Shown here one piece after another: positions 1 through 64,000 of a stretch of DNA of 64,000 nt. Position numbers and translations under genes: made by a program. The notes under the pieces are model-generated. The model was not told the origin of the DNA. It saw nothing but the letters and a program-made list of their open reading frames with translations, and made no database searches. Source of the stretch: Cololabis saira (Eukaryota > Chordata > Actinopteri > Beloniformes > Belonidae); assembly GCF_033807715.1 (NCBI RefSeq), contig NC_084596.1, positions 40,248,958 through 40,312,957 of the forward strand. The letters run 5' to 3'. How positions within the stretch are numbered: the first letter of the stretch is position 1; every line of letters starts with the position of its first letter.

Positions 1-599
1 AAAAGTGGAGAAAAACGTGCTTCTGTAAGTGACAATGAATAATAATTTAACATGAAGTCAGTGACGTTATTAAACGATCCTCGTCGAGGAGCCTACCACA
101 TTTACTGGAAAGAAAAGGAGAGCGATCCTCTCTCTTCGCAGCTACAAAGTTAAATTCACATTTAGAAATTGGTTGGAAATTTAATATTCCTGCAATGAAG
201 AGAGCAAATGTACCTTTTAAAATGGATCACAATATATTATAAAAGCATCAAGATCTGACCTTAAAAGCCAATTTTAGGAGATTTCCCTGAGGATTCAAAC
301 CCTTTTTTGATGTGCTGATTAGAGTGACAAAGATGCAGCGAGACACTGGTTACAGCCTCATATGAAATATTAACTACGCTTCCAGACCTTGGCAGTAATG
401 AGACTAGACTGTGCCACCCTGAGACTACCAGCAAGTACCACAACCCATCTCTGTGAAGCAAGTTCAAGTACACGGCAACCTTTTGGAGAAAGGGAGGTGT
501 TGCATATTCTCCATCGGCGGAGGGTGAAGAGACAGAAAACGTATGTTTGAATGAAAGACAGACAACGCCTTTGCTTTGATGCCCATGTGTCTGAAAGAA
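1..599. other. unassigned AT-rich sequence
   Basis: I recognise no gene, RNA or repeat here. The only open frames are short (60-95 codons), overlap on both strands and lack family motifs. It runs up to the left end of the tandem-repeat element at about 600. Confidence 0.5.
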
Positions 600-1580
600 G
601 ACTAATTAAAGCTGAAAGCAGCGATGAACAGGCCCTCGCGCGTGCAATTTTCACCAATAAAGGTCAAGGACTCAAAACTAAGTCCGATGACACCACCCAC
701 AAGTCTTTATGTCAAACCATTCCAAAGATATAGCAGAAAATAGGGACTATCAAATATTGACCCATCAGAAGAAGGGGCTAATTCAGGCCAATGAATACCG
801 GGTTCGATGACACCACCCACATGTCTTTATCACAACCCATTCAAAAGTTATGGGAGAGAATAGGGACTATCAAATATCGACCAATCAGAATAAGGAGCGG
901 GGCTAATTTGCACCAATTATGTTCAAGGACTCAATACTGAGTCCGATGACACCACCCATGACTCTTTATGTCAAACCATTCAAAAGTTATGGCAGAAATA
1001 TCAAATATAGACCAATCAGATGAAGGGGGGGGCACGCTTTTTTGTGTCTATCGTCGCCACGGTAACGCTTTTGACTGAGAAAAGTAATGTGCATCGTCGC
1101 AGGATCAAGACGCACATTTTGATGTATAACACACCTGGGTGCACGTAACGGTTCGGGCCGCATTAACGGCAGAAGAAATGGCATAAATTGCGCCAAAATT
1201 ACATTATTAATCAATTCATTCAATTAATTCAAAATGCTCCTGTTCGGTTTCAGCCATGGGGCCAAGAGACTTTTCTTTAAGTTCGACATGATACAGGTGT
1301 GTACCGATTTTTGTGCATGTACGTCAAACTGTATCGTGGGGCTTGAGGCACAAAGTTTTCTAGGGGGCGCTGTTGAGCCATTAGGCCACGCCCATTAATG
1401 CAAACCATTAAATATCACATTTTTCGCCAGGCCTGGCTTGCGTGCAAAATTTGGTGACTTTTGGGGCACGTTTAGGGGGGCAAAAAGGCCCTCATTTCAT
1501 CGGAAAAATAAAAACGAGGATAAAAAAAAAAACAATTCCTACAGATACAATAGGGCCATCGCACTGTAAGTCCCTAATAA
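600..1580 (+). repeat. interspersed element with internal tandem repeats, shortened copy
   Basis: The left end (TTAAAGCTGAAAGCAGCGAT, near 606) and right end (ACAGATACAATAGGGCC then CCCTAATAA, near 1542-1576) match the two ends of the much longer element at 13284/23635-25562. Inside are three units of about 128 bp, each holding GATGACACCACCCA and CAATCAGA (near 690, 810 and 945), followed by the segment with GGCGCTGTTGAGCCATTAGG. I know similar sequence as a common teleost repeat, but I cannot assign a superfamily. It carries no coding capacity. The copy is older and shorter than the one at 23.6 kb, with fewer internal units. Confidence 0.75.
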
Positions 1581-2851
1581 ATGGGTTACTGCAGTGTTTT
1601 CAAAAGTTTTAAAGCCCAAAGACAGTGACAAAAAAAACGCTGGATAAGGAAAGTACAGAAGATCCAAGAATAGTCGGAGGTTTCCTCTTTTATTACTGGA
1701 AAAGAAAATATAAAGTAACTTCACGAGCCAGGCAAATTACTTCTACATGCTAGTACCTTTTCTAAATGAAAAGTGACTTAAATGATTAAGTATAGTTTCT
1801 AAACTAGCAGAACTTCTGCTCTCAAACGGGTGCAGATGCTTGCTGATGATCAGTTAATCAGATGCATGTTGATTAGCACCTGGCTGCTGCTTACCGTCTT
1901 AATTCCTGCTGAAGCAGAAAGGTTGTAATTAGATTTCACTCACTGACTCTGCATGTTGGCTTGTTTTTTTTTTTTTAGTGCCCCTGTCAACTTAGACACA
2001 ATGCTATATGTCATATGTAGCTGTTCATCTGATGTTGCATTCATCTCATTTTAAACCCTTTTAAGATTTAGATGATTTTCTTTTACAGCCATTTATAATT
2101 ATTATTTTCTTGATTGTACCTCCATCTGGCTTAAGGGAGAAGCTAAAATGTAGTTCAGTTTGGCTTCCAACCACTATCTTTTTCAATTTGTATATATATT
2201 TGTTGTATTTGAGCATTTAGCCGCACTTCCCTCCAAGACTTTCCCTCTCTTTTAACATACTTCATTTCACCTCCACCTTTCCTCTCTATTTCATGTTCTT
2301 CCACTAACCTTTGCAGTCCTTTTTTCCCTCTTTTCTCCACACATATCGGCGGTGCTTGTGCCAACACGGATTGAAGGTGTGACTAATTGAGTGTGATGGA
2401 AGGCAGAGATCACGCCATCGGGTTAAGTGGAGGTGGGAGTGGGGCGGCAAAGGTCTACAGGTTTGACTGACTGCAGCTGCTCCGTGTCATTTCACATTTT
2501 AACGCTGGTCTGATGCTCTGGAGCCCTGATTTTACTGGGATTTGACTTATCATCCGTTTGATTGCCTCTCATCTGTTTAAGTTGATGGAGCAGTGCTTGA
2601 TGAAAAGGTGGTGTAGGAGCCTAAATGTAATTTCAGTTAATATTTGGATAATAATTTAAGTTCATACGTTAATTCGTAATTTATGTTTATTCTGATAAAA
2701 GGGTTATTTACAGTATTTACAGATTCAAATGTTGAATATTTGTATTTACAATAGGAAAAGAATAGTTTGTTTTACTGCACGTAAAATAGCATTATGTGTG
2801 AGGATACATTACGTAAGGATCTGTGTGGGGGGGCTACCTGAGGAGGCATTA
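1581..2851. other. unassigned sequence
   Basis: No recognisable gene or transposon. It holds a short poly-T run near 1966-1976 and otherwise ordinary AT-rich sequence. Open frames stay at or below about 70 codons. Confidence 0.5.
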
Positions 2852-4030
<1,179 letters not shown>

Positions 4031-4780
4031 CAGCCAGGGCAAACGTGGAGTGGAGCCACATAGTTTTTTGACCTCTCACTCTCACTCTGTCTAGCTCTCT
4101 TTTTTATTTCCTTATCTTGGATTATGTTTGTACCGTTGTTTATTTTTGAAGTAAACACTTGAACTTAATCAAGAGGATCCTGTGGAGGTTTTTGTCATTG
4201 ATGTTCATGACAACCAGAGAATGAGTACAGAGCATCAAGCATAAGGCTTCATTAATCAGGAAGCTACAGGTGGAAAAACAGACTGAAAGAATTAAAAGAG
4301 CAAACCGCAACACGCATAGCGCCGTTGTAAGTGTTTGGGTCTGTTACATGTATGACTGCTGCACATCGTTGCAATAAGCTGACAGGAGGATGTACGCCTG
4401 TTGTTTGGTTGTGAAGAAGATGCTCATGACGTTTTTCCTTTAATGAAACAGCCTCTATTGCACAATCAGCTCTAGAGGCTCCAGAACAGAGCCAGTCTCC
4501 TTTGTTAGTTAGTTCAGCTCGGCTCTGATGCTGCCAAAAGGTGATGCTGAACTTGACTCTTAGTCTGATAGAAGATATGCAACGTCATGCTGCAGGACCC
4601 AAGCTTCCTCAAGACGTCGTCCTCTGTCTCTTCCTGTATACCAGCTAAATGAATCACACCAGTAGCTCGTGTGGGCCGCTGTGAGTTCACACACGGGAGG
4701 TGAAATGGTAAACGGACAAGGTTTTTATGGGCCTCTTAAACTTGCTCATGTCCTTTAAAATATTTTACAATACCTTTCAT

Positions 4781-4781
<1 letters not shown>
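4031..4781. other. unassigned sequence
   Basis: I see no gene or named repeat in this stretch. Confidence 0.45.

Positions 4782-4856
<75 letters not shown>
4782..4856. repeat. (CA)n microsatellite
   Basis: About 37 uninterrupted CA units. Confidence 0.99.
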
Positions 4857-4860
<4 letters not shown>

Positions 4861-6419
4861 TGTGGTTCTGGTTTCATAGATGAGCTCTCCATATACTATA
4901 TAATGCATGGGGGGAATGCATATATAAAAGTTATGAATTTAAATGAGACATCTGGATTAGATTTTTAACATTTTTAAATAGCATGCATGGTTATTCCTAC
5001 CACCTCCACTGCACTGGGACTGCACATTTGAAAAGTATTTCTAGCTCTATAAGGTTTCATTTGTGCTAAAAAGAAGTATGTCGACGTGCTGGCTGTTTGT
5101 CCAGTGAGCTTTTAAAAAGTCATTTATCCATGTTTTTGTGCCGCTCAACAGTACTTTAGTTGTGACAAATCTCTTTAAACGAGTTTTGTTTGTTTAACTT
5201 TGGCTTATACTGTTTATACAAATTCTGTTGTACTCTGTGTGATTGTGGTGCTTGTGTCAGTTTTGTGCATCTTTCTAATGTGTCGTTGTGATAGGGTTCT
5301 TGAGGGTTCATCTGATGCATGGGTTATAAACATCCCTCTAATCCCCACTGAATTAATGTTTTGCTTTACTATTAATGTACAAGGCGTCAAAATCGATGCA
5401 TTTTACCCGGTGGCTAAGACCCACGTTACACACATCATTCCACATTGTCTGTCCATCTCCTGTGTGACGCTCCCATGCTTTTTATATATATCCAAACCCT
5501 TTGGTGCAAACTATTTTCTGTGCACTACACCTGGATCATTGTAAAAGAAGTAACTGACCATATGAGGACAGTGTATCAGCTGTAATATAATCCTTCTTCT
5601 TCTGTGGACAGATGACACACAAGGACGACAGATCAGAATGACATAGTCCAATGGGGACCAACAATGAGGACCCAGACGAAATCTTCAGCAAAGGAATTTA
5701 TTTTTGTATTTATTTTGTTTGCAGCACCTCAAACATGAAATGCAACCTCTAGTCCCTCCACCAAATGAGCTCTCTCTCTATATATATACACACTGTAATG
5801 GTCCCTAATACCTGACCCAAACCATTCTGCCTTCACACCTGCCTAAAAAAAATGTATCTCCTAAATCTATACATAAATATACACATAAAACCCCATACAA
5901 ACATAAGGTAAATACCAAAAATGTATACACATACAGAACACCCGAATAAATAACCAGAAATACTTTACCATACCAATTTACAATAGGCAATTAACTACCC
6001 CACTGTCTACTTTGCACTTGGTGCCTCCCCCTAATAAGTAGGAACTGATAAATAGGTGTGGCCCCGCGGGGAACTCTTTTGTTCGGACACTCTGAGAGGA
6101 AGAGAAGCGACAGAGGTAAGTGTATGCTTCCACACCAACGATTTTTCACATCCATGTCGGCTATTCGTTAAACACTCCAATGTTCTGTTCACAGGGGAAC
6201 ATTGAGGGTAATGTTCATGCTGAAATGACTCAAACAATTGAACGTGTATTTTATTAACTGTACCCGTTCCTGTATGCTTCACGGCCATTTACCCCATTTC
6301 GGATCCTAACTGCTGCCCGCTGTTCCATCTAACAACACATTAAAACTACACAAGTATAACACATTATAATGATTGACATATGACTCTTCAGTACTACAAC
6401 AGGGTGCAAGGAGACTCCA
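4857..6419. other. unassigned sequence
   Basis: AT-rich with no recognised feature. The longest frame (5200-5544, plus strand, 114 codons) has a hydrophobic start rich in V, L, C and I, but no homology that I recognise, no splice context and no conserved motif, so I do not call it a gene. Confidence 0.45.
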
Positions 6420-7205
6420 GGGGCCTCATTTATCAACCGTTCGTAGAAAAGGTTCTAAATTCTGTCGTGGGAATGAAATTTAGAATGCGTGTAAGTACAA
6501 AAAAATCCGGATTTATCAAACGTGCGGACACCGGTCGTACGCACATCAGCGATGATAAATCCCACCTGTTCTTAACTGCCGTGCTAGTGCATGGTTAGGG
6601 TCATTTGCATTCAGAAACGCCTCCAATTGACCATATATGGCAGCAACAACAGGAGGTTTTTTTTTCCTTTTCAAACTTTATTGAACAAAATTCTGTAGGG
6701 TTTACAACAAAAGCCATCAGAATGTTTTTGGGGAAGCGGTACCTGCTGAGAAGCCACTCTGTCTCTCACTGAACATCAGCACGCTCTTTGAAAATGCGCT
6801 CCCTGCTGAGCGCGTTTTTGCGGAGCGCACGGTTCTAAGTAAGCCATGGTACTTGTATTCTCTTTTCAGGTCGTCCTACCACAGCTGTCTTTTATAGCTG
6901 TCACACCAATTATTCAAAATGTCTGCTAAATTACTAATGGAGAATTTTTATTAATTAGAGGAAACGGGGAACATGTGTGAAGTTTGAGATCGCTGAACAC
7001 TGTGACTCTTTTAATGGCTTCTATTTGTAGTTTCACTGTTCTACCACTAGGTTTTGTGTGTACGCATGGTCAGAGTTGTGCTTGAATTTACACACGTTCC
7101 TGCGCACAGGTACATGTTGATAAATTCCATACTTTGCGTGGGAATGTTCTTACGCACGCTTTACGCACATATCTGTGCGTACGCACGGTTGTTAAATGAG
7201 GCCCC
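6420..7205. mobile_element. MITE with GGGGCCTCATTTA inverted ends
   Basis: The left end GGGGCCTCATTTATCAACCG and the right end CGGTTGTTAAATGAGGCCCC are inverted repeats with one mismatch over 20 bp. Subterminal GTGCGTACGCAC-type motifs lie near both ends (6525-6545, 7135-7190). This matches a very common fish non-autonomous DNA transposon type. No clean duplication is visible in the flanks and no transposase is encoded. Confidence 0.85.
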
Positions 7206-7789
7206 AGAACTATAAACCAAAATCAAATAGACACAAACAAATGTTCTAACCAAGTTAGCAACCTACGTAGACAATGTAGTTGTTAAAAGAGAACCACGAT
7301 ACCGAACATCCAACATTGCAGCATGTGACACAAACTGGAGCCCAGCAGTCACAGTTCAAAAGATGACTTACTCATTTATTACATATTATCCAAAACTAGC
7401 AGCTAACTACCTAAAAGAAACATGGACTGTCTCACCACAACGCAAATGGTCACATACACAGTTTCCCACATCACACCGGGTTACTATACCCATGAGAGTC
7501 AGCAATGTGAATGAAACTGATCAACCATAAATGGATGGCCATACCAACAAAATGGTGATAACAAATGTGGCCCAGCACGACGCAACATAACTGCCTTCAT
7601 CCACAGGCAATCCAACTATAGTGGGTTGACCTCTCTGCAACACAAGGTCATCACACATAACAAACTCCTGCATTATCATATGCTGTTGGTGCCCACCTGT
7701 TAACCCCACACTCCTTGCCAATTTCAGGATTACCTCCAAACTACCTTTCTAGCTAAACTCCTTGAAAAGATACATCACTATTAAATAAC
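7206..7789. other. unassigned sequence
   Basis: No recognised feature. It may be degraded upstream sequence of the LINE fragment that follows, but no reverse transcriptase motif could be read here. Confidence 0.4.
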
Positions 7790-8440
7790 TGCATTTCTGG
7801 AAGAACACAATATATTTGAGATTTTCCAATCTGGTTTTAAAACCGCCCAAATGTAAATCTAACTGCTGCATTTGACAGAATAGACCATGATATTTTAATC
7901 TTGTTTACAAAATTTGGGGGGCATTAGAGACATTGTATTCAAATGATTTGAGTCCTAACTTAAAGATCAGATTGTCTGTTTTAGCCTCGGCGTCCTCCTC
8001 TGTCCCCCATCATGTGGGATTCCACAGGGCTCAGTTTTAGGCCCTCTACTCTTCTCCTTTTTATTTGCCTCCAGATGATTCCATACTTCAAAGGCATTGC
8101 ATTTCCTGTTTTTATGCAGATGAAAGTCAGATTTATGTGGCATTTAAAAAGGATGATTCATGTTCTGTAACACATGACTTGGAAGCCGATATGGCTCCTA
8201 ACTCTTTCATTTTAATGACAAAAGCACTGCAGTGAAGGGTTTAGGTGGCACCACTGTGACCCCTCCTCTAGATCTGGTTACCCTGGCCCAGTATGCAAAG
8301 CCAAACATCACAAATCCTGGCGTAAAAATGGACTAGGACTCTAAATGTGATACACCAGGGCAGTTGTAAAACTAAGCTTCTATGCTAAGGCAAATGAGTG
8401 CCCTACCTATTCTACCACGTCAAAGACTTTCTGACCATCC
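7790..8440 (+). pseudogene. degenerate LINE reverse transcriptase (L2-like)
   Basis: Relic of the reverse transcriptase of a non-LTR retrotransposon; the intact enzyme copies the element's RNA at a nicked target site. Readable pieces, in order and in shifting frames, are FQSGFK (near 7830), a segment like AAFDRIDHDILI (near 7870), CGIPQGSVLGPLLFS (near 8013), the catalytic block FYADESQIYV (near 8109, YADE where active enzymes have YADD) and NPGVKMD (near 8320). The order matches the palm domain of fish L2-type LINEs. Frameshifts, stops and the D-to-E change show that it is dead. Both ends of the element are missing. Confidence 0.85.
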
Positions 8441-8861
8441 AGATACTTGGAGTGTTTTATTATTATCAATGTAAGTGTTTTTATACACTCAAATCAGTAA
8501 GTATATGTGCACAAGTACATCATTGGGAACATAGCCATTGTTGCAACAAGGCAGTCATTGTCTCCTGGTGTTAGATATCGTTACTGCCAAAGAAATGTGT
8601 GCAGCCATCACTTCTTTGCATCAAAATAGTTTCACATGCTGGACACATCTGCTAAAACATATTGCACATGAAAGGACCTATTTCAGTGTTTTCAAGAACT
8701 TCAAAAATAGGGCTTTTGACTGTTTTAGAAAGTGTCCGGACATCCAAGAGTGTCCAGCAAGTGCCAGCACAGTTTACATGTAAGGATTCAGCTCAGACAT
8801 TGAGTCCCCACTAGTGCAGAGCTTGCTCAGCAGTGGCAGCTGGTGCGTGTGAATGCATCTA
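8441..8861. other. unassigned sequence
   Basis: No recognised feature; an 81-codon frame (8538-8783, plus) has no recognisable motif. Confidence 0.4.
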
Positions 8862-9140
8862 AATGGAAATGGTAAATGGACTCTATTTATATAGCACTTT
8901 CCCAGTCATGTTACCCGCTCCAAGCACTTTTACAGTGCAAGCCGTGTTCAGCCATCCACACACACGCACGTGCACACACACACACACACACACACAGTCA
9001 TACAACACTCTTATTCTCCAGAAATCTACTCAATTTCTTTTCCATTGAGTCTACCTCACATCCCACATCTGGGGCGGTGTGGGGTTCAGTTCCTTCCACA
9101 AAGACACTTAAACATCGGTCGGCTCGGTCAGGCAAAGAAG
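8862..9140 (+). repeat. SINE-like teleost interspersed repeat
   Basis: Begins with AATGGTAAATGGACTCTATT and TATATAGCACTTT, continues through a CACACA stretch (8957-8996) and ends near a segment like GGGTTCAGTTCCTTCCACAAAGACACTT. I recognise this order as a very abundant fish repeat, though not its formal class. There is no coding content. Confidence 0.65.
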
Positions 9141-10763
9141 TTTGGACAAAAGAGCCTCGTCAGTCCAAGAAAAATGTCTGAAACACTGAAATTGTGCACC
9201 AAATACAAAAATTGAACAGCACAAGGCTGGTATGTCTTTGCACCGTCTGATACCGCATCATTTTTCCAAACAGAATTCCAAATCTTCTTTAGAGCTCCAA
9301 AATTCAGAACAAGAAGTTACTCTATATGGCCTTGGAAATTCTTGTTTTGAGTTTCCTGAGTCGTTGAACTGAGCTACCTGTCTAACATTACCGTTATGTT
9401 GATATTGCTTTATTGTAGGTTGGAGAATCCTACCACAAAAACTGTGACGTGCTCCTTAAACGAGGCTGCAGTTTCCAGACAAACAAAGATGGATAAAACT
9501 GGAATTCTTTGTCCTTGATGATCAATCGATGTTGCTCATAGGAAATGTTGGATTTAACTGCACAATCGAACATCTGGAAACGTGGTAGAGTCAGGTTAGA
9601 AATGCAACTCTGACTGCCCCTTTACTTAGTACATATAATACTTTTTATATGATGTTAGTTAAAAAAATGTTTAAACAATATATAAAAATAACACTGGTAT
9701 CAGGATCAGTATTGTAGAGAAAAAAAAACTGATATTGAAACATCTCTAGTGTCAGTGCTGTAAATATTAATGCTTTGAATAAATCTGATGAATTTGTGAA
9801 AAAAAAACTTTAAAATTATTGTAAATGATCTTTAGTATACAAATGAAACATCATCAAATAATAACAAAGCAACGAAGTTTGCAAATCTGTGTCGGTGCCA
9901 TTTTTTATTTTTTTGGCCACAACACTTGTTTTTTCCTCCCTTTACTCTTCAATTGAAATACTTGTTTAATTTGTGTCTTTTGATCAATACGATATACGTT
10001 GAATGAGTTATCAGGATTGCTGTGGAAAAAGTTGGTCTGGTTTGATGCTTAACTTCCCTAATCAGCATATTGAATACAATATTGGTTTATTTACATCACC
10101 TTGGTTTAAAGAATCCATAATGATTTTTTTTTTTTAAGAATCTGCATGAATGTGCATAAGCTCCAATTATACTTCCAAGTTTTCCTGTTTTCCACCCAAA
10201 ACTCAAGCACAAGTGCCCACCGCACAAACACAGATTTCTGAATAAAGGCTACTTGCAAACAGAAAAAGTAAAGTCAGAGATTAAAAAATAGAAAAACACA
10301 AGGCGCTAAATATGCCTGTAATGAATTAATCGCAATTAACGCGCTAATTTGATACCCCTACTAAGAGAATGTGGCAAGTCTTCTCAACAATTGTCCTTTA
10401 TTCTTGAGCAAATACAATGTTTTTTCACGTGCTACCAACACCACCCTGACTGCATGATGCTGCGTCACTATGGTGATGCTGTTCTTAGGATAATGAGAGA
10501 CGTATCACATCAACATTTCTTCCAGATGTTTTTTAAGTGTTGTAATTTTCTTTTATTTACTGCTTAGTATGTACTTCTCCAGAACCCTGGCCTCCTTGGT
10601 TGTCATAGTGAGGTTTTCTTGGCAGTCTGAGGCCTTTCATAACAGGTCTATGGACTGAGATCCCACAACGCTAAAATCACACCAAGGTGGACTTAACTGA
10701 ACTATGATGTGTTTGAAGGAAACTGCCAGCACCATTTGTTATTATGGGCTTTCAAAGCAAAGG
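9141..10763. other. unassigned sequence with one MITE-end-like patch
   Basis: AT-rich. Near 10322-10352 there is a stretch (AATTAATCGCAATTAACGCG) that resembles one end of a common fish transposon, but I cannot find its partner end. Nothing else is recognisable. Confidence 0.4.
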
Positions 10764-10981
10764 GGGTGTCGAACTCTGGTCCTCGAGGGCGCTGTCCTGC
10801 AGGTTTTAGATGTTTCCCTGCTTCAACACACCCTGATACAAATGACCGTGTCATTAACAGACTTGTGCAGCCCTTAATGACGAGCCTATGATGAGCCATT
10901 AATTTGAATCAGGTGTGTTGATGCGAGAAAACATCTAGGACATGCAGGAAAGCGGCCCCCGTGGACTGAAGTTCGACACCC
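10764..10981. mobile_element. short MITE, ~218 bp
   Basis: The ends GGGTGTCGAACTCTGGTCCT and GGACTGAAGTTCGACACCC are inverted repeats. CTGCAGG and CATGCAGGAAA motifs are arranged symmetrically inside. This size and structure match a very common teleost MITE. Target duplication is unclear. Confidence 0.8.
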
Positions 10982-13283
10982 AGGTGCAGGCTCGTAGCCA
11001 GAGGCAGGTTGATGTAAAACAGAAAGACTTTAGTGGATTTTCTTACAACAACCATCTCACCTGAGACAGATGATTAGAAGAATACAAAAGTCACGACAAC
11101 ATACAAACACAACAGACACGATTCTGGCATGGAACAAGGGAAGATAGGAGTAAAAACCGAGGAAGGTAATGAATAGGCTAATGCGATGCAGGTGCGGCAA
11201 TCAGCGATCAAACGCAGGTGTGAAACACAGGCGCAGAGGCAAAATTAAAGACGATGCACAAGGCTGAAACTGCAGGAAAATAAAACAAGAAGTGACATTA
11301 TAAAGCCTCACACCAAAACAAAGAACACAACTAAATCTAAGGAAAATCCCAAGGCAAGGTCAACTGAACGAATTCAAGGAACAGATTTGCCAGTAAATGC
11401 AAACAATGACGACCCTGTGAAATCAAGAATGAACTCTACCCTGATAATGAAATAAATTTCATCTTGGAAATATTCATAATCGCCAGTGGCCTTTTTCTTA
11501 AAAAAAAAAGCCATTTTATTTCAACAACAGCCCCCTCTTCAGAAGACAGATTAAACGCCCACCACCAACACCATCACCACCACCATGGCATTTCGTTGCC
11601 ACAGCGAGCAGCTGCTTTCCATGAAAAAACTGAATACCCACGGCGCACGTTCTGCTCAGCATCATTTCAGCGTTACAGAGACAGATATTTCCCTCAGGAT
11701 TAGGTAGAAATCAAACAGAGCTAAACAAAAGAATTGTTTCTGCAGGTTTAGTGTTAACTTCGTTGCACCGGATTCAACATAGCCGCACAATCTTGGATAC
11801 ATGAGCTACTTAGTTGACTCTGGTAGCTCAACTAAAGCCTTTTTTCATTCAGACCACATCTAATAACAGTAGCTTTCCATCTCTGGAGCTCTTGTGGACT
11901 TTATGGGTTTATTGTCAAAGACTTTACGACCCTTATTTGATCCCTAAAATAAACAGAATACTATCCTGACAGTCGAGGAAGACCTAAATCCTCCATTAAT
12001 ATTGTGACTCTGGTTAAACCACTGACATATCAACACTGTATTTCCAAGACACATTAACAATAATCCCATCAGTCTAATGTGCACGCAAGGCCCTAAAGTA
12101 ATTGTAAGATTTCAGTGCTGAACATATGGCCTCAGAAACAATAGTGTTGCGAATGCCCTGGAGGTTTTTAATATGAAATTAAAACATCAATCACATTAAA
12201 GCGTGTACTTTCCTTCTCCCAGAACACGTCACGCGAAGAGCTGACTTCTGCATTATAATCCTAAGGTGAATGCATCTGGGCTCTGTTCGTAAATAACACA
12301 TGCAAATTGCAAGTCTCAAACATAATTGCGCGTTTTAGCGCTCTTCATCCCAGTTGTCACTTTAGGATATGAACATTAGTGGATATTAGAGTCTCCTGAC
12401 ACCGACGACACGCTAAAGTGCTTAACTAAAATGCTGCATGATGAAGAACTCAAATGGCCAAGCGTAATTTGTTAAAAATGACCTGATGGGAGGATTCTTT
12501 GTCCTTTTTCCATCATCTTATAGTTGAGTCAATTTTTTTTCTTCCCTTTTACAGGCCAAAGTTTACATTTGCTGCTCGGTTGTTATCTCTCCCTTGTTGC
12601 TAGCAGTTGGCCAGAATAGACATTTTTCTTTTTTTCTTTCCAGCAAATCATTTTTCATTCTTGCTGAAAACTGTTTAATTAATTCCAGAGGACTGTCGAA
12701 GTGTTTGGTTGCCTGACAAACGTGGATTCACGGCACATAAAAGAAACAAGAAGTATTATATCTTTTTATTTCTGTTTTGTTAAATGCACTTTCTGGTTAC
12801 AGAATTAATTGTATGCATGAAACCTGATGAATGTGAATCAGTGGCATGGAAACACAAGATTCCTGCTGCACTCTGCAACAGTCACACAATAGAAAGAAGC
12901 ACACTTAAGTGTGGTGTCCTTGTTTCAAGTGTTTGTTGGTGAAAGGATCTGCGTGGTCGCTGCACCTACTGTATAAGGACATTTGAAACCTCAGTGACGA
13001 GTCTGAATACAAGTACCTGACTTGTGAAGAAAAGAAATAAACAAAGAGAGAAGAGAAAACAAATGCAGCGACTACGTTTACTTATATTAAATAACATCAA
13101 TGACCATCTTTGGGAAGCCTTTTTGACATCTAAGTGCCATCCGAGGTGTCAAAGTTAAGAAAAGGCAGCTGAATAAACACAGAAACATGGAATCAGAATC
13201 ACCTTTAATGTTCAGGTTGGTGCAAGCAAACAAAGAATATCATTCAGCAGACTTTGTCAAGGTACCGTAAAAAATAAAATGAA
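10982..13283. other. unassigned sequence with a short repeat tail
   Basis: No gene found. Around 11560-11590 is a short ACCACCAACACCATCACC tract. Near 13193-13262 is a patch like GAATCACCTTTAATGTTCAG and GTGCAAGCAAACAAAGAAT, which resembles a common fish retroposon tail. The remainder is ordinary AT-rich sequence. Confidence 0.45.
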
Positions 13284-13301
13284 TTAAAGCTGCAAGCAGC
13301 G
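13284..13301 (+). repeat. left stub of the disrupted host element, including target duplication
   Basis: TTAAAGCTGCAAGCAGCG is the left end of the element whose remainder resumes at 23635. The last eight bases (AAGCAGCG, 13294-13301) are repeated at 23635-23642 as the target-site duplication of the palindromic insertion. Confidence 0.9.
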
Positions 13302-13416
13302 CAACCTGATCTCACAAAAATCCGTGAAATGCCCACGACCTCTCACCACTATTTTCCGTGGTACCAACACGGAAACTGGTAAAATTACGTGTGGGCACCA
13401 CGGATATTGTACCATG
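13302..13416 (+). repeat. left terminal inverted repeat of foldback element
   Basis: Starts CAACCTGATCTCAC and contains ACCTCTCACCACTATTTTCC and CGTGGTACCAACACGG. It is exactly repeated in reverse at 23520-23634. Short CCGTGG/CCACGG inverted pairs occur within it. Confidence 0.92.
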
Positions 13417-14897
13417 CAAAGTCAATGGGATCCGTGGTCGTGATATATACACGAATTATGACATTATTATTATTTATATATTATTCTTATTTATAGTGGC
13501 TAAATTATGCGTTTTTGTCGCGCAAGGTACGGTTTTTTACTGTCAGTTTGTAAAAACATGTTTTTAACGCTGTTTTAGCAGTGTTTTAATGAGGTTTTAA
13601 TCTGACCACCACGGATATAGTACTATGCAAAGTCAATGGGGTCCGTGGTCGTGATATATACACGAATTATGACATTATTATTATTTATATATTATTCTTT
13701 GTTATAGTGGCTAAATTATGCGTTTTTGTCGCGCAAGGTACTGATTTTTAATGTCAGTTTGTAAAAGCCCGTTTTTAACGCTGTTTTAGCAGTGTTTTAA
13801 TGAGGTTTTAATCTGACCACCACGGATATAGTACTATGCAAAGTCAATGGGGTCCGTGGCCGTGATATATACACGAATTATGACATTATTATTATTTATA
13901 TATTATTCTTTGTTATAGTGGCTAAATTATGCGTTTTTGGCGCGCAAGGTACTGATTTTTAATGTCAGTTTGTAAAAGCCCGTTTTTAACGATGTTTTAG
14001 CAGTGTTTTAATGAGGTTTTAATCTGACCACCACGGATATAGTACTATGCAAAGTCAATGGGGTCCGTGGTCGTGATATATACACGAATTATGACATTAT
14101 TATTATTTATATATTATTCTTTGTCATAGTGGCTAAATTATGCGTTTTTGGCGCGCAAGGTACTGATTTTTAATGTCAGTTTGTAAAAGCCCGTTTTTAA
14201 CGCTGTTTTAGCAGTGTTTTTATGAGGTTTTAATCTGACCACCACGGATATAGTACTATGCAAAGTCAATGGGGTCCGTGGTCGTGATATATACACGAAT
14301 TATGACATTATTATTATTTATATATTATTCTTTGTTATAGTGGCTAAATTATGCGTTTTTGGCGCGCAAGGTACTGATCTTTAATGTCAGTTTGTAAAAG
14401 CCCGTTTTTAACGCTGTTTTAGCAGTGTTTTAATGAGGTTTTAATCTGAGCACCACGGATATAGTACTATGCAAAGTCAATGCGGTCCGTGATATATACA
14501 CGAATTATGACATTATTATTATTTATATATTATTCTTTGTTATAGTGGCTAAATTATGCGTTTTTGTCGCGCAACGTACTGTTTTTTACTGTCAGTTTGT
14601 AAAAGCCTGTTTTTAACGCTGTTTTAGCAATGTTTTTATGAGGTTTTAATCTGACCACCACGGATATAGTACTATGCAAAGTCAATGGGGTCCGTGGTCG
14701 TGATATATACACGTTTTATGACATTATTATTATTTATATATTATTCTTTGTTATAGTGGCTAAATTATGCGTTTTTGTCGCGCAACGTACTGTTTTTTAC
14801 TGTCAGTTTGTAAAAGCCCGTTTTTAACGCTGTTTTAGCAGTGTTTTTATGAGGTTTTAATCTGACCACCACGGATATAGTAGCCTACTATGCAAAG
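13400..14897 (+). repeat. tandem array of ~209-bp units (left arm, outer block)
   Basis: Seven units, spaced at 209-210 bp in the regular part, as judged from the recurrence of CTATGCAAAGTCAATGG (near 13418, 13632, 13841, 14050, 14260, 14476 and 14684). Each unit has CCACGGATATAGTACTATGC followed by TCCGTGGTCGTGATATATAC, an AT-rich core and GTTTTTAACGCTGTTTTAGC. The 7-bp pair CCACGGA/TCCGTGG frames the perfect palindrome ATAGTACTAT, so every unit can form a hairpin. Non-coding. Confidence 0.92.
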
Positions 14898-15700
14898 CAA
14901 CCTGATCTCACAAAAGTCTGTGAAATGCCTACGACCTATTTCCGTGGTACCAACACGGAAAGTGGTATAATTCCGTGTGACCACCACGATATAGTACTAT
15001 GCAAAGTCAATGGGATCCATGGTCGTGATATACAAACGGATAATGCCCACGACCTATTTTCCGTGGTACCAACACGGAAAGTGCTATAATTCCGTGTGAC
15101 CAACACGGATATAGTACTGTGCAAAGTCAATGGGATCCGTGGTCGTGATATATACACGTTTTTTGACATTATTATTATTTATATATTATTCTTTGTTAAA
15201 GTGGCTAAATTATGCGTTTTTGTTGCGCAAGGTACGGTTTTTTACTGTCAGTTTGTAAAAACATGTTTTTAACGCTGTTTTAGCAGTGTTTTAATGAGGT
15301 TTTAATCTGACCACCACGGATATACTATGCAAAGTCAATGGGAGGCGTGGTCGTGATATATACACGTTTTATGACATTATTATTATTTATATATTATTCT
15401 TTGTTATAGTGTATAAATTATGCGTTTTTTGTCGCGCAACGTACTGTTTTTTACTGTAAGTTTGTAAAAGCACGTTTTTAACGCTGTTTTAGCAGTGTTT
15501 TAATGAGGTTTTAATCTGACCACCACGGATATAGTACTATGCAAAGTCAATGGGAGGCGTGGTCGTGATATATACACGAATTATGACATTATTATTATTT
15601 ATATATTATTCTTTGTTATAGTGGCTAAATTATGCGTTTTTGGCGCGCAAGGTACGGTTTTTACTGCCAGTTTGTAAAAACATGTTTTTAACGCTGTTTT
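14898..15700 (+). repeat. internal second copy of the terminus plus more ~209-bp units (left arm)
   Basis: CAACCTGATCTCAC recurs at 14898 inside the array and is followed by CCGTGGTACCAACACGGAAA twice (near 14940 and 15060) and then by further 209-bp units (near 15121, 15330 and 15543). The unit before it is cut at CTATGCAAAG. This suggests that a copy of the element end was inserted or recombined into the array before the palindrome formed, because the mirror arm has the same junction at 22440-22453. Confidence 0.85.
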
Positions 15701-15838
15701 AAGAAGAGACAGGCGATATTTAAAGTTTCTCCCATTTCGTCAACCACAGGGGATTCCCTGGGCGTCCCCTCTACGTCATAGAGTGACGAGGGGGGATCCT
15801 GATCACGTGACGGATGCCCCCGAATGAATTTTTAATGA

Positions 15839-15909
15839 ATGGTTCCGCGTTACACCAACGCAGAGCCTACGGCGTAGGGTACGCTCTGCGTCGATTTAAC
15901 GCGGACCAT
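15839..15909. repeat. 71-bp imperfect palindrome cassette (left arm)
   Basis: Begins ATGGTTCCGCGTTA and ends TAACGCGGACCAT, with CTACGGCGTAGG at the centre. A related cassette sits inside an unrelated hAT MITE at 36193-36250, so this is a recurring module in its own right. Confidence 0.8.
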
Positions 15910-16017
15910 AATTCAGGCTTTATTCTAAAGGATGCAGCGGCAAAATGTTGCAAGGATGTCTTTGTGGTTTCCATTCGGAGCTATAAATCGTTTTTTTCCT
16001 AATCTGCAGGTCAACAT

Positions 16018-16527
16018 ATGAGACGTAAAATGGTTTTACTGACACCGGTACTGTCGCTGCTGCTCTCCTGGGCTGCGGCGGAGACGTGCCGGGGGACGCG
16101 CTGCTTCGGCGGGGGCTCCAAGGACCCGAGCCCGGGCAGCAGAGCCTCCAGACCCCCGAGCACCATGGGCAGCACCCCGGGGCAGCACCCAGGGGAGATG
16201 GGCGCACCCCGGGCCGGGGCGCAGCAGCAGGACGCGCAGCCGCGGATTGCGAGCGCCTCCAGCGCTGCCGGCGCTGGAGGATGCTCCGGCGCGCACTGCT
16301 CCGGCTCGGGGAGACTCATCCCCATCCCCATCCAGCCCGCAAACGACACCCGGGACTGCCGGGGGATAGAGTGCAGGCTGCCGCTGAGGATCGGAGCCAA
16401 GCCCCGGGGAAGGTCCTGCGTCGGGGACGGCTGTGCCCCGGAGGAGGAGAGCGCGCCCCCGGACCCGGTGCGCAGAGGCGATTCTAGGGGGCCCCTCAAA
16501 CCAGCATTCATCACCGTTATGTTATAA
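16018..16527 (+). CDS. 169-aa putative secreted CxGxxC-repeat protein, captured gene-like sequence (left arm)
   Basis: I do not recognise the family. Residues 5-21 form a hydrophobic signal peptide ending near AAA|ETC. After it come exactly eight cysteines in four CxGxxC motifs (residues 24-29, 89-94, 114-119 and 134-139), separated by Pro/Gly/Ser/Ala-rich linkers, with one N-glycosylation site (NDT, 109-111). Upstream, a pyrimidine run ending in CTGCAG (16009) looks like a splice acceptor and TATAAAT lies at 15982. The stop codon is followed at once by AATAAA. The block is much more GC-rich than its surroundings. The first methionine opens the longest frame; Met5 is an equally plausible start. 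It lies within the foldback element and has an identical protein copy in the other arm. It could be an exon of a host gene captured by the transposon, or a gene belonging to the element. Expression is unknown. Confidence 0.55.
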   Translation: MRRKMVLLTPVLSLLLSWAAAETCRGTRCFGGGSKDPSPGSRASRPPSTMGSTPGQHPGEMGAPRAGAQQQDAQPRIASASSAAGAGGCSGAHCSGSGRLIPIPIQPANDTRDCRGIECRLPLRIGAKPRGRSCVGDGCAPEEESAPPDPVRRGDSRGPLKPAFITVML

Positions 16528-17091
16528 TAAACTGACACCAACGAAAACGTTATGAAATTTTGTTTTTCATTCCAAATGTTTTTCTTTACCTTCGGCTGAG
16601 CTGAATCGGCTCCATTTAAAACTTCCAGAATGAACGTTAAATTCTGTGCACACGACACTGTGTGTAGTTTTTTTTTTTTTTTTGACACTGTGTACAGGTG
16701 GATGATCCGTGATCATGGGAATGACTGCATGGGGGCCCTTGAGGGAGGTTTCTTACTGGCTACTGAGATGTCATTGATAAATGCCCTATGTTTGTTTAAG
16801 GAGGGAGGTGTGGTCATTGCGGTTACCACATTTTGAGATCTGTGGAGTAAAAACAGCCTTCAAAATACTTTTTTATTCCTCAATACCCCTGACAGGAAAC
16901 ACCTTTGTTTATAGTAATAATTAAAAAAAAAAATAATAATTCAATTTTTTTTTTTTTTTTTTTTTTTTGGGGGGGGCCTTATGGGCCCCCCAACAACTCG
17001 GGGCCCCAAGCAGTTGCCTGCCTTGCCTGTTCACAAGCTGCGCCCCTGCCGGTGCGTGTGTCCGACAGAGCCGCGCAGTTCCTGGCCGACT

Positions 17092-17818
17092 CATCATCAT
17101 CATCATCATCATCATCATCTTCATCATCATCATGATCATCTTCATCTTCATGATCATCTTCATCATCATCATGATCATCTTCATCTTCATGATCATCTTC
17201 ATCATCATCATGATCATCTTCATCATCATCATCATCATGATCATCTTCATCATCATCATCATCATCATCATCTTCATCTTCATGATCATCTTCATCATCA
17301 TCATCATGATCATCTTCATCATCATCTTCTTCATCTTCATCATCATCAATATCATGATCATCTTCATCTTCATCATCATCATTATGATCATCTTCATCAT
17401 CTTCATCTTCATCATCATCTTCATCATCTTCATCATCATCATCATGATCATCTTCATCATCATGATCATCTTCATCATCATCTTCTTCATCTTCATCATC
17501 ATCAATATCATGATCATCTTCATCATCATCATCATTATGATCATCTTCATCATCATCTTCATCATCATCATTATGATCATCATCATCATCTTCATCATCA
17601 TCATTATGATCATCTTCATCATCATCATCATCATCATGATCATCTTCATCTTCATCATCATGATCATCTTCATCATCATTATGATCATCTTCATCATCAT
17701 CATCATCATCATCATGATCAGCTTCATCATCATCATCATCTTCATCATCATCATCTTCATCATCATCATCATCATGATCATCTTCATCATCATCATGATC
17801 ATCTTCATCATCATCATG
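17092..17818. repeat. CAT/CTT trinucleotide tract (left arm)
   Basis: About 730 bp of TCATCA with regular CTTCAT and TGATCA interruptions. It produces long spurious poly-His, poly-Ile/Phe and poly-Met frames. It follows a poly-T/G stretch (16946-16977). The mirror tract in the right arm is about 50 bp longer. Confidence 0.97.
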
Positions 17819-18260
17819 TGACCTTCGGAAGTGTCAAAGGTCACCGCGTCTGTTGCTTTTCGGCCTGAAAAGACTATTTCGTGTCTTTTTTTGCATAGTT
17901 CCCTAACGCTTTGAGCTAAGACACTGAAATTTTAGATTATGTATCAGGAGGTGACTTTCATCCACTGTGCGGATTTTCAGATCTGTGTGACCTTCGGAAG
18001 TGTCAAAGGTCACCGTGTCTGTTGCTTTTCGGCCTGAAAACACTATTTCGTGTCTTTTTTTGCATAGTTCACTAACGCTTTGAGCTACGAGACTGAAATT
18101 CTAGACTCTGTATCAGGAGGTGACTCTCATCCCCTGTGCCGAGGTCCAGACCCGTGCCACCTTCGGAAGTGCCAAAGGTCACCGTGTGTGGTGCCTTTTT
18201 CGGGCCTTTGAAATGTTTTTTGAATAATTCACTAACGCTTTGAGCTGGGAGACTGATTTT
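17819..18260 (+). repeat. ~170-bp tandem repeats (left arm, inner)
   Basis: ACCTTCGGAAGTGTCAAAGG recurs near 17820 and 17992, with a divergent copy near 18159, a period of about 170 bp. Each unit also has TTTGCATAGTTC(A/C)CTAACGC and CAGGAGGTGACT. The sequence is unlike the 209-bp outer units, so the arm is a composite of two tandem families. Confidence 0.88.
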
Positions 18261-18574
18261 TGACTATGTTGCAATGCAGAAGGCCCTTTGCTAGGATCTT
18301 TTTGTCCTGTGGCTGTACGACTTCCACAGAGCTAGTTGGCATTGCAGAGGGTTCACAGAGTTGAGACTTGGCAAGCCCAATCCAAGCCCCATATGGAGGC
18401 CACAGGTCGAGTTTTACTTGGTTTGGTCAAATATTGTGGCAACGTTGTCCGTTCGAATGTTGGAAAAGGTGACGTTTCAAAGCCCCGCCCATCGAAAAGT
18501 ACAGGTCCGATCTGCACCAAACTAATGTCTGCCTGTTCAGGGGATGCCCCCAAACAACATATAAAAAATTCAGA
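18261..18574. repeat. inner end of left palindrome arm, single-copy part
   Basis: Sequence without internal repeats that pairs with 18727-19040 of the other arm. Paired 66- to 99-codon frames appear on both strands only because the arms mirror each other. Confidence 0.75.
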
Positions 18575-18726
18575 CTCCTAGCTAAAGGCGTTAGTGAACT
18601 ATGCAAAAAAAGACACAAAATAGGCCCTGTTCCATTAGTCAGGAGGCTCTCAGAGCTAGAGGTTTCTACACCCTCCTAACCAGCCAGAACATTTTAGAGG
18701 AAACACTGTTGCAGAAGTCATAGAAA
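18575..18726. other. 152-bp asymmetric spacer at the palindrome centre
   Basis: This segment does not pair with itself. Its first ~46 bp (GCGTTAGTGAACTATGCAAA and onward) match the 170-bp repeat as it reads in the right arm, so the left-arm repeat order continues in inverted form into the spacer. The rest is unique. It would form the loop of a hairpin. Confidence 0.8.
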
Positions 18727-19039
18727 TCTGAATTTTGTATATGTTGTTTGGGGGCATCCCCTGAACAGGCAGACATTAGTTTGGTGCAGATCGGACCTGT
18801 ACTTTTCGATGGGCGGGGCTTTGAAACGTCACCTTTTCCAACATTCGAACGGACAACGTTGCCACAATATTTGACCAAACCAAGTAAAACTCGACCTGTG
18901 GCCTCCATATGGGGCTTAGATTGGGCTTGCCAAGTCTCAACTCTGTGAACCCTCTGCAATGCCAACTAGCTCTGTGGAAGTCGTACAGCCACAGGACAAA
19001 AAGATCCTAGCAAAGGGCCTTCTGCATTGCAACATAGTC

Positions 19040-19482
19040 AAAAATCAGTCTCCCAGCTCAAAGCGTTAGTGAATTATTCAAAAAACATTTCAAAGGCCCG
19101 AAAAAGGCACCACACACGGTGACCTTTGGCACTTCCGAAGGTCGCACGGGTCTGGACCTCGGCACAGGGGATGAGAGTCACCTCCTGATACAGAGTCTAG
19201 AATTTCAGTCTCGTAGCTCAAAGCGTTAGTGAACTATGCAAAAAAAGACACGAAATAGTGTTTTCAGGCCGAAAAGCAACAGACACGGTGACCTTTGACA
19301 CTTCCGAAGGTCACACAGATCTGAAAATCCGCACAGTGGATGAAAGTCACCTCCTGATACATAATCTAAAATTTCAGTGTCTTAGCTCAAAGCGTTAGGG
19401 AACTATGCAAAAAAAGACACGAAATAGTCTTTTCAGGCCGAAAAGCAACAGACGCGGTGACCTTTGACACTTCCGAAGGTCA
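19040..19482 (-). repeat. ~170-bp tandem repeats (right arm, inner)
   Basis: Mirror of 17819-18260, with CCTTTGACACTTCCGAAGGT near 19290 and 19460 and a divergent copy near 19125. Confidence 0.88.
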
Positions 19483-19564
19483 CATGATGATGATGAAGAT
19501 GATCATGATGATGATGATGATGAAGATGATGATGATGAAGATGATGATGATGATGAATCTGATC

Positions 19565-19602
<38 letters not shown>

Positions 19603-20205
19603 GATGATCATAATGATGATGAAGATGAAGATGATCATGATGATGAAGATGATCATGATGATGATGATGAAGATGATGATGATGAAGATGATCATAATGA
19701 TGATGATGAAGATGATCATAATGATGATGATGATGAAGATGATCATAATGATGATGATGAAGATGATGATGATGAAGATGATCATGATATTGATGATGAT
19801 GAAGATGAAGAAGATGATGATGATGATGAAGATGATCATGATGATGATGATGATGAAGATGATCATGATGATGAAGATGATCATGATGATGATGATGAAG
19901 ATGATGATGATGATGATGATGAAGATGATGAAGATGATCATAATGATGATGATGAAGATGAAGATGATCATGATATTGATGATGATGATGAAGATGATCA
20001 TGATGATGATGAAGATGAAGATGAAGATGATCATGAAGATGAAGATGATCATGATGATGATGATGAAGATGATCATGATGATGATGATGATGATGATGAA
20101 GATGATCATGATGATGATGAAGATGATCATGAAGATGAAGATGAAGATGATCATGATGATGATGAAGATGATCATGAAGATGAAGATGATCATGATGATG
20201 ATGAA

Positions 20206-20258
<53 letters not shown>
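19483..20258. repeat. ATG/GAT trinucleotide tract (right arm)
   Basis: About 775 bp of GATGATGAAGATGATCAT-type repeats, the mirror of 17092-17818. The order of the interruptions differs from the left arm, so the two tracts have changed independently since the arms became paired. Confidence 0.97.
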
Positions 20259-20823
20259 GTCGGCCAGGAACTGCGCGGCTCTGTCGGACACACGCACCGG
20301 CAGGGGCGCAGCTTGTGAACAGGCAAGGCAGGCAACTGCTTGGGGCCCCGAGTTGTTGGGGGGCCCATAAGGCCCCCCCCCAAAAAAAAAAAAAAAAAAA
20401 AAAAAATTGAATTATTATTTTTTTTTTTTAATTATTACTATAAACAAAGGTGTTTCCTGTCAGGGGTATTGAGGAATAAAAAAGTATTTTGAAGGCTGTT
20501 TTTACTCCACAGATCTCAAAATGTGGTAACCGCAATGACCACACCTCCCTCCTTAAACAAACATAGGGCATTTATCAATGACATCTCAGTAGCCAGTAAG
20601 AAACCTCCCTCAAGGGCCCCCATGTAGTCCTTCCCATGATCACGGATCATCCACCTGTACACAGTGTCAAAAAAAAAAAAAAACTACACACAGTGTTGTG
20701 TGCACAGAATTTAACGTTCATTCTGGAAGTTTTAAATGGAGCCGATTCAGCTCAGCCGAAGGTAAAGAAAAACATTTGGAATGAAAAACAAAATTTCATA
20801 ACGTTTTCGTTGGTGTCAGTTTA

Positions 20824-21333
20824 TTATAACATAACGGTGATGAATGCTGGTTTGAGGGGCCCCCTAGAATCGCCTCTGCGCACCGGGTCCGGGGGCGCGC
20901 TCTCCTCCTCCGGGGCACAGCCGTCCCCGACGCAGGACCTTCCCCGGGGCTTGGCTCCGATCCTCAGCGGCAGCCTGCACTCTATCCCCCGGCAGTCCCG
21001 GGTGTCGTTTGCGGGCTGGATGGGGATGGGGATGAGTCTCCCCGAGCCGGAGCAGTGCGCGCCGGAGCATCCTCCAGCGCCGGCAGCGCTGGAGGCGCTC
21101 GCAATCCGCGGCTGCGCGTCCTGCTGCTGCGCCCCGGCGCGGGGTGCGCCCATCTCCCCTGGGTGCTGCCCCGGGGTGCTGCCCATGGTGCTCGGGGGTC
21201 TGGAGGCTCTGCTGCCCGGGCTCGGGTCCTTGGAGCCCCCGCCGAAGCAGCGCGTCCCCCGGCACGTCTCCGCCGCAGCCCAGGAGAGCAGCAGCGACAG
21301 TACCGGTGTCAGTAAAACCATTTTACGTCTCAT
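20824..21333 (-). CDS. 169-aa putative secreted CxGxxC-repeat protein (right arm copy)
   Basis: Mirror copy of the ORF at 16018-16527, with an identical 169-residue protein: signal peptide (residues 5-21), four CxGxxC motifs and one NDT glycosylation site. The one coding difference I could find is silent (CGG versus CGC, in the stretch near 21141), read as a Gly/Arg change only in other frames. The acceptor-like CTGCAG and the AATAAA overlapping the stop are kept. The two copies are convergent, with their 3' ends facing the palindrome centre. The near-identity points to recent formation or ongoing gene conversion. Function unknown; not assigned to any family. Confidence 0.55.
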   Translation of the reverse strand: MRRKMVLLTPVLSLLLSWAAAETCRGTRCFGGGSKDPSPGSRASRPPSTMGSTPGQHPGEMGAPRAGAQQQDAQPRIASASSAAGAGGCSGAHCSGSGRLIPIPIQPANDTRDCRGIECRLPLRIGAKPRGRSCVGDGCAPEEESAPPDPVRRGDSRGPLKPAFITVML

Positions 21334-21441
21334 ATGTTGACCTGCAGATTAGGAAAAAACCGATTTATAGCTCCGAATGGAAACCACAAAGACATCCTTG
21401 CAACATTTTGCCGCTGCATCCTTTAGAATAAAGCCTGAATT

Positions 21442-21512
21442 ATGGTCCGCGTTAAATCGACGCAGAGCGTACCCTACGCCGTAGGCTCTGCGTTGGTGTA
21501 ACGCGGAACCAT
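21442..21512. repeat. 71-bp imperfect palindrome cassette (right arm)
   Basis: Mirror of 15839-15909, with ends ATGGTCCGCGTTAAATCGAC and GTGTAACGCGGAACCAT. Confidence 0.8.
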
Positions 21513-21649
21513 TCATTAAAAATTCATTCGGGGGCATCCGTCACGTGATCAGGATCCCCCCTCGTCACTCTATGACGTAGAGGGGACGCCCAGGGAATCC
21601 CCTGTGGTTGACGAAATGGGAGAAACTTTAAATATCGCCTGTCTCTTCT

Positions 21650-22453
21650 TAAAACAGCGTTAAAAACATGTTTTTACAAACTGGCAGTAAAAACCGTACC
21701 TTGCGCGCCAAAAACGCATAATTTAGCCACTATAACAAAGAATAATATATAAATAATAATAATGTCATAATTCGTGTATATATCACGACCACGCCTCCCA
21801 TTGACTTTGCATAGTACTATATCCGTGGTGGTCAGATTAAAACCTCATTAAAACACTGCTAAAACAGCGTTAAAAACGTGCTTTTACAAACTTACAGTAA
21901 AAAACAGTACGTTGCGCGACAAAAAACGCATAATTTAGACACTATAACAAAGAATAATATATAAATAATAATAATGTCATAAAACGTGTATATATCACGA
22001 CCACGCCTCCCATTGACTTTGCATAGTATATCCGTGGTGGTCAGATTAAAACCTCATTAAAACACTGCTAAAACAGCGTTAAAAACATGTTTTTACAAAC
22101 TGACAGTAAAAAACCGTACCTTGCGCAACAAAAACGCATAATTTAGCCACTTTAACAAAGAATAATATATAAATAATAATAATGTCAAAAAACGTGTATA
22201 TATCACGACCACGGATCCCATTGACTTTGCACAGTACTATATCCGTGTTGGTCACACGGAATTATAGCACTTTCCGTGTTGGTACCACGGAAAATAGGTC
22301 GTGGGCATTATCCGTGTGTATATCACGACCATGGATCCCATTGACTTTGCATAGTACTATATCGTGGTGGTCACACGGTATTATACCACTTTCCGTGTTG
22401 GTACCACGGAAATAGGTCGTAGGCATTTCACAGACTTTTGTGAGATCAGGTTG
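21650..22453 (-). repeat. ~209-bp units and internal terminus copy (right arm)
   Basis: Mirror of 14898-15700. The internal end GTGAGATCAGGTTG lies at 22440-22453 and is joined to CTTTGCATAGTAGGC, the same junction as in the left arm. Confidence 0.85.
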
Positions 22454-23519
22454 CTTTGCATAGTAGGCTACTATATCCGTGGTGGTCAGATTAAAACCTC
22501 ATAAAAACACTGCTAAAACAGCGTTAAAAACGGGCTTTTACAAACTGACATTAAAGATCAGTACCTTGCGCGCCAAAAACGCATAATTTAGCCACTATAA
22601 CAAAGAATAATATATAAATAATAATAATGTCATAATTCGTGTATATATCACGACCACGGACCCCATTGACTTTGCATAGTACTATATCCGTGGTGGTCAG
22701 ATTAAAACCTCATAAAAACACTGCTAAAACAGCGTTAAAAACGGGCTTTTACAAACTGACATTAAAAATCAGTACCTTGCGCGCCAAAAACGCATAATTT
22801 AGCCACTATAACAAAGAATAATATATAAATAATAATAATGTCATAATTCGTGTATATATCACGACCACGGACCCCATTGACTTTGCATAGTACTATATCC
22901 GTGGTGCTCAGATTAAAACCTCATTAAAACACTGCTAAAACATCGTTAAAAACGGGCTTTTACAAACTGACATTAAAAATCAGTACCTTGCGCGCCAAAA
23001 ACGCATAATTTAGCCACTATAACAAAGAATAATATATAAATAATAATAATGTCATAATTCGTGTATATATCACGACCACGGACCCCATTGACTTTGCATA
23101 GTACTATATCCGTGGTGCTCAGATTAAAACCTCATTAAAACACTGCTAAAACATCGTTAAAAACGGGCTTTTACAAACTGACATTAAAAATCAGTACCTT
23201 GCGCGCCAAAAACGCATAATTTAGCCACTATAACAAAGAATAATATATAAATAATAATAATGTCATAATTCGTGTATATATCACGACCACAGACCCCATT
23301 GACTTTGCATAGTACTATATCCGTGGTGGTCAGATTAAAACCTCATTAAAACACTGCTAAAACAGCGTTAAAAACATGTTTTTACAAACTGACAGTAAAA
23401 AAACCGTACCTTGCGCGACAAAAACGCAAAATTTAGCCACTATAAATAAGAATAATATATAAATAATAATAATGTCATAATTCGTGTATATATCACGACC
23501 ACGGATCCCATTGACTTTG
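22454..23519 (-). repeat. tandem array of ~209-bp units (right arm, outer block)
   Basis: Five units (CCATTGACTTTGCATAGTAC near 22663, 22872, 23083 and 23296, and the first unit near 23508), against seven in the matching left block. This difference accounts for most of the arm length difference. Confidence 0.9.
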
Positions 23520-23634
23520 CATGGTACAATATCCGTGGTGCCCACACGTAATTTTACCAGTTTCCGTGTTGGTACCACGGAAAATAGTGGTGAGAGGTCG
23601 TGGGCATTTCACGGATTTTTGTGAGATCAGGTTG
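23520..23634 (-). repeat. right terminal inverted repeat of foldback element
   Basis: Exact reverse complement of 13302-13416, ending GTGAGATCAGGTTG directly before the target duplication AAGCAGCG. Confidence 0.92.
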
Positions 23635-25562
23635 AAGCAGCGATGAACGGGCCCTCGCACTCACGTCCACCGCCCCCCATAAGCATATCAGAAATGACAC
23701 CACCCACGACTCTCTATGTCAAACCATTCAAAAGTTATAGCAGAAAAAAGGAACAACCAATCAGAAGAAGGGGCGGGGCTAATTCAGGCCAATGAAGGTC
23801 AAGGACTCCATACAGAGTCTGATGACACCACCCACGACTCTCTATGTCAAACCATTCCAAAGTTATAGCAGAAAATCGGGACAACCAATCAGAAGAAGGG
23901 GCGGGGCTAATTAAGGCCAACGAAGCTTAAGAACTCATTACAGAGTCCCATGACACCACCTACGACTTCCTATGTCAAACCATTAAAAAGTTATAGCAGA
24001 AAAAAGGGACAACCAATCAGAAGAAGAGGCGGGGCTAATTCTGGCCAATGAAGGTCAAGGACTCCATAAAGAATCTGATGACACCACCCAGGACTCTCTA
24101 TGTCAAACCATTCCAATGTTATAGCAGAAAATCGGGACAACCAATCAGAAGAACGGGCGGGGCTAATTCAGGCCAATGAAGGTCAAGGACTCCATACAGA
24201 ATTTTATGACACCACCCACGACTCTCTATGTCAAACCATTCCAAAGTTATAGCAGAAAATCGGGACAACCAATCAGAAGAAGGGGCGGGGCTAATTAAGG
24301 CCAACGAAGCTTAAGGACTCATTACAGAGTCCCATGATACCACCCATGACTTCCTATGTCAAACCATTCAAAAGTTATAGCAGAAAAAAGGGACAACCAA
24401 TCAGAAGAAGGGGCGGGGCTAATTAAGGCCAACGAAGCTTAAGGACTCATTACAGAGTCCCATGACACCACCCACAACTCTCTATGTCAAACCATTCAAA
24501 AGTTATGGCAGAGAAAAGTATTCTAGGGGGCGCTGTTGAACCGTTAGGCCACGCCCATTAATGCAAACCATGAAATATCAAATTTATCGCCAAGTCTGGC
24601 TTGCATGCAAAATTTGGTGACTTTTGGAGAACTATCAAATATGGACCAATCACATGAAGGGGGGGTGTGCCTTTTGGCGTCTAGCGTCGCCACGGTAACA
24701 CTTTTGAAAGAGAAAAGTAATGCGTGTAGTCGCAGGATGTAGACGCACATTTTGATGTATAACACACCTGGGTGCACGTTACGGTTCGGGCTGAATTAAC
24801 TGCCGAAGGAATGGCATAAATTTAGCCAAAATGACACAATTTATTCAAAATGGCCGACATCCTGTTCGGTTTCGGCCATGGCTCCAAGAGACTTTTCTTT
24901 AAGTTGTGCCATGATACAGGTGTGTAGCGATTTTCGTGCATGTACGTCAAACCGTATTGTGGGGCTTGAGGCACAAAGTCTTCAAGGGGGCGCTGTTGAG
25001 CCATTTTGCCACGCCCATTAATGCAAACCATGAAATATCAAATTTATCGCCAGGCCTGGCTTGCATGCCAAATTTGGTGCCTTTTGGGGAACTATCAAAT
25101 ATGGACCAATCAGATGAAGGGGGGTGCGCTTGTTGGCGTCTAGCGTCGCCACGATAACACTTTTGAAAGAGAAAAGTAATGCGTGTAGTCGCAGGATGGA
25201 GACGCACATTTTGATGTATAACACATCTGGGTTCACGATACGGTTCGAGCTGAATTAATTCTCGAAGGAATGGCATATATTGCTCCAAAATTACGCGATT
25301 AATTCAGAATGTTCAAAATGGCCGACTTCCTGTTAGGTTTCGGCCATGGCGCCAAGAGACTTTTCTTTTAGTTGCGACATGATGTAAACCATTAAATATC
25401 AAATTTTTCGCCAGGCCTGACTTGCATGCAAAATTTGGTGACTTTTTGGGCACGTTTAGGGGGGCAAAAAGGCCCTCCTTTCGTCAGAAGAACGGAAGAA
25501 AAAAAAAAAAATTCCTACAGATACAATAGGGCCTTCGCACTGAAGGTGCTCGGGCCCTAATA
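23635..25562 (+). repeat. host element resumed after foldback insertion; tandem-repeat element
   Basis: Continues the stub at 13284-13301 with GCGATGAACGGGCCCTCGC. About seven units of ~128 bp follow (GATGACACCACCCACGACTC near 23695, 23821, 23950, 24075, 24208, 24335 and 24460). Then come two ~460-bp units starting GGGGGCGCTGTTGA (near 24525 and 24985) and a shortened third (near 25380). The right end reads ACAGATACAATAGGGCCTTC and GGGCCCTAATAA. It has the same ends as the copy at 600-1580 and no coding capacity. Spliced, the element would be about 1.94 kb. Confidence 0.82.
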
Positions 25563-25657
25563 AATTCGACTAATTTGAATAAAAGCTACAGTAGGACATA
25601 AAAGAAAAAGATGTACACTATTTACAAGGCAGTGCCAGTGTTTGCAGACATAAAGAT

Positions 25658-25892
25658 TGTCACGGTTTTGGTGTTAAGTTCTGGTTTTATTTTGGAATCC
25701 CATGTCCTTGTGTTTAAATTATGTCTTGACTTCCCTGGTTCCCATCTGCTCTGATTGTGTGCGCCTGTGTCTCGTCAAGCTTTCCGTGTATATCTTCTCT
25801 TTCCCTTGCTCCCTGCTGGTCTGTACTATTTTTTTGGAGCGCCTGTGGCCTCGCTGTCCTGCGTCTGGGTCCAAATCAACCGTGCCTTGACA
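25658..25892. mobile_element. solo LTR, 235 bp, with 5-bp target duplication
   Basis: Begins TGTCACGGTTTTGG and ends AACCGTGCCTTGACA (TG...CA). It is flanked on both sides by AAGAT (25653-25657 and 25893-25897), the hallmark of LTR retrotransposon insertion followed by LTR-LTR recombination. No internal retroviral-type coding region lies next to it. I cannot assign the family from this sequence. Confidence 0.75.
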
Positions 25893-26185
25893 AAGATATT
25901 GCACAAAGATATCCTCAGTTCAGACGCGGTGAAATAAGAAACTGTCTCTGCGATGGTGGTTTTGGTGCACAGTGCTCTGTACATCATCACAAAGCCACAT
26001 GCTTTATTGCTAATCCATGATCCAGATCTTAATTAGAAGACATGTGCTCTGTAACAGACATACAGATTGTTCATCTCCAAAACCTGGCTGTGTGATGACC
26101 TTTTAGCTCAAATTGACAGCAGCCGGTTTTATTTTGGGAGGTGGAGTCAGAAATGCAGCTCCACCCCTCAGGCAGTTCTACTTAC
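25893..26185. other. unassigned sequence
   Basis: No recognised feature. Confidence 0.4.
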
Positions 26186-26395
26186 CCTGGATTCACACTG
26201 AAAGCGCCACAGGCGTCATAGGCGTGCGGTTGCCATTCATTTTCTATGAAAGGCGTCGGAGGCGTCGGGAGCAGTGCGTTGGAGGCATCTACAGCGTCAA
26301 TTTGAAGTTGAAAAATCTCAACTTTATGCAAATGAGCAGCAGCGACGCCGAAGCAGCGTCCAATCACAGACCGGGATTCCCGAAGCAAGAAGCCT
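26186..26395. mobile_element. one-ended MITE fragment
   Basis: GGATTCACACTGAAAGCGCC followed by repeated GGCGTCATAGGCG-type motifs resembles the left end of a fish DNA transposon I have seen before. I cannot find its inverted partner downstream, so it is probably truncated. Confidence 0.4.
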
Positions 26396-27286
26396 CAAAG
26401 CAGATTGTACTTTCATGTACACACAAACGTACACTCATTCACGTGCACACATGAGCATAGCTGTGCACTAAAAAACGATTTTATCAGGATTTCATCCAGC
26501 AAACTGACATTTTTGCTGATTTGACTGCCGTTTTTACCTGAACTGCTCATGTGAAACACGTAACTGATGGTTGAGGGGCTGGATGGTCTTGCTACATCGA
26601 TCCAACGCAAAATAATTAAAAACCGTGCTTATTAATCATAAAACACAGTTTAAACAATATGACCAAATCCGCTACGACCCGGTGTGTCAGTGTTCACCCA
26701 GACAGACTGCAGCTTCACTGGGACCAACGGTTCTGATGGTTGCTGTTGATCCGCGGACCAACCTTGTTAAAGAGCATCAAACTCACTCTTATCTATGCGG
26801 ATATAACGCTCAGGTGGTGAAAATGTGAACAAAAAGCACTGGACAAAAGGACAACTTATAAATTCAGACCCTTTTACTATAGAAATGTTACAATAGTCAG
26901 CAGCTGCTTGAACTGGTTTATTTCGTCAGAAAAAGTTTAAAAAAAAAAGGTTTTTCCGGTCTGGCTGCCGTTTCCCACACGTTTGGACGTACAGTAGCTA
27001 CAGCTCGGTTTGCAAAAGCTCTCTACCACTACCAAAAGTTTTCTACCACTTTTAAACACCTGACACCTGGTATGCCCAAATTGTGGGAGATTTCTCTCCA
27101 CTTTTGTCCCTTCTTATTGAGGTCACGATAGGCCTGCAGTCTCGTATCCCACAGCTCCTCACACAGACTCAATTACTTTTTTGTTCCATCTTGATCGTCT
27201 CTGATCTACAACCCTCCACCACCTTCTCTCCTATTGGACGCGCCGAGATGTCATCACAGCGCAGCACAGTGAAATTAAAAAATGTT
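26396..27286. other. unassigned sequence
   Basis: No gene or repeat that I can name. A poly-A patch lies near 26938-26950. Confidence 0.4.
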
Positions 27287-27510
27287 AAATTCGGGCACAG
27301 GCAGGCGCGGCACATCACCGCGGCAGGCGGCGGCAGAGCGGTCCGCTCTTGCGCCGTGGTAGCACATACACAATGAATGGGAAAGTCGGCGCTGGTCCCC
27401 ATTTTGCGCCCAGAGCGGACCGCTCTGCCACTGAGCTCGGCGGCGCGGGAAAGGGCGCCTGCCGCGACGCCTGTCCCGGGGTTTGCGCCGCGCCTGCCTG
27501 TGTCCGATTT
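27287..27510. mobile_element. GC-rich MITE with CACAGGCAGGCGCGGC inverted ends
   Basis: The left end AAATTCGGGCACAGGCAGGC and the right end GCCTGCCTGTGTCCGATTT are inverted repeats. A second inverted pair, AGAGCGGTCCGCTC and AGAGCGGACCGCTCTG, lies inside. The high GC content stands out from the flanks. No coding content; the 80- to 115-codon frames here simply reflect GC richness. Confidence 0.75.
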
Positions 27511-28677
27511 GCACATTTAGACCAGACGATTTTTTTTTTGTTTTGTTTTGTGTTTTCAGATCCGGGGCTTTTAGAAAAACATTCGGGGCTTGAGCCTTAG
27601 TAGCCACCCCCTAGATCTGCCACTGGAATCCAGCATTATAGATCCTACAGCTTTGAGGAACCTTACCAATCTGCTCTAAAGTTTAACCAACAGCGTTTGG
27701 TCTTGATTCCTCTTGTCAATATCTTGTCAAAGGTCATTAATAACAACATTAATACATGTTATTTATGCCTTATGTTATAAGTGCCTTTCATGACCCTCAA
27801 GGTCACTGTACAGATAAAAGCATAATGCACAATCAAAATCATAAAATACACACACTATACAGATAAAAATAAAAGCAATGATAGTTAACAAATAAATAAC
27901 ACAATGATGATAAAAAAGACAAACACGGATAGTGGTCATATGCATCAACCGCTCACATTATCCGTGCAGACATCCTCTTCAAGAGAGTAGCAGAGCCTGG
28001 ACTGATGAGCGTTGAGTTGAGATTTAAAGCGAGTGATTAAATCCACGTTACAAAGGTCAGGGAGGAGTGAGTTCCGTAGTTGGGGGGGCAGAGCGACTGA
28101 AGTCCAGGCATTTAACTGGTCTAGGTTATTAAAACGCACCAAAAATGTTTTTTCGTCATGGTGAAGCTGCTGTTGCTGATAAGATCTCACTGTTGAGAGC
28201 AAAGTGCAAAAGTGCAGCGGTACAGCACCTGACGGTGAAATTGAGTTTAGATCATAGATGGAGATAAAGAGAAGGATGGTGGGTAATTGTAACCCAAATG
28301 TGTGCGCACGCACAGGAGAAAAAAAGACATGAGACAAAACAAGACAAAAGATTTTTATAATAATTTCCTTTATTGTAGAACAAATACATTGAGATTATGA
28401 AAACAATATCTATGATTCAAGACCACGTCTTTTCCAGGGATAGTTATGTGTATTGTTCAACAATGTCAAAAACAGGAATTTTTGCACGGCTGAGGAAAAA
28501 CAGGGAACAGGTGGACAGGCCCCTATTTTTTTTTCTTATTTTGGAAGAAAATCAAAGAAAAGTTAGACTTAAAATAAAGTTACAGTGTCGTACTGAAATC
28601 TGCATTGTTATTGTTTAAAATCAGAGTAGTTTAAATAATTAAGCTGTAAACAGATGAGTTTTAACCTTGGTTTAGAG
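27511..28677. other. sequence with probable retroposon 3' end remnant
   Basis: From about 27780 to 28290 the sequence (AAGTGCCTTTCATGACCCTC, CAAGGTCACTGTACAGA, then GGGAGGAGTGAGTTCCGTAG) resembles fish retroposon 3' sequence that I have seen but cannot name. The long minus-strand frame over 27945-28337 has no protein motif I recognise. Confidence 0.45.
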
Positions 28678-28818
28678 CAGTGCTTCTCAAAGTGTGGGGC
28701 GCGCCCCACTGGTGGGGAACGGAGACATGCAGGTGGGGCGCGACAAACGGGAGGACATTTTCAATTTCATGCCTATTTTACTATAAATGCTATTGACAAT
28801 AAAGATAATTCAAACAAA

Positions 28819-28835
28819 ACACACACACACACACA

Positions 28836-28925
<90 letters not shown>
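28819..28925. repeat. (CA)n microsatellite inside hAT element
   Basis: About 53 CA units with one CACCCA interruption near 28838. Confidence 0.99.
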
Positions 28926-28929
<4 letters not shown>

Positions 28930-29019
28930 TAGTAATAATTAATAGCTAAAATGATTACCGTATTTTCACGACCATTCGGCGGCAGCATATCCCCTCATCG
29001 GACAGAAAGCTTTAAACAT

Positions 29020-29195
29020 CCTTCTTCCCTTTGCCACTCCATATCTCTGCGAGAGGCTTTTCAGCTGTTGCTTCTCTAAAAACTAAGTACAGATCCCAGC
29101 TCAACATTGAGCAGGATTTGAGAGTGGCGGTTTCCAGCCTGCAACCCCGTTTTGAAAGAATGTGCAGTGCAAAACAGGCAACACTGCACCACTAG
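29020..29195 (+). pseudogene. hAT transposase C-terminal (dimerisation) fragment
   Basis: Relic of the dimerisation region of a hAT transposase, the enzyme that cuts and pastes such elements. With frame changes one reads LPFATPYLCERLFSCCF, then LNIEQDLRVAVSSLQPRFE, then MCSAKQA. CERLFS is the conserved hAT dimerisation motif (ERxFS), and the rest matches the tail of ZBED/transib-unrelated fish hAT transposases. At least one stop and frame change separate the first part from the second. The zinc-finger and catalytic regions have been deleted. It is non-functional, and its presence links this copy to its autonomous parent. Confidence 0.75.
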
Positions 29196-29481
29196 TAATG
29201 CAGGGAAAGTTCACTTTTACTGCACTTTTATTTTCTCTTTTTGAACTTTGTGTTATTTGTTGTTTTTGATTTTGATTCAGTATCAAATATGACTGATATA
29301 CTTGGTGCTAGTAATTTCAATACATTTAAAATAATTTGAAGTAATTCGTCAAGATTTTTGTTGGGGCGACGCGGGGCAAGTGGGGCTTGAAAATCCCCAC
29401 TTGTTCAAAGTGGGGAATGACGAAAAAAGTTTGAGAACCACTGGTTTAGAGGAACTGAAGGTTTCAGCATGCCTGCAGTCT

Positions 29482-29562
<81 letters not shown>
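29482..29562. repeat. (GACA)n microsatellite
   Basis: About 20 perfect tetranucleotide units. Confidence 0.99.
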
Positions 29563-29563
<1 letters not shown>

Positions 29564-29983
29564 TGCGTTATTAATCCTTTTGGGAGGGTCTCTTAGGGAA
29601 ATCTCCATCTCACTCACACTCAGAACTGTTTTACAGAAATGTACAAAAGGTTTTTTTTTCCAGATCTGTGGAGCATAGAAGCTGAATGCTGCTTCTCCAT
29701 GTGTGGTTCTGGTTCTGGGGACACAGAGCAGACCTGACCCAGAAGACCCGAGAGGTCTGGATGGTTGATATGGCAACAACAAGCCTCTGATGTATTTTGG
29801 TCCTAGCGTGTTCCTTACCATCCCAAGTTTTTCTGATTAGGGGGTTGTGACTGAAACCAAAGCCAAGTGTTTAATTAGTCTTTGGAGCTGCGACTGATTA
29901 TAGTTTCTACCCACTTCAACTTGGAATTAGAGTCTTATAATTTGTCATGCCAAATATTTTACCCATGCGAGACACTATGGCTC
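29563..29983. other. unassigned, repeat-like sequence
   Basis: The segment near 29655-29820 (AGAAGCTGAATGCTGCTTCT, GATGTATTTTGGTCCTAG) resembles sequence found in many fish repeats, but I cannot define its ends. Confidence 0.4.
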
Positions 29984-31784
29984 TACAACGGAGTATTAAG
30001 GCCAAACTAAGACAAAATAAAAATTGAAATTACGAGAATAAAGTCATAATAATATGAGAATAAACTCGTAAAATTACGAGAATAGAGTCATAATAATATG
30101 AGAATAAACTCGTAAAATTACGAGAATAAAGTCATAATGTTGCGAGAATAAAGTCATAATTTCTGAGAACTCTAACAGGAAGAGCAAATACGTCTTTTGT
30201 GGAAGAGGAGCTGTCTGGTATAGATATAGTATAGTATGGTATAGTATATTATAGTATAGTATAGTATAGTCTGGTATAGTATGGTATAGTATAGTATAGT
30301 ATATTATAGTATAGTATAGTATAGTATAGTATAGTCTGGTATAGTATGGTATAGTATAGTATAGTATAGTATAGTATAGTATAGTATAGTATAGTATGGT
30401 ATAGTATATTATAGTATAGTATAGTATAGTATAGTATAGTATGGTATGGTATAGTATAGTATAGTATAGTATAGTATAGTATAGTATAGTATGGTATGGT
30501 ATAGTATAGTATAGTATGGTATAGTCTGGTATAGTATGGTATGGTATAGTATAGTATAGTATAGTATAGTATAGTCTGGTATAGTATGGTATAGTATAGT
30601 ATAGTATAGTATAGTATAGTATAGTATAGTATAGTATGGTATAGTATATTATAGTATAGTATAGTATAGTATAGTATAGTATGGTATGGTATAGTATAGT
30701 ATAGTATAGTATGGTATGGTATAGTATAGTATAGTATAGTATAGTATAGTATAGTATAGTATAGTATAGTATAGTCTGGTATAGTATGGTATGGTATAGT
30801 ATAGTATAGTATAGTATAGTATAGTCTGGTATAGTATGGTATGGTATAGTATAGTATAGTATAGTATAGTATGGTATAGTATAGTATAGTATAGTATAGT
30901 ATAGTATAGTATAGTATGGTATAGTATATTATAGTATAGTATAGTATAGTATAGTATAGTATAGTATGGTATGGTATAGTATAGTATAGTATAGTATAGT
31001 ATGGTATGGTATAGTATAGTATAGTATGGTATGGTATAGTATAGTATAGTATAGTATAGTATGGTATGGTATGGTATGGTATAGTATAGTATAGTATAGT
31101 ATAGTATGGTATGGTATAGTATAGTATAGTATGGTATGGTATGGTATGGTATGGTATAGTATAGTATAGTATAGTATAGTATAGTATAGTATAGTATAGT
31201 ATAGTATGGTATAGTATAGTATAGTATAGTATAGTATAGTACAGTACAGTATAGTATACTATAGTAGTGGTCAGGGCTAGCAGTCGTTCCATCTGCTTCC
31301 ATTCAAAGAGGTTTTGTTGTTTCTCAGGAAAAAATGAGGATGATCATAAAGATTTTCCTCTTCCACAAAAGACGCAATTTCTTCCAAGTCTGTGTGGTTC
31401 CTTCTTCAAAATAGACGCAGTTGTTTGCACAATCTTTTTAAAGTCCTTATACTGATAATAATTCAATGCTGATGCTGAAGTATTTCCTTATTTGTGAAAC
31501 CGATACCAAAATATAACTTCACAAGATGCTCAATATTCCTCATTTTAACACAGGGAGAAGAAGCTCCTCCTGTTAGAGTTCTCATAAATTATGACTTTGT
31601 TCTCGCAATATTATGACTTTATTCTCATAATATTGACTTTATTCTCGTAATTTCCTTTTTCTTTATTCTCGCAACATTATGACTTTATTCTCGTAATTTT
31701 ACATTTTTATTCTCATAATATTATGACTTTATTCTCATAATTTCTAATTTTTTTTTCTTAGTTTGGTCCTAATACTCCGTCGTA
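29984..31784. mobile_element. MITE with TACRACGGAGTATTA ends, expanded by an ATAGT array
   Basis: The left end TACAACGGAGTATTAAGGCC and the right end GGTCCTAATACTCCGTCGTA are inverted repeats. Both subterminal zones carry repeated ACGAGAATAAAGTCATAAT motifs in opposite orientation (30032-30160 and 31590-31740). Further inside, CTCTAACAGGAAGAGC and GCTCCTCCTGTTAGAG also pair. About 1 kb of pentanucleotide array sits in the middle. The flanks ATGGCTC and ACGGCTC could be a worn duplication, but this is uncertain. Confidence 0.85.
30218..31262. repeat. ~1.05 kb ATAGT/ATGGT pentanucleotide satellite
   Basis: Around 210 pentamer units, mostly ATAGT with ordered ATGGT, CTGGT and ATATT variants. 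Variant blocks such as AGTCTGGTATAGTATGGTAT recur (near 30269, 30335, 30523, 30570, 30773 and 30827), suggesting higher-order duplication. The 217- and 347-codon Tyr/Ile/Leu/Pro frames on the minus strand are artefacts of the period. Confidence 0.98.
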
Positions 31785-35248
<3,464 letters not shown>

Positions 35249-35709
35249 AGGGGACCTATTATGGCATCTAATACCTATTTTAAACAGGCCTTGAATGTCT
35301 TAAAAACAAGCTTTTGATTGTTTTTGCTAAATAAATTAGAAATTCAGCCTCTGAGCCATGTCTTTATCTTCCCATTCTTTAACCTCATTATCTATGCAGG
35401 ATTCTGAGTGGGCGGGGCTATGATAATGAGGCTCTGTGCTGATTGGCTGCCTGAATGACGCGATACACCGCTACGAAGAAATGGCGGAAGCTCCGGCCGG
35501 CGGAGTTAGTTGTGGGCGTGGTTTCACGCATCGGAAGCCAACCGATGCAAATTGCATTGTCGTTACATAACGCCGGGAGCAGCGGCTGTACAGACACTGC
35601 AGAATTTGGTTGCTTTCCTCCTTCTCTGAGTTGGCAGGCTGAGGGGAGACCAATTTATATATGTTAAAGGAAGAGAAAACCGTGTTCTTATAGGTCTAAT
35701 AGGTCCCCT
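35249..35709. mobile_element. 461-bp non-autonomous element with TTAA target duplication
   Basis: The ends AGGGGACCTATTA and TAATAGGTCCCCT are perfect inverted repeats, and TTAA lies immediately outside both (35245-35248 and 35710-35713). A TTAA target fits piggyBac or Kolobok superfamilies; I recall AGGGGACC-type ends on Kolobok-like fish elements but cannot check. No transposase. Confidence 0.87.
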
Positions 35710-35727
35710 TTAAATTCAGTCACTTAG

Positions 35728-35862
35728 GGTGCTTCACACCTGTCCCGTTTGGAGCAGTTGTTCGGAAACAGGGAGCGCTCGGATGTGGGACAAAACAAGC
35801 GAGCCGAGATCTCCTAGGAGAGGTGGTCTCGGCTCGCTTCCATTCCAGACCTGGAGCGGTCT
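35728..35862. mobile_element. MITE fragment
   Basis: AGGGTGCTTCACACCTGTCC at the left resembles one end of a fish MITE with inverted GCGAGCCGAGA/TCTCGGCTCGC motifs near 35798 and 35829. The right end has been lost against the following repeat. Confidence 0.45.
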
Positions 35863-35983
35863 GTGTGGAGTTTGCATGTTCTCCCCGTGCTTGCGTGGGT
35901 TTCCTCCGGGTACTCCGGCTTCCTCCCACAGTCCAAAAACATGCGTAGTAGATTAATTGGTGATTATAAGTTGCCCGTAGGTG

Positions 35984-37059
35984 CAGTGGTACAAGTACTT
36001 CGTTACTGTACTTAAGTAAGATTTTTGAGAATTTGTACTTTTATTGATACTTTCATTTTTCTGTACTTTTACTTTTACTTCGTTACATTTTCAAGGAAAA
36101 AATCATACTTTTAATCCGCTATATTTCAAATTGGACACGTCGTTACTCGCTACAAATTAAAGTCTTACATTAAATGAAAATGTAGGCTATTGCCGACTAC
36201 ACCGACGCAGAGCTACGGCGTAGGGTGTGCGTCGATTTAACGCGGAACCAAGGCGGACGTAATTGAGGCCACCATGAGAAATTAAGCGGGAAGGGGGGGG
36301 AGTGAATTGCCCGTGATTGCCCGGCGGCGGCTCCGTGACAAGACACCTGGGGCGGACGGGGGGACTCGGCCTCCATACCGAGAAGGAGACGCATCTCCCG
36401 GGGGAGTTGCGCCGCAGAGGCGGGCCGGAAGGCCGGAGGGGCCGCCGTCGCGTCAAGGACCAACGAGGACTGAGCGGCAGCCGACACGTGTCCATGGGCA
36501 CCATTCTTTCATTCCACCCCTTCTAAGCGGGTTTTGGCATTTAAAAGTTCAATCAGTTCAAGAGTCTCCTTCATCCTCCTTCAGCTGGGGTTGCTTAATG
36601 TTGTCACTGCATACTACAGGCTGGGGGTGGACCTGTCAGCGGGGTCAATGGGGGACAGCAGCAGTAATGAGCAAAGGGAGAAATTAAAATGGGGTAATAG
36701 AAACAAACGCTAAAGGGGTCAGAATAATATCACCATTATTTAGAGTTGTAAGCAAATTCTTGGAATAAAGCCACTTTCGACAGCATGACAATGTTGGGAC
36801 TTCATTTCTTTGCAATCCGTTTGAAAATAATTTTGTACTTTGAATTTTGTACTTTGTGCTTTTTACTTTTTACTTTTTACTTTTTACTTTTGTACTTAAG
36901 TACATTTTACACCATGTACTTTTGGTACTTTATTATATTTAATTTGAGGTACTTTTATACTTTTACTTAAGTAATTTTCTTAATGGGTACTTTTTACTTT
37001 TACTTAAGTAATTTTCAAGCAGAAAATCTGTACTTTTACTTTTACTTTTTCCACCTCTG
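35984..37059. mobile_element. hAT-type MITE, 1,076 bp, perfect 8-bp duplication
   Basis: The ends CAGTGGTACAAGTACTTCG and CTTTTTCCACCTCTG are inverted repeats, with many subterminal TACTTTTACTTAAGTA-type motifs at both sides. CGTAGGTG flanks it at 35976-35983 and 37060-37067. The GC-rich middle (36190-36500) includes the palindromic cassette also seen in the foldback element. No transposase. Confidence 0.9.
36193..36250. repeat. palindromic cassette, copy inside hAT MITE
   Basis: CGACGCAGAGCTACGGCGTA and GTCGATTTAACGCGGAACCA match the cassette at 15839-15909, with small deletions. Confidence 0.75.
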
Positions 37060-37375
37060 CGTAGGTGAGAGTGTGAGTGTGTCTGGTTGTTTGTATATAT
37101 GTGGCCCTATGATGGACTGGTGACCTGTCCAGGGTGTAAGCCCTGCCTCTCGCCTGTAATGAGCTGGGATAGACTCCAGCAGACCCCTGTCATAAGATCG
37201 ATACCTCCTCATATCCTATGGATGCAGCTGGCTCGTCCAGGATGAGATTCAAGGACTCAAAATTCCATCCAAAGACGTAGTTCAAGACGTAGTTCAAGAG
37301 TCCAACACAGTGCAGGATGTTGCTACTAGATACTACAGACAGCAAAGTGCTAAAGTGATAAATTAAAATATAGTT

Positions 37376-37608
37376 GTAGCAGGGTGGATGCTACGGGGCC
37401 CGCCCGAAGGATGGAGAGACACGGAGTTTTCGTGCAGAACCTTTAGTTCGGCTTTTTCACCAACAGCAGATCACCCAGTGCACAAGCACCTCACGCACCA
37501 GCTCCTTCATTCTGAGTGTCTTATGAAGGCTGGCAGAGTGGAGAGGCTGATTGGGCCCACCTGTGCCCTAATCAGCCTGAGTGGCTGCAGCTCCTCCACC
37601 CTGCCACA
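37376..37608. mobile_element. solo LTR, 233 bp, with 5-bp target duplication
   Basis: Starts TGTAGCAGGGTGG and ends CCACCCTGCCACA (TG...CA, short inverted ends). ATAGT flanks both sides (37371-37375 and 37609-37613). It is the same class of structure as 25658-25892 but unrelated in sequence. Confidence 0.75.
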
Positions 37609-37644
37609 ATAGTGTATCACTATACACGCTTAAACCTAGCAACT

Positions 37645-38234
37645 GGCCGCGTTCAGACTGCCAGCCAATATCCGATTTTTAGCCCATCCAGATTGAAACT
37701 GGATGACTCTTTTGAAGTCTGAACAGTCCCAAACCGCATGAGATCCGATTTTTGCAAACCAGATCGAAACCACCTCCGGGAGGTAGTTTCATATCCGATC
37801 CTTATCGCATTTGGGCAGATGCGTCTCAGTCTGAACAGCTCCAAACACTCAGATCGGGTTTGACTATCCGTGACGTCACTCTACGCGACGCCACACCAGA
37901 CCCATGCGCCAAACCACCCGCCCATTTCCAGTTGTGGAGCTACGTTACAGGTATGGAGCAGTCGGAAGATGCCGAAAACAGCAGTCCTTGGAAAGTGGAA
38001 GAAACGAAATGCCTCATTAATTTAATTGTCGCAATTACATGACATCACACAATACACGGGCTGGGTGACACCTCCGCTCCGACGTCGTTGCTACGGCAAC
38101 CCGTCAGATCAGTCAATGATGTGGCCCAGTCTGAACAGAGCCAGATCCGATTTGGACACTTGCTAAAAACAGTGTGGACAGTCAGCCCTGAAATTCGGAT
38201 ATGAATCAGATTTGCCTGCAGTCTGAACGCGGCC
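37645..38234. mobile_element. MITE with GGCCGCGTTCAGACTGC ends and a Myb-like micro-ORF
   Basis: The left end GGCCGCGTTCAGACTGCC and the right end GCAGTCTGAACGCGGCC are inverted repeats. Repeats of AGTCTGAACAG and CAGATCCGATTT follow inside both ends. A short frame with a Myb/SANT-like start lies at 37953-38042, as in PIF/Harbinger-derived elements. No clear duplication flanks it. Confidence 0.82.
37953..38042 (+). CDS. 29-codon Myb/SANT-like remnant in MITE
   Basis: The frame reads a short acidic start, then WKVEETKCLINLI (from Trp13), the first helix of a Myb/SANT-like DNA-binding domain, and then stops. PIF/Harbinger transposons encode such a protein beside the transposase, and short MITEs often keep only its first codons. 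Far too short to fold, so it is a relic. A longer upstream frame exists, but it reads through the inverted repeat. Confidence 0.4.
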   Translation: MEQSEDAENSSPWKVEETKCLINLIVAIT

Positions 38235-39283
38235 TTAGTTCCTCTACACAAGAAACAAACGGGCTTCAGGGTCTACGCTTCACTGATCATACCAGTCTCA
38301 TACCAGGTTCGAATGTCCCGTTTTTGAGAGTTGAGCAAGATTAGTGTGGCAGCCAGGTGTGAAACTTATGAAAAGTTTGTTTTAAGAGGAAAACAGTGTT
38401 TCCAGAAATCAGCTGGCTCTCCCAAAACATGCAAACTAACCACCCAAATTATATTAGTAGCATAAGCACCTTGAACAGTTCAAGGATGTCATTAATAGCA
38501 AAGCACTTGAAATATACAGATATCATCAGGCAGGCAGAGGAGCTTGGGAGTGTGAGCTCAGACATATCACTCTGCACAGACGAGAGGTCTATGCACCTTT
38601 TAATCATATACAGGTTGAGATGCTGTAATTTGCAGCATCTCTTCAGACTCCAGAGGGACTCATATAGAGCACAAACTAATAACATAAACGCCGACGTATA
38701 CAACCCACGTACATTCCAGTCTATGCAAAGCCGGTGCCCTCAGCGTTGACGTGCAGACACGTGACCAGGGCTGCAGATACCAGATGAGCGTACCGTCCAG
38801 CGCTGCGGGGTGCGTTTTTCTGTCTCTTTCACTCAGAAAAAAGTTGCAGCAAAAACAAAAAGTCATACATTCAACATCTTCATTACAAATCCCTCTGACT
38901 TTGCACCTCCTGCTGCAGATTGTTTGTCTTTTTCCATCACCAGCTGGGTGGTTTTGGTTTTTCACCATGCTTAAATCTTTAGCCTAACAGTTTAAGGATG
39001 TTTGTTTTTTTAAGGAAGACAATAAAAACTGGTGTTAGCACAACTGACAACTAAACTAGACGAACTTTTTCACCAAGATCCACAAGCTCAAAGACCATTA
39101 AGCTTCACGACGCGTAGCTCAGCTGCAGACCCGCATGGCTGAGCAGCTCAGGAACACTCTGTTTCTCTGACTTGGAAGGAGGTTTTTTCTCACCAGCCCT
39201 GCTCAGTTTTTACCTGCAGGGTCGTGTGAACGACCACCAGTGGGGCAGCAGTGGCCAACTTTAACAGTAGACAACTGGGAGTA
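38235..39283. other. unassigned sequence
   Basis: No recognised gene or repeat. Frames of 78-117 codons on both strands overlap and show no motif. Confidence 0.4.
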
Positions 39284-39379
39284 CAGTAATCCCTTGCTAC
39301 AACGCGGTTCAATTTTCATGGTCTTGCTGCTTCACGGATTTGCATTGTGCATCGTGTTCTGCATTCTGATTGGCTAAAC

Positions 39380-40060
39380 AGTGACTGCGTTTACATGCAC
39401 TCAATAACCCTTTTAAAACCCGAATATTAGCAATAACCCGAATTTGCACGGCCATGTAAACACCAATAACCCCTTTGAAAAATCCGAATTTGCGCATATT
39501 CCGGTTTTTAAAAACCCGAATATGACCCCTGGGTTACTCCTTTTAAAACATGAATATTGGGTCATGTAAACGCCTAACAGAATATCCCCATCAAACGGAA
39601 CATGAATTTGTTTTCTGTGCATGCTCTGTTCACAAGGAATCCTGGTCTTTTGAGTCCAGGAAATACTTCTAAACATGGCGAAATGCAAGACCACGCCACA
39701 CTTTTGGAGTGAGGAGGAGACTAATCACTTCATAAATGTAATGAAGGATATGAACATTTCTGCATTTGTAGACGGTAGAAAGTACCGGGATAGCGAGATT
39801 TACAAGAAGATGAGCGAAAAGTTGCGCGAAGCAGCATTTGTTTTGAATTTGGATACAAGAAGAGGAAGCGGAAATGACGCTAATTGCGTCATCACGTTCT
39901 CTGTGCGTCGCTGGTTTGATCCAGATATCCCGAATGATTAATTACCATGTAAACAGGGATAACCCTGTTTGCTCACAATGTAAACGGAATATTCTGAATG
40001 TTTCAGTAACCGGAATATTAGCAATAACCCGAATTTTGACTGCATGTAAACGTAGTCACT
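39380..40060 (+). mobile_element. MITE carrying a Myb/trihelix ORF, nested in Tigger relic
   Basis: The ends AGTGACTGCGTTTACATGCA and TGCATGTAAACGTAGTCACT are inverted repeats. ACCCGAATATTAGCAATAAC-type motifs repeat near both ends. It encodes an 88-codon Myb-like ORF (39675-39941). No certain duplication is visible. The protein type suggests PIF/Harbinger origin. Confidence 0.83.
39675..39941 (+). CDS. Myb/SANT (trihelix-like) DNA-binding protein of MITE, 88 aa
   Basis: Probable DNA-binding accessory protein of a PIF/Harbinger-type transposon; in that superfamily the Myb-like protein brings the transposase to the element ends. Visible features are Trp11 followed by SEEET (12-16), a first helix to about residue 26, then DGRKYRDSEIYKKMSEKL (33-50), which is the basic second/third helix block of the trihelix type. 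The ATG lies in good context just after AACATGG-type sequence and opens the domain where it should start. The last ~20 residues read into the right-hand subterminal repeat, so the natural C-terminus is probably lost. No transposase neighbour is present. Possibly still translatable but without a partner. Confidence 0.6.
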   Translation: MAKCKTTPHFWSEEETNHFINVMKDMNISAFVDGRKYRDSEIYKKMSEKLREAAFVLNLDTRRGSGNDANCVITFSVRRWFDPDIPND

Positions 40061-40308
40061 CTCCCCGCTTCTTCACTTCCTGTGTCAATAACATTGGTCG
40101 CTTAGCAACAATGCTGAGAACGGCCAATGAGCTTCAGCAGCAGCTCAAGAACGGGAACTTTGATGAATCGTTCATTACAGTTTCAGATATAATCCATGGT
40201 GGCATGTTGGTTTATAAGAATCTTTTTGCACAGAAGAAAAAAGAGCGACAACAACGACCCATAACTATGTTCTTCTCTGGAAAAAACACACCTGTACCGC
40301 GGCTATAG
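40061..40308 (+). pseudogene. Tigger/pogo transposase C-terminal tail
   Basis: The open frame downstream of the nested MITE reads LATMLRTANELQQQLKNG, then FDESFITVSDI, then GMLVYKNLFAQKKKERQQ and ITMFFSGK before a stop. I recognise this as the C-terminal tail of fish Tigger-type (pogo) transposases, which lies after the DDE catalytic core. The core and the DNA-binding N-terminus are absent. The upstream continuation of this frame is MITE sequence, not transposase. Confidence 0.65.
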
Positions 40309-40599
40309 GAGAAAAAGACGCTACAGAGCGAGTCAGGATGCAGCAGCAGTTAGAAGAGTAATGAAATACGCGCCAGTCACAATTTGTCCTACTGCACTTA
40401 TTGTATTTTTTTTTCATAATCCTTTTTCATTTTCTCCCGTTCAAATCCAATTACTCGGGTCGCGATGGGGCTGATCTCCGCAATTTGAAGCCTTGTATAA
40501 TAATTGTAAAAAAAAAAAAAAAGGTTGCTACTTCGCTGATTTCACTTATCACGGGTTCTTTTTTGAAACGTAACCCCCAGGAAAAACCAGGGAGTACTG

Positions 40600-41716
40600 T
40601 ACCCAGAGTGCCACTGCTACTCCTTGTAATGACTGCAGAATCCCTCCTCTCCTGCAGGCTCATCGTGCTCGGCAGCGGGGGCCGTTGCAGCGAACGTTGA
40701 CAAATTAACACCGTGCTCAACATAGCCTAAAGTGGAGCTTTACCCGAGTTGCTCACATCTGTAGTCTGCGTTTGTGATTCAGCAGTTTTTAGGATGAGCT
40801 CCGCTCCGTTTGCAGCGCTGGTGCACGTTGACGAAGCTGCCTTGACAGACGTCAGTCAGCGAACTCTGCAGACTCGTCCCCAGCTTCCCCGGGCAGAGAG
40901 CCCTCATCTATAAACATGCACCTATGTTTTGGCCATTAGCTTTAATCTTCCGTCTTTGGCTTGCTGGTTAATAACGCATTGTTCCGTGGCGTGACAAACC
41001 CAGAATGCATATTAGTTCTACTTTAAAGTCCTTTTGTTCTTCATCCAGCTTCTTCCCTGGAGCTCCTTCTTGATTTCTATGCCCCGACTAACTACGTCGA
41101 CTCTTTTTGATCAAAGAGGTAATGTAAACAGGCCATCACGTGCTCTTATGAGGATTACAAAAAGGAAAAAAAAAACTTTCAGGTAAATTTTAATACTAAA
41201 CCTCTTGAACTCTCAAATGCGTAAGTCCTCTGAGATTTCAGTTTCAGACTCTGAAAGACAAATGATCATGTTTTGCATTGGCAGCCTCACACCTGCAGGA
41301 TCACTGCCTCCAGACCACGACTCTGATCTGCATGATGTGACTGTTAAATAAACATCAGCAGCAATTAATGATAACTGGCAGTCAAAGAGGCGCTTGCCGA
41401 TGCTGACGTCCATTATGCCGAGACACTTTAATATCCAGAGAAAGTGCTTCGTGACTGCAGTCTTTCTGACGCGTGGTCTGGTTACGGTATGATCTTGGGA
41501 CAATGGGGGTCTTAGGTCACTTATTAACAACACGGAGGAGCATGAAGGACATATTCTTTATATATAACAAAGTGACTAATGACTTAAATGTCCTGAAGGG
41601 ACTCTGGGACAGGAGCGGCTTCAAACTTCTTGCCCACTGTGGACCATGATTCAAACACATATTAAAACCTCTGCTCTTGTGGATCTGGAAATAGAAATGC
41701 TGCTGAGACAGTGCGC
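40600..41716. other. unassigned sequence
   Basis: No recognised feature. Confidence 0.4.
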
Positions 41717-41767
41717 GCACACACAGGCACGCACGCACGCACACACGCACACGCACGCACACGCACA

Positions 41768-41850
<83 letters not shown>
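41717..41850. repeat. (CA)n with GCACGC variants
   Basis: Compound CA/CGCA microsatellite. The cysteine/valine-rich frames here are artefacts. Confidence 0.98.
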
Positions 41851-41852
<2 letters not shown>

Positions 41853-42476
41853 CCACTTCTGCAGCTGGGACTCGTGACTCATTAACCTAAAACCCAGAGA
41901 GCAGCTCGTGCAGAAAGCCGTCTCACATAAAGCAGTTGTTGATATGTTTGTCATGCGCCATGCTTCTTGAGACCCCAGAAATCCAGCTGAAAACAAGTTA
42001 AACTCTTGGCTTCGTTAATATGTGCATGCAGTGCTGTCAGGAAAAGCCTAAAATATACACTGAATGTATTCGTGTGCATGCTCGCCAATATCCTAGATCG
42101 CGAAGGATCTTTGAAGTCCTGATTCGCCTGATTTGCATCGCAAATGTAAACATCTTTTGATGCTTCCTGAAAACCTGGATTAAAGTCCCCTTATGGTTTT
42201 AAAGAAACCTGAGTATGCCACCCACTTTAAATGGATGCTTTACCCAGGTTTCTGAGTGTTTCCTATTCTGTAAGAGATCAACCTTGCGATTTTGAGAAAT
42301 GATATAAGCTTACACAAACCCAAAATAGTCACATCCGTGATGTTCCATGGATAACCCATACATGACCAAAACCAGGACGATCGTGTACTCTTATCACTTA
42401 TGTTGATGATAAAACGTAATGTATTTCATTTCATGTATTTACTCACAAGACGTTGATATTGCAGTATGATTAAATA
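41851..42476. other. unassigned sequence
   Basis: No recognised feature. Confidence 0.4.
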
Positions 42477-42880
42477 CAACCCCAGTTCCCAAACAGTTGA
42501 GAGAGTACGTCAAATCTGAATTAAAGTTCACAAATTCACAATAGAACTCAGAAGGTGAGACGTTTTACTTTTTCTTTTAAGTTAATTTCATAACAACAAC
42601 ACATCCCTGATAGCAAAATATGAGTGAATGAACGTTGAAATATGGTTAGGCAGAAACATTTAAGCAATGTTGAAGCCTCGTCCATGACAAACAGAATCAA
42701 CATTGATTGGATGTTGGCATCGGAGCTGGATGATTGATTGATGCTTGATCCACCATCAATCGCCGACCGTAACCAAAAATCAACCTTTTTGACCATAATT
42801 CAACATTGATTTAACATCTTTTGCTATCTGGGATGTCAAAAGGCTGGGACATGGACAGCAATAGTCTAGAGGCAAGATTA
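42477..42880. repeat. degenerate fish interspersed repeat, interrupted by a MITE
   Basis: The left edge TACAACCCCAGTTCCCAAAC and the right part AAAAGGCTGGGACATGGACA look like the two sides of a common fish repeat that normally reads ...AAAAAAGTTGGGAC... The match is worn, so the exact limits are uncertain. Confidence 0.45.
42602..42835. mobile_element. short MITE with CATCCCWGATAGCAAAA ends
   Basis: CATCCCTGATAGCAAAA and TTTTGCTATCTGGGATG are inverted repeats with one mismatch. The inside has symmetrical motifs (GAACGTTGAAATATGG; CAACATTGATTTAACATC). Size 234 bp, no coding content. Confidence 0.82.
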
Positions 42881-43302
42881 CAATTACTAAAACAAGTTTA
42901 CTTTTTTTTTGTCTTCATTGATTCAGTAATAAAGAGTAAATTATAGATCACTGTTCCAACGTCAAGCGCTTTAATCAAGGCTTATGTTTCCCTCTTCTAG
43001 GATGACAATATTTGTCAAAGATGTTTCCATAAATAACATTTCACAACTCGATTAGCAGAATTTATAGCCGCTGCTAAACACGCAGCACAAAGACACACGT
43101 GGCAGTGAGTTTCATCGGGGGTGGAGAGGGTTCCTGGTTGCGTCGCATGGAACGTGACAATTAAATCAATAAATATACTGAGAAATGACCAGATTGTGAA
43201 ACACGTGACTGAGGAGTCCAGTGAAGATGTGTGTGTATTATTATGCTCCAGTTGCGTACTTACAAGATATCAACTCTTATAACGATCAGACTTTGTCATT
43301 TA
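42881..43302. other. unassigned sequence
   Basis: No recognised feature. Confidence 0.4.
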
Positions 43303-43446
43303 GAGATACGAAGCACAGATTTTTGAGCCTTTGGAATAGAGATGTCCCGACCTCGTGATTCCTGGACGATCGGGATCGGGGGGATTGGATTGTCTGAATA
43401 ATATTATTTATTTGTTTATTGTGTACCTTTAAGTGTCAAAGTAACT
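43303..43446 (+). repeat. direct repeat copy 1 flanking a MITE
   Basis: GAGATACGAAGCACAGATTT through AAGTGTCAAAGTAACT. Repeated at 44136-44297 with a few base changes and an 18-bp length difference. Confidence 0.9.
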
Positions 43447-44134
43447 AATGGCGCTTTTCCACTAGAACCTACTCGGCTCTACTCAACTTGGCCTGGTTTC
43501 TTTTCCACTACAATCCAGCACCTGGATCAGAAGTAGGAGGTTGGAGCGAAGCTGCTGTGACGTATTTGATTGTGTGTTCTAAACAAAGAAGACAACAACA
43601 CTAAAGATGTAGAACCTGGAGGAGATGATAGATGTGCTGCTGGATCTGTGGCTTGTATTTGATATCAAGTTAAAAAATGAGAGTGAGAGAAACTTCAAGC
43701 AGCAATGCTTTTTTTTTTGGTTTGTTTGTCTCAAGCAGCTATGAAGAGACAGAGTTCCTGGTAGATCTGGTCGTTCCTTATCATCCGTCTAGATCCCTTT
43801 TTAATTCTCTCCTCAGCACCAGGTTTATGAACATCTGACCCTCAGAGTTGGATCATGAAACAGACTTTTGCTGCCATTGCTGGTTGAATAAAATGAACAA
43901 GAATCCGTCAGAGTCTCTTTCGCTGATTTCCTCCTCCTGACTCAGACGTCTGACTCCAACCCCCCGACCAATCGGTGGCCTGTAGTGTGATGATGTCAGA
44001 TACAGCCGACTCAGCCGCTTAAAACCTCTGCAGAATAGTTACAGAAAAGTATCTACTCGGCACGTTAGACCCCTGGTGGAAAAGGCGAGGAGAGTCGAGT
44101 CAGGCTGAGTAGGTACTAGTGGAAAAGTGCCATT
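43447..44134. mobile_element. MITE, 688 bp, between direct repeats
   Basis: The left end AATGGCGCTTTTCCACTAG and the right end CTAGTGGAAAAGTGCCATT are inverted repeats, continuing into ACCTACTCGGC/GCTGAGTAGGT. This matches a common fish MITE type. No ordinary short duplication is visible; instead it is bracketed by ~150-bp direct repeats. Confidence 0.87.
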
Positions 44135-44135
44135 C

Positions 44136-44297
44136 GAGATACGAAGCACAGATTTTTGAGCCTTTGGAATAGAGACGACCCGACCTTGTGATTCCTGAAC
44201 GATCGGGATTGGGGGGATTGGATTGTGTGTTTTAATTTATTTCACTGAGTAATATTATTTATTTGTTTATTGTGTATCTTTAAGTGTCAAAGTAACT
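44136..44297 (+). repeat. direct repeat copy 2 flanking a MITE
   Basis: Second copy of 43303-43446, containing an extra TTTTAATTTATTTCACTG-type stretch. Confidence 0.9.
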
Positions 44298-44449
44298 AAC
44301 AGTTACTATTAATGTGAGGCGGGGTGTGGGCGTGGCCTTGTAGCTGGTGAGCCGACATATATGTGGAACAAACAATTTGGACAGCAAATACACTGCTAAA
44401 GCCACCACTATGTTTGCAATCTGGGAATGTTGCATGATGGGAAGGCCAC

Positions 44450-44767
44450 TGTCAGGGTGCGGTTGATGAGGACCCAAAAGCAGGAGAGCAGGAGGCAGGA
44501 GTTCGCAAAAAAACAGGATTTATTTAGCAAAACAAAAACCAAAAGCGCTGCAGAGCAGGCTCAAAGGCTGAACAAAAACAGGAATCCGAAAAACCAGAGG
44601 AGACATGGAGGGAACAAACAGTACGAACCGACAGGGAGAAGGGGAATGACAAGACCAGATATACACAGGGGATAACGAGACACAGGTGCAGACAATCAGG
44701 GCAGATGGGAAACAGGAGGGACAGAACTGAAACTCAAAAACTGGGGGGGAAGTGTCAAACCCTGACA
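44450..44767 (-). mobile_element. solo LTR, 318 bp, with 5-bp target duplication
   Basis: Starts TGTCAGGG and ends CCCTGACA (TG...CA). GCCAC lies on both sides (44445-44449 and 44768-44772). On the minus strand an AATAAA signal (plus-strand TTTATT near 44518) would sit as expected in an LTR, so I place it on minus. No neighbouring retroviral-type genes. Very like an abundant fish LTR family. Confidence 0.8.
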
Positions 44768-44772
44768 GCCAC

Positions 44773-46808
44773 AGCCTCTTAATTTTCTTCCTTTTTGTAT
44801 TTTTTGGTATATTTTTTTAGGCATTGGCAACTCCTTTAAAATCAGTTGATTCAGATTGGCAGCCAAAAATGTGATTGGGTCAAGATCTCGTCCCTCTCAC
44901 CGAGCAGCACATTCCCTCAGAGTGGTGAATACATTTCCATCCGTGTTTTTAGGTGACCTCCTGTAGTGTTTGCTCGGGAGTCCGGCTCTGCAAAACAAAC
45001 CGTAATGAGAGCTGCTTTCTGCCCCACGATTATGCACAAACCACTTTGATGGTGTTGCATAAAAACACATCTTTCTTGCAAATACATTGGGTTAAATAGC
45101 TGGTCTTGTAAGATTTGACGTCTGATTATTTTTTTTTGTTAGTTTTCTGTGTTTGCCGGCTAGAACCCCACACAAACCCGAATACAGCATAACTCCAAAA
45201 GCCAAGTCTGCAGCCGTCAGACGGAGAAATGGCAGGCCAAGACGACCCCTGCTTCCCAAAGACATTCAAAGCTTAAATGCCTAAACCGAATGAGTCCATG
45301 CAGTCACACGCTCTTTCTTGATCTCTTTTTCAACCAGTGGATTGGACACATCATCGCCGGACAGCGTAAGCTGACACCCGCAACATCCAGCGCATTAGGA
45401 AGCGAGTGTAAGAGAGAGCAGCTGCTGTGTGTAAGAGCTGCCACGAAGACCGTACGGTTTCATGACATCAGTGACGACCTCGAGCTCCTGCAGCAGAAGG
45501 ACGGAGCGTCGTGCTGCAGACGGGCGTGCACCGACTAAAAAGAAAACAGCTGTCCACCGACGTTTGCATGTTACAGCTAACTCCCTGAAAATAAAGCAGC
45601 TTTCTCCTGAACGAGCATCCCGTGGTCTTGAGAGTGAGCGGCTCAGATTACCAGATAAGTGCATGGAGAGAGACTTTCACTAAGGTAGGGGTAGGGGGGG
45701 GTTGGAGAAGAAGAGCACATGAATAAAGCAAAGACCTTAAATTCAAGTAAGAAGCTTACTTATAGCCAAAGGGCTCCTTTTAGTGTCCGACAGTTCTTTA
45801 TGAAAGCTGTCAGCACAGATAATCCCGACAGCAGAAGGGTCAGAGTGAATGTCATGTCATGTCTGTCTCTGAGCACAAAACCAAACAATTCCTCACATCA
45901 GTATGCTCCGCTGATTCACTTCCAAACACCAAATGTTACATGACATCCCGGTGAAAAGGTGTCTCGCTTTTTGTTTCTGAGACAGGGGATTGTTGTTGAG
46001 GAGGAAAAACAGAACACAAAAGAAACCATGACTCTAGTTCTTCAGCTCAGGGAGGTTATATTTAAACACAGCACTGCTAAATGGTCGTCAAATAATGATG
46101 GCAAACATCGATTGATGAATGTGGCTAAAACAACAACACGGTTAAAGTAATAAATAGATATATAAATAGAGGAGAAAATTATGTTTTCCTATAATTTTTT
46201 AGGTTAGTATTCATGTAACAGCCCACTGTACCGGATAAAAGAGCAGGTGAAAGAGTGGAGTGTGGCTTTGACGGGATCTTTATGCAAATGTAAGGGTGAT
46301 TTGTTACAGTCACTGCCTATGATGTGAAATTTCAGGATATTCACAGCCCCACTTTCACCAAAATATGCTGGCATGTGATCAGAAATCATACAGGAGTGGT
46401 GTTCTGCCGGCTTTGTTTGATTTCAGTGCTGCAGGGTCTTTGTTAGGCACCGATATGAGTACTCCTGCTTCTTTGTGTCACACCCGTTCTTATGGCAGCA
46501 ACCGTATATTTGGTTGCTTCTAGAGAAAAAAAAAATACCACAAATGAAGGACAGAAATAACATTGCTTTATTTTCTGACATGCGCTTGCATGAAATAACA
46601 TTGAAATTCAAGTCATTGCAGAGCATTTTTGTGGGCGATGTGGCGTTTTATTTTTTTGGGACTGAGACTTCCAGCGGGGACCAGCTGGGAAGAAAATCAG
46701 CACCTCCAAGTTTGAAACCTGGGTCCTCAGTCAGAAAAGGAAGCACCACTTCCTGCTGGGAACGAGTTGCTGCTTCAGGTGGAGGAGTTGAATCATGCCA
46801 GGCTCTTG
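44773..46808. other. unassigned sequence
   Basis: No recognised gene or repeat; frames of 60-90 codons overlap on both strands. Confidence 0.4.
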
Positions 46809-46816
46809 CTCATGAG

Positions 46817-48411
46817 TAGAGATGCACGATCAGGATTTTGAGGGCTGATAACCGATCACCAAAATCAGTATCTGCCGATCACCGATCACAGCATGAAATC
46901 CATAAATTCTTCAATAGTGTTGTCTCATGTACACAACACTGACGTTGTATTATTAGGTATACAAATTAGGAGATGAGAAAGTATCATGAATTGACCACTA
47001 TTTTATTGAAGGCTGAGGCAATATGCAATATTTCACCCTCTAGACTCTCAGAGATGATTTAGATCAGGGGTCGGCAACCAAAAATGTTGAAAGAGCCATA
47101 TTGGACCAAAAACACAAAAAACAAATATGTCTGGAGCCGCAAAAAATTAAGTCTTGTATAAGCCTTAGAATGAAGACAACACATGATGCATGTTTCTATA
47201 TTAGTTAGAACTGGGGGAAGATTTTCTTTTTCATTATACACTTCGAGAAAAAAGTCGAAATGTTGAGAAAAAGTTGAACTTTTGAGAAAAAAGTCGAAAT
47301 GTCGAGATTAATGTTGAAGTACAATCTCCTGAAAAAAGTCGAAATGTTGAGAAAAGTCGAAATGTCGAGAAAAAAGTTGAAATGTTGAGATTAAAAAGGA
47401 AAGGAAAAAGGAAGAAAAAAAGGGAAAAAAAGAAAAAAAAGGAAAAAAAAGGTCAAACATTTTTGAAAAAGCTCCAGGAGCCACCAGAGCGGCGCTAAAA
47501 AGCTGCATAAGGCTCTAGAGCCACGGGTTGCCGACCCCTGATTTAGACTCATGTAGCTTATTAACTTAAGCTTTCCTGTGGTAATAATTATGTACAACAT
47601 GTGCACCAACACAGACGACAGCAGACATGCCACTCTCTTAGAGTTGATACAAGTTGTAAACTATAAACCTTAGTTTTCTTGAGGAAAAAGGAATAAATCT
47701 TAAAATAAAAAATGAATTGCTAAAGCTTTAGCGGTAGCATCCACCACATGTGAGGAAACTCTTGTGAAGCAAAACTCTTCACACTAGAACTCCAGATGTC
47801 ACTCGTGAAGCGACTGACATGACTGTCGTCCTGCATGAGGCTTTGGACTGTAAATAGTTTGGTAAAACTCCGGCGGACATTCATCAGTGAAATATTAACG
47901 ACCCGTTCATACCATGGATCCAAGCTGCTAACGACGCGTTTAAACTCGAAAGCAGCTGATGATCAAGGCCTATGAATCCATTACCTTACGATGTAGTTCT
48001 TTATTTTTGTTCCTGTTGCTGCTGTCGTTTATAGGTCCCTGTTACAGGTGTTACAGCTGAGTTAGCGGCGTTGCTGCATGCTCCTGTTCTTTATATAGTC
48101 CTTGACTTGAGAAACTTTCAAATGTCTTATCAGCTTTGTTGTGTTGAAATTATTTTATAACTTTCCTCCTCGGGGTATTTCCTTTGCACATAGCTTGCAA
48201 ACTGCAAATTTGTTGTCCTTTTTGGACATTGTAAAACTCCCATACCGGCCACGCTGGTCACTCCCTCAGGACACCTCGGCCAGAGATACGGGAACGCACA
48301 CGCGGACGGCGGTTTGTTGTTGTAAACGTCATCAGATCGGCCCGCTTTGAACTATTATTTTGAGAACGCTGATCAAAACTGATGGGGCCGATACCGATCG
48401 GTGCATCTCTA
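46817..48411. mobile_element. hAT element, 1,595 bp, perfect 8-bp duplication, hosting a MITE
   Basis: The ends TAGAGATGCACGATC and GATCGGTGCATCTCTA are inverted repeats. CTCATGAG flanks both sides (46809-46816 and 48412-48419); the site is itself a palindrome. No transposase remains. Without the nested copy it would be about 1.1 kb. Confidence 0.9.
47065..47540. mobile_element. hAT MITE nested in the hAT element
   Basis: The ends CAGGGGTCGGCAACC and GGTTGCCGACCCCTG are perfect inverted repeats. The flanks ATTTAGAT (47057-47064) and ATTTAGAC (47541-47548) differ at one base. A GAAATGTTGAGAAAAAAGTC-type tandem stretch fills 47250-47395, followed by an A/G-rich tract to 47455. Confidence 0.92.
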
Positions 48412-48419
48412 CTCATGAG

Positions 48420-50544
48420 TGGGCAATGAATGTAGCGTGGACTTGACAACCGACTCGGCACAACGCTGGTCTGTGGTGCTGATGCGAGAGCTCTGAAGAC
48501 CAGATGAAAGGCAAAGCCTCCGATCTATCAGTCAGTCCAGTTCTGACCCTCATCGATGCTCAAGGACGCTGCGCAGTAACTAAAATAATGAAATTACAGA
48601 TACTAGCTGCTGAAATGAGCTTCCTTTAAAGGGTGGCTGGACTAACCCTTGTGGTGTAGTAATCTGTGAGGAGCTCAGAGTCTCTGCTCCTCTGCGTTGC
48701 TACGGTTACGAGGTCAGTCCAATCTTGTGGAATCTTCAGTCATAAACAAATATTTTAGTTGCTTAGGTCCCGACTGGACTGAAGTGTTGATTGGTACAAA
48801 CTGGCATCCACATTTACACACCCAAGACTTGAGATTGACATTGTTACACCGTTGTATATACGTATTTAGTGTGACTGTATATTGCAGAAGAAGTTTTCAG
48901 CAAAACATTGTCAAATTAAAGAAGACACCTGGATCTCATGCGAGGTGAACGTGATGCTGTACAGCCTGGAAAAGTCTGGAGGCGCTATGAAGCTGAAAAA
49001 CAGATATATTTAGAAACAATGCAGAAGTTTTCAGAGAGTGCTCAGAGTTAGCTGCACCATGAGAATGGATATATTAACAACTATTTGGATAAGACATGAT
49101 GTAATGTATTCAAATTGCACTGCACTGGCAAACTGCTCATGATGTTTTCTTTTCACGTGTTAATGCGCCACTGACCAAGGGATCATTACATATTCACCAA
49201 GGCTCTGCAAAGGGATGTCTGTGCAAACTCTGACAAAAATAGATTATGAGCAATTAGGATGCATGAGGAACATCAAAAGGCTGTCAGACAGAGCACTCCT
49301 GATATCATCTTATATAACAATCAAACCGACTGTGGTGACGCTGACTCAAAGAGACCATCCAACAATCCTCAGCGGCTCGTTGGGCTCAGCCCTGCGCCTG
49401 CGAGCCACCGTGTCAATCAACAGAGGAGTCAGAGGAAGGGCAAGTTCATTCACAGATGCAGCTGAGAAAAGTAATGATCTGAAATGATTCAGATTAAGTA
49501 GATCACCAGTATTTCCACTTCTATAAGGGGTAGATTTCTTTGCTTTATAGGATGTATCTAAGTCGAGATTCAAGGATGATCAACTTGTGAATTGATTTGA
49601 TTCATATTGATGTAGTTATAGGAGGTCTGGACATCTGTTTAACGTAGACATCCTTTTTCACTTCTGAATGAAAACAAGTTATTTCTATTAATGTGTCATT
49701 CGTTATCTGCCTTCAAACAGAAGACCGGGTAACCAAACGTTGTATGACCAGGTCACCGCTCAGATCCGTTACGTCACACCTCCGGAAACAAGCGCGTGGT
49801 TTAACTTTGTTCATCTTGTTCGAACATTTTGGCACAATTTTCACTGAAATAAGGTTTTTTCCAAGCTTGTAATATGTCACCAAAAACATAACTTCCACTT
49901 TATATTGATTGATTTTTAGTATCAGGTGTAGCAGCACATCCTGTGATCACCGCTCCCCTTGGTACCCTGCGTTTAACTTGCTGCTCATGTTTGTGAGATC
50001 CGTATTAACATCCAGAGATCCACCGCCGCGTCTCGCTTGCTGAGCTCTCAGATCTATTTCAGTGCTGCGGTTCCTCATTTGTGCTCCACTGACTTATTTG
50101 CAGTCTTCCTTCCCTTCTTTGTAGACATGATCTCAGGACGCTAGATTTGATTTGATTGTGCGTCGTAAACCACATCAGTGTTCGGTGCCAAAAATGTCAT
50201 TTTCCTCAAATCACAGGCAGTCACTCACAAGTGGTTTTCTCCGTACTGGTTTATTAGAAAGTTTATCTCAGAATTTCTCGTGAAAAGTAAAAAATGTTTT
50301 ATACTAAATAGACTTTATTGATCCGCAGGGGGAAATTCAAGGTTGCTGTTTTGTTGTTTTAAAACAAAATAACATGTGAACCACGTGGATTAAGTTTGTG
50401 TTTTTTACCAAAATCTGTGTCTGGATTTCTTTGATAAGATATAACTAAATATATGTTTCTGCCAGTGAAGCGAGAGCCAGCAAACCTGCAGTCAGTGGTA
50501 TATCAAGCGCAGCATTCAGCTACAACAATGGCCCATATTCAGTT
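48420..50544. other. unassigned sequence with a short retroposon tail
   Basis: No gene. Near 50309-50344 the string GACTTTATTGATCCGCAGGG followed by GGAAATTCAA matches a very common fish retroposon 3' end. Otherwise unassigned. Confidence 0.4.
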
Positions 50545-50933
50545 CAGTTCGGTTCAGTTCAACTTTATAGTACCCAAAGGTAAATTTGCCTTGCAATAAG
50601 GTGGTCTAGCGAGTCCAGCAACAAGACACTATCAGTAAATACATACAACATGAACATAAACCATCATCACAACATAAAAGGCGACAACCTTATCTATGTA
50701 TTTAGAAGGGTTAAAGTAGTAGGTATAAAACAATGCTCAAAACATTGTGGTGCTCTATATCTGCGTCCTGACTGAAGTAGCTGAAACTGGTCGTGTAGTG
50801 GATGAGAGGTGTCTTTTAAAATAGATCCAGACAGCCTTTGTATCTGTCTGGAAAACAGCATGTCCAGATTCATCTGCTGCTCTCTCGTTACCTTACCTTC
50901 ACTATCTGGTTCATACACTTCTTATTGCTTTTT
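50545..50933 (-). pseudogene. LINE C-terminal end and 3' tail (downstream part of split LINE)
   Basis: The minus strand reads QQMNLDMLFSRQIQRL, SGSILKDTSHPLHDQF, then QLLQSGRRYRAPQ, and FIPTTLTLLN before the stop. This is the extreme C-terminus seen in a fish non-LTR retrotransposon family, where a STHPL...LLPSGRR block is typical. The sequence below 50694 (TTCAGTTCAACTTTATAGTA on the plus strand) would be its 3' untranslated tail. It continues the reverse transcriptase fragment at 53046-53390; the two are separated by the GT minisatellite. No coding potential remains. Confidence 0.75.
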
Positions 50934-51069
50934 TTTTTTTTTTACTTTTCTGCACACATATTAATGGTTAATACCATGCTGGTAAGAACCTAAGGCATAT
51001 GTGTGCATTGTTAATATATTTATCTCATTAATATATATATATACATATATATATACGCATACATACGCA

Positions 51070-53045
<1,976 letters not shown>

Positions 53046-53390
53046 ATGTGTTATTTCTAAGAGACAGATTTCCAAACCAAAACGCCATGCAGAAGGATAA
53101 AACCGATTCAATAAAAGCTTGATAAAAAAGGGTCAACAATGTTTTGTCGATATGAAAAGATGACCGTTTTCTCAGGCAAAAAAGACGTTGATTACCCTTT
53201 TTATAAACAGCCTCACAATTTGCCTCAAATGTCAGTTTACTGTCAATAACTGCACCAAGATATCTGTATGTACCAACACATTCCACTGTCCCACCTTTTA
53301 AAGTAGTCAGTTCTTGTGCTATTGTTTTTTTGTAAAATCAATCAGGATGTCTTTATTTTTAGAAATGTTCATCTGCAGGACTGTTGTGCA
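53046..53390 (-). pseudogene. LINE reverse transcriptase fragment (upstream part of split LINE)
   Basis: The minus strand reads NISKNKDILIDF (near 53350), then after a broken stretch VECVGTYRYLGAVIDSKLTF, EANCEAVYKKGNQRLFCLRK, and LLTLFYQAFIESVLSFCMAF, ending at FGNLSLRNN just where the GT array begins. These are the thumb and post-RT blocks (YLG...IDSKLTF; FIESVLSF) of a fish non-LTR retrotransposon. Frame breaks and stops lie upstream of position 53286. The next codons of the normal protein are found beyond the array at 50694-50933. Confidence 0.82.
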
Positions 53391-53630
53391 CATGCTGATA
53401 CACTTTAAAATATTTAAACCAGAGCGTGGGAGTTGTTCCTCTCCACTGTCGCCTTGTATATGCTCAGAATGGAGAAATGAAATGAAGAAAAGATTCAATT
53501 AAATCTGTTGCTATGCTGCTTTTTACTATCTGGCCTCCCTCGGCTCTTCTCATATAGACAAACAAGCACATGCCTACTCACATGGACAACTTAAACCCAC
53601 CCGACCTGGGAGACATCTCTTTTGACGGGG
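53391..53630. other. unassigned sequence
   Basis: No recognised feature. Confidence 0.4.
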
Positions 53631-53730
53631 CTAACGTGCAAACTCCACGAAGAAAGCCCCCTGCCTGGATTTGAACCAGGAACCCTCTGGCTGGGACGTA
53701 TAAGTGCTAACCAACAAGACACTATGTTGC
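53631..53730 (-). repeat. SINE-like head with Pol III-type boxes
   Basis: On the minus strand TTGGTTAGCACT resembles an A box and GGTTCAAATCC matches the B box consensus of tRNA-type Pol III promoters, about 30-40 bp apart. Then follows CTTCGTGGAGTTTGCACG, which is the start of the repeat seen at 35863. It therefore looks like the 5' part of that SINE-like family. Not a functional tRNA: no cloverleaf can be closed. Confidence 0.55.
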
Positions 53731-54857
53731 CATATTTGTGAATGTATGTTTATGAGATGGATCCAAATGAAATGTGTTGGATTATACAGTATCTGGTTGA
53801 CAACACAATGAAATGTAATGGGATTATGGCTGGAATTGGAATAGAGTACCTTGAGATGACTGTTCCTGTTAAATGGTTTGCCAATACATTTTTTCACTGA
53901 ATTCGCGATGATAATTTGCGCTTTTTACCTCCTTTAAGATTGTTTCTGTTTGCTTTTCATGTGAAATCGGAGAATGTCGGCATATAAAGTCTTCTTTTGT
54001 GCAGACCTAAAGGAGTGCTTAGTGCTATGAGGTGAGACTGTCGAGCGGAAAGCAAGCTCGGAAACATCAGGTACAGGTTACAGAGCAGTCGCATGGACTG
54101 AAAGAAATGGACCAGTGCATCAACCGAATAAAAAAATACACAATTTAGCTTCAAGGATTAATACTGGACGTGTCCAGGGCGAACCCCGGCCTTTCACCTG
54201 AGCAGAGCTGGGACGGGCTCCAGCAGACAACACGCAGGTATAGATGATGGATTAATACTGCAGTGAAAGGAGATAGAGAAGACTGCGATAATAGAAACTG
54301 CAAAGAAATCTGTAAGATTAATTGTAATACAGCAAAAGAAGCAAGAACGGCGTCATAGGTGTGTTACAGTGAGATACAGCTGTTTGAACCTGATTACAGG
54401 AATTAAGAGTATTGCGCTGTCTTAATCTTTTAAAAAGCTTAAACTATAAAGTTTCTGAAAGTTTAATAACATTTTGTGTTAATTTATTAATATAAACTTC
54501 CGCTTCACGTCAACACTCTAATGTTAAGAAGTGATGTCAAACCAAGGAGAACAACATAAATGTTTTGCTTTGTTTTTGTTGTTTTGCCATCAACGAATGC
54601 TGAATTATTATTGTAAAAGACAAAAACAAGAACCAAAGTTAACCTGAAAGTACCTTCTCAACATCTTACAAGAAAAGTGCTTTAAATGAATATTTAATTT
54701 AGCTTAAACCATTAAAGGTACATAATAACTAGAAATATGCAACTCACGCACATTTGAATTCAGTTTATATTCTTTATTACTTTTTTGCACATAATTACAA
54801 CAAAATGGGTTGTTTTGAACACTTTAATCTTTTTTACTTTTTAATTTTAATTTTTTT
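53731..54857. other. unassigned sequence with a SINE-like tail fragment
   Basis: 54165-54250 (GTGTCCAGGGCGAACCCCGG, GGACGGGCTCCAGCAGAC) resembles the 3' part of the same SINE-like family. The rest is AT-rich and unassigned. Confidence 0.45.
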
Positions 54858-54971
54858 GGAAGGAAGGAAGGAAGGAAGGAAGGAAGGAAGGAAGGAAGGA
54901 AGGAAGGAAGGAAGGAAGGAAGGAAGGAAGGAAGGAAGGAAGGAAGGAAGGAAGGAAGGAAGGAAGGAAGG
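54858..54971. repeat. (GGAA)n microsatellite
   Basis: About 28 perfect tetranucleotide units. Confidence 0.99.
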
Positions 54972-55159
54972 ATGCAAAGAGAAGTGGTGAATTAGTATCT
55001 AATATGTCAGAAAATGTAAAAGTGGACAAATAATAAATTGTATTCATAGGAGCCTTTCTAGCACAATGAACATAAGTTAGAAATAAACAATAAAATCAAC
55101 ATGCTCTACCATAAGCAAAACCGTAGTATACAAGATAACAACAAGTTAAGATTGGACAA
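54972..55159. other. unassigned sequence
   Basis: No recognised feature. Confidence 0.4.
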
Positions 55160-55470
55160 TGCAACTTCAGAGCGGAAGCAGCCTTGAATGTCGACAGGAT
55201 TTGAGGTTTGATGAGGAACTTGACTGGAGGCCGGTGGAGCTGCAGGACGGGGTTGATGTGACGGGTGGAGGAGCTTCGGGTGATGGTGCCGGCAGCTGAA
55301 TTCTGAACCAGTTGAAGTTCATGGAGGAATTTGTGAGTGAGGCCAAAGAGCAGCGAGTCCAGTAATTCGGGGAAGAAGAAGAAGTGGCGAGGCTGTGAAC
55401 GAGGACAGCCGTGGTCCGGGAGGTAAGGGAGGGGCGGAGGCGGTTAACGTCACAGAGGTGGGAGTTTGCA
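55160..55470 (-). pseudogene. L2-like LINE reverse transcriptase C-terminal fragment
   Basis: The minus strand reads HLCDVNRLRPSLTSRTTAVL, VHSLATSSS, then after a frame change SLLFGLTHKFLHELQLVQNS, AAGTITRSSSTRHINPVLQL and FKAASAL. This follows the usual order (RLRPSL...LVHAF; LQLVQNSAAR; HITPVL..LHWLPV) of the post-catalytic region of L2-type LINEs in fish. At least one frame break; 5' part missing. Confidence 0.8.
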
Positions 55471-55486
55471 GACCAGCTCATGTTTC

Positions 55487-55978
55487 ATCATCATCATCAT
55501 CAGCATCATCGTTTATTAGTCAGACTCGAGGTCCATAATAAAAACATACAACACTCAATACATAAGAACACAGTGCGACACAAGACAGTTATACCAATGT
55601 TTCCACAGAGGTGAGCAATATCTCACGTCACAAACACGAGGGCTAACCAGCTGAGCAATGATGTCACTCTGAGAAACATTTAGTCTGCAGATAAAACTAT
55701 ACATCAGATGTCTAAGCAAGGCCTGGAATGAGTTGACTCTCACTTTACAGAACAGCTCACTTGCACTACATCATCTCGGCTGTTTCAATAGTATCCTCAA
55801 GCAATCATTGTAAGCAACCTGCAACTTTTGAATGCTTGCCTTCTTAAATTTACTCCATAAAGGAGCCGTATAGAGCGGGATACAGTATGCCCTAAAGAGA
55901 CAGATCTTCACATGGTCAGAACACATGTTAAATGTCCTTCTTAGCATGTTTGCCTGAGCATAAAGGACTCGGCACAAA
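55487..55978 (-). pseudogene. second LINE 3' fragment with microsatellite tail
   Basis: The minus strand reads YAQANMLRRTFNMCSDHVKI, CLFRAYCIPLYTAPLWSKFK, IQKLQVAYNDCLRILLKQPR, then in another frame NSFQALLRHLMYSFICRLN. I recognise this as the C-terminal region of a different, widespread fish non-LTR retrotransposon. It ends in a short (ATG)n-like tail at 55487-55512, as expected for a LINE 3' end. The upstream side is cut at 55978, where foldback-family sequence begins. Confidence 0.8.
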
Positions 55979-56624
55979 CAGTACCTTGCGTGACAAAAAC
56001 TCATAATTTAGCCACTATAACAAAGAATAATATATAAATAATAATAATGTCCTAATCCGTATATATATCACGACCACGGAATCCATTGATTCGCATTGTA
56101 CAATATCTGTGGTGCTCCTATTAAAACCTCAATAAAACACTGCTAAAACAGCATTAAAAACATGCTTTTACAAACTGACAGTAACAAACAGTAACTTGTG
56201 CATCAAAAACTCATAATTTAGCCACTGTAACAAAGAATAATATATAAATAATAATAATGTCATAATCCGTGTATATATCACGACCATGGAATCCATTGAT
56301 TCGCATAGTACTATATCCGTGGTGCTCCCATTAAAACCTCAATAAAAAACTGCTAAAACAGCGTTAAAAACATGCTTTTACAAACTGACAGTAACAAACA
56401 GTACCTTGCACGACAAAAACTCATAATTTAGCCACTATAACAAAGAATAATATATACATAATAATAATGTCATATTCCGTGTATGTATCACGACAACGGA
56501 TCCCATTGACTTTGCATGGTACAATATCCGTGGTGCTAACAAGGAAATATACCACTTTCCGTGGTGGTACCACGGAAAGTGGTGAGAGGTCGTGGGCATT
56601 TCACAGATTTTTGTGAGATCAGGT
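55979..56624 (-). mobile_element. one-sided copy of the foldback family
   Basis: Three ~210-bp units (CAGTACCTTGCGTGAC-type starts near 55979, 56190 and 56398) and then the terminus with GGTACCACGGAAAGTGGTGA, CATTTCACAGATTTTTGTGA and GATCAGGTTG ending at 56624. It corresponds to the outer right arm of the palindrome at 23.0-23.6 kb but has no opposite arm. The units differ from those in the palindrome at many positions, so this copy is older. Confidence 0.87.
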
Positions 56625-57420
56625 TGACCTGTAGACAGGTAACCTGGTCCTCATGAACAAAGTGCTCCAGATGTGAAGGGTTTCTTCTCCACACTGCATG
56701 TTTCAGCTGTTTCCACAGATGTTCAGCAGCATTTAGATCAGGGCTGTTAAAGGGGCCGAATAGTCCACGTGACCTGTGACTGAGACCAAGCTTTCTGACT
56801 CTGGGCAGCACATTTCCCTCCAGAACGCTTTGATACCTCCACAGGCCGAAGACGGCCTGCGTCAGACGCAGCAAAGCAGGTCCAAAACAGAACCAGATCT
56901 CCGTCATGTTTCACAGTAGCTACGGTCTTCCTGTCTTTGAATCCTTCAGTTCTGCTGCATCTGTGAACGTAGAGCTGATGTGACTTGTCAGAAAGCATTT
57001 GTTTTCTTCTCAACTGTACAAAGCACTTTCTCCAAGAAACTTTGTGGCTTGTCAACATGCATCTTGACAAAGTCCAGTCTGGCTTTTTCATGATTTGCTT
57101 TCAACAGCGGAGTCCTCCTTGGCTGTTCACCTCTCAGACAGTGATTATTGATGTGATCCGGCACTGATGTACCTTGACCTTTTAGTTCACCTTGAATCCC
57201 TTTGGAGTTGTTCTGGGCTCCTCGGTTAGAATTCCTATTATCCGTCTCTTCGATTTGTCATCAGTTTTCCTCTTCTGTCAACGTCCAGGGAGGCTGGCTG
57301 TGGATCCTAAACGTCTGGATGAAATGTACAACTGTTGTTGCTGGAACATCAACATCATGCTTGGAGGTGGTTTTCTAGCCTTCAACATGCTTGTCTACAA
57401 TTTTCTCTAATGGGAGGTTA
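56625..57420 (-). pseudogene. Tc1-like transposase relic
   Basis: The minus strand holds pieces of a Tc1/mariner-type DDE transposase: WRKCFVQLRRKQMLSDKSHQ, LYVHRCSRTEGFKDRKTVAT, VKHDGDLVLFWTCFAAS (near 56850-57050), then VLEGNVLPRVRKLGLSHR, and NSPDLNAAEHLWKQLKHAV (56640-56800). The last block corresponds to [11 protein letters not shown], which carries the third catalytic acid. The middle block with the second Asp is deleted, and frames change. The part above 57130 may be its N-terminal half or a neighbouring repeat; I could not read it with confidence. It is directly adjacent to the foldback end at 56624. Confidence 0.78.
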
Positions 57421-59315
57421 ATGGGAGGTTACCAACACATACGTCCACGTGTGTACACACTGCCTCTTACTCTACACACATGTATTATATAAGCTTAAAG
57501 AATGCTGAGTAGGATGATGTTTCATAGTTGTAAAACAGGCTCAATGTTGTCTCAGCAGTGTAAACATTGATGAAGGTCATGATCTATGGGCAAAAAAAAA
57601 AAGATTTCCCAAATACAGCCCATTTATGAATACATATTTGCTAAAGGCAATAAAATCCACTATTTATTCTGCCCTGACAGGAATTTGATGTACATACTGC
57701 CGAAGTAGGCTCAGTTACATATGCAGTGACTTCTGTCAATAACTCGCCAGCCCAGACTAGGAGGCACATTTTTGTGCAACGGTGTGAAATGTTCAGACGC
57801 TCCTGCAATCTTTATCATTGCTGTAATCTTCGGGTTATTCAATGGAAGAAAAGGCACTTTCCCTTCCTGCGTGGTGTTCTTTAGTCACCTTTTCTGTGTG
57901 CAGACGGTCACGTCCCGTTGTGTGACAGGCTCTCAGTATTCTAGGTCAGCCCTCCAATGCTCCAGTGCGACTCAAGAATGAAAGGGCATGCACGGGGAGG
58001 AAGCAAAAATACCAGCTGGGCCACAGGAGCCAAAGCTTTCACAAAGCCCTGGACATGTATGTTCCCTGACCTGAATAACCAAGAGATCTGAGCTCAACCA
58101 GATAAAGCGTGGAGATGTTGTAAATTTGTACAATCGCTCTGTCACAGCACGCTTTTTTTTATCTGTTTTCTTACTTCTCCAAACTTTGAAGCATGCACAA
58201 TGAGGAGACTGAAGTCTTTTTATGTGGATTTGCGTTGGTGCCCGATTTAGGCACATTTACACATTGTAGCGTGTGTCTGCCAGTAGTGGGTAGTATCAGA
58301 AACCTGTGCAACAATGCAAACAGTGGGTTTCTCTTTGTTGCTACAGTAGATACTTGTCAACAAATAATTAAATGAGTTAATGTCAATGCTCTCTCTCCAC
58401 TTAACTTTCACCAAATCAACTTTAAACCTACACCAGAATGATTCCCATAATCCTTCTCTGTCTGTGGTGTGGTGGAAATCTGAAAATAAAGACTGACAAA
58501 ATAACCAAATGGTCTTTATGTCATTTAATGAAAACCTTGCAACGGATCAGTATACAATCACAACAATGTGTAATTGCACACTGATGATTTGCTCTAAGGT
58601 GTGGGTGTGTTTTATAGAAAAAGATTGTGTAAGTAAATGTATAATAATCTATAGGTGTGTTGTAATGCCAAATGTCATCAAGTCTGTAAACAGTCAAGAA
58701 AGAAATGACAATGGTCAGGTGACCAGTGGTCTCTTCCTGGATTCAGATAAAGTTAAACAACAAACAAAGAGCATTAGATAAGATGATTGCATTTCCAAGA
58801 CTCAGACAATGAGTTCATTCAAAGTACAAGTCTGGAATTAAAATGGTGCATCATATTAAGTATTACCATGTATCCGAAGAGAATATATTGTTATTTTTCC
58901 ATTACAGTGGGTATAAAGTTGTTACATACTCCACGAGAAGAAATAAATGTGTTCTTTTTCTCAAGTTGGCAAGCACATAGTTGGTCCTCGTTGGGACATT
59001 TCTTAGTTGACGAGAAACTCGTTAAGTAAGTAATCACAGGCTCCTCCCACTGCAGCACCTATGTACGGCTCACATACAGGGTTGCCAGATCCCGTGAGAA
59101 AAATAAGCAATTATATGAATGATGAAAACACTGGTGTGGAGAAATCATTTGGAAATACATCATGAAAAGAGTATGGATCGGTATGAATCAGAGGAGTTAC
59201 AAACATTTCCACAGTCAGAGTCCGATGCGTCGGGGCCACGGGTCAGGGAGGGGCTAGCAGGACTGAGCGAGAACAATTCATCACCCACTTTGACATAATG
59301 TCACATATCAGTAAA
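57421..59315. other. unassigned sequence
   Basis: AT-rich, without recognised gene, repeat or RNA. Frames up to 94 codons show no motifs. Confidence 0.45.
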
Positions 59316-59788
59316 AGCTCTGTCACACCTTGACGGTTTAGCCAGTTTTTGCTGACATATCAAAATTGCATGTTTAATGAATCCACTCACAAATCAAAAA
59401 CAGCAGCTTGTAAAAAAAAGGAGCTGCAGCGCCTTTATTTTCTGTACTAATTCTAAACATCCAGCTGAGGCTAGCAACGTCGTCCAAACCCACTCGGTCA
59501 AGTTCTCTCCACATCCGCGCAGTACCACGCCATCACGCTCTCGTCCACACGTCTCTCATGTGCATGCACGCCCACACACACTGAGCTCAGCCGGTTAAAG
59601 GGACCATGGTGCTCTTCTGACAAGGTGATGCTGATGATGGACGACAACTTGTATGTATTCTCATCTCAGCTTTGGCTGGATCCTCCATCTCTCAGATGGA
59701 CATCTGCTTCCTGTAGTCTTCAGGTGAAGTGTGTGTGTGAAAGAGTGTCAACGATCGCATACTGTAGCTCATGGCTCGCACACACGTA

Positions 59789-61222
59789 CAGTGGGGCAAA
59801 AAAGTATTAAGTCAGACACCAGTGGTGTAAGTTCTCCCACTTAAAAAGAGGAGATATACCTGTAATTTTGATCACAGGTATATCGCAACTATGAGAGACA
59901 AATCCAGAAAATCACATTGTCTGATTTTTAAAGAATGTATTTGCAAATCATAGTGGAAAATAAGTATTTGGTCAATAACAAAAGTTTATTTCAATACTTG
60001 ATGTGTTATATTGTATACCCTTTGTTAGGAATGACAGAGGTCAAATGTTTCCTGTAAGTCTTCACAAGGTTTTCCCACACTGTTTCTGGTATTTTGGCCC
60101 GTTCCTCCATGCAGATCTCCTCTAGAGCAGTGATGTTTTGGGGCTGTCGTTGGGCAACACGGAGTTTCAACTCCGTCCAAAGATTTTCTATGGGGTTGAG
60201 ATCTAGAGACTGGCTAGGCCCCTCCAGGACCTTGAAATGTTTCTTACGAAGCCACTCCTTCATTACCCGGGTGATGTGTTTGGATCATTGTCATGCTGAA
60301 AGACCCAGCCACGTTTCATCTTCAATGACCTGCTGATGGAAGGAGGTTTTCACTCAAAATCTCACGATTCATGGCCCCATTCATTCTTTCCCCTCACACG
60401 GATCAGTCGTCCTGGTCCCTTTGCAGAAAAACATCCCCAAAGAATGATGTTTCCACCCCCGTGCTTCACAGTAGGTTTGGTGTCCTTTGGATGCAACTCA
60501 GCTTTCTTTCTCCTCCAAACATGACAAGTTGTGTTTCCACCCAAAACTTCTATTTTGGTTTCATCTGACCATATAACATTCTCCCAATCCTCTTCTGCGT
60601 CATCCAAATGCTCTCTAGCAAACTTCAGACGGGCCTGGACATGTACTGGCTTCAGCAGGGGGAACGTCTGGCCCTGCAGGATCTGATCGTACTGTGTTAC
60701 TGATGGTTCCTTTGTTACTCTGGTCCCAGCTCTCTGCAGGTCATTCACTAGGTCCCCGTGTGGTTCTGGGATCTTTACTCACCGTTCTTGTGATCATTTT
60801 TAGTTAAATGGGATTAGCAAAGAGATCTTGCGTGGAGCCCCAGATCACGGGAGATTATCAGTGGTTTTGTATGTCTTCCGTTTTCTAATAATTGCTCCCA
60901 CAGTGGATTTCTTCACACCAAGCTGCTCACCTATTAGAGATTCAGTCTTCCCAGCCTGCTGCAGGTCTTTGTTTCTCACGTCCTTTGACAGCTCTGGGTT
61001 CTTGGCCATAGTGGAGTTTGGAGTGTGACTGTTTGAGGTTGTGGAGAGGTGTCTTTTATACTGATAACCAGTTAAAACAGTGGAGGACAGAGGATTCTTT
61101 CCCCCCATTCTGTCTCTCATAGTTGAAGTGAACCTATGATGAAAATTACAGGCCTCTCTCATCTTTTAAAGTGGGAGAAATTGCAAGATTGGTGGCTGAT
61201 TAAATACTTTTTTGCCCCACTG
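59789..61222 (-). mobile_element. full-length Tc1-like transposon, 1,434 bp, inactive
   Basis: The ends CAGTGGGGCAAAAAAGTATT and ATACTTTTTTGCCCCACTG are inverted repeats that continue inward with CTCCCACTT. TA flanks both sides (59787-59788 and 61223-61224). It contains one transposase pseudogene on the minus strand. Length and ends match a common fish Tc1 group. Confidence 0.93.
60006..61009 (-). pseudogene. Tc1-like transposase, disrupted
   Basis: Relic of the DDE transposase that excises and inserts the surrounding element. It begins [14 protein letters not shown] (start at 61009, chosen because the family begins there), with a helix-turn-helix segment [19 protein letters not shown] stop and a ~20-bp insertion break the frame near 60780-60845. 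The catalytic core then reads [14 protein letters not shown] (first Asp) and [13 protein letters not shown] frameshift follows near 60260-60360, in the stretch that should hold the second Asp. The last part has [15 protein letters not shown] (the glutamate) and ends PNKGYTI at 60006. All main domains are recognisable in order, so the copy is fairly young but dead. Confidence 0.92.
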
Positions 61223-61410
61223 TATAATCCGTACGCTGGCATAGGTCAAGATATTGCGCTTAATTGTTCAACAACCAGACCGTACTACGACCTATGCCAG
61301 CATGTTTCATCGTGCTCTTAGCTTCTGCAAAACCTATGACTTATTTGACGTATGCCAGCGTATTTGCCATATTTTTAAGTTGGCTAAATTGTCATGGTGC
61401 GACAGGGCCT

Positions 61411-61787
61411 TGACATAGGGAAAAATACTATTTAGTGTCATGTATTGAAGAGTAAGTGTGCAGCTTTTGTACAATTAGCCGCCGGGCGCTGCAGTGATTT
61501 ACGCTTCCCTGTCCTACAGTTTGGTTACATTTCAGGCCACCGTGTGTAAAGATTGTCCCCAGGACAAAGAAGAATCGGCAGACATGTTCATGTCTGAAGA
61601 AAACCACAGCTCAGAAAAACAAGGGCAAAAAAACAAACGCTTTTGAGATTGATAACTGGGTGAAGGCGGTGGTGAACCTTTTTAAATTACTTCACAGAAA
61701 ACAAGCCCAAAGGAGCTTGTACTAAACAGAATCCCCTACCCTGCACACACACCTCGACAGAAACGACAGAAGCAGCACGGCAGCACG
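61411..61787. other. unassigned sequence
   Basis: No recognised feature. Confidence 0.4.
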
Positions 61788-62096
61788 GTGACAATGACGG
61801 AGATGACAGATTTGGAGTTGATGAAGAAGGTGGAGGATTGGTTGTTTTCATTTGTGATTCCTGAGGAGACGGAAAAAAAGAGTTGTGGTACAACATTTCT
61901 GTTCCTCCGCGATAACCACACCCACTATGTATTTCTGACCAATCACACATTTCTCGCACACCACACAAGATGTATCGAGAACAAGCTGCGAGAACTCCCA
62001 AACGGGGGCAGTAAAAGAACAACTGTTGTTTGTCTCGCAGCCCTGGCAGGGAAGACGGATTTCTCTGTTTTTGTGGAGTTTGTAGGAACTGATTGA
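61788..62096 (+). CDS. unknown 102-codon ORF
   Basis: I do not recognise this frame. It starts with an acidic stretch (two Met in the first four residues, MTMTEMTDLELMKKVEDW), then FSFVIPEETEKKSCGTTFLF, a middle part with two CxxHxxC-unlike Cys and several Thr/His, and ends FSVFVEFVGTD. Residues alternate in a way compatible with a small folded domain, and it is longer than its neighbours' random frames. It could be an exon or a relic of an unrecognised element. Overlapping minus-strand frames of 81-111 codons are also open, which lowers confidence. Confidence 0.2.
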   Translation: MTMTEMTDLELMKKVEDWLFSFVIPEETEKKSCGTTFLFLRDNHTHYVFLTNHTFLAHHTRCIENKLRELPNGGSKRTTVVCLAALAGKTDFSVFVEFVGTD

Positions 62097-64000
62097 AGCC
62101 AGTGGTGACCCTTGACTCCTGAACCTTGGCCTCCTCCAGTCCACTGTGCTACACATTTACACACTATACAACAGATATGTTGGCACAATTAAATGATCAA
62201 ATAAACTGTAACATAAGGGGGCAAACACTGGCACTCTGACCCATGACCTGCAAGCAATCCCAGCAGTACGTCTCCAGCTCTGACGTTGGTGCTGCTGCCC
62301 GAGACAGCTGGGAGCGATCGCTGATTAAAATGCTTCTCAACCGCCTTGGTTTTTCTGCACCAAATCAACATCTGGTGAAAGTCTTCCTTGGCCAATTAAA
62401 CTCAGCTTTTTACTGAGAGTCAATCTGGAAAGCACCATTAATAATAACTAAGAAACGATGTCCCCCTGAATGATGCTGCTTGATGCTTGCTTGAATCCAT
62501 CTTGAACTCACTTGTTGGTGATTTGTGGGTCCCACTACCTTGTAGAAAATGAACAGTGGTAATGTCGGTTCATTTGCCGAGAAAATAAATCTTTGTTCAA
62601 TAGGTTGAACAAAATTAGAACAGATGGAGTACTGAATTTTATTTTTCAGAATATCTTGGCTCTCCTGAGGGCCTAGAGAGCCCTGGCTCTCCTCCTTTGA
62701 TTGACAGATACCTCTATGTTACCATGAACAAGCCTTGACTATTTGCAGGAGACATAACAAACCCTAAGGTAATGTATACTGATTAAATCAGAGTGTTGAG
62801 ATGATGTTTAATGTGCAGAAGTGGAATGCTAATGTGCCTCAGCCTCCTTGAAAGCCTGGATGTATTTGCTTTGCGGCTTCCTGGAGAGGCAGACCTGTTA
62901 CTCATACTAGAGATGTTTCCGTCCAATGGCTGTCTTCATTCCAGAGTTAAATGGGGTTAGCAAAGTCGAGACTTCATAATTATCTGTTCCATTTTGTTTT
63001 TAATTTAACATTCACCACCTGCCAAGTTACACAGCAATTCAAAGAACAATAAGCACACAATGTGGCCGTGATCTGCTTTTACATTATGCCAATCAAGTAC
63101 AATTCATTCTCGAACAATGAAAGGTTCGAAAGAAGTAATTATTCAGTAAAACTCTTCTCTAGTGAAGCGGGAGGCTGCAGCATGTTATCTGCTGAAACAG
63201 AGACAAGTGTGCAGAACCCCTTTAGAATATGCCGGGACTCTTGAGAGACAGAAATAATCATTTTTAAGTCACTTCAGCAGAGATGTTGCCAAGCTCGACA
63301 CGCACAGGGACGTGGCCCTTTCTCCATGCCAAACACGTCATGTCATTTAAGGTACATTTGAACCTCATTCTCCTCACTTCCTATGGGAGGAACTAGCAAT
63401 GTCATTCTTGACTTCGTCGTTACTTTGGAAAAAATCAGATGGTATATCGGGCTAGAGGCATTTGCTTTCAGGCATATTAACACGACCGCCACGTCAGCCC
63501 CTTCCTGAGCTTATTCAGACTTCCTCCGCCCCTATTTCATCTGCAGGAAGAGGTTGGTTCAGCAGAAGGTAGGGGCGTTAATGATCAAAAATCGCCTACA
63601 TTCATCCTAAAGCTGCACGGGCGGCTGAGGGGGCTGGCAGGATGGCAGGGAATCAGTCAAACAAGAGCTAACAGAGAATTCATGTGAAGAGGAAAAGCTA
63701 AGAATCTAAATGAGGAAGAGAGGGAGTGCTGCTTGAGAGGGTGAAGGGGAAAGTTAGGCATGTTGGACTGCAAAGCTCAGATAGAAAGACAAAAGCAACG
63801 GAGTGGAAGAAAGAAAGAAACAAGGGGCCCGAACTTTTCAATCACAGCATACAGAGAGCCACATTGAAGAGACTACAACACTGTAACTCAGAGGGAAAAC
63901 CTCATTTAGCCTCTTTCTTCTCTTTACCCACACAAATTACTAATTGGAAAATGTAATGCATTTCTTTTACTACACCAGTGAACATGGACTTTTTCTATAA
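62097..64000. other. unassigned sequence
   Basis: No recognised gene, RNA or repeat to the window end. A purine-rich part lies near 63700-63830. Confidence 0.45.

Follow-up and report, generated by a model that had tools for sequence, protein, structure and literature searches.

A palindromic foldback-type element of Cololabis saira with a captured host exon in each arm

The palindrome and its insertion site

What kind of sequence is a 10,333-bp palindrome in a fish chromosome, and how have its two halves stayed alike? The palindrome lies at 13302..23634 of the window, the whole 64,000-nucleotide stretch of Cololabis saira DNA analysed here. An earlier note, made from the letters alone, had described two inverted arms around a 152-bp spacer, and we recovered the same layout, with a 5,273-bp arm at 13302-18574, a 4,908-bp arm at 18727-23634 (together 99% of the element) and the spacer at 18575-18726. 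The perfect outer ends (CAACCTGATCTCAC / GTGAGATCAGGTTG) and the AAGCAGCG flanks that it had placed in one interrupted host repeat are likewise present. AAGCAGCG flanks the element on both sides as an exact 8-bp target-site duplication, and the host repeat occurs uninterrupted (three edits or fewer) at three further places in the sequence examined, which comprised the window and the retrieved loci: at about 604-639 of the window, at one C1 locus (within both L019 and L058) and in L028. The palindrome and its duplication are confirmed as real. A search of 13000-24000 against Rfam gave 0 matches. The features of the window are as follows (strand in brackets).

13294..13301 (.): left target-site duplication AAGCAGCG, from the sequence and the uninterrupted host repeat elsewhere
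13302..18574 (+): left palindrome arm, 5,273 bp, from the arm alignment
13396..15701 (+): subterminal ~211-bp tandem units, with an internal copy of the end sequence breaking the array at 14898
15887..16472 (+): captured host segment (end of an intron, splice acceptor and signal-peptide exon); the exon in the donor lies at G000:C22:32063722-32064228
16018..16527 (+): captured-exon ORF, with ATG at 16018 or 16030, which enters the hAT-like insert and stops there
16473..17048 (+): hAT-like insert within the captured exon, 576 bp, ends CAGAGGCG / CGCCCCTG, 8-bp duplication CCGGTGCG; absent from the donor, L074-L078 and L080
17049..17091 (+): remaining captured exon 3′ of the insert, to the capture breakpoint
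17092..17817 (+): TCA array, imperfect
17817..18199 (+): 169-bp tandem units close to the centre
18575..18726 (.): central unpaired spacer, 152 bp, from the arm alignment
18727..23634 (-): right arm, 4,908 bp, from the arm alignment
19103..19484 (-): mirror 169-bp tandem units
19484..20257 (-): mirror TCA array (ATG on the + strand)
20258..20300 (-): mirror remainder of the captured exon, placed by symmetry
20301..20878 (-): hAT-like insert of the right arm, identical site, 578 bp
20824..21348 (-): mirror captured-exon open frame, stop to stop
20879..21464 (-): mirror captured host segment, outer border by symmetry
21650..23540 (-): mirror ~211-bp array, shorter by two units and with an end copy inside it at 22440-22453
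23635..23642 (.): right target-site duplication AAGCAGCG, from the sequence
55976..56626 (-): one-ended truncated relative of the family, ~90% identical, for which a partner end and a duplication were sought and neither was found

Aligned with each other, the arms match in 4,759 of 4,844 columns. Outside the TCA array the figure is 4,105 of 4,129 (99.4%); within it 654 of 715 positions match and 61 differ. The difference in arm length comes from one 416-bp gap, equivalent to two ~210-bp units, plus small gaps. Long-read foldback artefacts have been described (PMC12870357, in the part available), and a fold-back or chimeric read built into the assembly would also yield a mirror image. We consider this explanation extremely improbable. 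Both outer ends coincide with the element terminus and carry the exact duplication, as do 27 of 30 elements of the family described below; one arm has two tandem units more than the other, and 61 TCA positions differ between them; and intact copies of the target repeat exist. The argument against an assembly artefact that had been drawn from the duplication and the two-unit difference therefore holds.

A family of recent copies

The exact 30-bp end occurs in 375 + 390 = 765 copies genome-wide, compared with 0 for the same sequence read backwards. Among 30 elements whose flanks were compared, 27 have an exact 8-bp duplication, one has a duplication with a single mismatch and two have 7 bp, so the finding that was to count against insertion, other copies lacking a duplication, is not what the family gives. 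Deliberately mismatched pairings of left and right flanks from 21 elements produced an exact 8-bp duplication in 0 of 420 cases. Chance is excluded because of these two contrasts, 765 ends against none and 27 of 30 duplications against none. Longer pairs of ends, of 11.3, 11.3, 11.9 and 13.6 kb, also have matching 8-bp duplications, and a 27.8-kb pair carries one of 7 bp. The window element is one among several hundred recent copies, the longest of which lie elsewhere.

Family members begin with CA and close with TG, and their ~211-bp subterminal units vary in number. Across 18 elements the palindromic fraction ranges from 36 to 100%, with less than half in L017 and L060. A bulk made of inverted arms, subrepeats within the arms and a near-fixed duplication length place the family in the foldback structural class. 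The loci studied, on C1-C5, were selected for identical ends, and the sample is therefore skewed to young copies. The earlier reading of a foldback family mobilised in trans was right as to the foldback type and the 8-bp duplications, and probably as to mobilisation in trans, though its framing was too narrow, and it had passed over the host exon captured in both arms, the hAT-like insert within that exon and the signs of copying between the arms. The window palindrome is very probably a full-length insertion from a foldback family that is large, recently active and apparently non-autonomous, and it belongs to an exon-bearing branch whose arms seem to have been homogenised.

A captured host exon and the likeness of the arms

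Each arm holds a host exon and its splice acceptor at 93-95% identity to the donor gene. The donor locus on C22 carries the full exon without the hAT-like insert, and the captured stretch of ~630 bp, whose breakpoints were located, runs from the end of an intron through the splice acceptor into the signal-peptide exon. This host segment was captured as DNA in one branch of the family and was later invaded by a 0.6-kb hAT-like element. The ends of that insert are CAG-type (CAGAGGCG / CAGGGGCG) with the duplication CCGGTGCG, and we take the CAG motif to be a hAT sign for the 576-bp insert; the insert (16473-17048) has no transposase and is therefore called hAT-like only.

Genome-wide, 118 matches to the exon merge into 92 copies, 68 of which form 34 inward-facing pairs. 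The frame has 8 homologues at 38-44% identity. In Pfam it gave only a sub-threshold match to DUF1180 (E 0.062, 14.2 bits, cut-off 27.7), three of the eight homologues gave no match at E up to 1, and in PDB the frame gave no match under E 0.17. Could the exon be retained by selection because it codes for part of the element or has become a new host exon? There is no stop in 112 of the 118 matched stretches, at protein identities of 68-92%, and the splice acceptor and signal peptide are retained in aligned copies, all of which suggested selection. DNA alignments led us to reject it, and we regard it as very unlikely: mismatches to the donor in the left window arm are spread about evenly over the codon positions (7, 9 and 12), the reading frame is partly shifted relative to the donor in 22 of 22 copies compared, and in L079 and L080 the length itself breaks the frame. 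The open frames are explained by the high identity among copies, and the low protein identities arise because local frame shifts and indels interrupt otherwise similar DNA.

The hAT-like insert and CCGGTGCG are common to both window arms. By contrast, 6 of the 20 retrieved exon copies (L074-L078 and L080) are insert-free; each forms half of an inward-facing pair, with DNA read for that half only, and exon span and open-frame length are equal across the two arms of the pair. L011 has an identical deletion junction in both arms that the window element does not have. Under a rule for comparable pairs that left out 18 of the 34, net indel is equal between the arms in 15 of 16 exon pairs, as in 0 of 100,000 re-pairings; in the exceptional pair, C1:57407355, the arms differ by 15 bp. 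With derived changes common to both arms, one arm seems to have been copied onto the other. For the outer 300 bp (17 elements), the strictly closest sequence is the element's own other arm in just 1 of 34 cases (re-pairing, 0 of 10,000), and for the inner 590 bp (12 elements) in 4 of 24 (re-pairing, 213 of 10,000), because the copies are near-identical anyway. Elements that share a change may descend from one ancestor, and the separate copying events may therefore be few.

A change in one arm is probably copied to the other by inter-arm conversion, or else through rebuilding of the palindrome from one arm. Alternatively, the mirror structure might have formed anew in each element, by a strand switch inside one arm during replication or repair, with no conversion of standing arms. 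Fresh formation would account for inserts and deletions that are the same in the two arms and for palindromic fractions of 36-100% across 18 elements. It is a possible explanation that we nonetheless hold to be rather unlikely, as tandem-unit number can differ between arms (by 416 bp in the window) and scattered mismatches between the arms are unlike a fresh copy, although later change could produce both. Copying between arms would preserve the 10-kb mirror image and spread acquired host DNA to both arms, and would thereby turn each exon-bearing copy into an extended inverted repeat of host exon sequence.

Such a structure raises the question of whether the at least 34 palindromes might act as natural hairpin-RNA genes, with diced small RNAs lowering expression of the C22 donor gene. 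Transcription through an exon palindrome would place sense and antisense exon on one RNA, open to dicing. From sequence we rate this as improbable. If it were true, the foldback family would be an RNA-interference reservoir directed at one host gene, and a self-renewing one, since copying between the arms would hold the hairpin close to perfect. As a clean natural example, the family is well suited to the question of whether a transposon that turns a host exon into inverted repeats thereby silences the gene of origin in an animal. It is also a young foldback burst in a vertebrate: arms reach 5 kb, and the captured exon, the hAT-like insert and, in L011, a deletion are each present in both of them. 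How foldback arms stay alike becomes directly testable here because, with the identified donor gene and the insert-free relatives as reference points, capture, insertion, copying and spread can be put in order.

Mobilisation and related elements

No recognisable transposase was found in 16 translated elements, the window element and 15 other complete ones. Frames of at least 110 aa in those 15 are largely simple repeats or tandem units only, and those of L009 and L012 open with ~48 non-repeat residues. The family was therefore presumably moved in trans, by default, as the search turned up no transposase bounded by such ends; a transposase so supplied would cut at the element ends and insert with an 8-bp stagger. 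Long frames in L024 and L027 were considered as the missing transposase and rejected because, by eye, their motifs resemble those of retroelement frames. The P-type profile PF21787 has 52 matches in the genome, none by eye within an element of known limits, few limits being known; the KDZ profile PF18758 has 17, several equal-scoring, none by eye within a known element. The equal-scoring KDZ copies include C3:54273988, C17:30383569, C12:26919204 and C7:42730725, and P-like copies with equal scores are found at C8:40638419, C15:26119649 and C22:36284308. A P-like match at C5:43855209, at a distance of 4.9 kb from one of the exon pairs, has no mirror partner among the matches, and is therefore probably outside that element.

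Sea-urchin foldback elements are known as TU, and Pack-type DNA transposons carry genomic host-gene fragments, introns included. Unlike Pack-type captures, the piece captured here is doubled in mirror image, one per arm. FB and TU are different elements from the present family, and we know of no host-gene material inside both arms of either. The likeness to Foldback (FB) of Drosophila and to the sea-urchin elements, hosts named in the available part of PMC4079207, is in the class-defining long inverted arms. Gene capture by transposable elements has been discussed (PMC6431247, in part). Among the matches listed, by titles and the beginnings of abstracts, there was no fish foldback family and no foldback element whose two arms both contain a host exon, and the terminal 14-mers had no occurrence in the literature searched by sequence string.

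The family also resembles Tetris and Galileo, fly foldback elements with arms under 2 kb (PMC4079207, PMC3573991, each in the part available). Tetris of Drosophila virilis has long inverted arms composed of an outer domain, ~220-bp tandem units and an inner domain, together with a variable middle, no coding capacity and 8-10-bp duplications. Its arms reach 1.7 kb, against 4.9-5.3 kb in the window element, it has three structurally complete copies against several hundred ends in the present family, and the available text reports no host exon in its arms, such as the window element has (PMC4079207). Galileo, of the P superfamily in Drosophila, has long, internally repetitive arms, with ~210-bp units in one subfamily, that are 98-100% identical within a copy, their growth being ascribed to recombination or conversion; it differs in its 7-bp duplications, arms of up to 1.26 kb and known transposase, none having been found here (PMC3573991, same limits).

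Several superfamilies would accommodate the insertion signature. A duplication of 8 bp, with 7 bp in 2 of 30, fits the P superfamily and Galileo, and 8 bp fits hAT; neither is specific. P elements make 8-bp duplications, and Mutator elements 8-11 bp, typically 9. The 8-bp and 7-bp duplications and CA..TG ends fit the KDZ/Zisupton feature list, again without being specific; in the available part of PMC12730594, Zisupton has an 8-bp and Kyakuja a 7-bp duplication, and CA..TG ends are stated for Kyakuja. The family's 8 bp can also be set beside the Mutator range, in which superfamily Tetris (8-10 bp) was placed by its authors (PMC4079207, in part).

Architecture of the element and its relatives

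The earlier note had placed a palindromic foldback element at 13302-23634, and re-examination of the window (G000:C10:40248958-40312957, G000 being the 1.146-Gb Cololabis saira genome and C-numbers its contigs) bore that position out. The parts of the element are:

13302-18574 (+): left arm, 5,273 bp
15887-16472 and 17049-17091: captured host segment, left arm
16473-17048: hAT-like insert, left arm
17092-17817: TCA array, left arm
between the arms: 152-bp spacer
18727-23634 (-): right arm, 4,908 bp
19484-20257: mirror TCA array, right arm
20301-20878: hAT-like insert, right arm

The arms align with 4,759 of 4,844 columns identical and a single 416-bp gap equal to two ~211-bp tandem-repeat units, and 99% of the element is palindromic. 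Identity is 4,105/4,129 positions without the TCA array and 654/715 in that array alone; the captured segment upstream of the insert agrees between arms at 584 of 586 positions and the insert itself at 572 of 575. Insertion of the element split a host repeat, with the duplication AAGCAGCG, and the uninterrupted repeat is present with at most 3 edits at three further loci in the sequence examined (the window and fetched loci). Directly right of the element, this interrupted repeat holds a 128-bp tandem array of 6.4 copies (23694-24518), and more diverged copies of its unit occur near window positions 687-1033 and in L058, another fetched locus.

A genome search with the 115-bp end gave 1,603 first-look candidates, of which 40, all on C1-C5, were scored; all 40 were identical to the query, and 32 formed 16 facing pairs. 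Genome-wide, exact matches to the 30-bp end number 375 in forward and 390 in reverse orientation, against 0 for the same pattern read backwards, used as a control. Flanks were compared in 30 complete elements (two sets, 21 and 9): 27 have identical 8-bp target duplications, the copy at L014 has 8 bp with one mismatch, and those at L019 and G000:C2:11776150-11803917 (a 27.8-kb pair) have 7 bp. The shortest element has 187 bp (L059) and the longest 27.8 kb; those of ~7 kb, the most frequent length in the sample, are 68-84% palindromic. The outer 300 bp of 17 elements differ by a median of 0.7%, indicating that the family is recently active within this sample, which was drawn from best-scoring and first-listed places and is thus biased toward young copies.

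By its structure the window element is a foldback element that would work like Tetris and Galileo of Drosophila. All three have an outer end, tandem units (~211 bp here, ~220 bp in Tetris, ~210 bp in Galileo), an inner domain and a variable middle. The present element differs from the other two in arm length (up to 5.3 kb), in copy number, in host group as far as can be judged, and in the host exon that each of its arms holds, one copy mirroring the other. Among the literature matches listed, none reports such a foldback family with a mirror-image host exon. We therefore regard it as a variant on a known architecture.

A captured host exon in mirror image

The GC-rich frame at 16003-16527 has eight homologous proteins, presumably from fish, of 199-252 aa and 38-44% identity, which share a conserved block whose last residues are CDIKPG and, apparently, a signal peptide; Pfam and PDB searches returned no name for the donor gene. 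In the same genome, all 148 candidates were scored, yielding 118 exon matches that merge to 92 copies: 68 in 34 pairs spaced 0.05-11 kb apart, under a rule that admits inward-facing copies only, and 24 unpaired. No outward-facing pair within 12 kb was seen when the list of copies was checked by eye.

One unpaired copy, C22:32063722-32064228, contains the entire exon through CDIKP, where it passes into the likely splice donor CAG|GTCTGC, and has the intron end CCTAATCCACAG in front of it; because of these features it is, on sequence grounds, the donor of the captured exon or an intact relative of that donor. The window shares ~630 bp with it (683 bp in the donor), a stretch that starts within the upstream intron and ends at exon base GCCGACT, right after which the TCA array begins. 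Over 406-441 aligned columns, identity to this C22 copy is 93-95% for the twenty fetched element copies and for the two window arms, and because their mismatches are distributed across codon positions we see no sign of selection keeping the reading frame. At the left capture border, 15840-15905 is a short inverted-repeat stretch (TTCCGCGTTACACC...ATTTAACGCGGACC) that by eye resembles a small MITE. It may mark how capture happened, as the donor intron has, at the corresponding position, a right end much like this one.

The exon is directed inward in both arms of all 34 pairs. A transcript across the element would carry it in sense and then antisense, forming a long hairpin that, if expressed and diced, would act against the donor gene. 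Vertebrate somatic cells show a poor silencing-type response to long double-stranded RNA, and for this reason we think it improbable that the palindromes are such a source.

A later insert and probable copying between arms

In both window arms the exon is interrupted by the 576-bp hAT-like insert, with ends CAGAGGCG/CAGGGGCG and duplication CCGGTGCG. Among 20 fetched copies, 13 continue into an insert of this kind, with its start as far as the fetched DNA reaches, six (L074-L078 and L080) are continuous across the site, and L071 is rearranged there; the C22 donor exon is without it. Each insert-free copy belongs to an inward pair in which the two arms are equal in exon span and open-frame length; the DNA read is that of the insert-free copy, and its partner is known by these two measures. 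Because these six sit in matching pairs, an exon-bearing palindrome very probably existed before the insert, which reached both arms later.

Three observations agree in suggesting that one arm has been copied onto the other: the insert is in both arms; L011, another copy, has the same deletion junction in both arms, missing from the window element; and net indel is equal between arms in 15 of the 16 exon pairs compared (18 of the 34 fell outside the comparison rule). None of 100,000 re-pairings reached that level, but since the elements have ancestors in common this count should not be read as a probability. On the other side, tests of whether an element's own arm is the nearest at the ends are weak (strictly nearest in 1/34 and 4/24; re-pairing 0 and 213 of 10,000), because all copies are nearly identical. 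Changes in one arm may have passed to the other through conversion, the mechanism put forward for Galileo (PMC3573991), or the palindrome may have been re-formed from one arm. We lean toward conversion because the two arms of the window element have unequal numbers of units and scattered differences.

Coding capacity and superfamily

Among open frames of at least 110 aa in 15 other complete elements there was no transposase frame. These frames are made up mostly of simple-repeat or tandem-unit sequence, and two of the repetitive ones begin with ~48 non-repeat residues; the window element's further frames are accounted for by the captured exon, by the TCA array and by overlapping reading frames in the exon's GC-rich stretch. 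Elsewhere in the genome there are 17 matches to KDZ and 52 to P-like transposase domains, some in each with equal scores, and none, judged by eye, inside elements of known limits. CA..TG ends together with 8-bp duplications are compatible with more than one superfamily, and the exceptions with 7 bp are no guide to the choice.

Three P-like matches (G000 C8:40638419, C15:26119649 and C22:36284308) have equal scores and 285-aa open frames, which suggests recent P-type activity in this genome. Four KDZ matches (G000 C3:54273988, C17:30383569, C12:26919204 and C7:42730725) have equal scores and spacing, which suggests a recently active KDZ element. L027:3809-7117 (-), within a family element of 11.9 kb whose 8-bp duplication is the same on both sides, holds a 1,103-residue open frame that by eye looks like a retroelement-type insertion.
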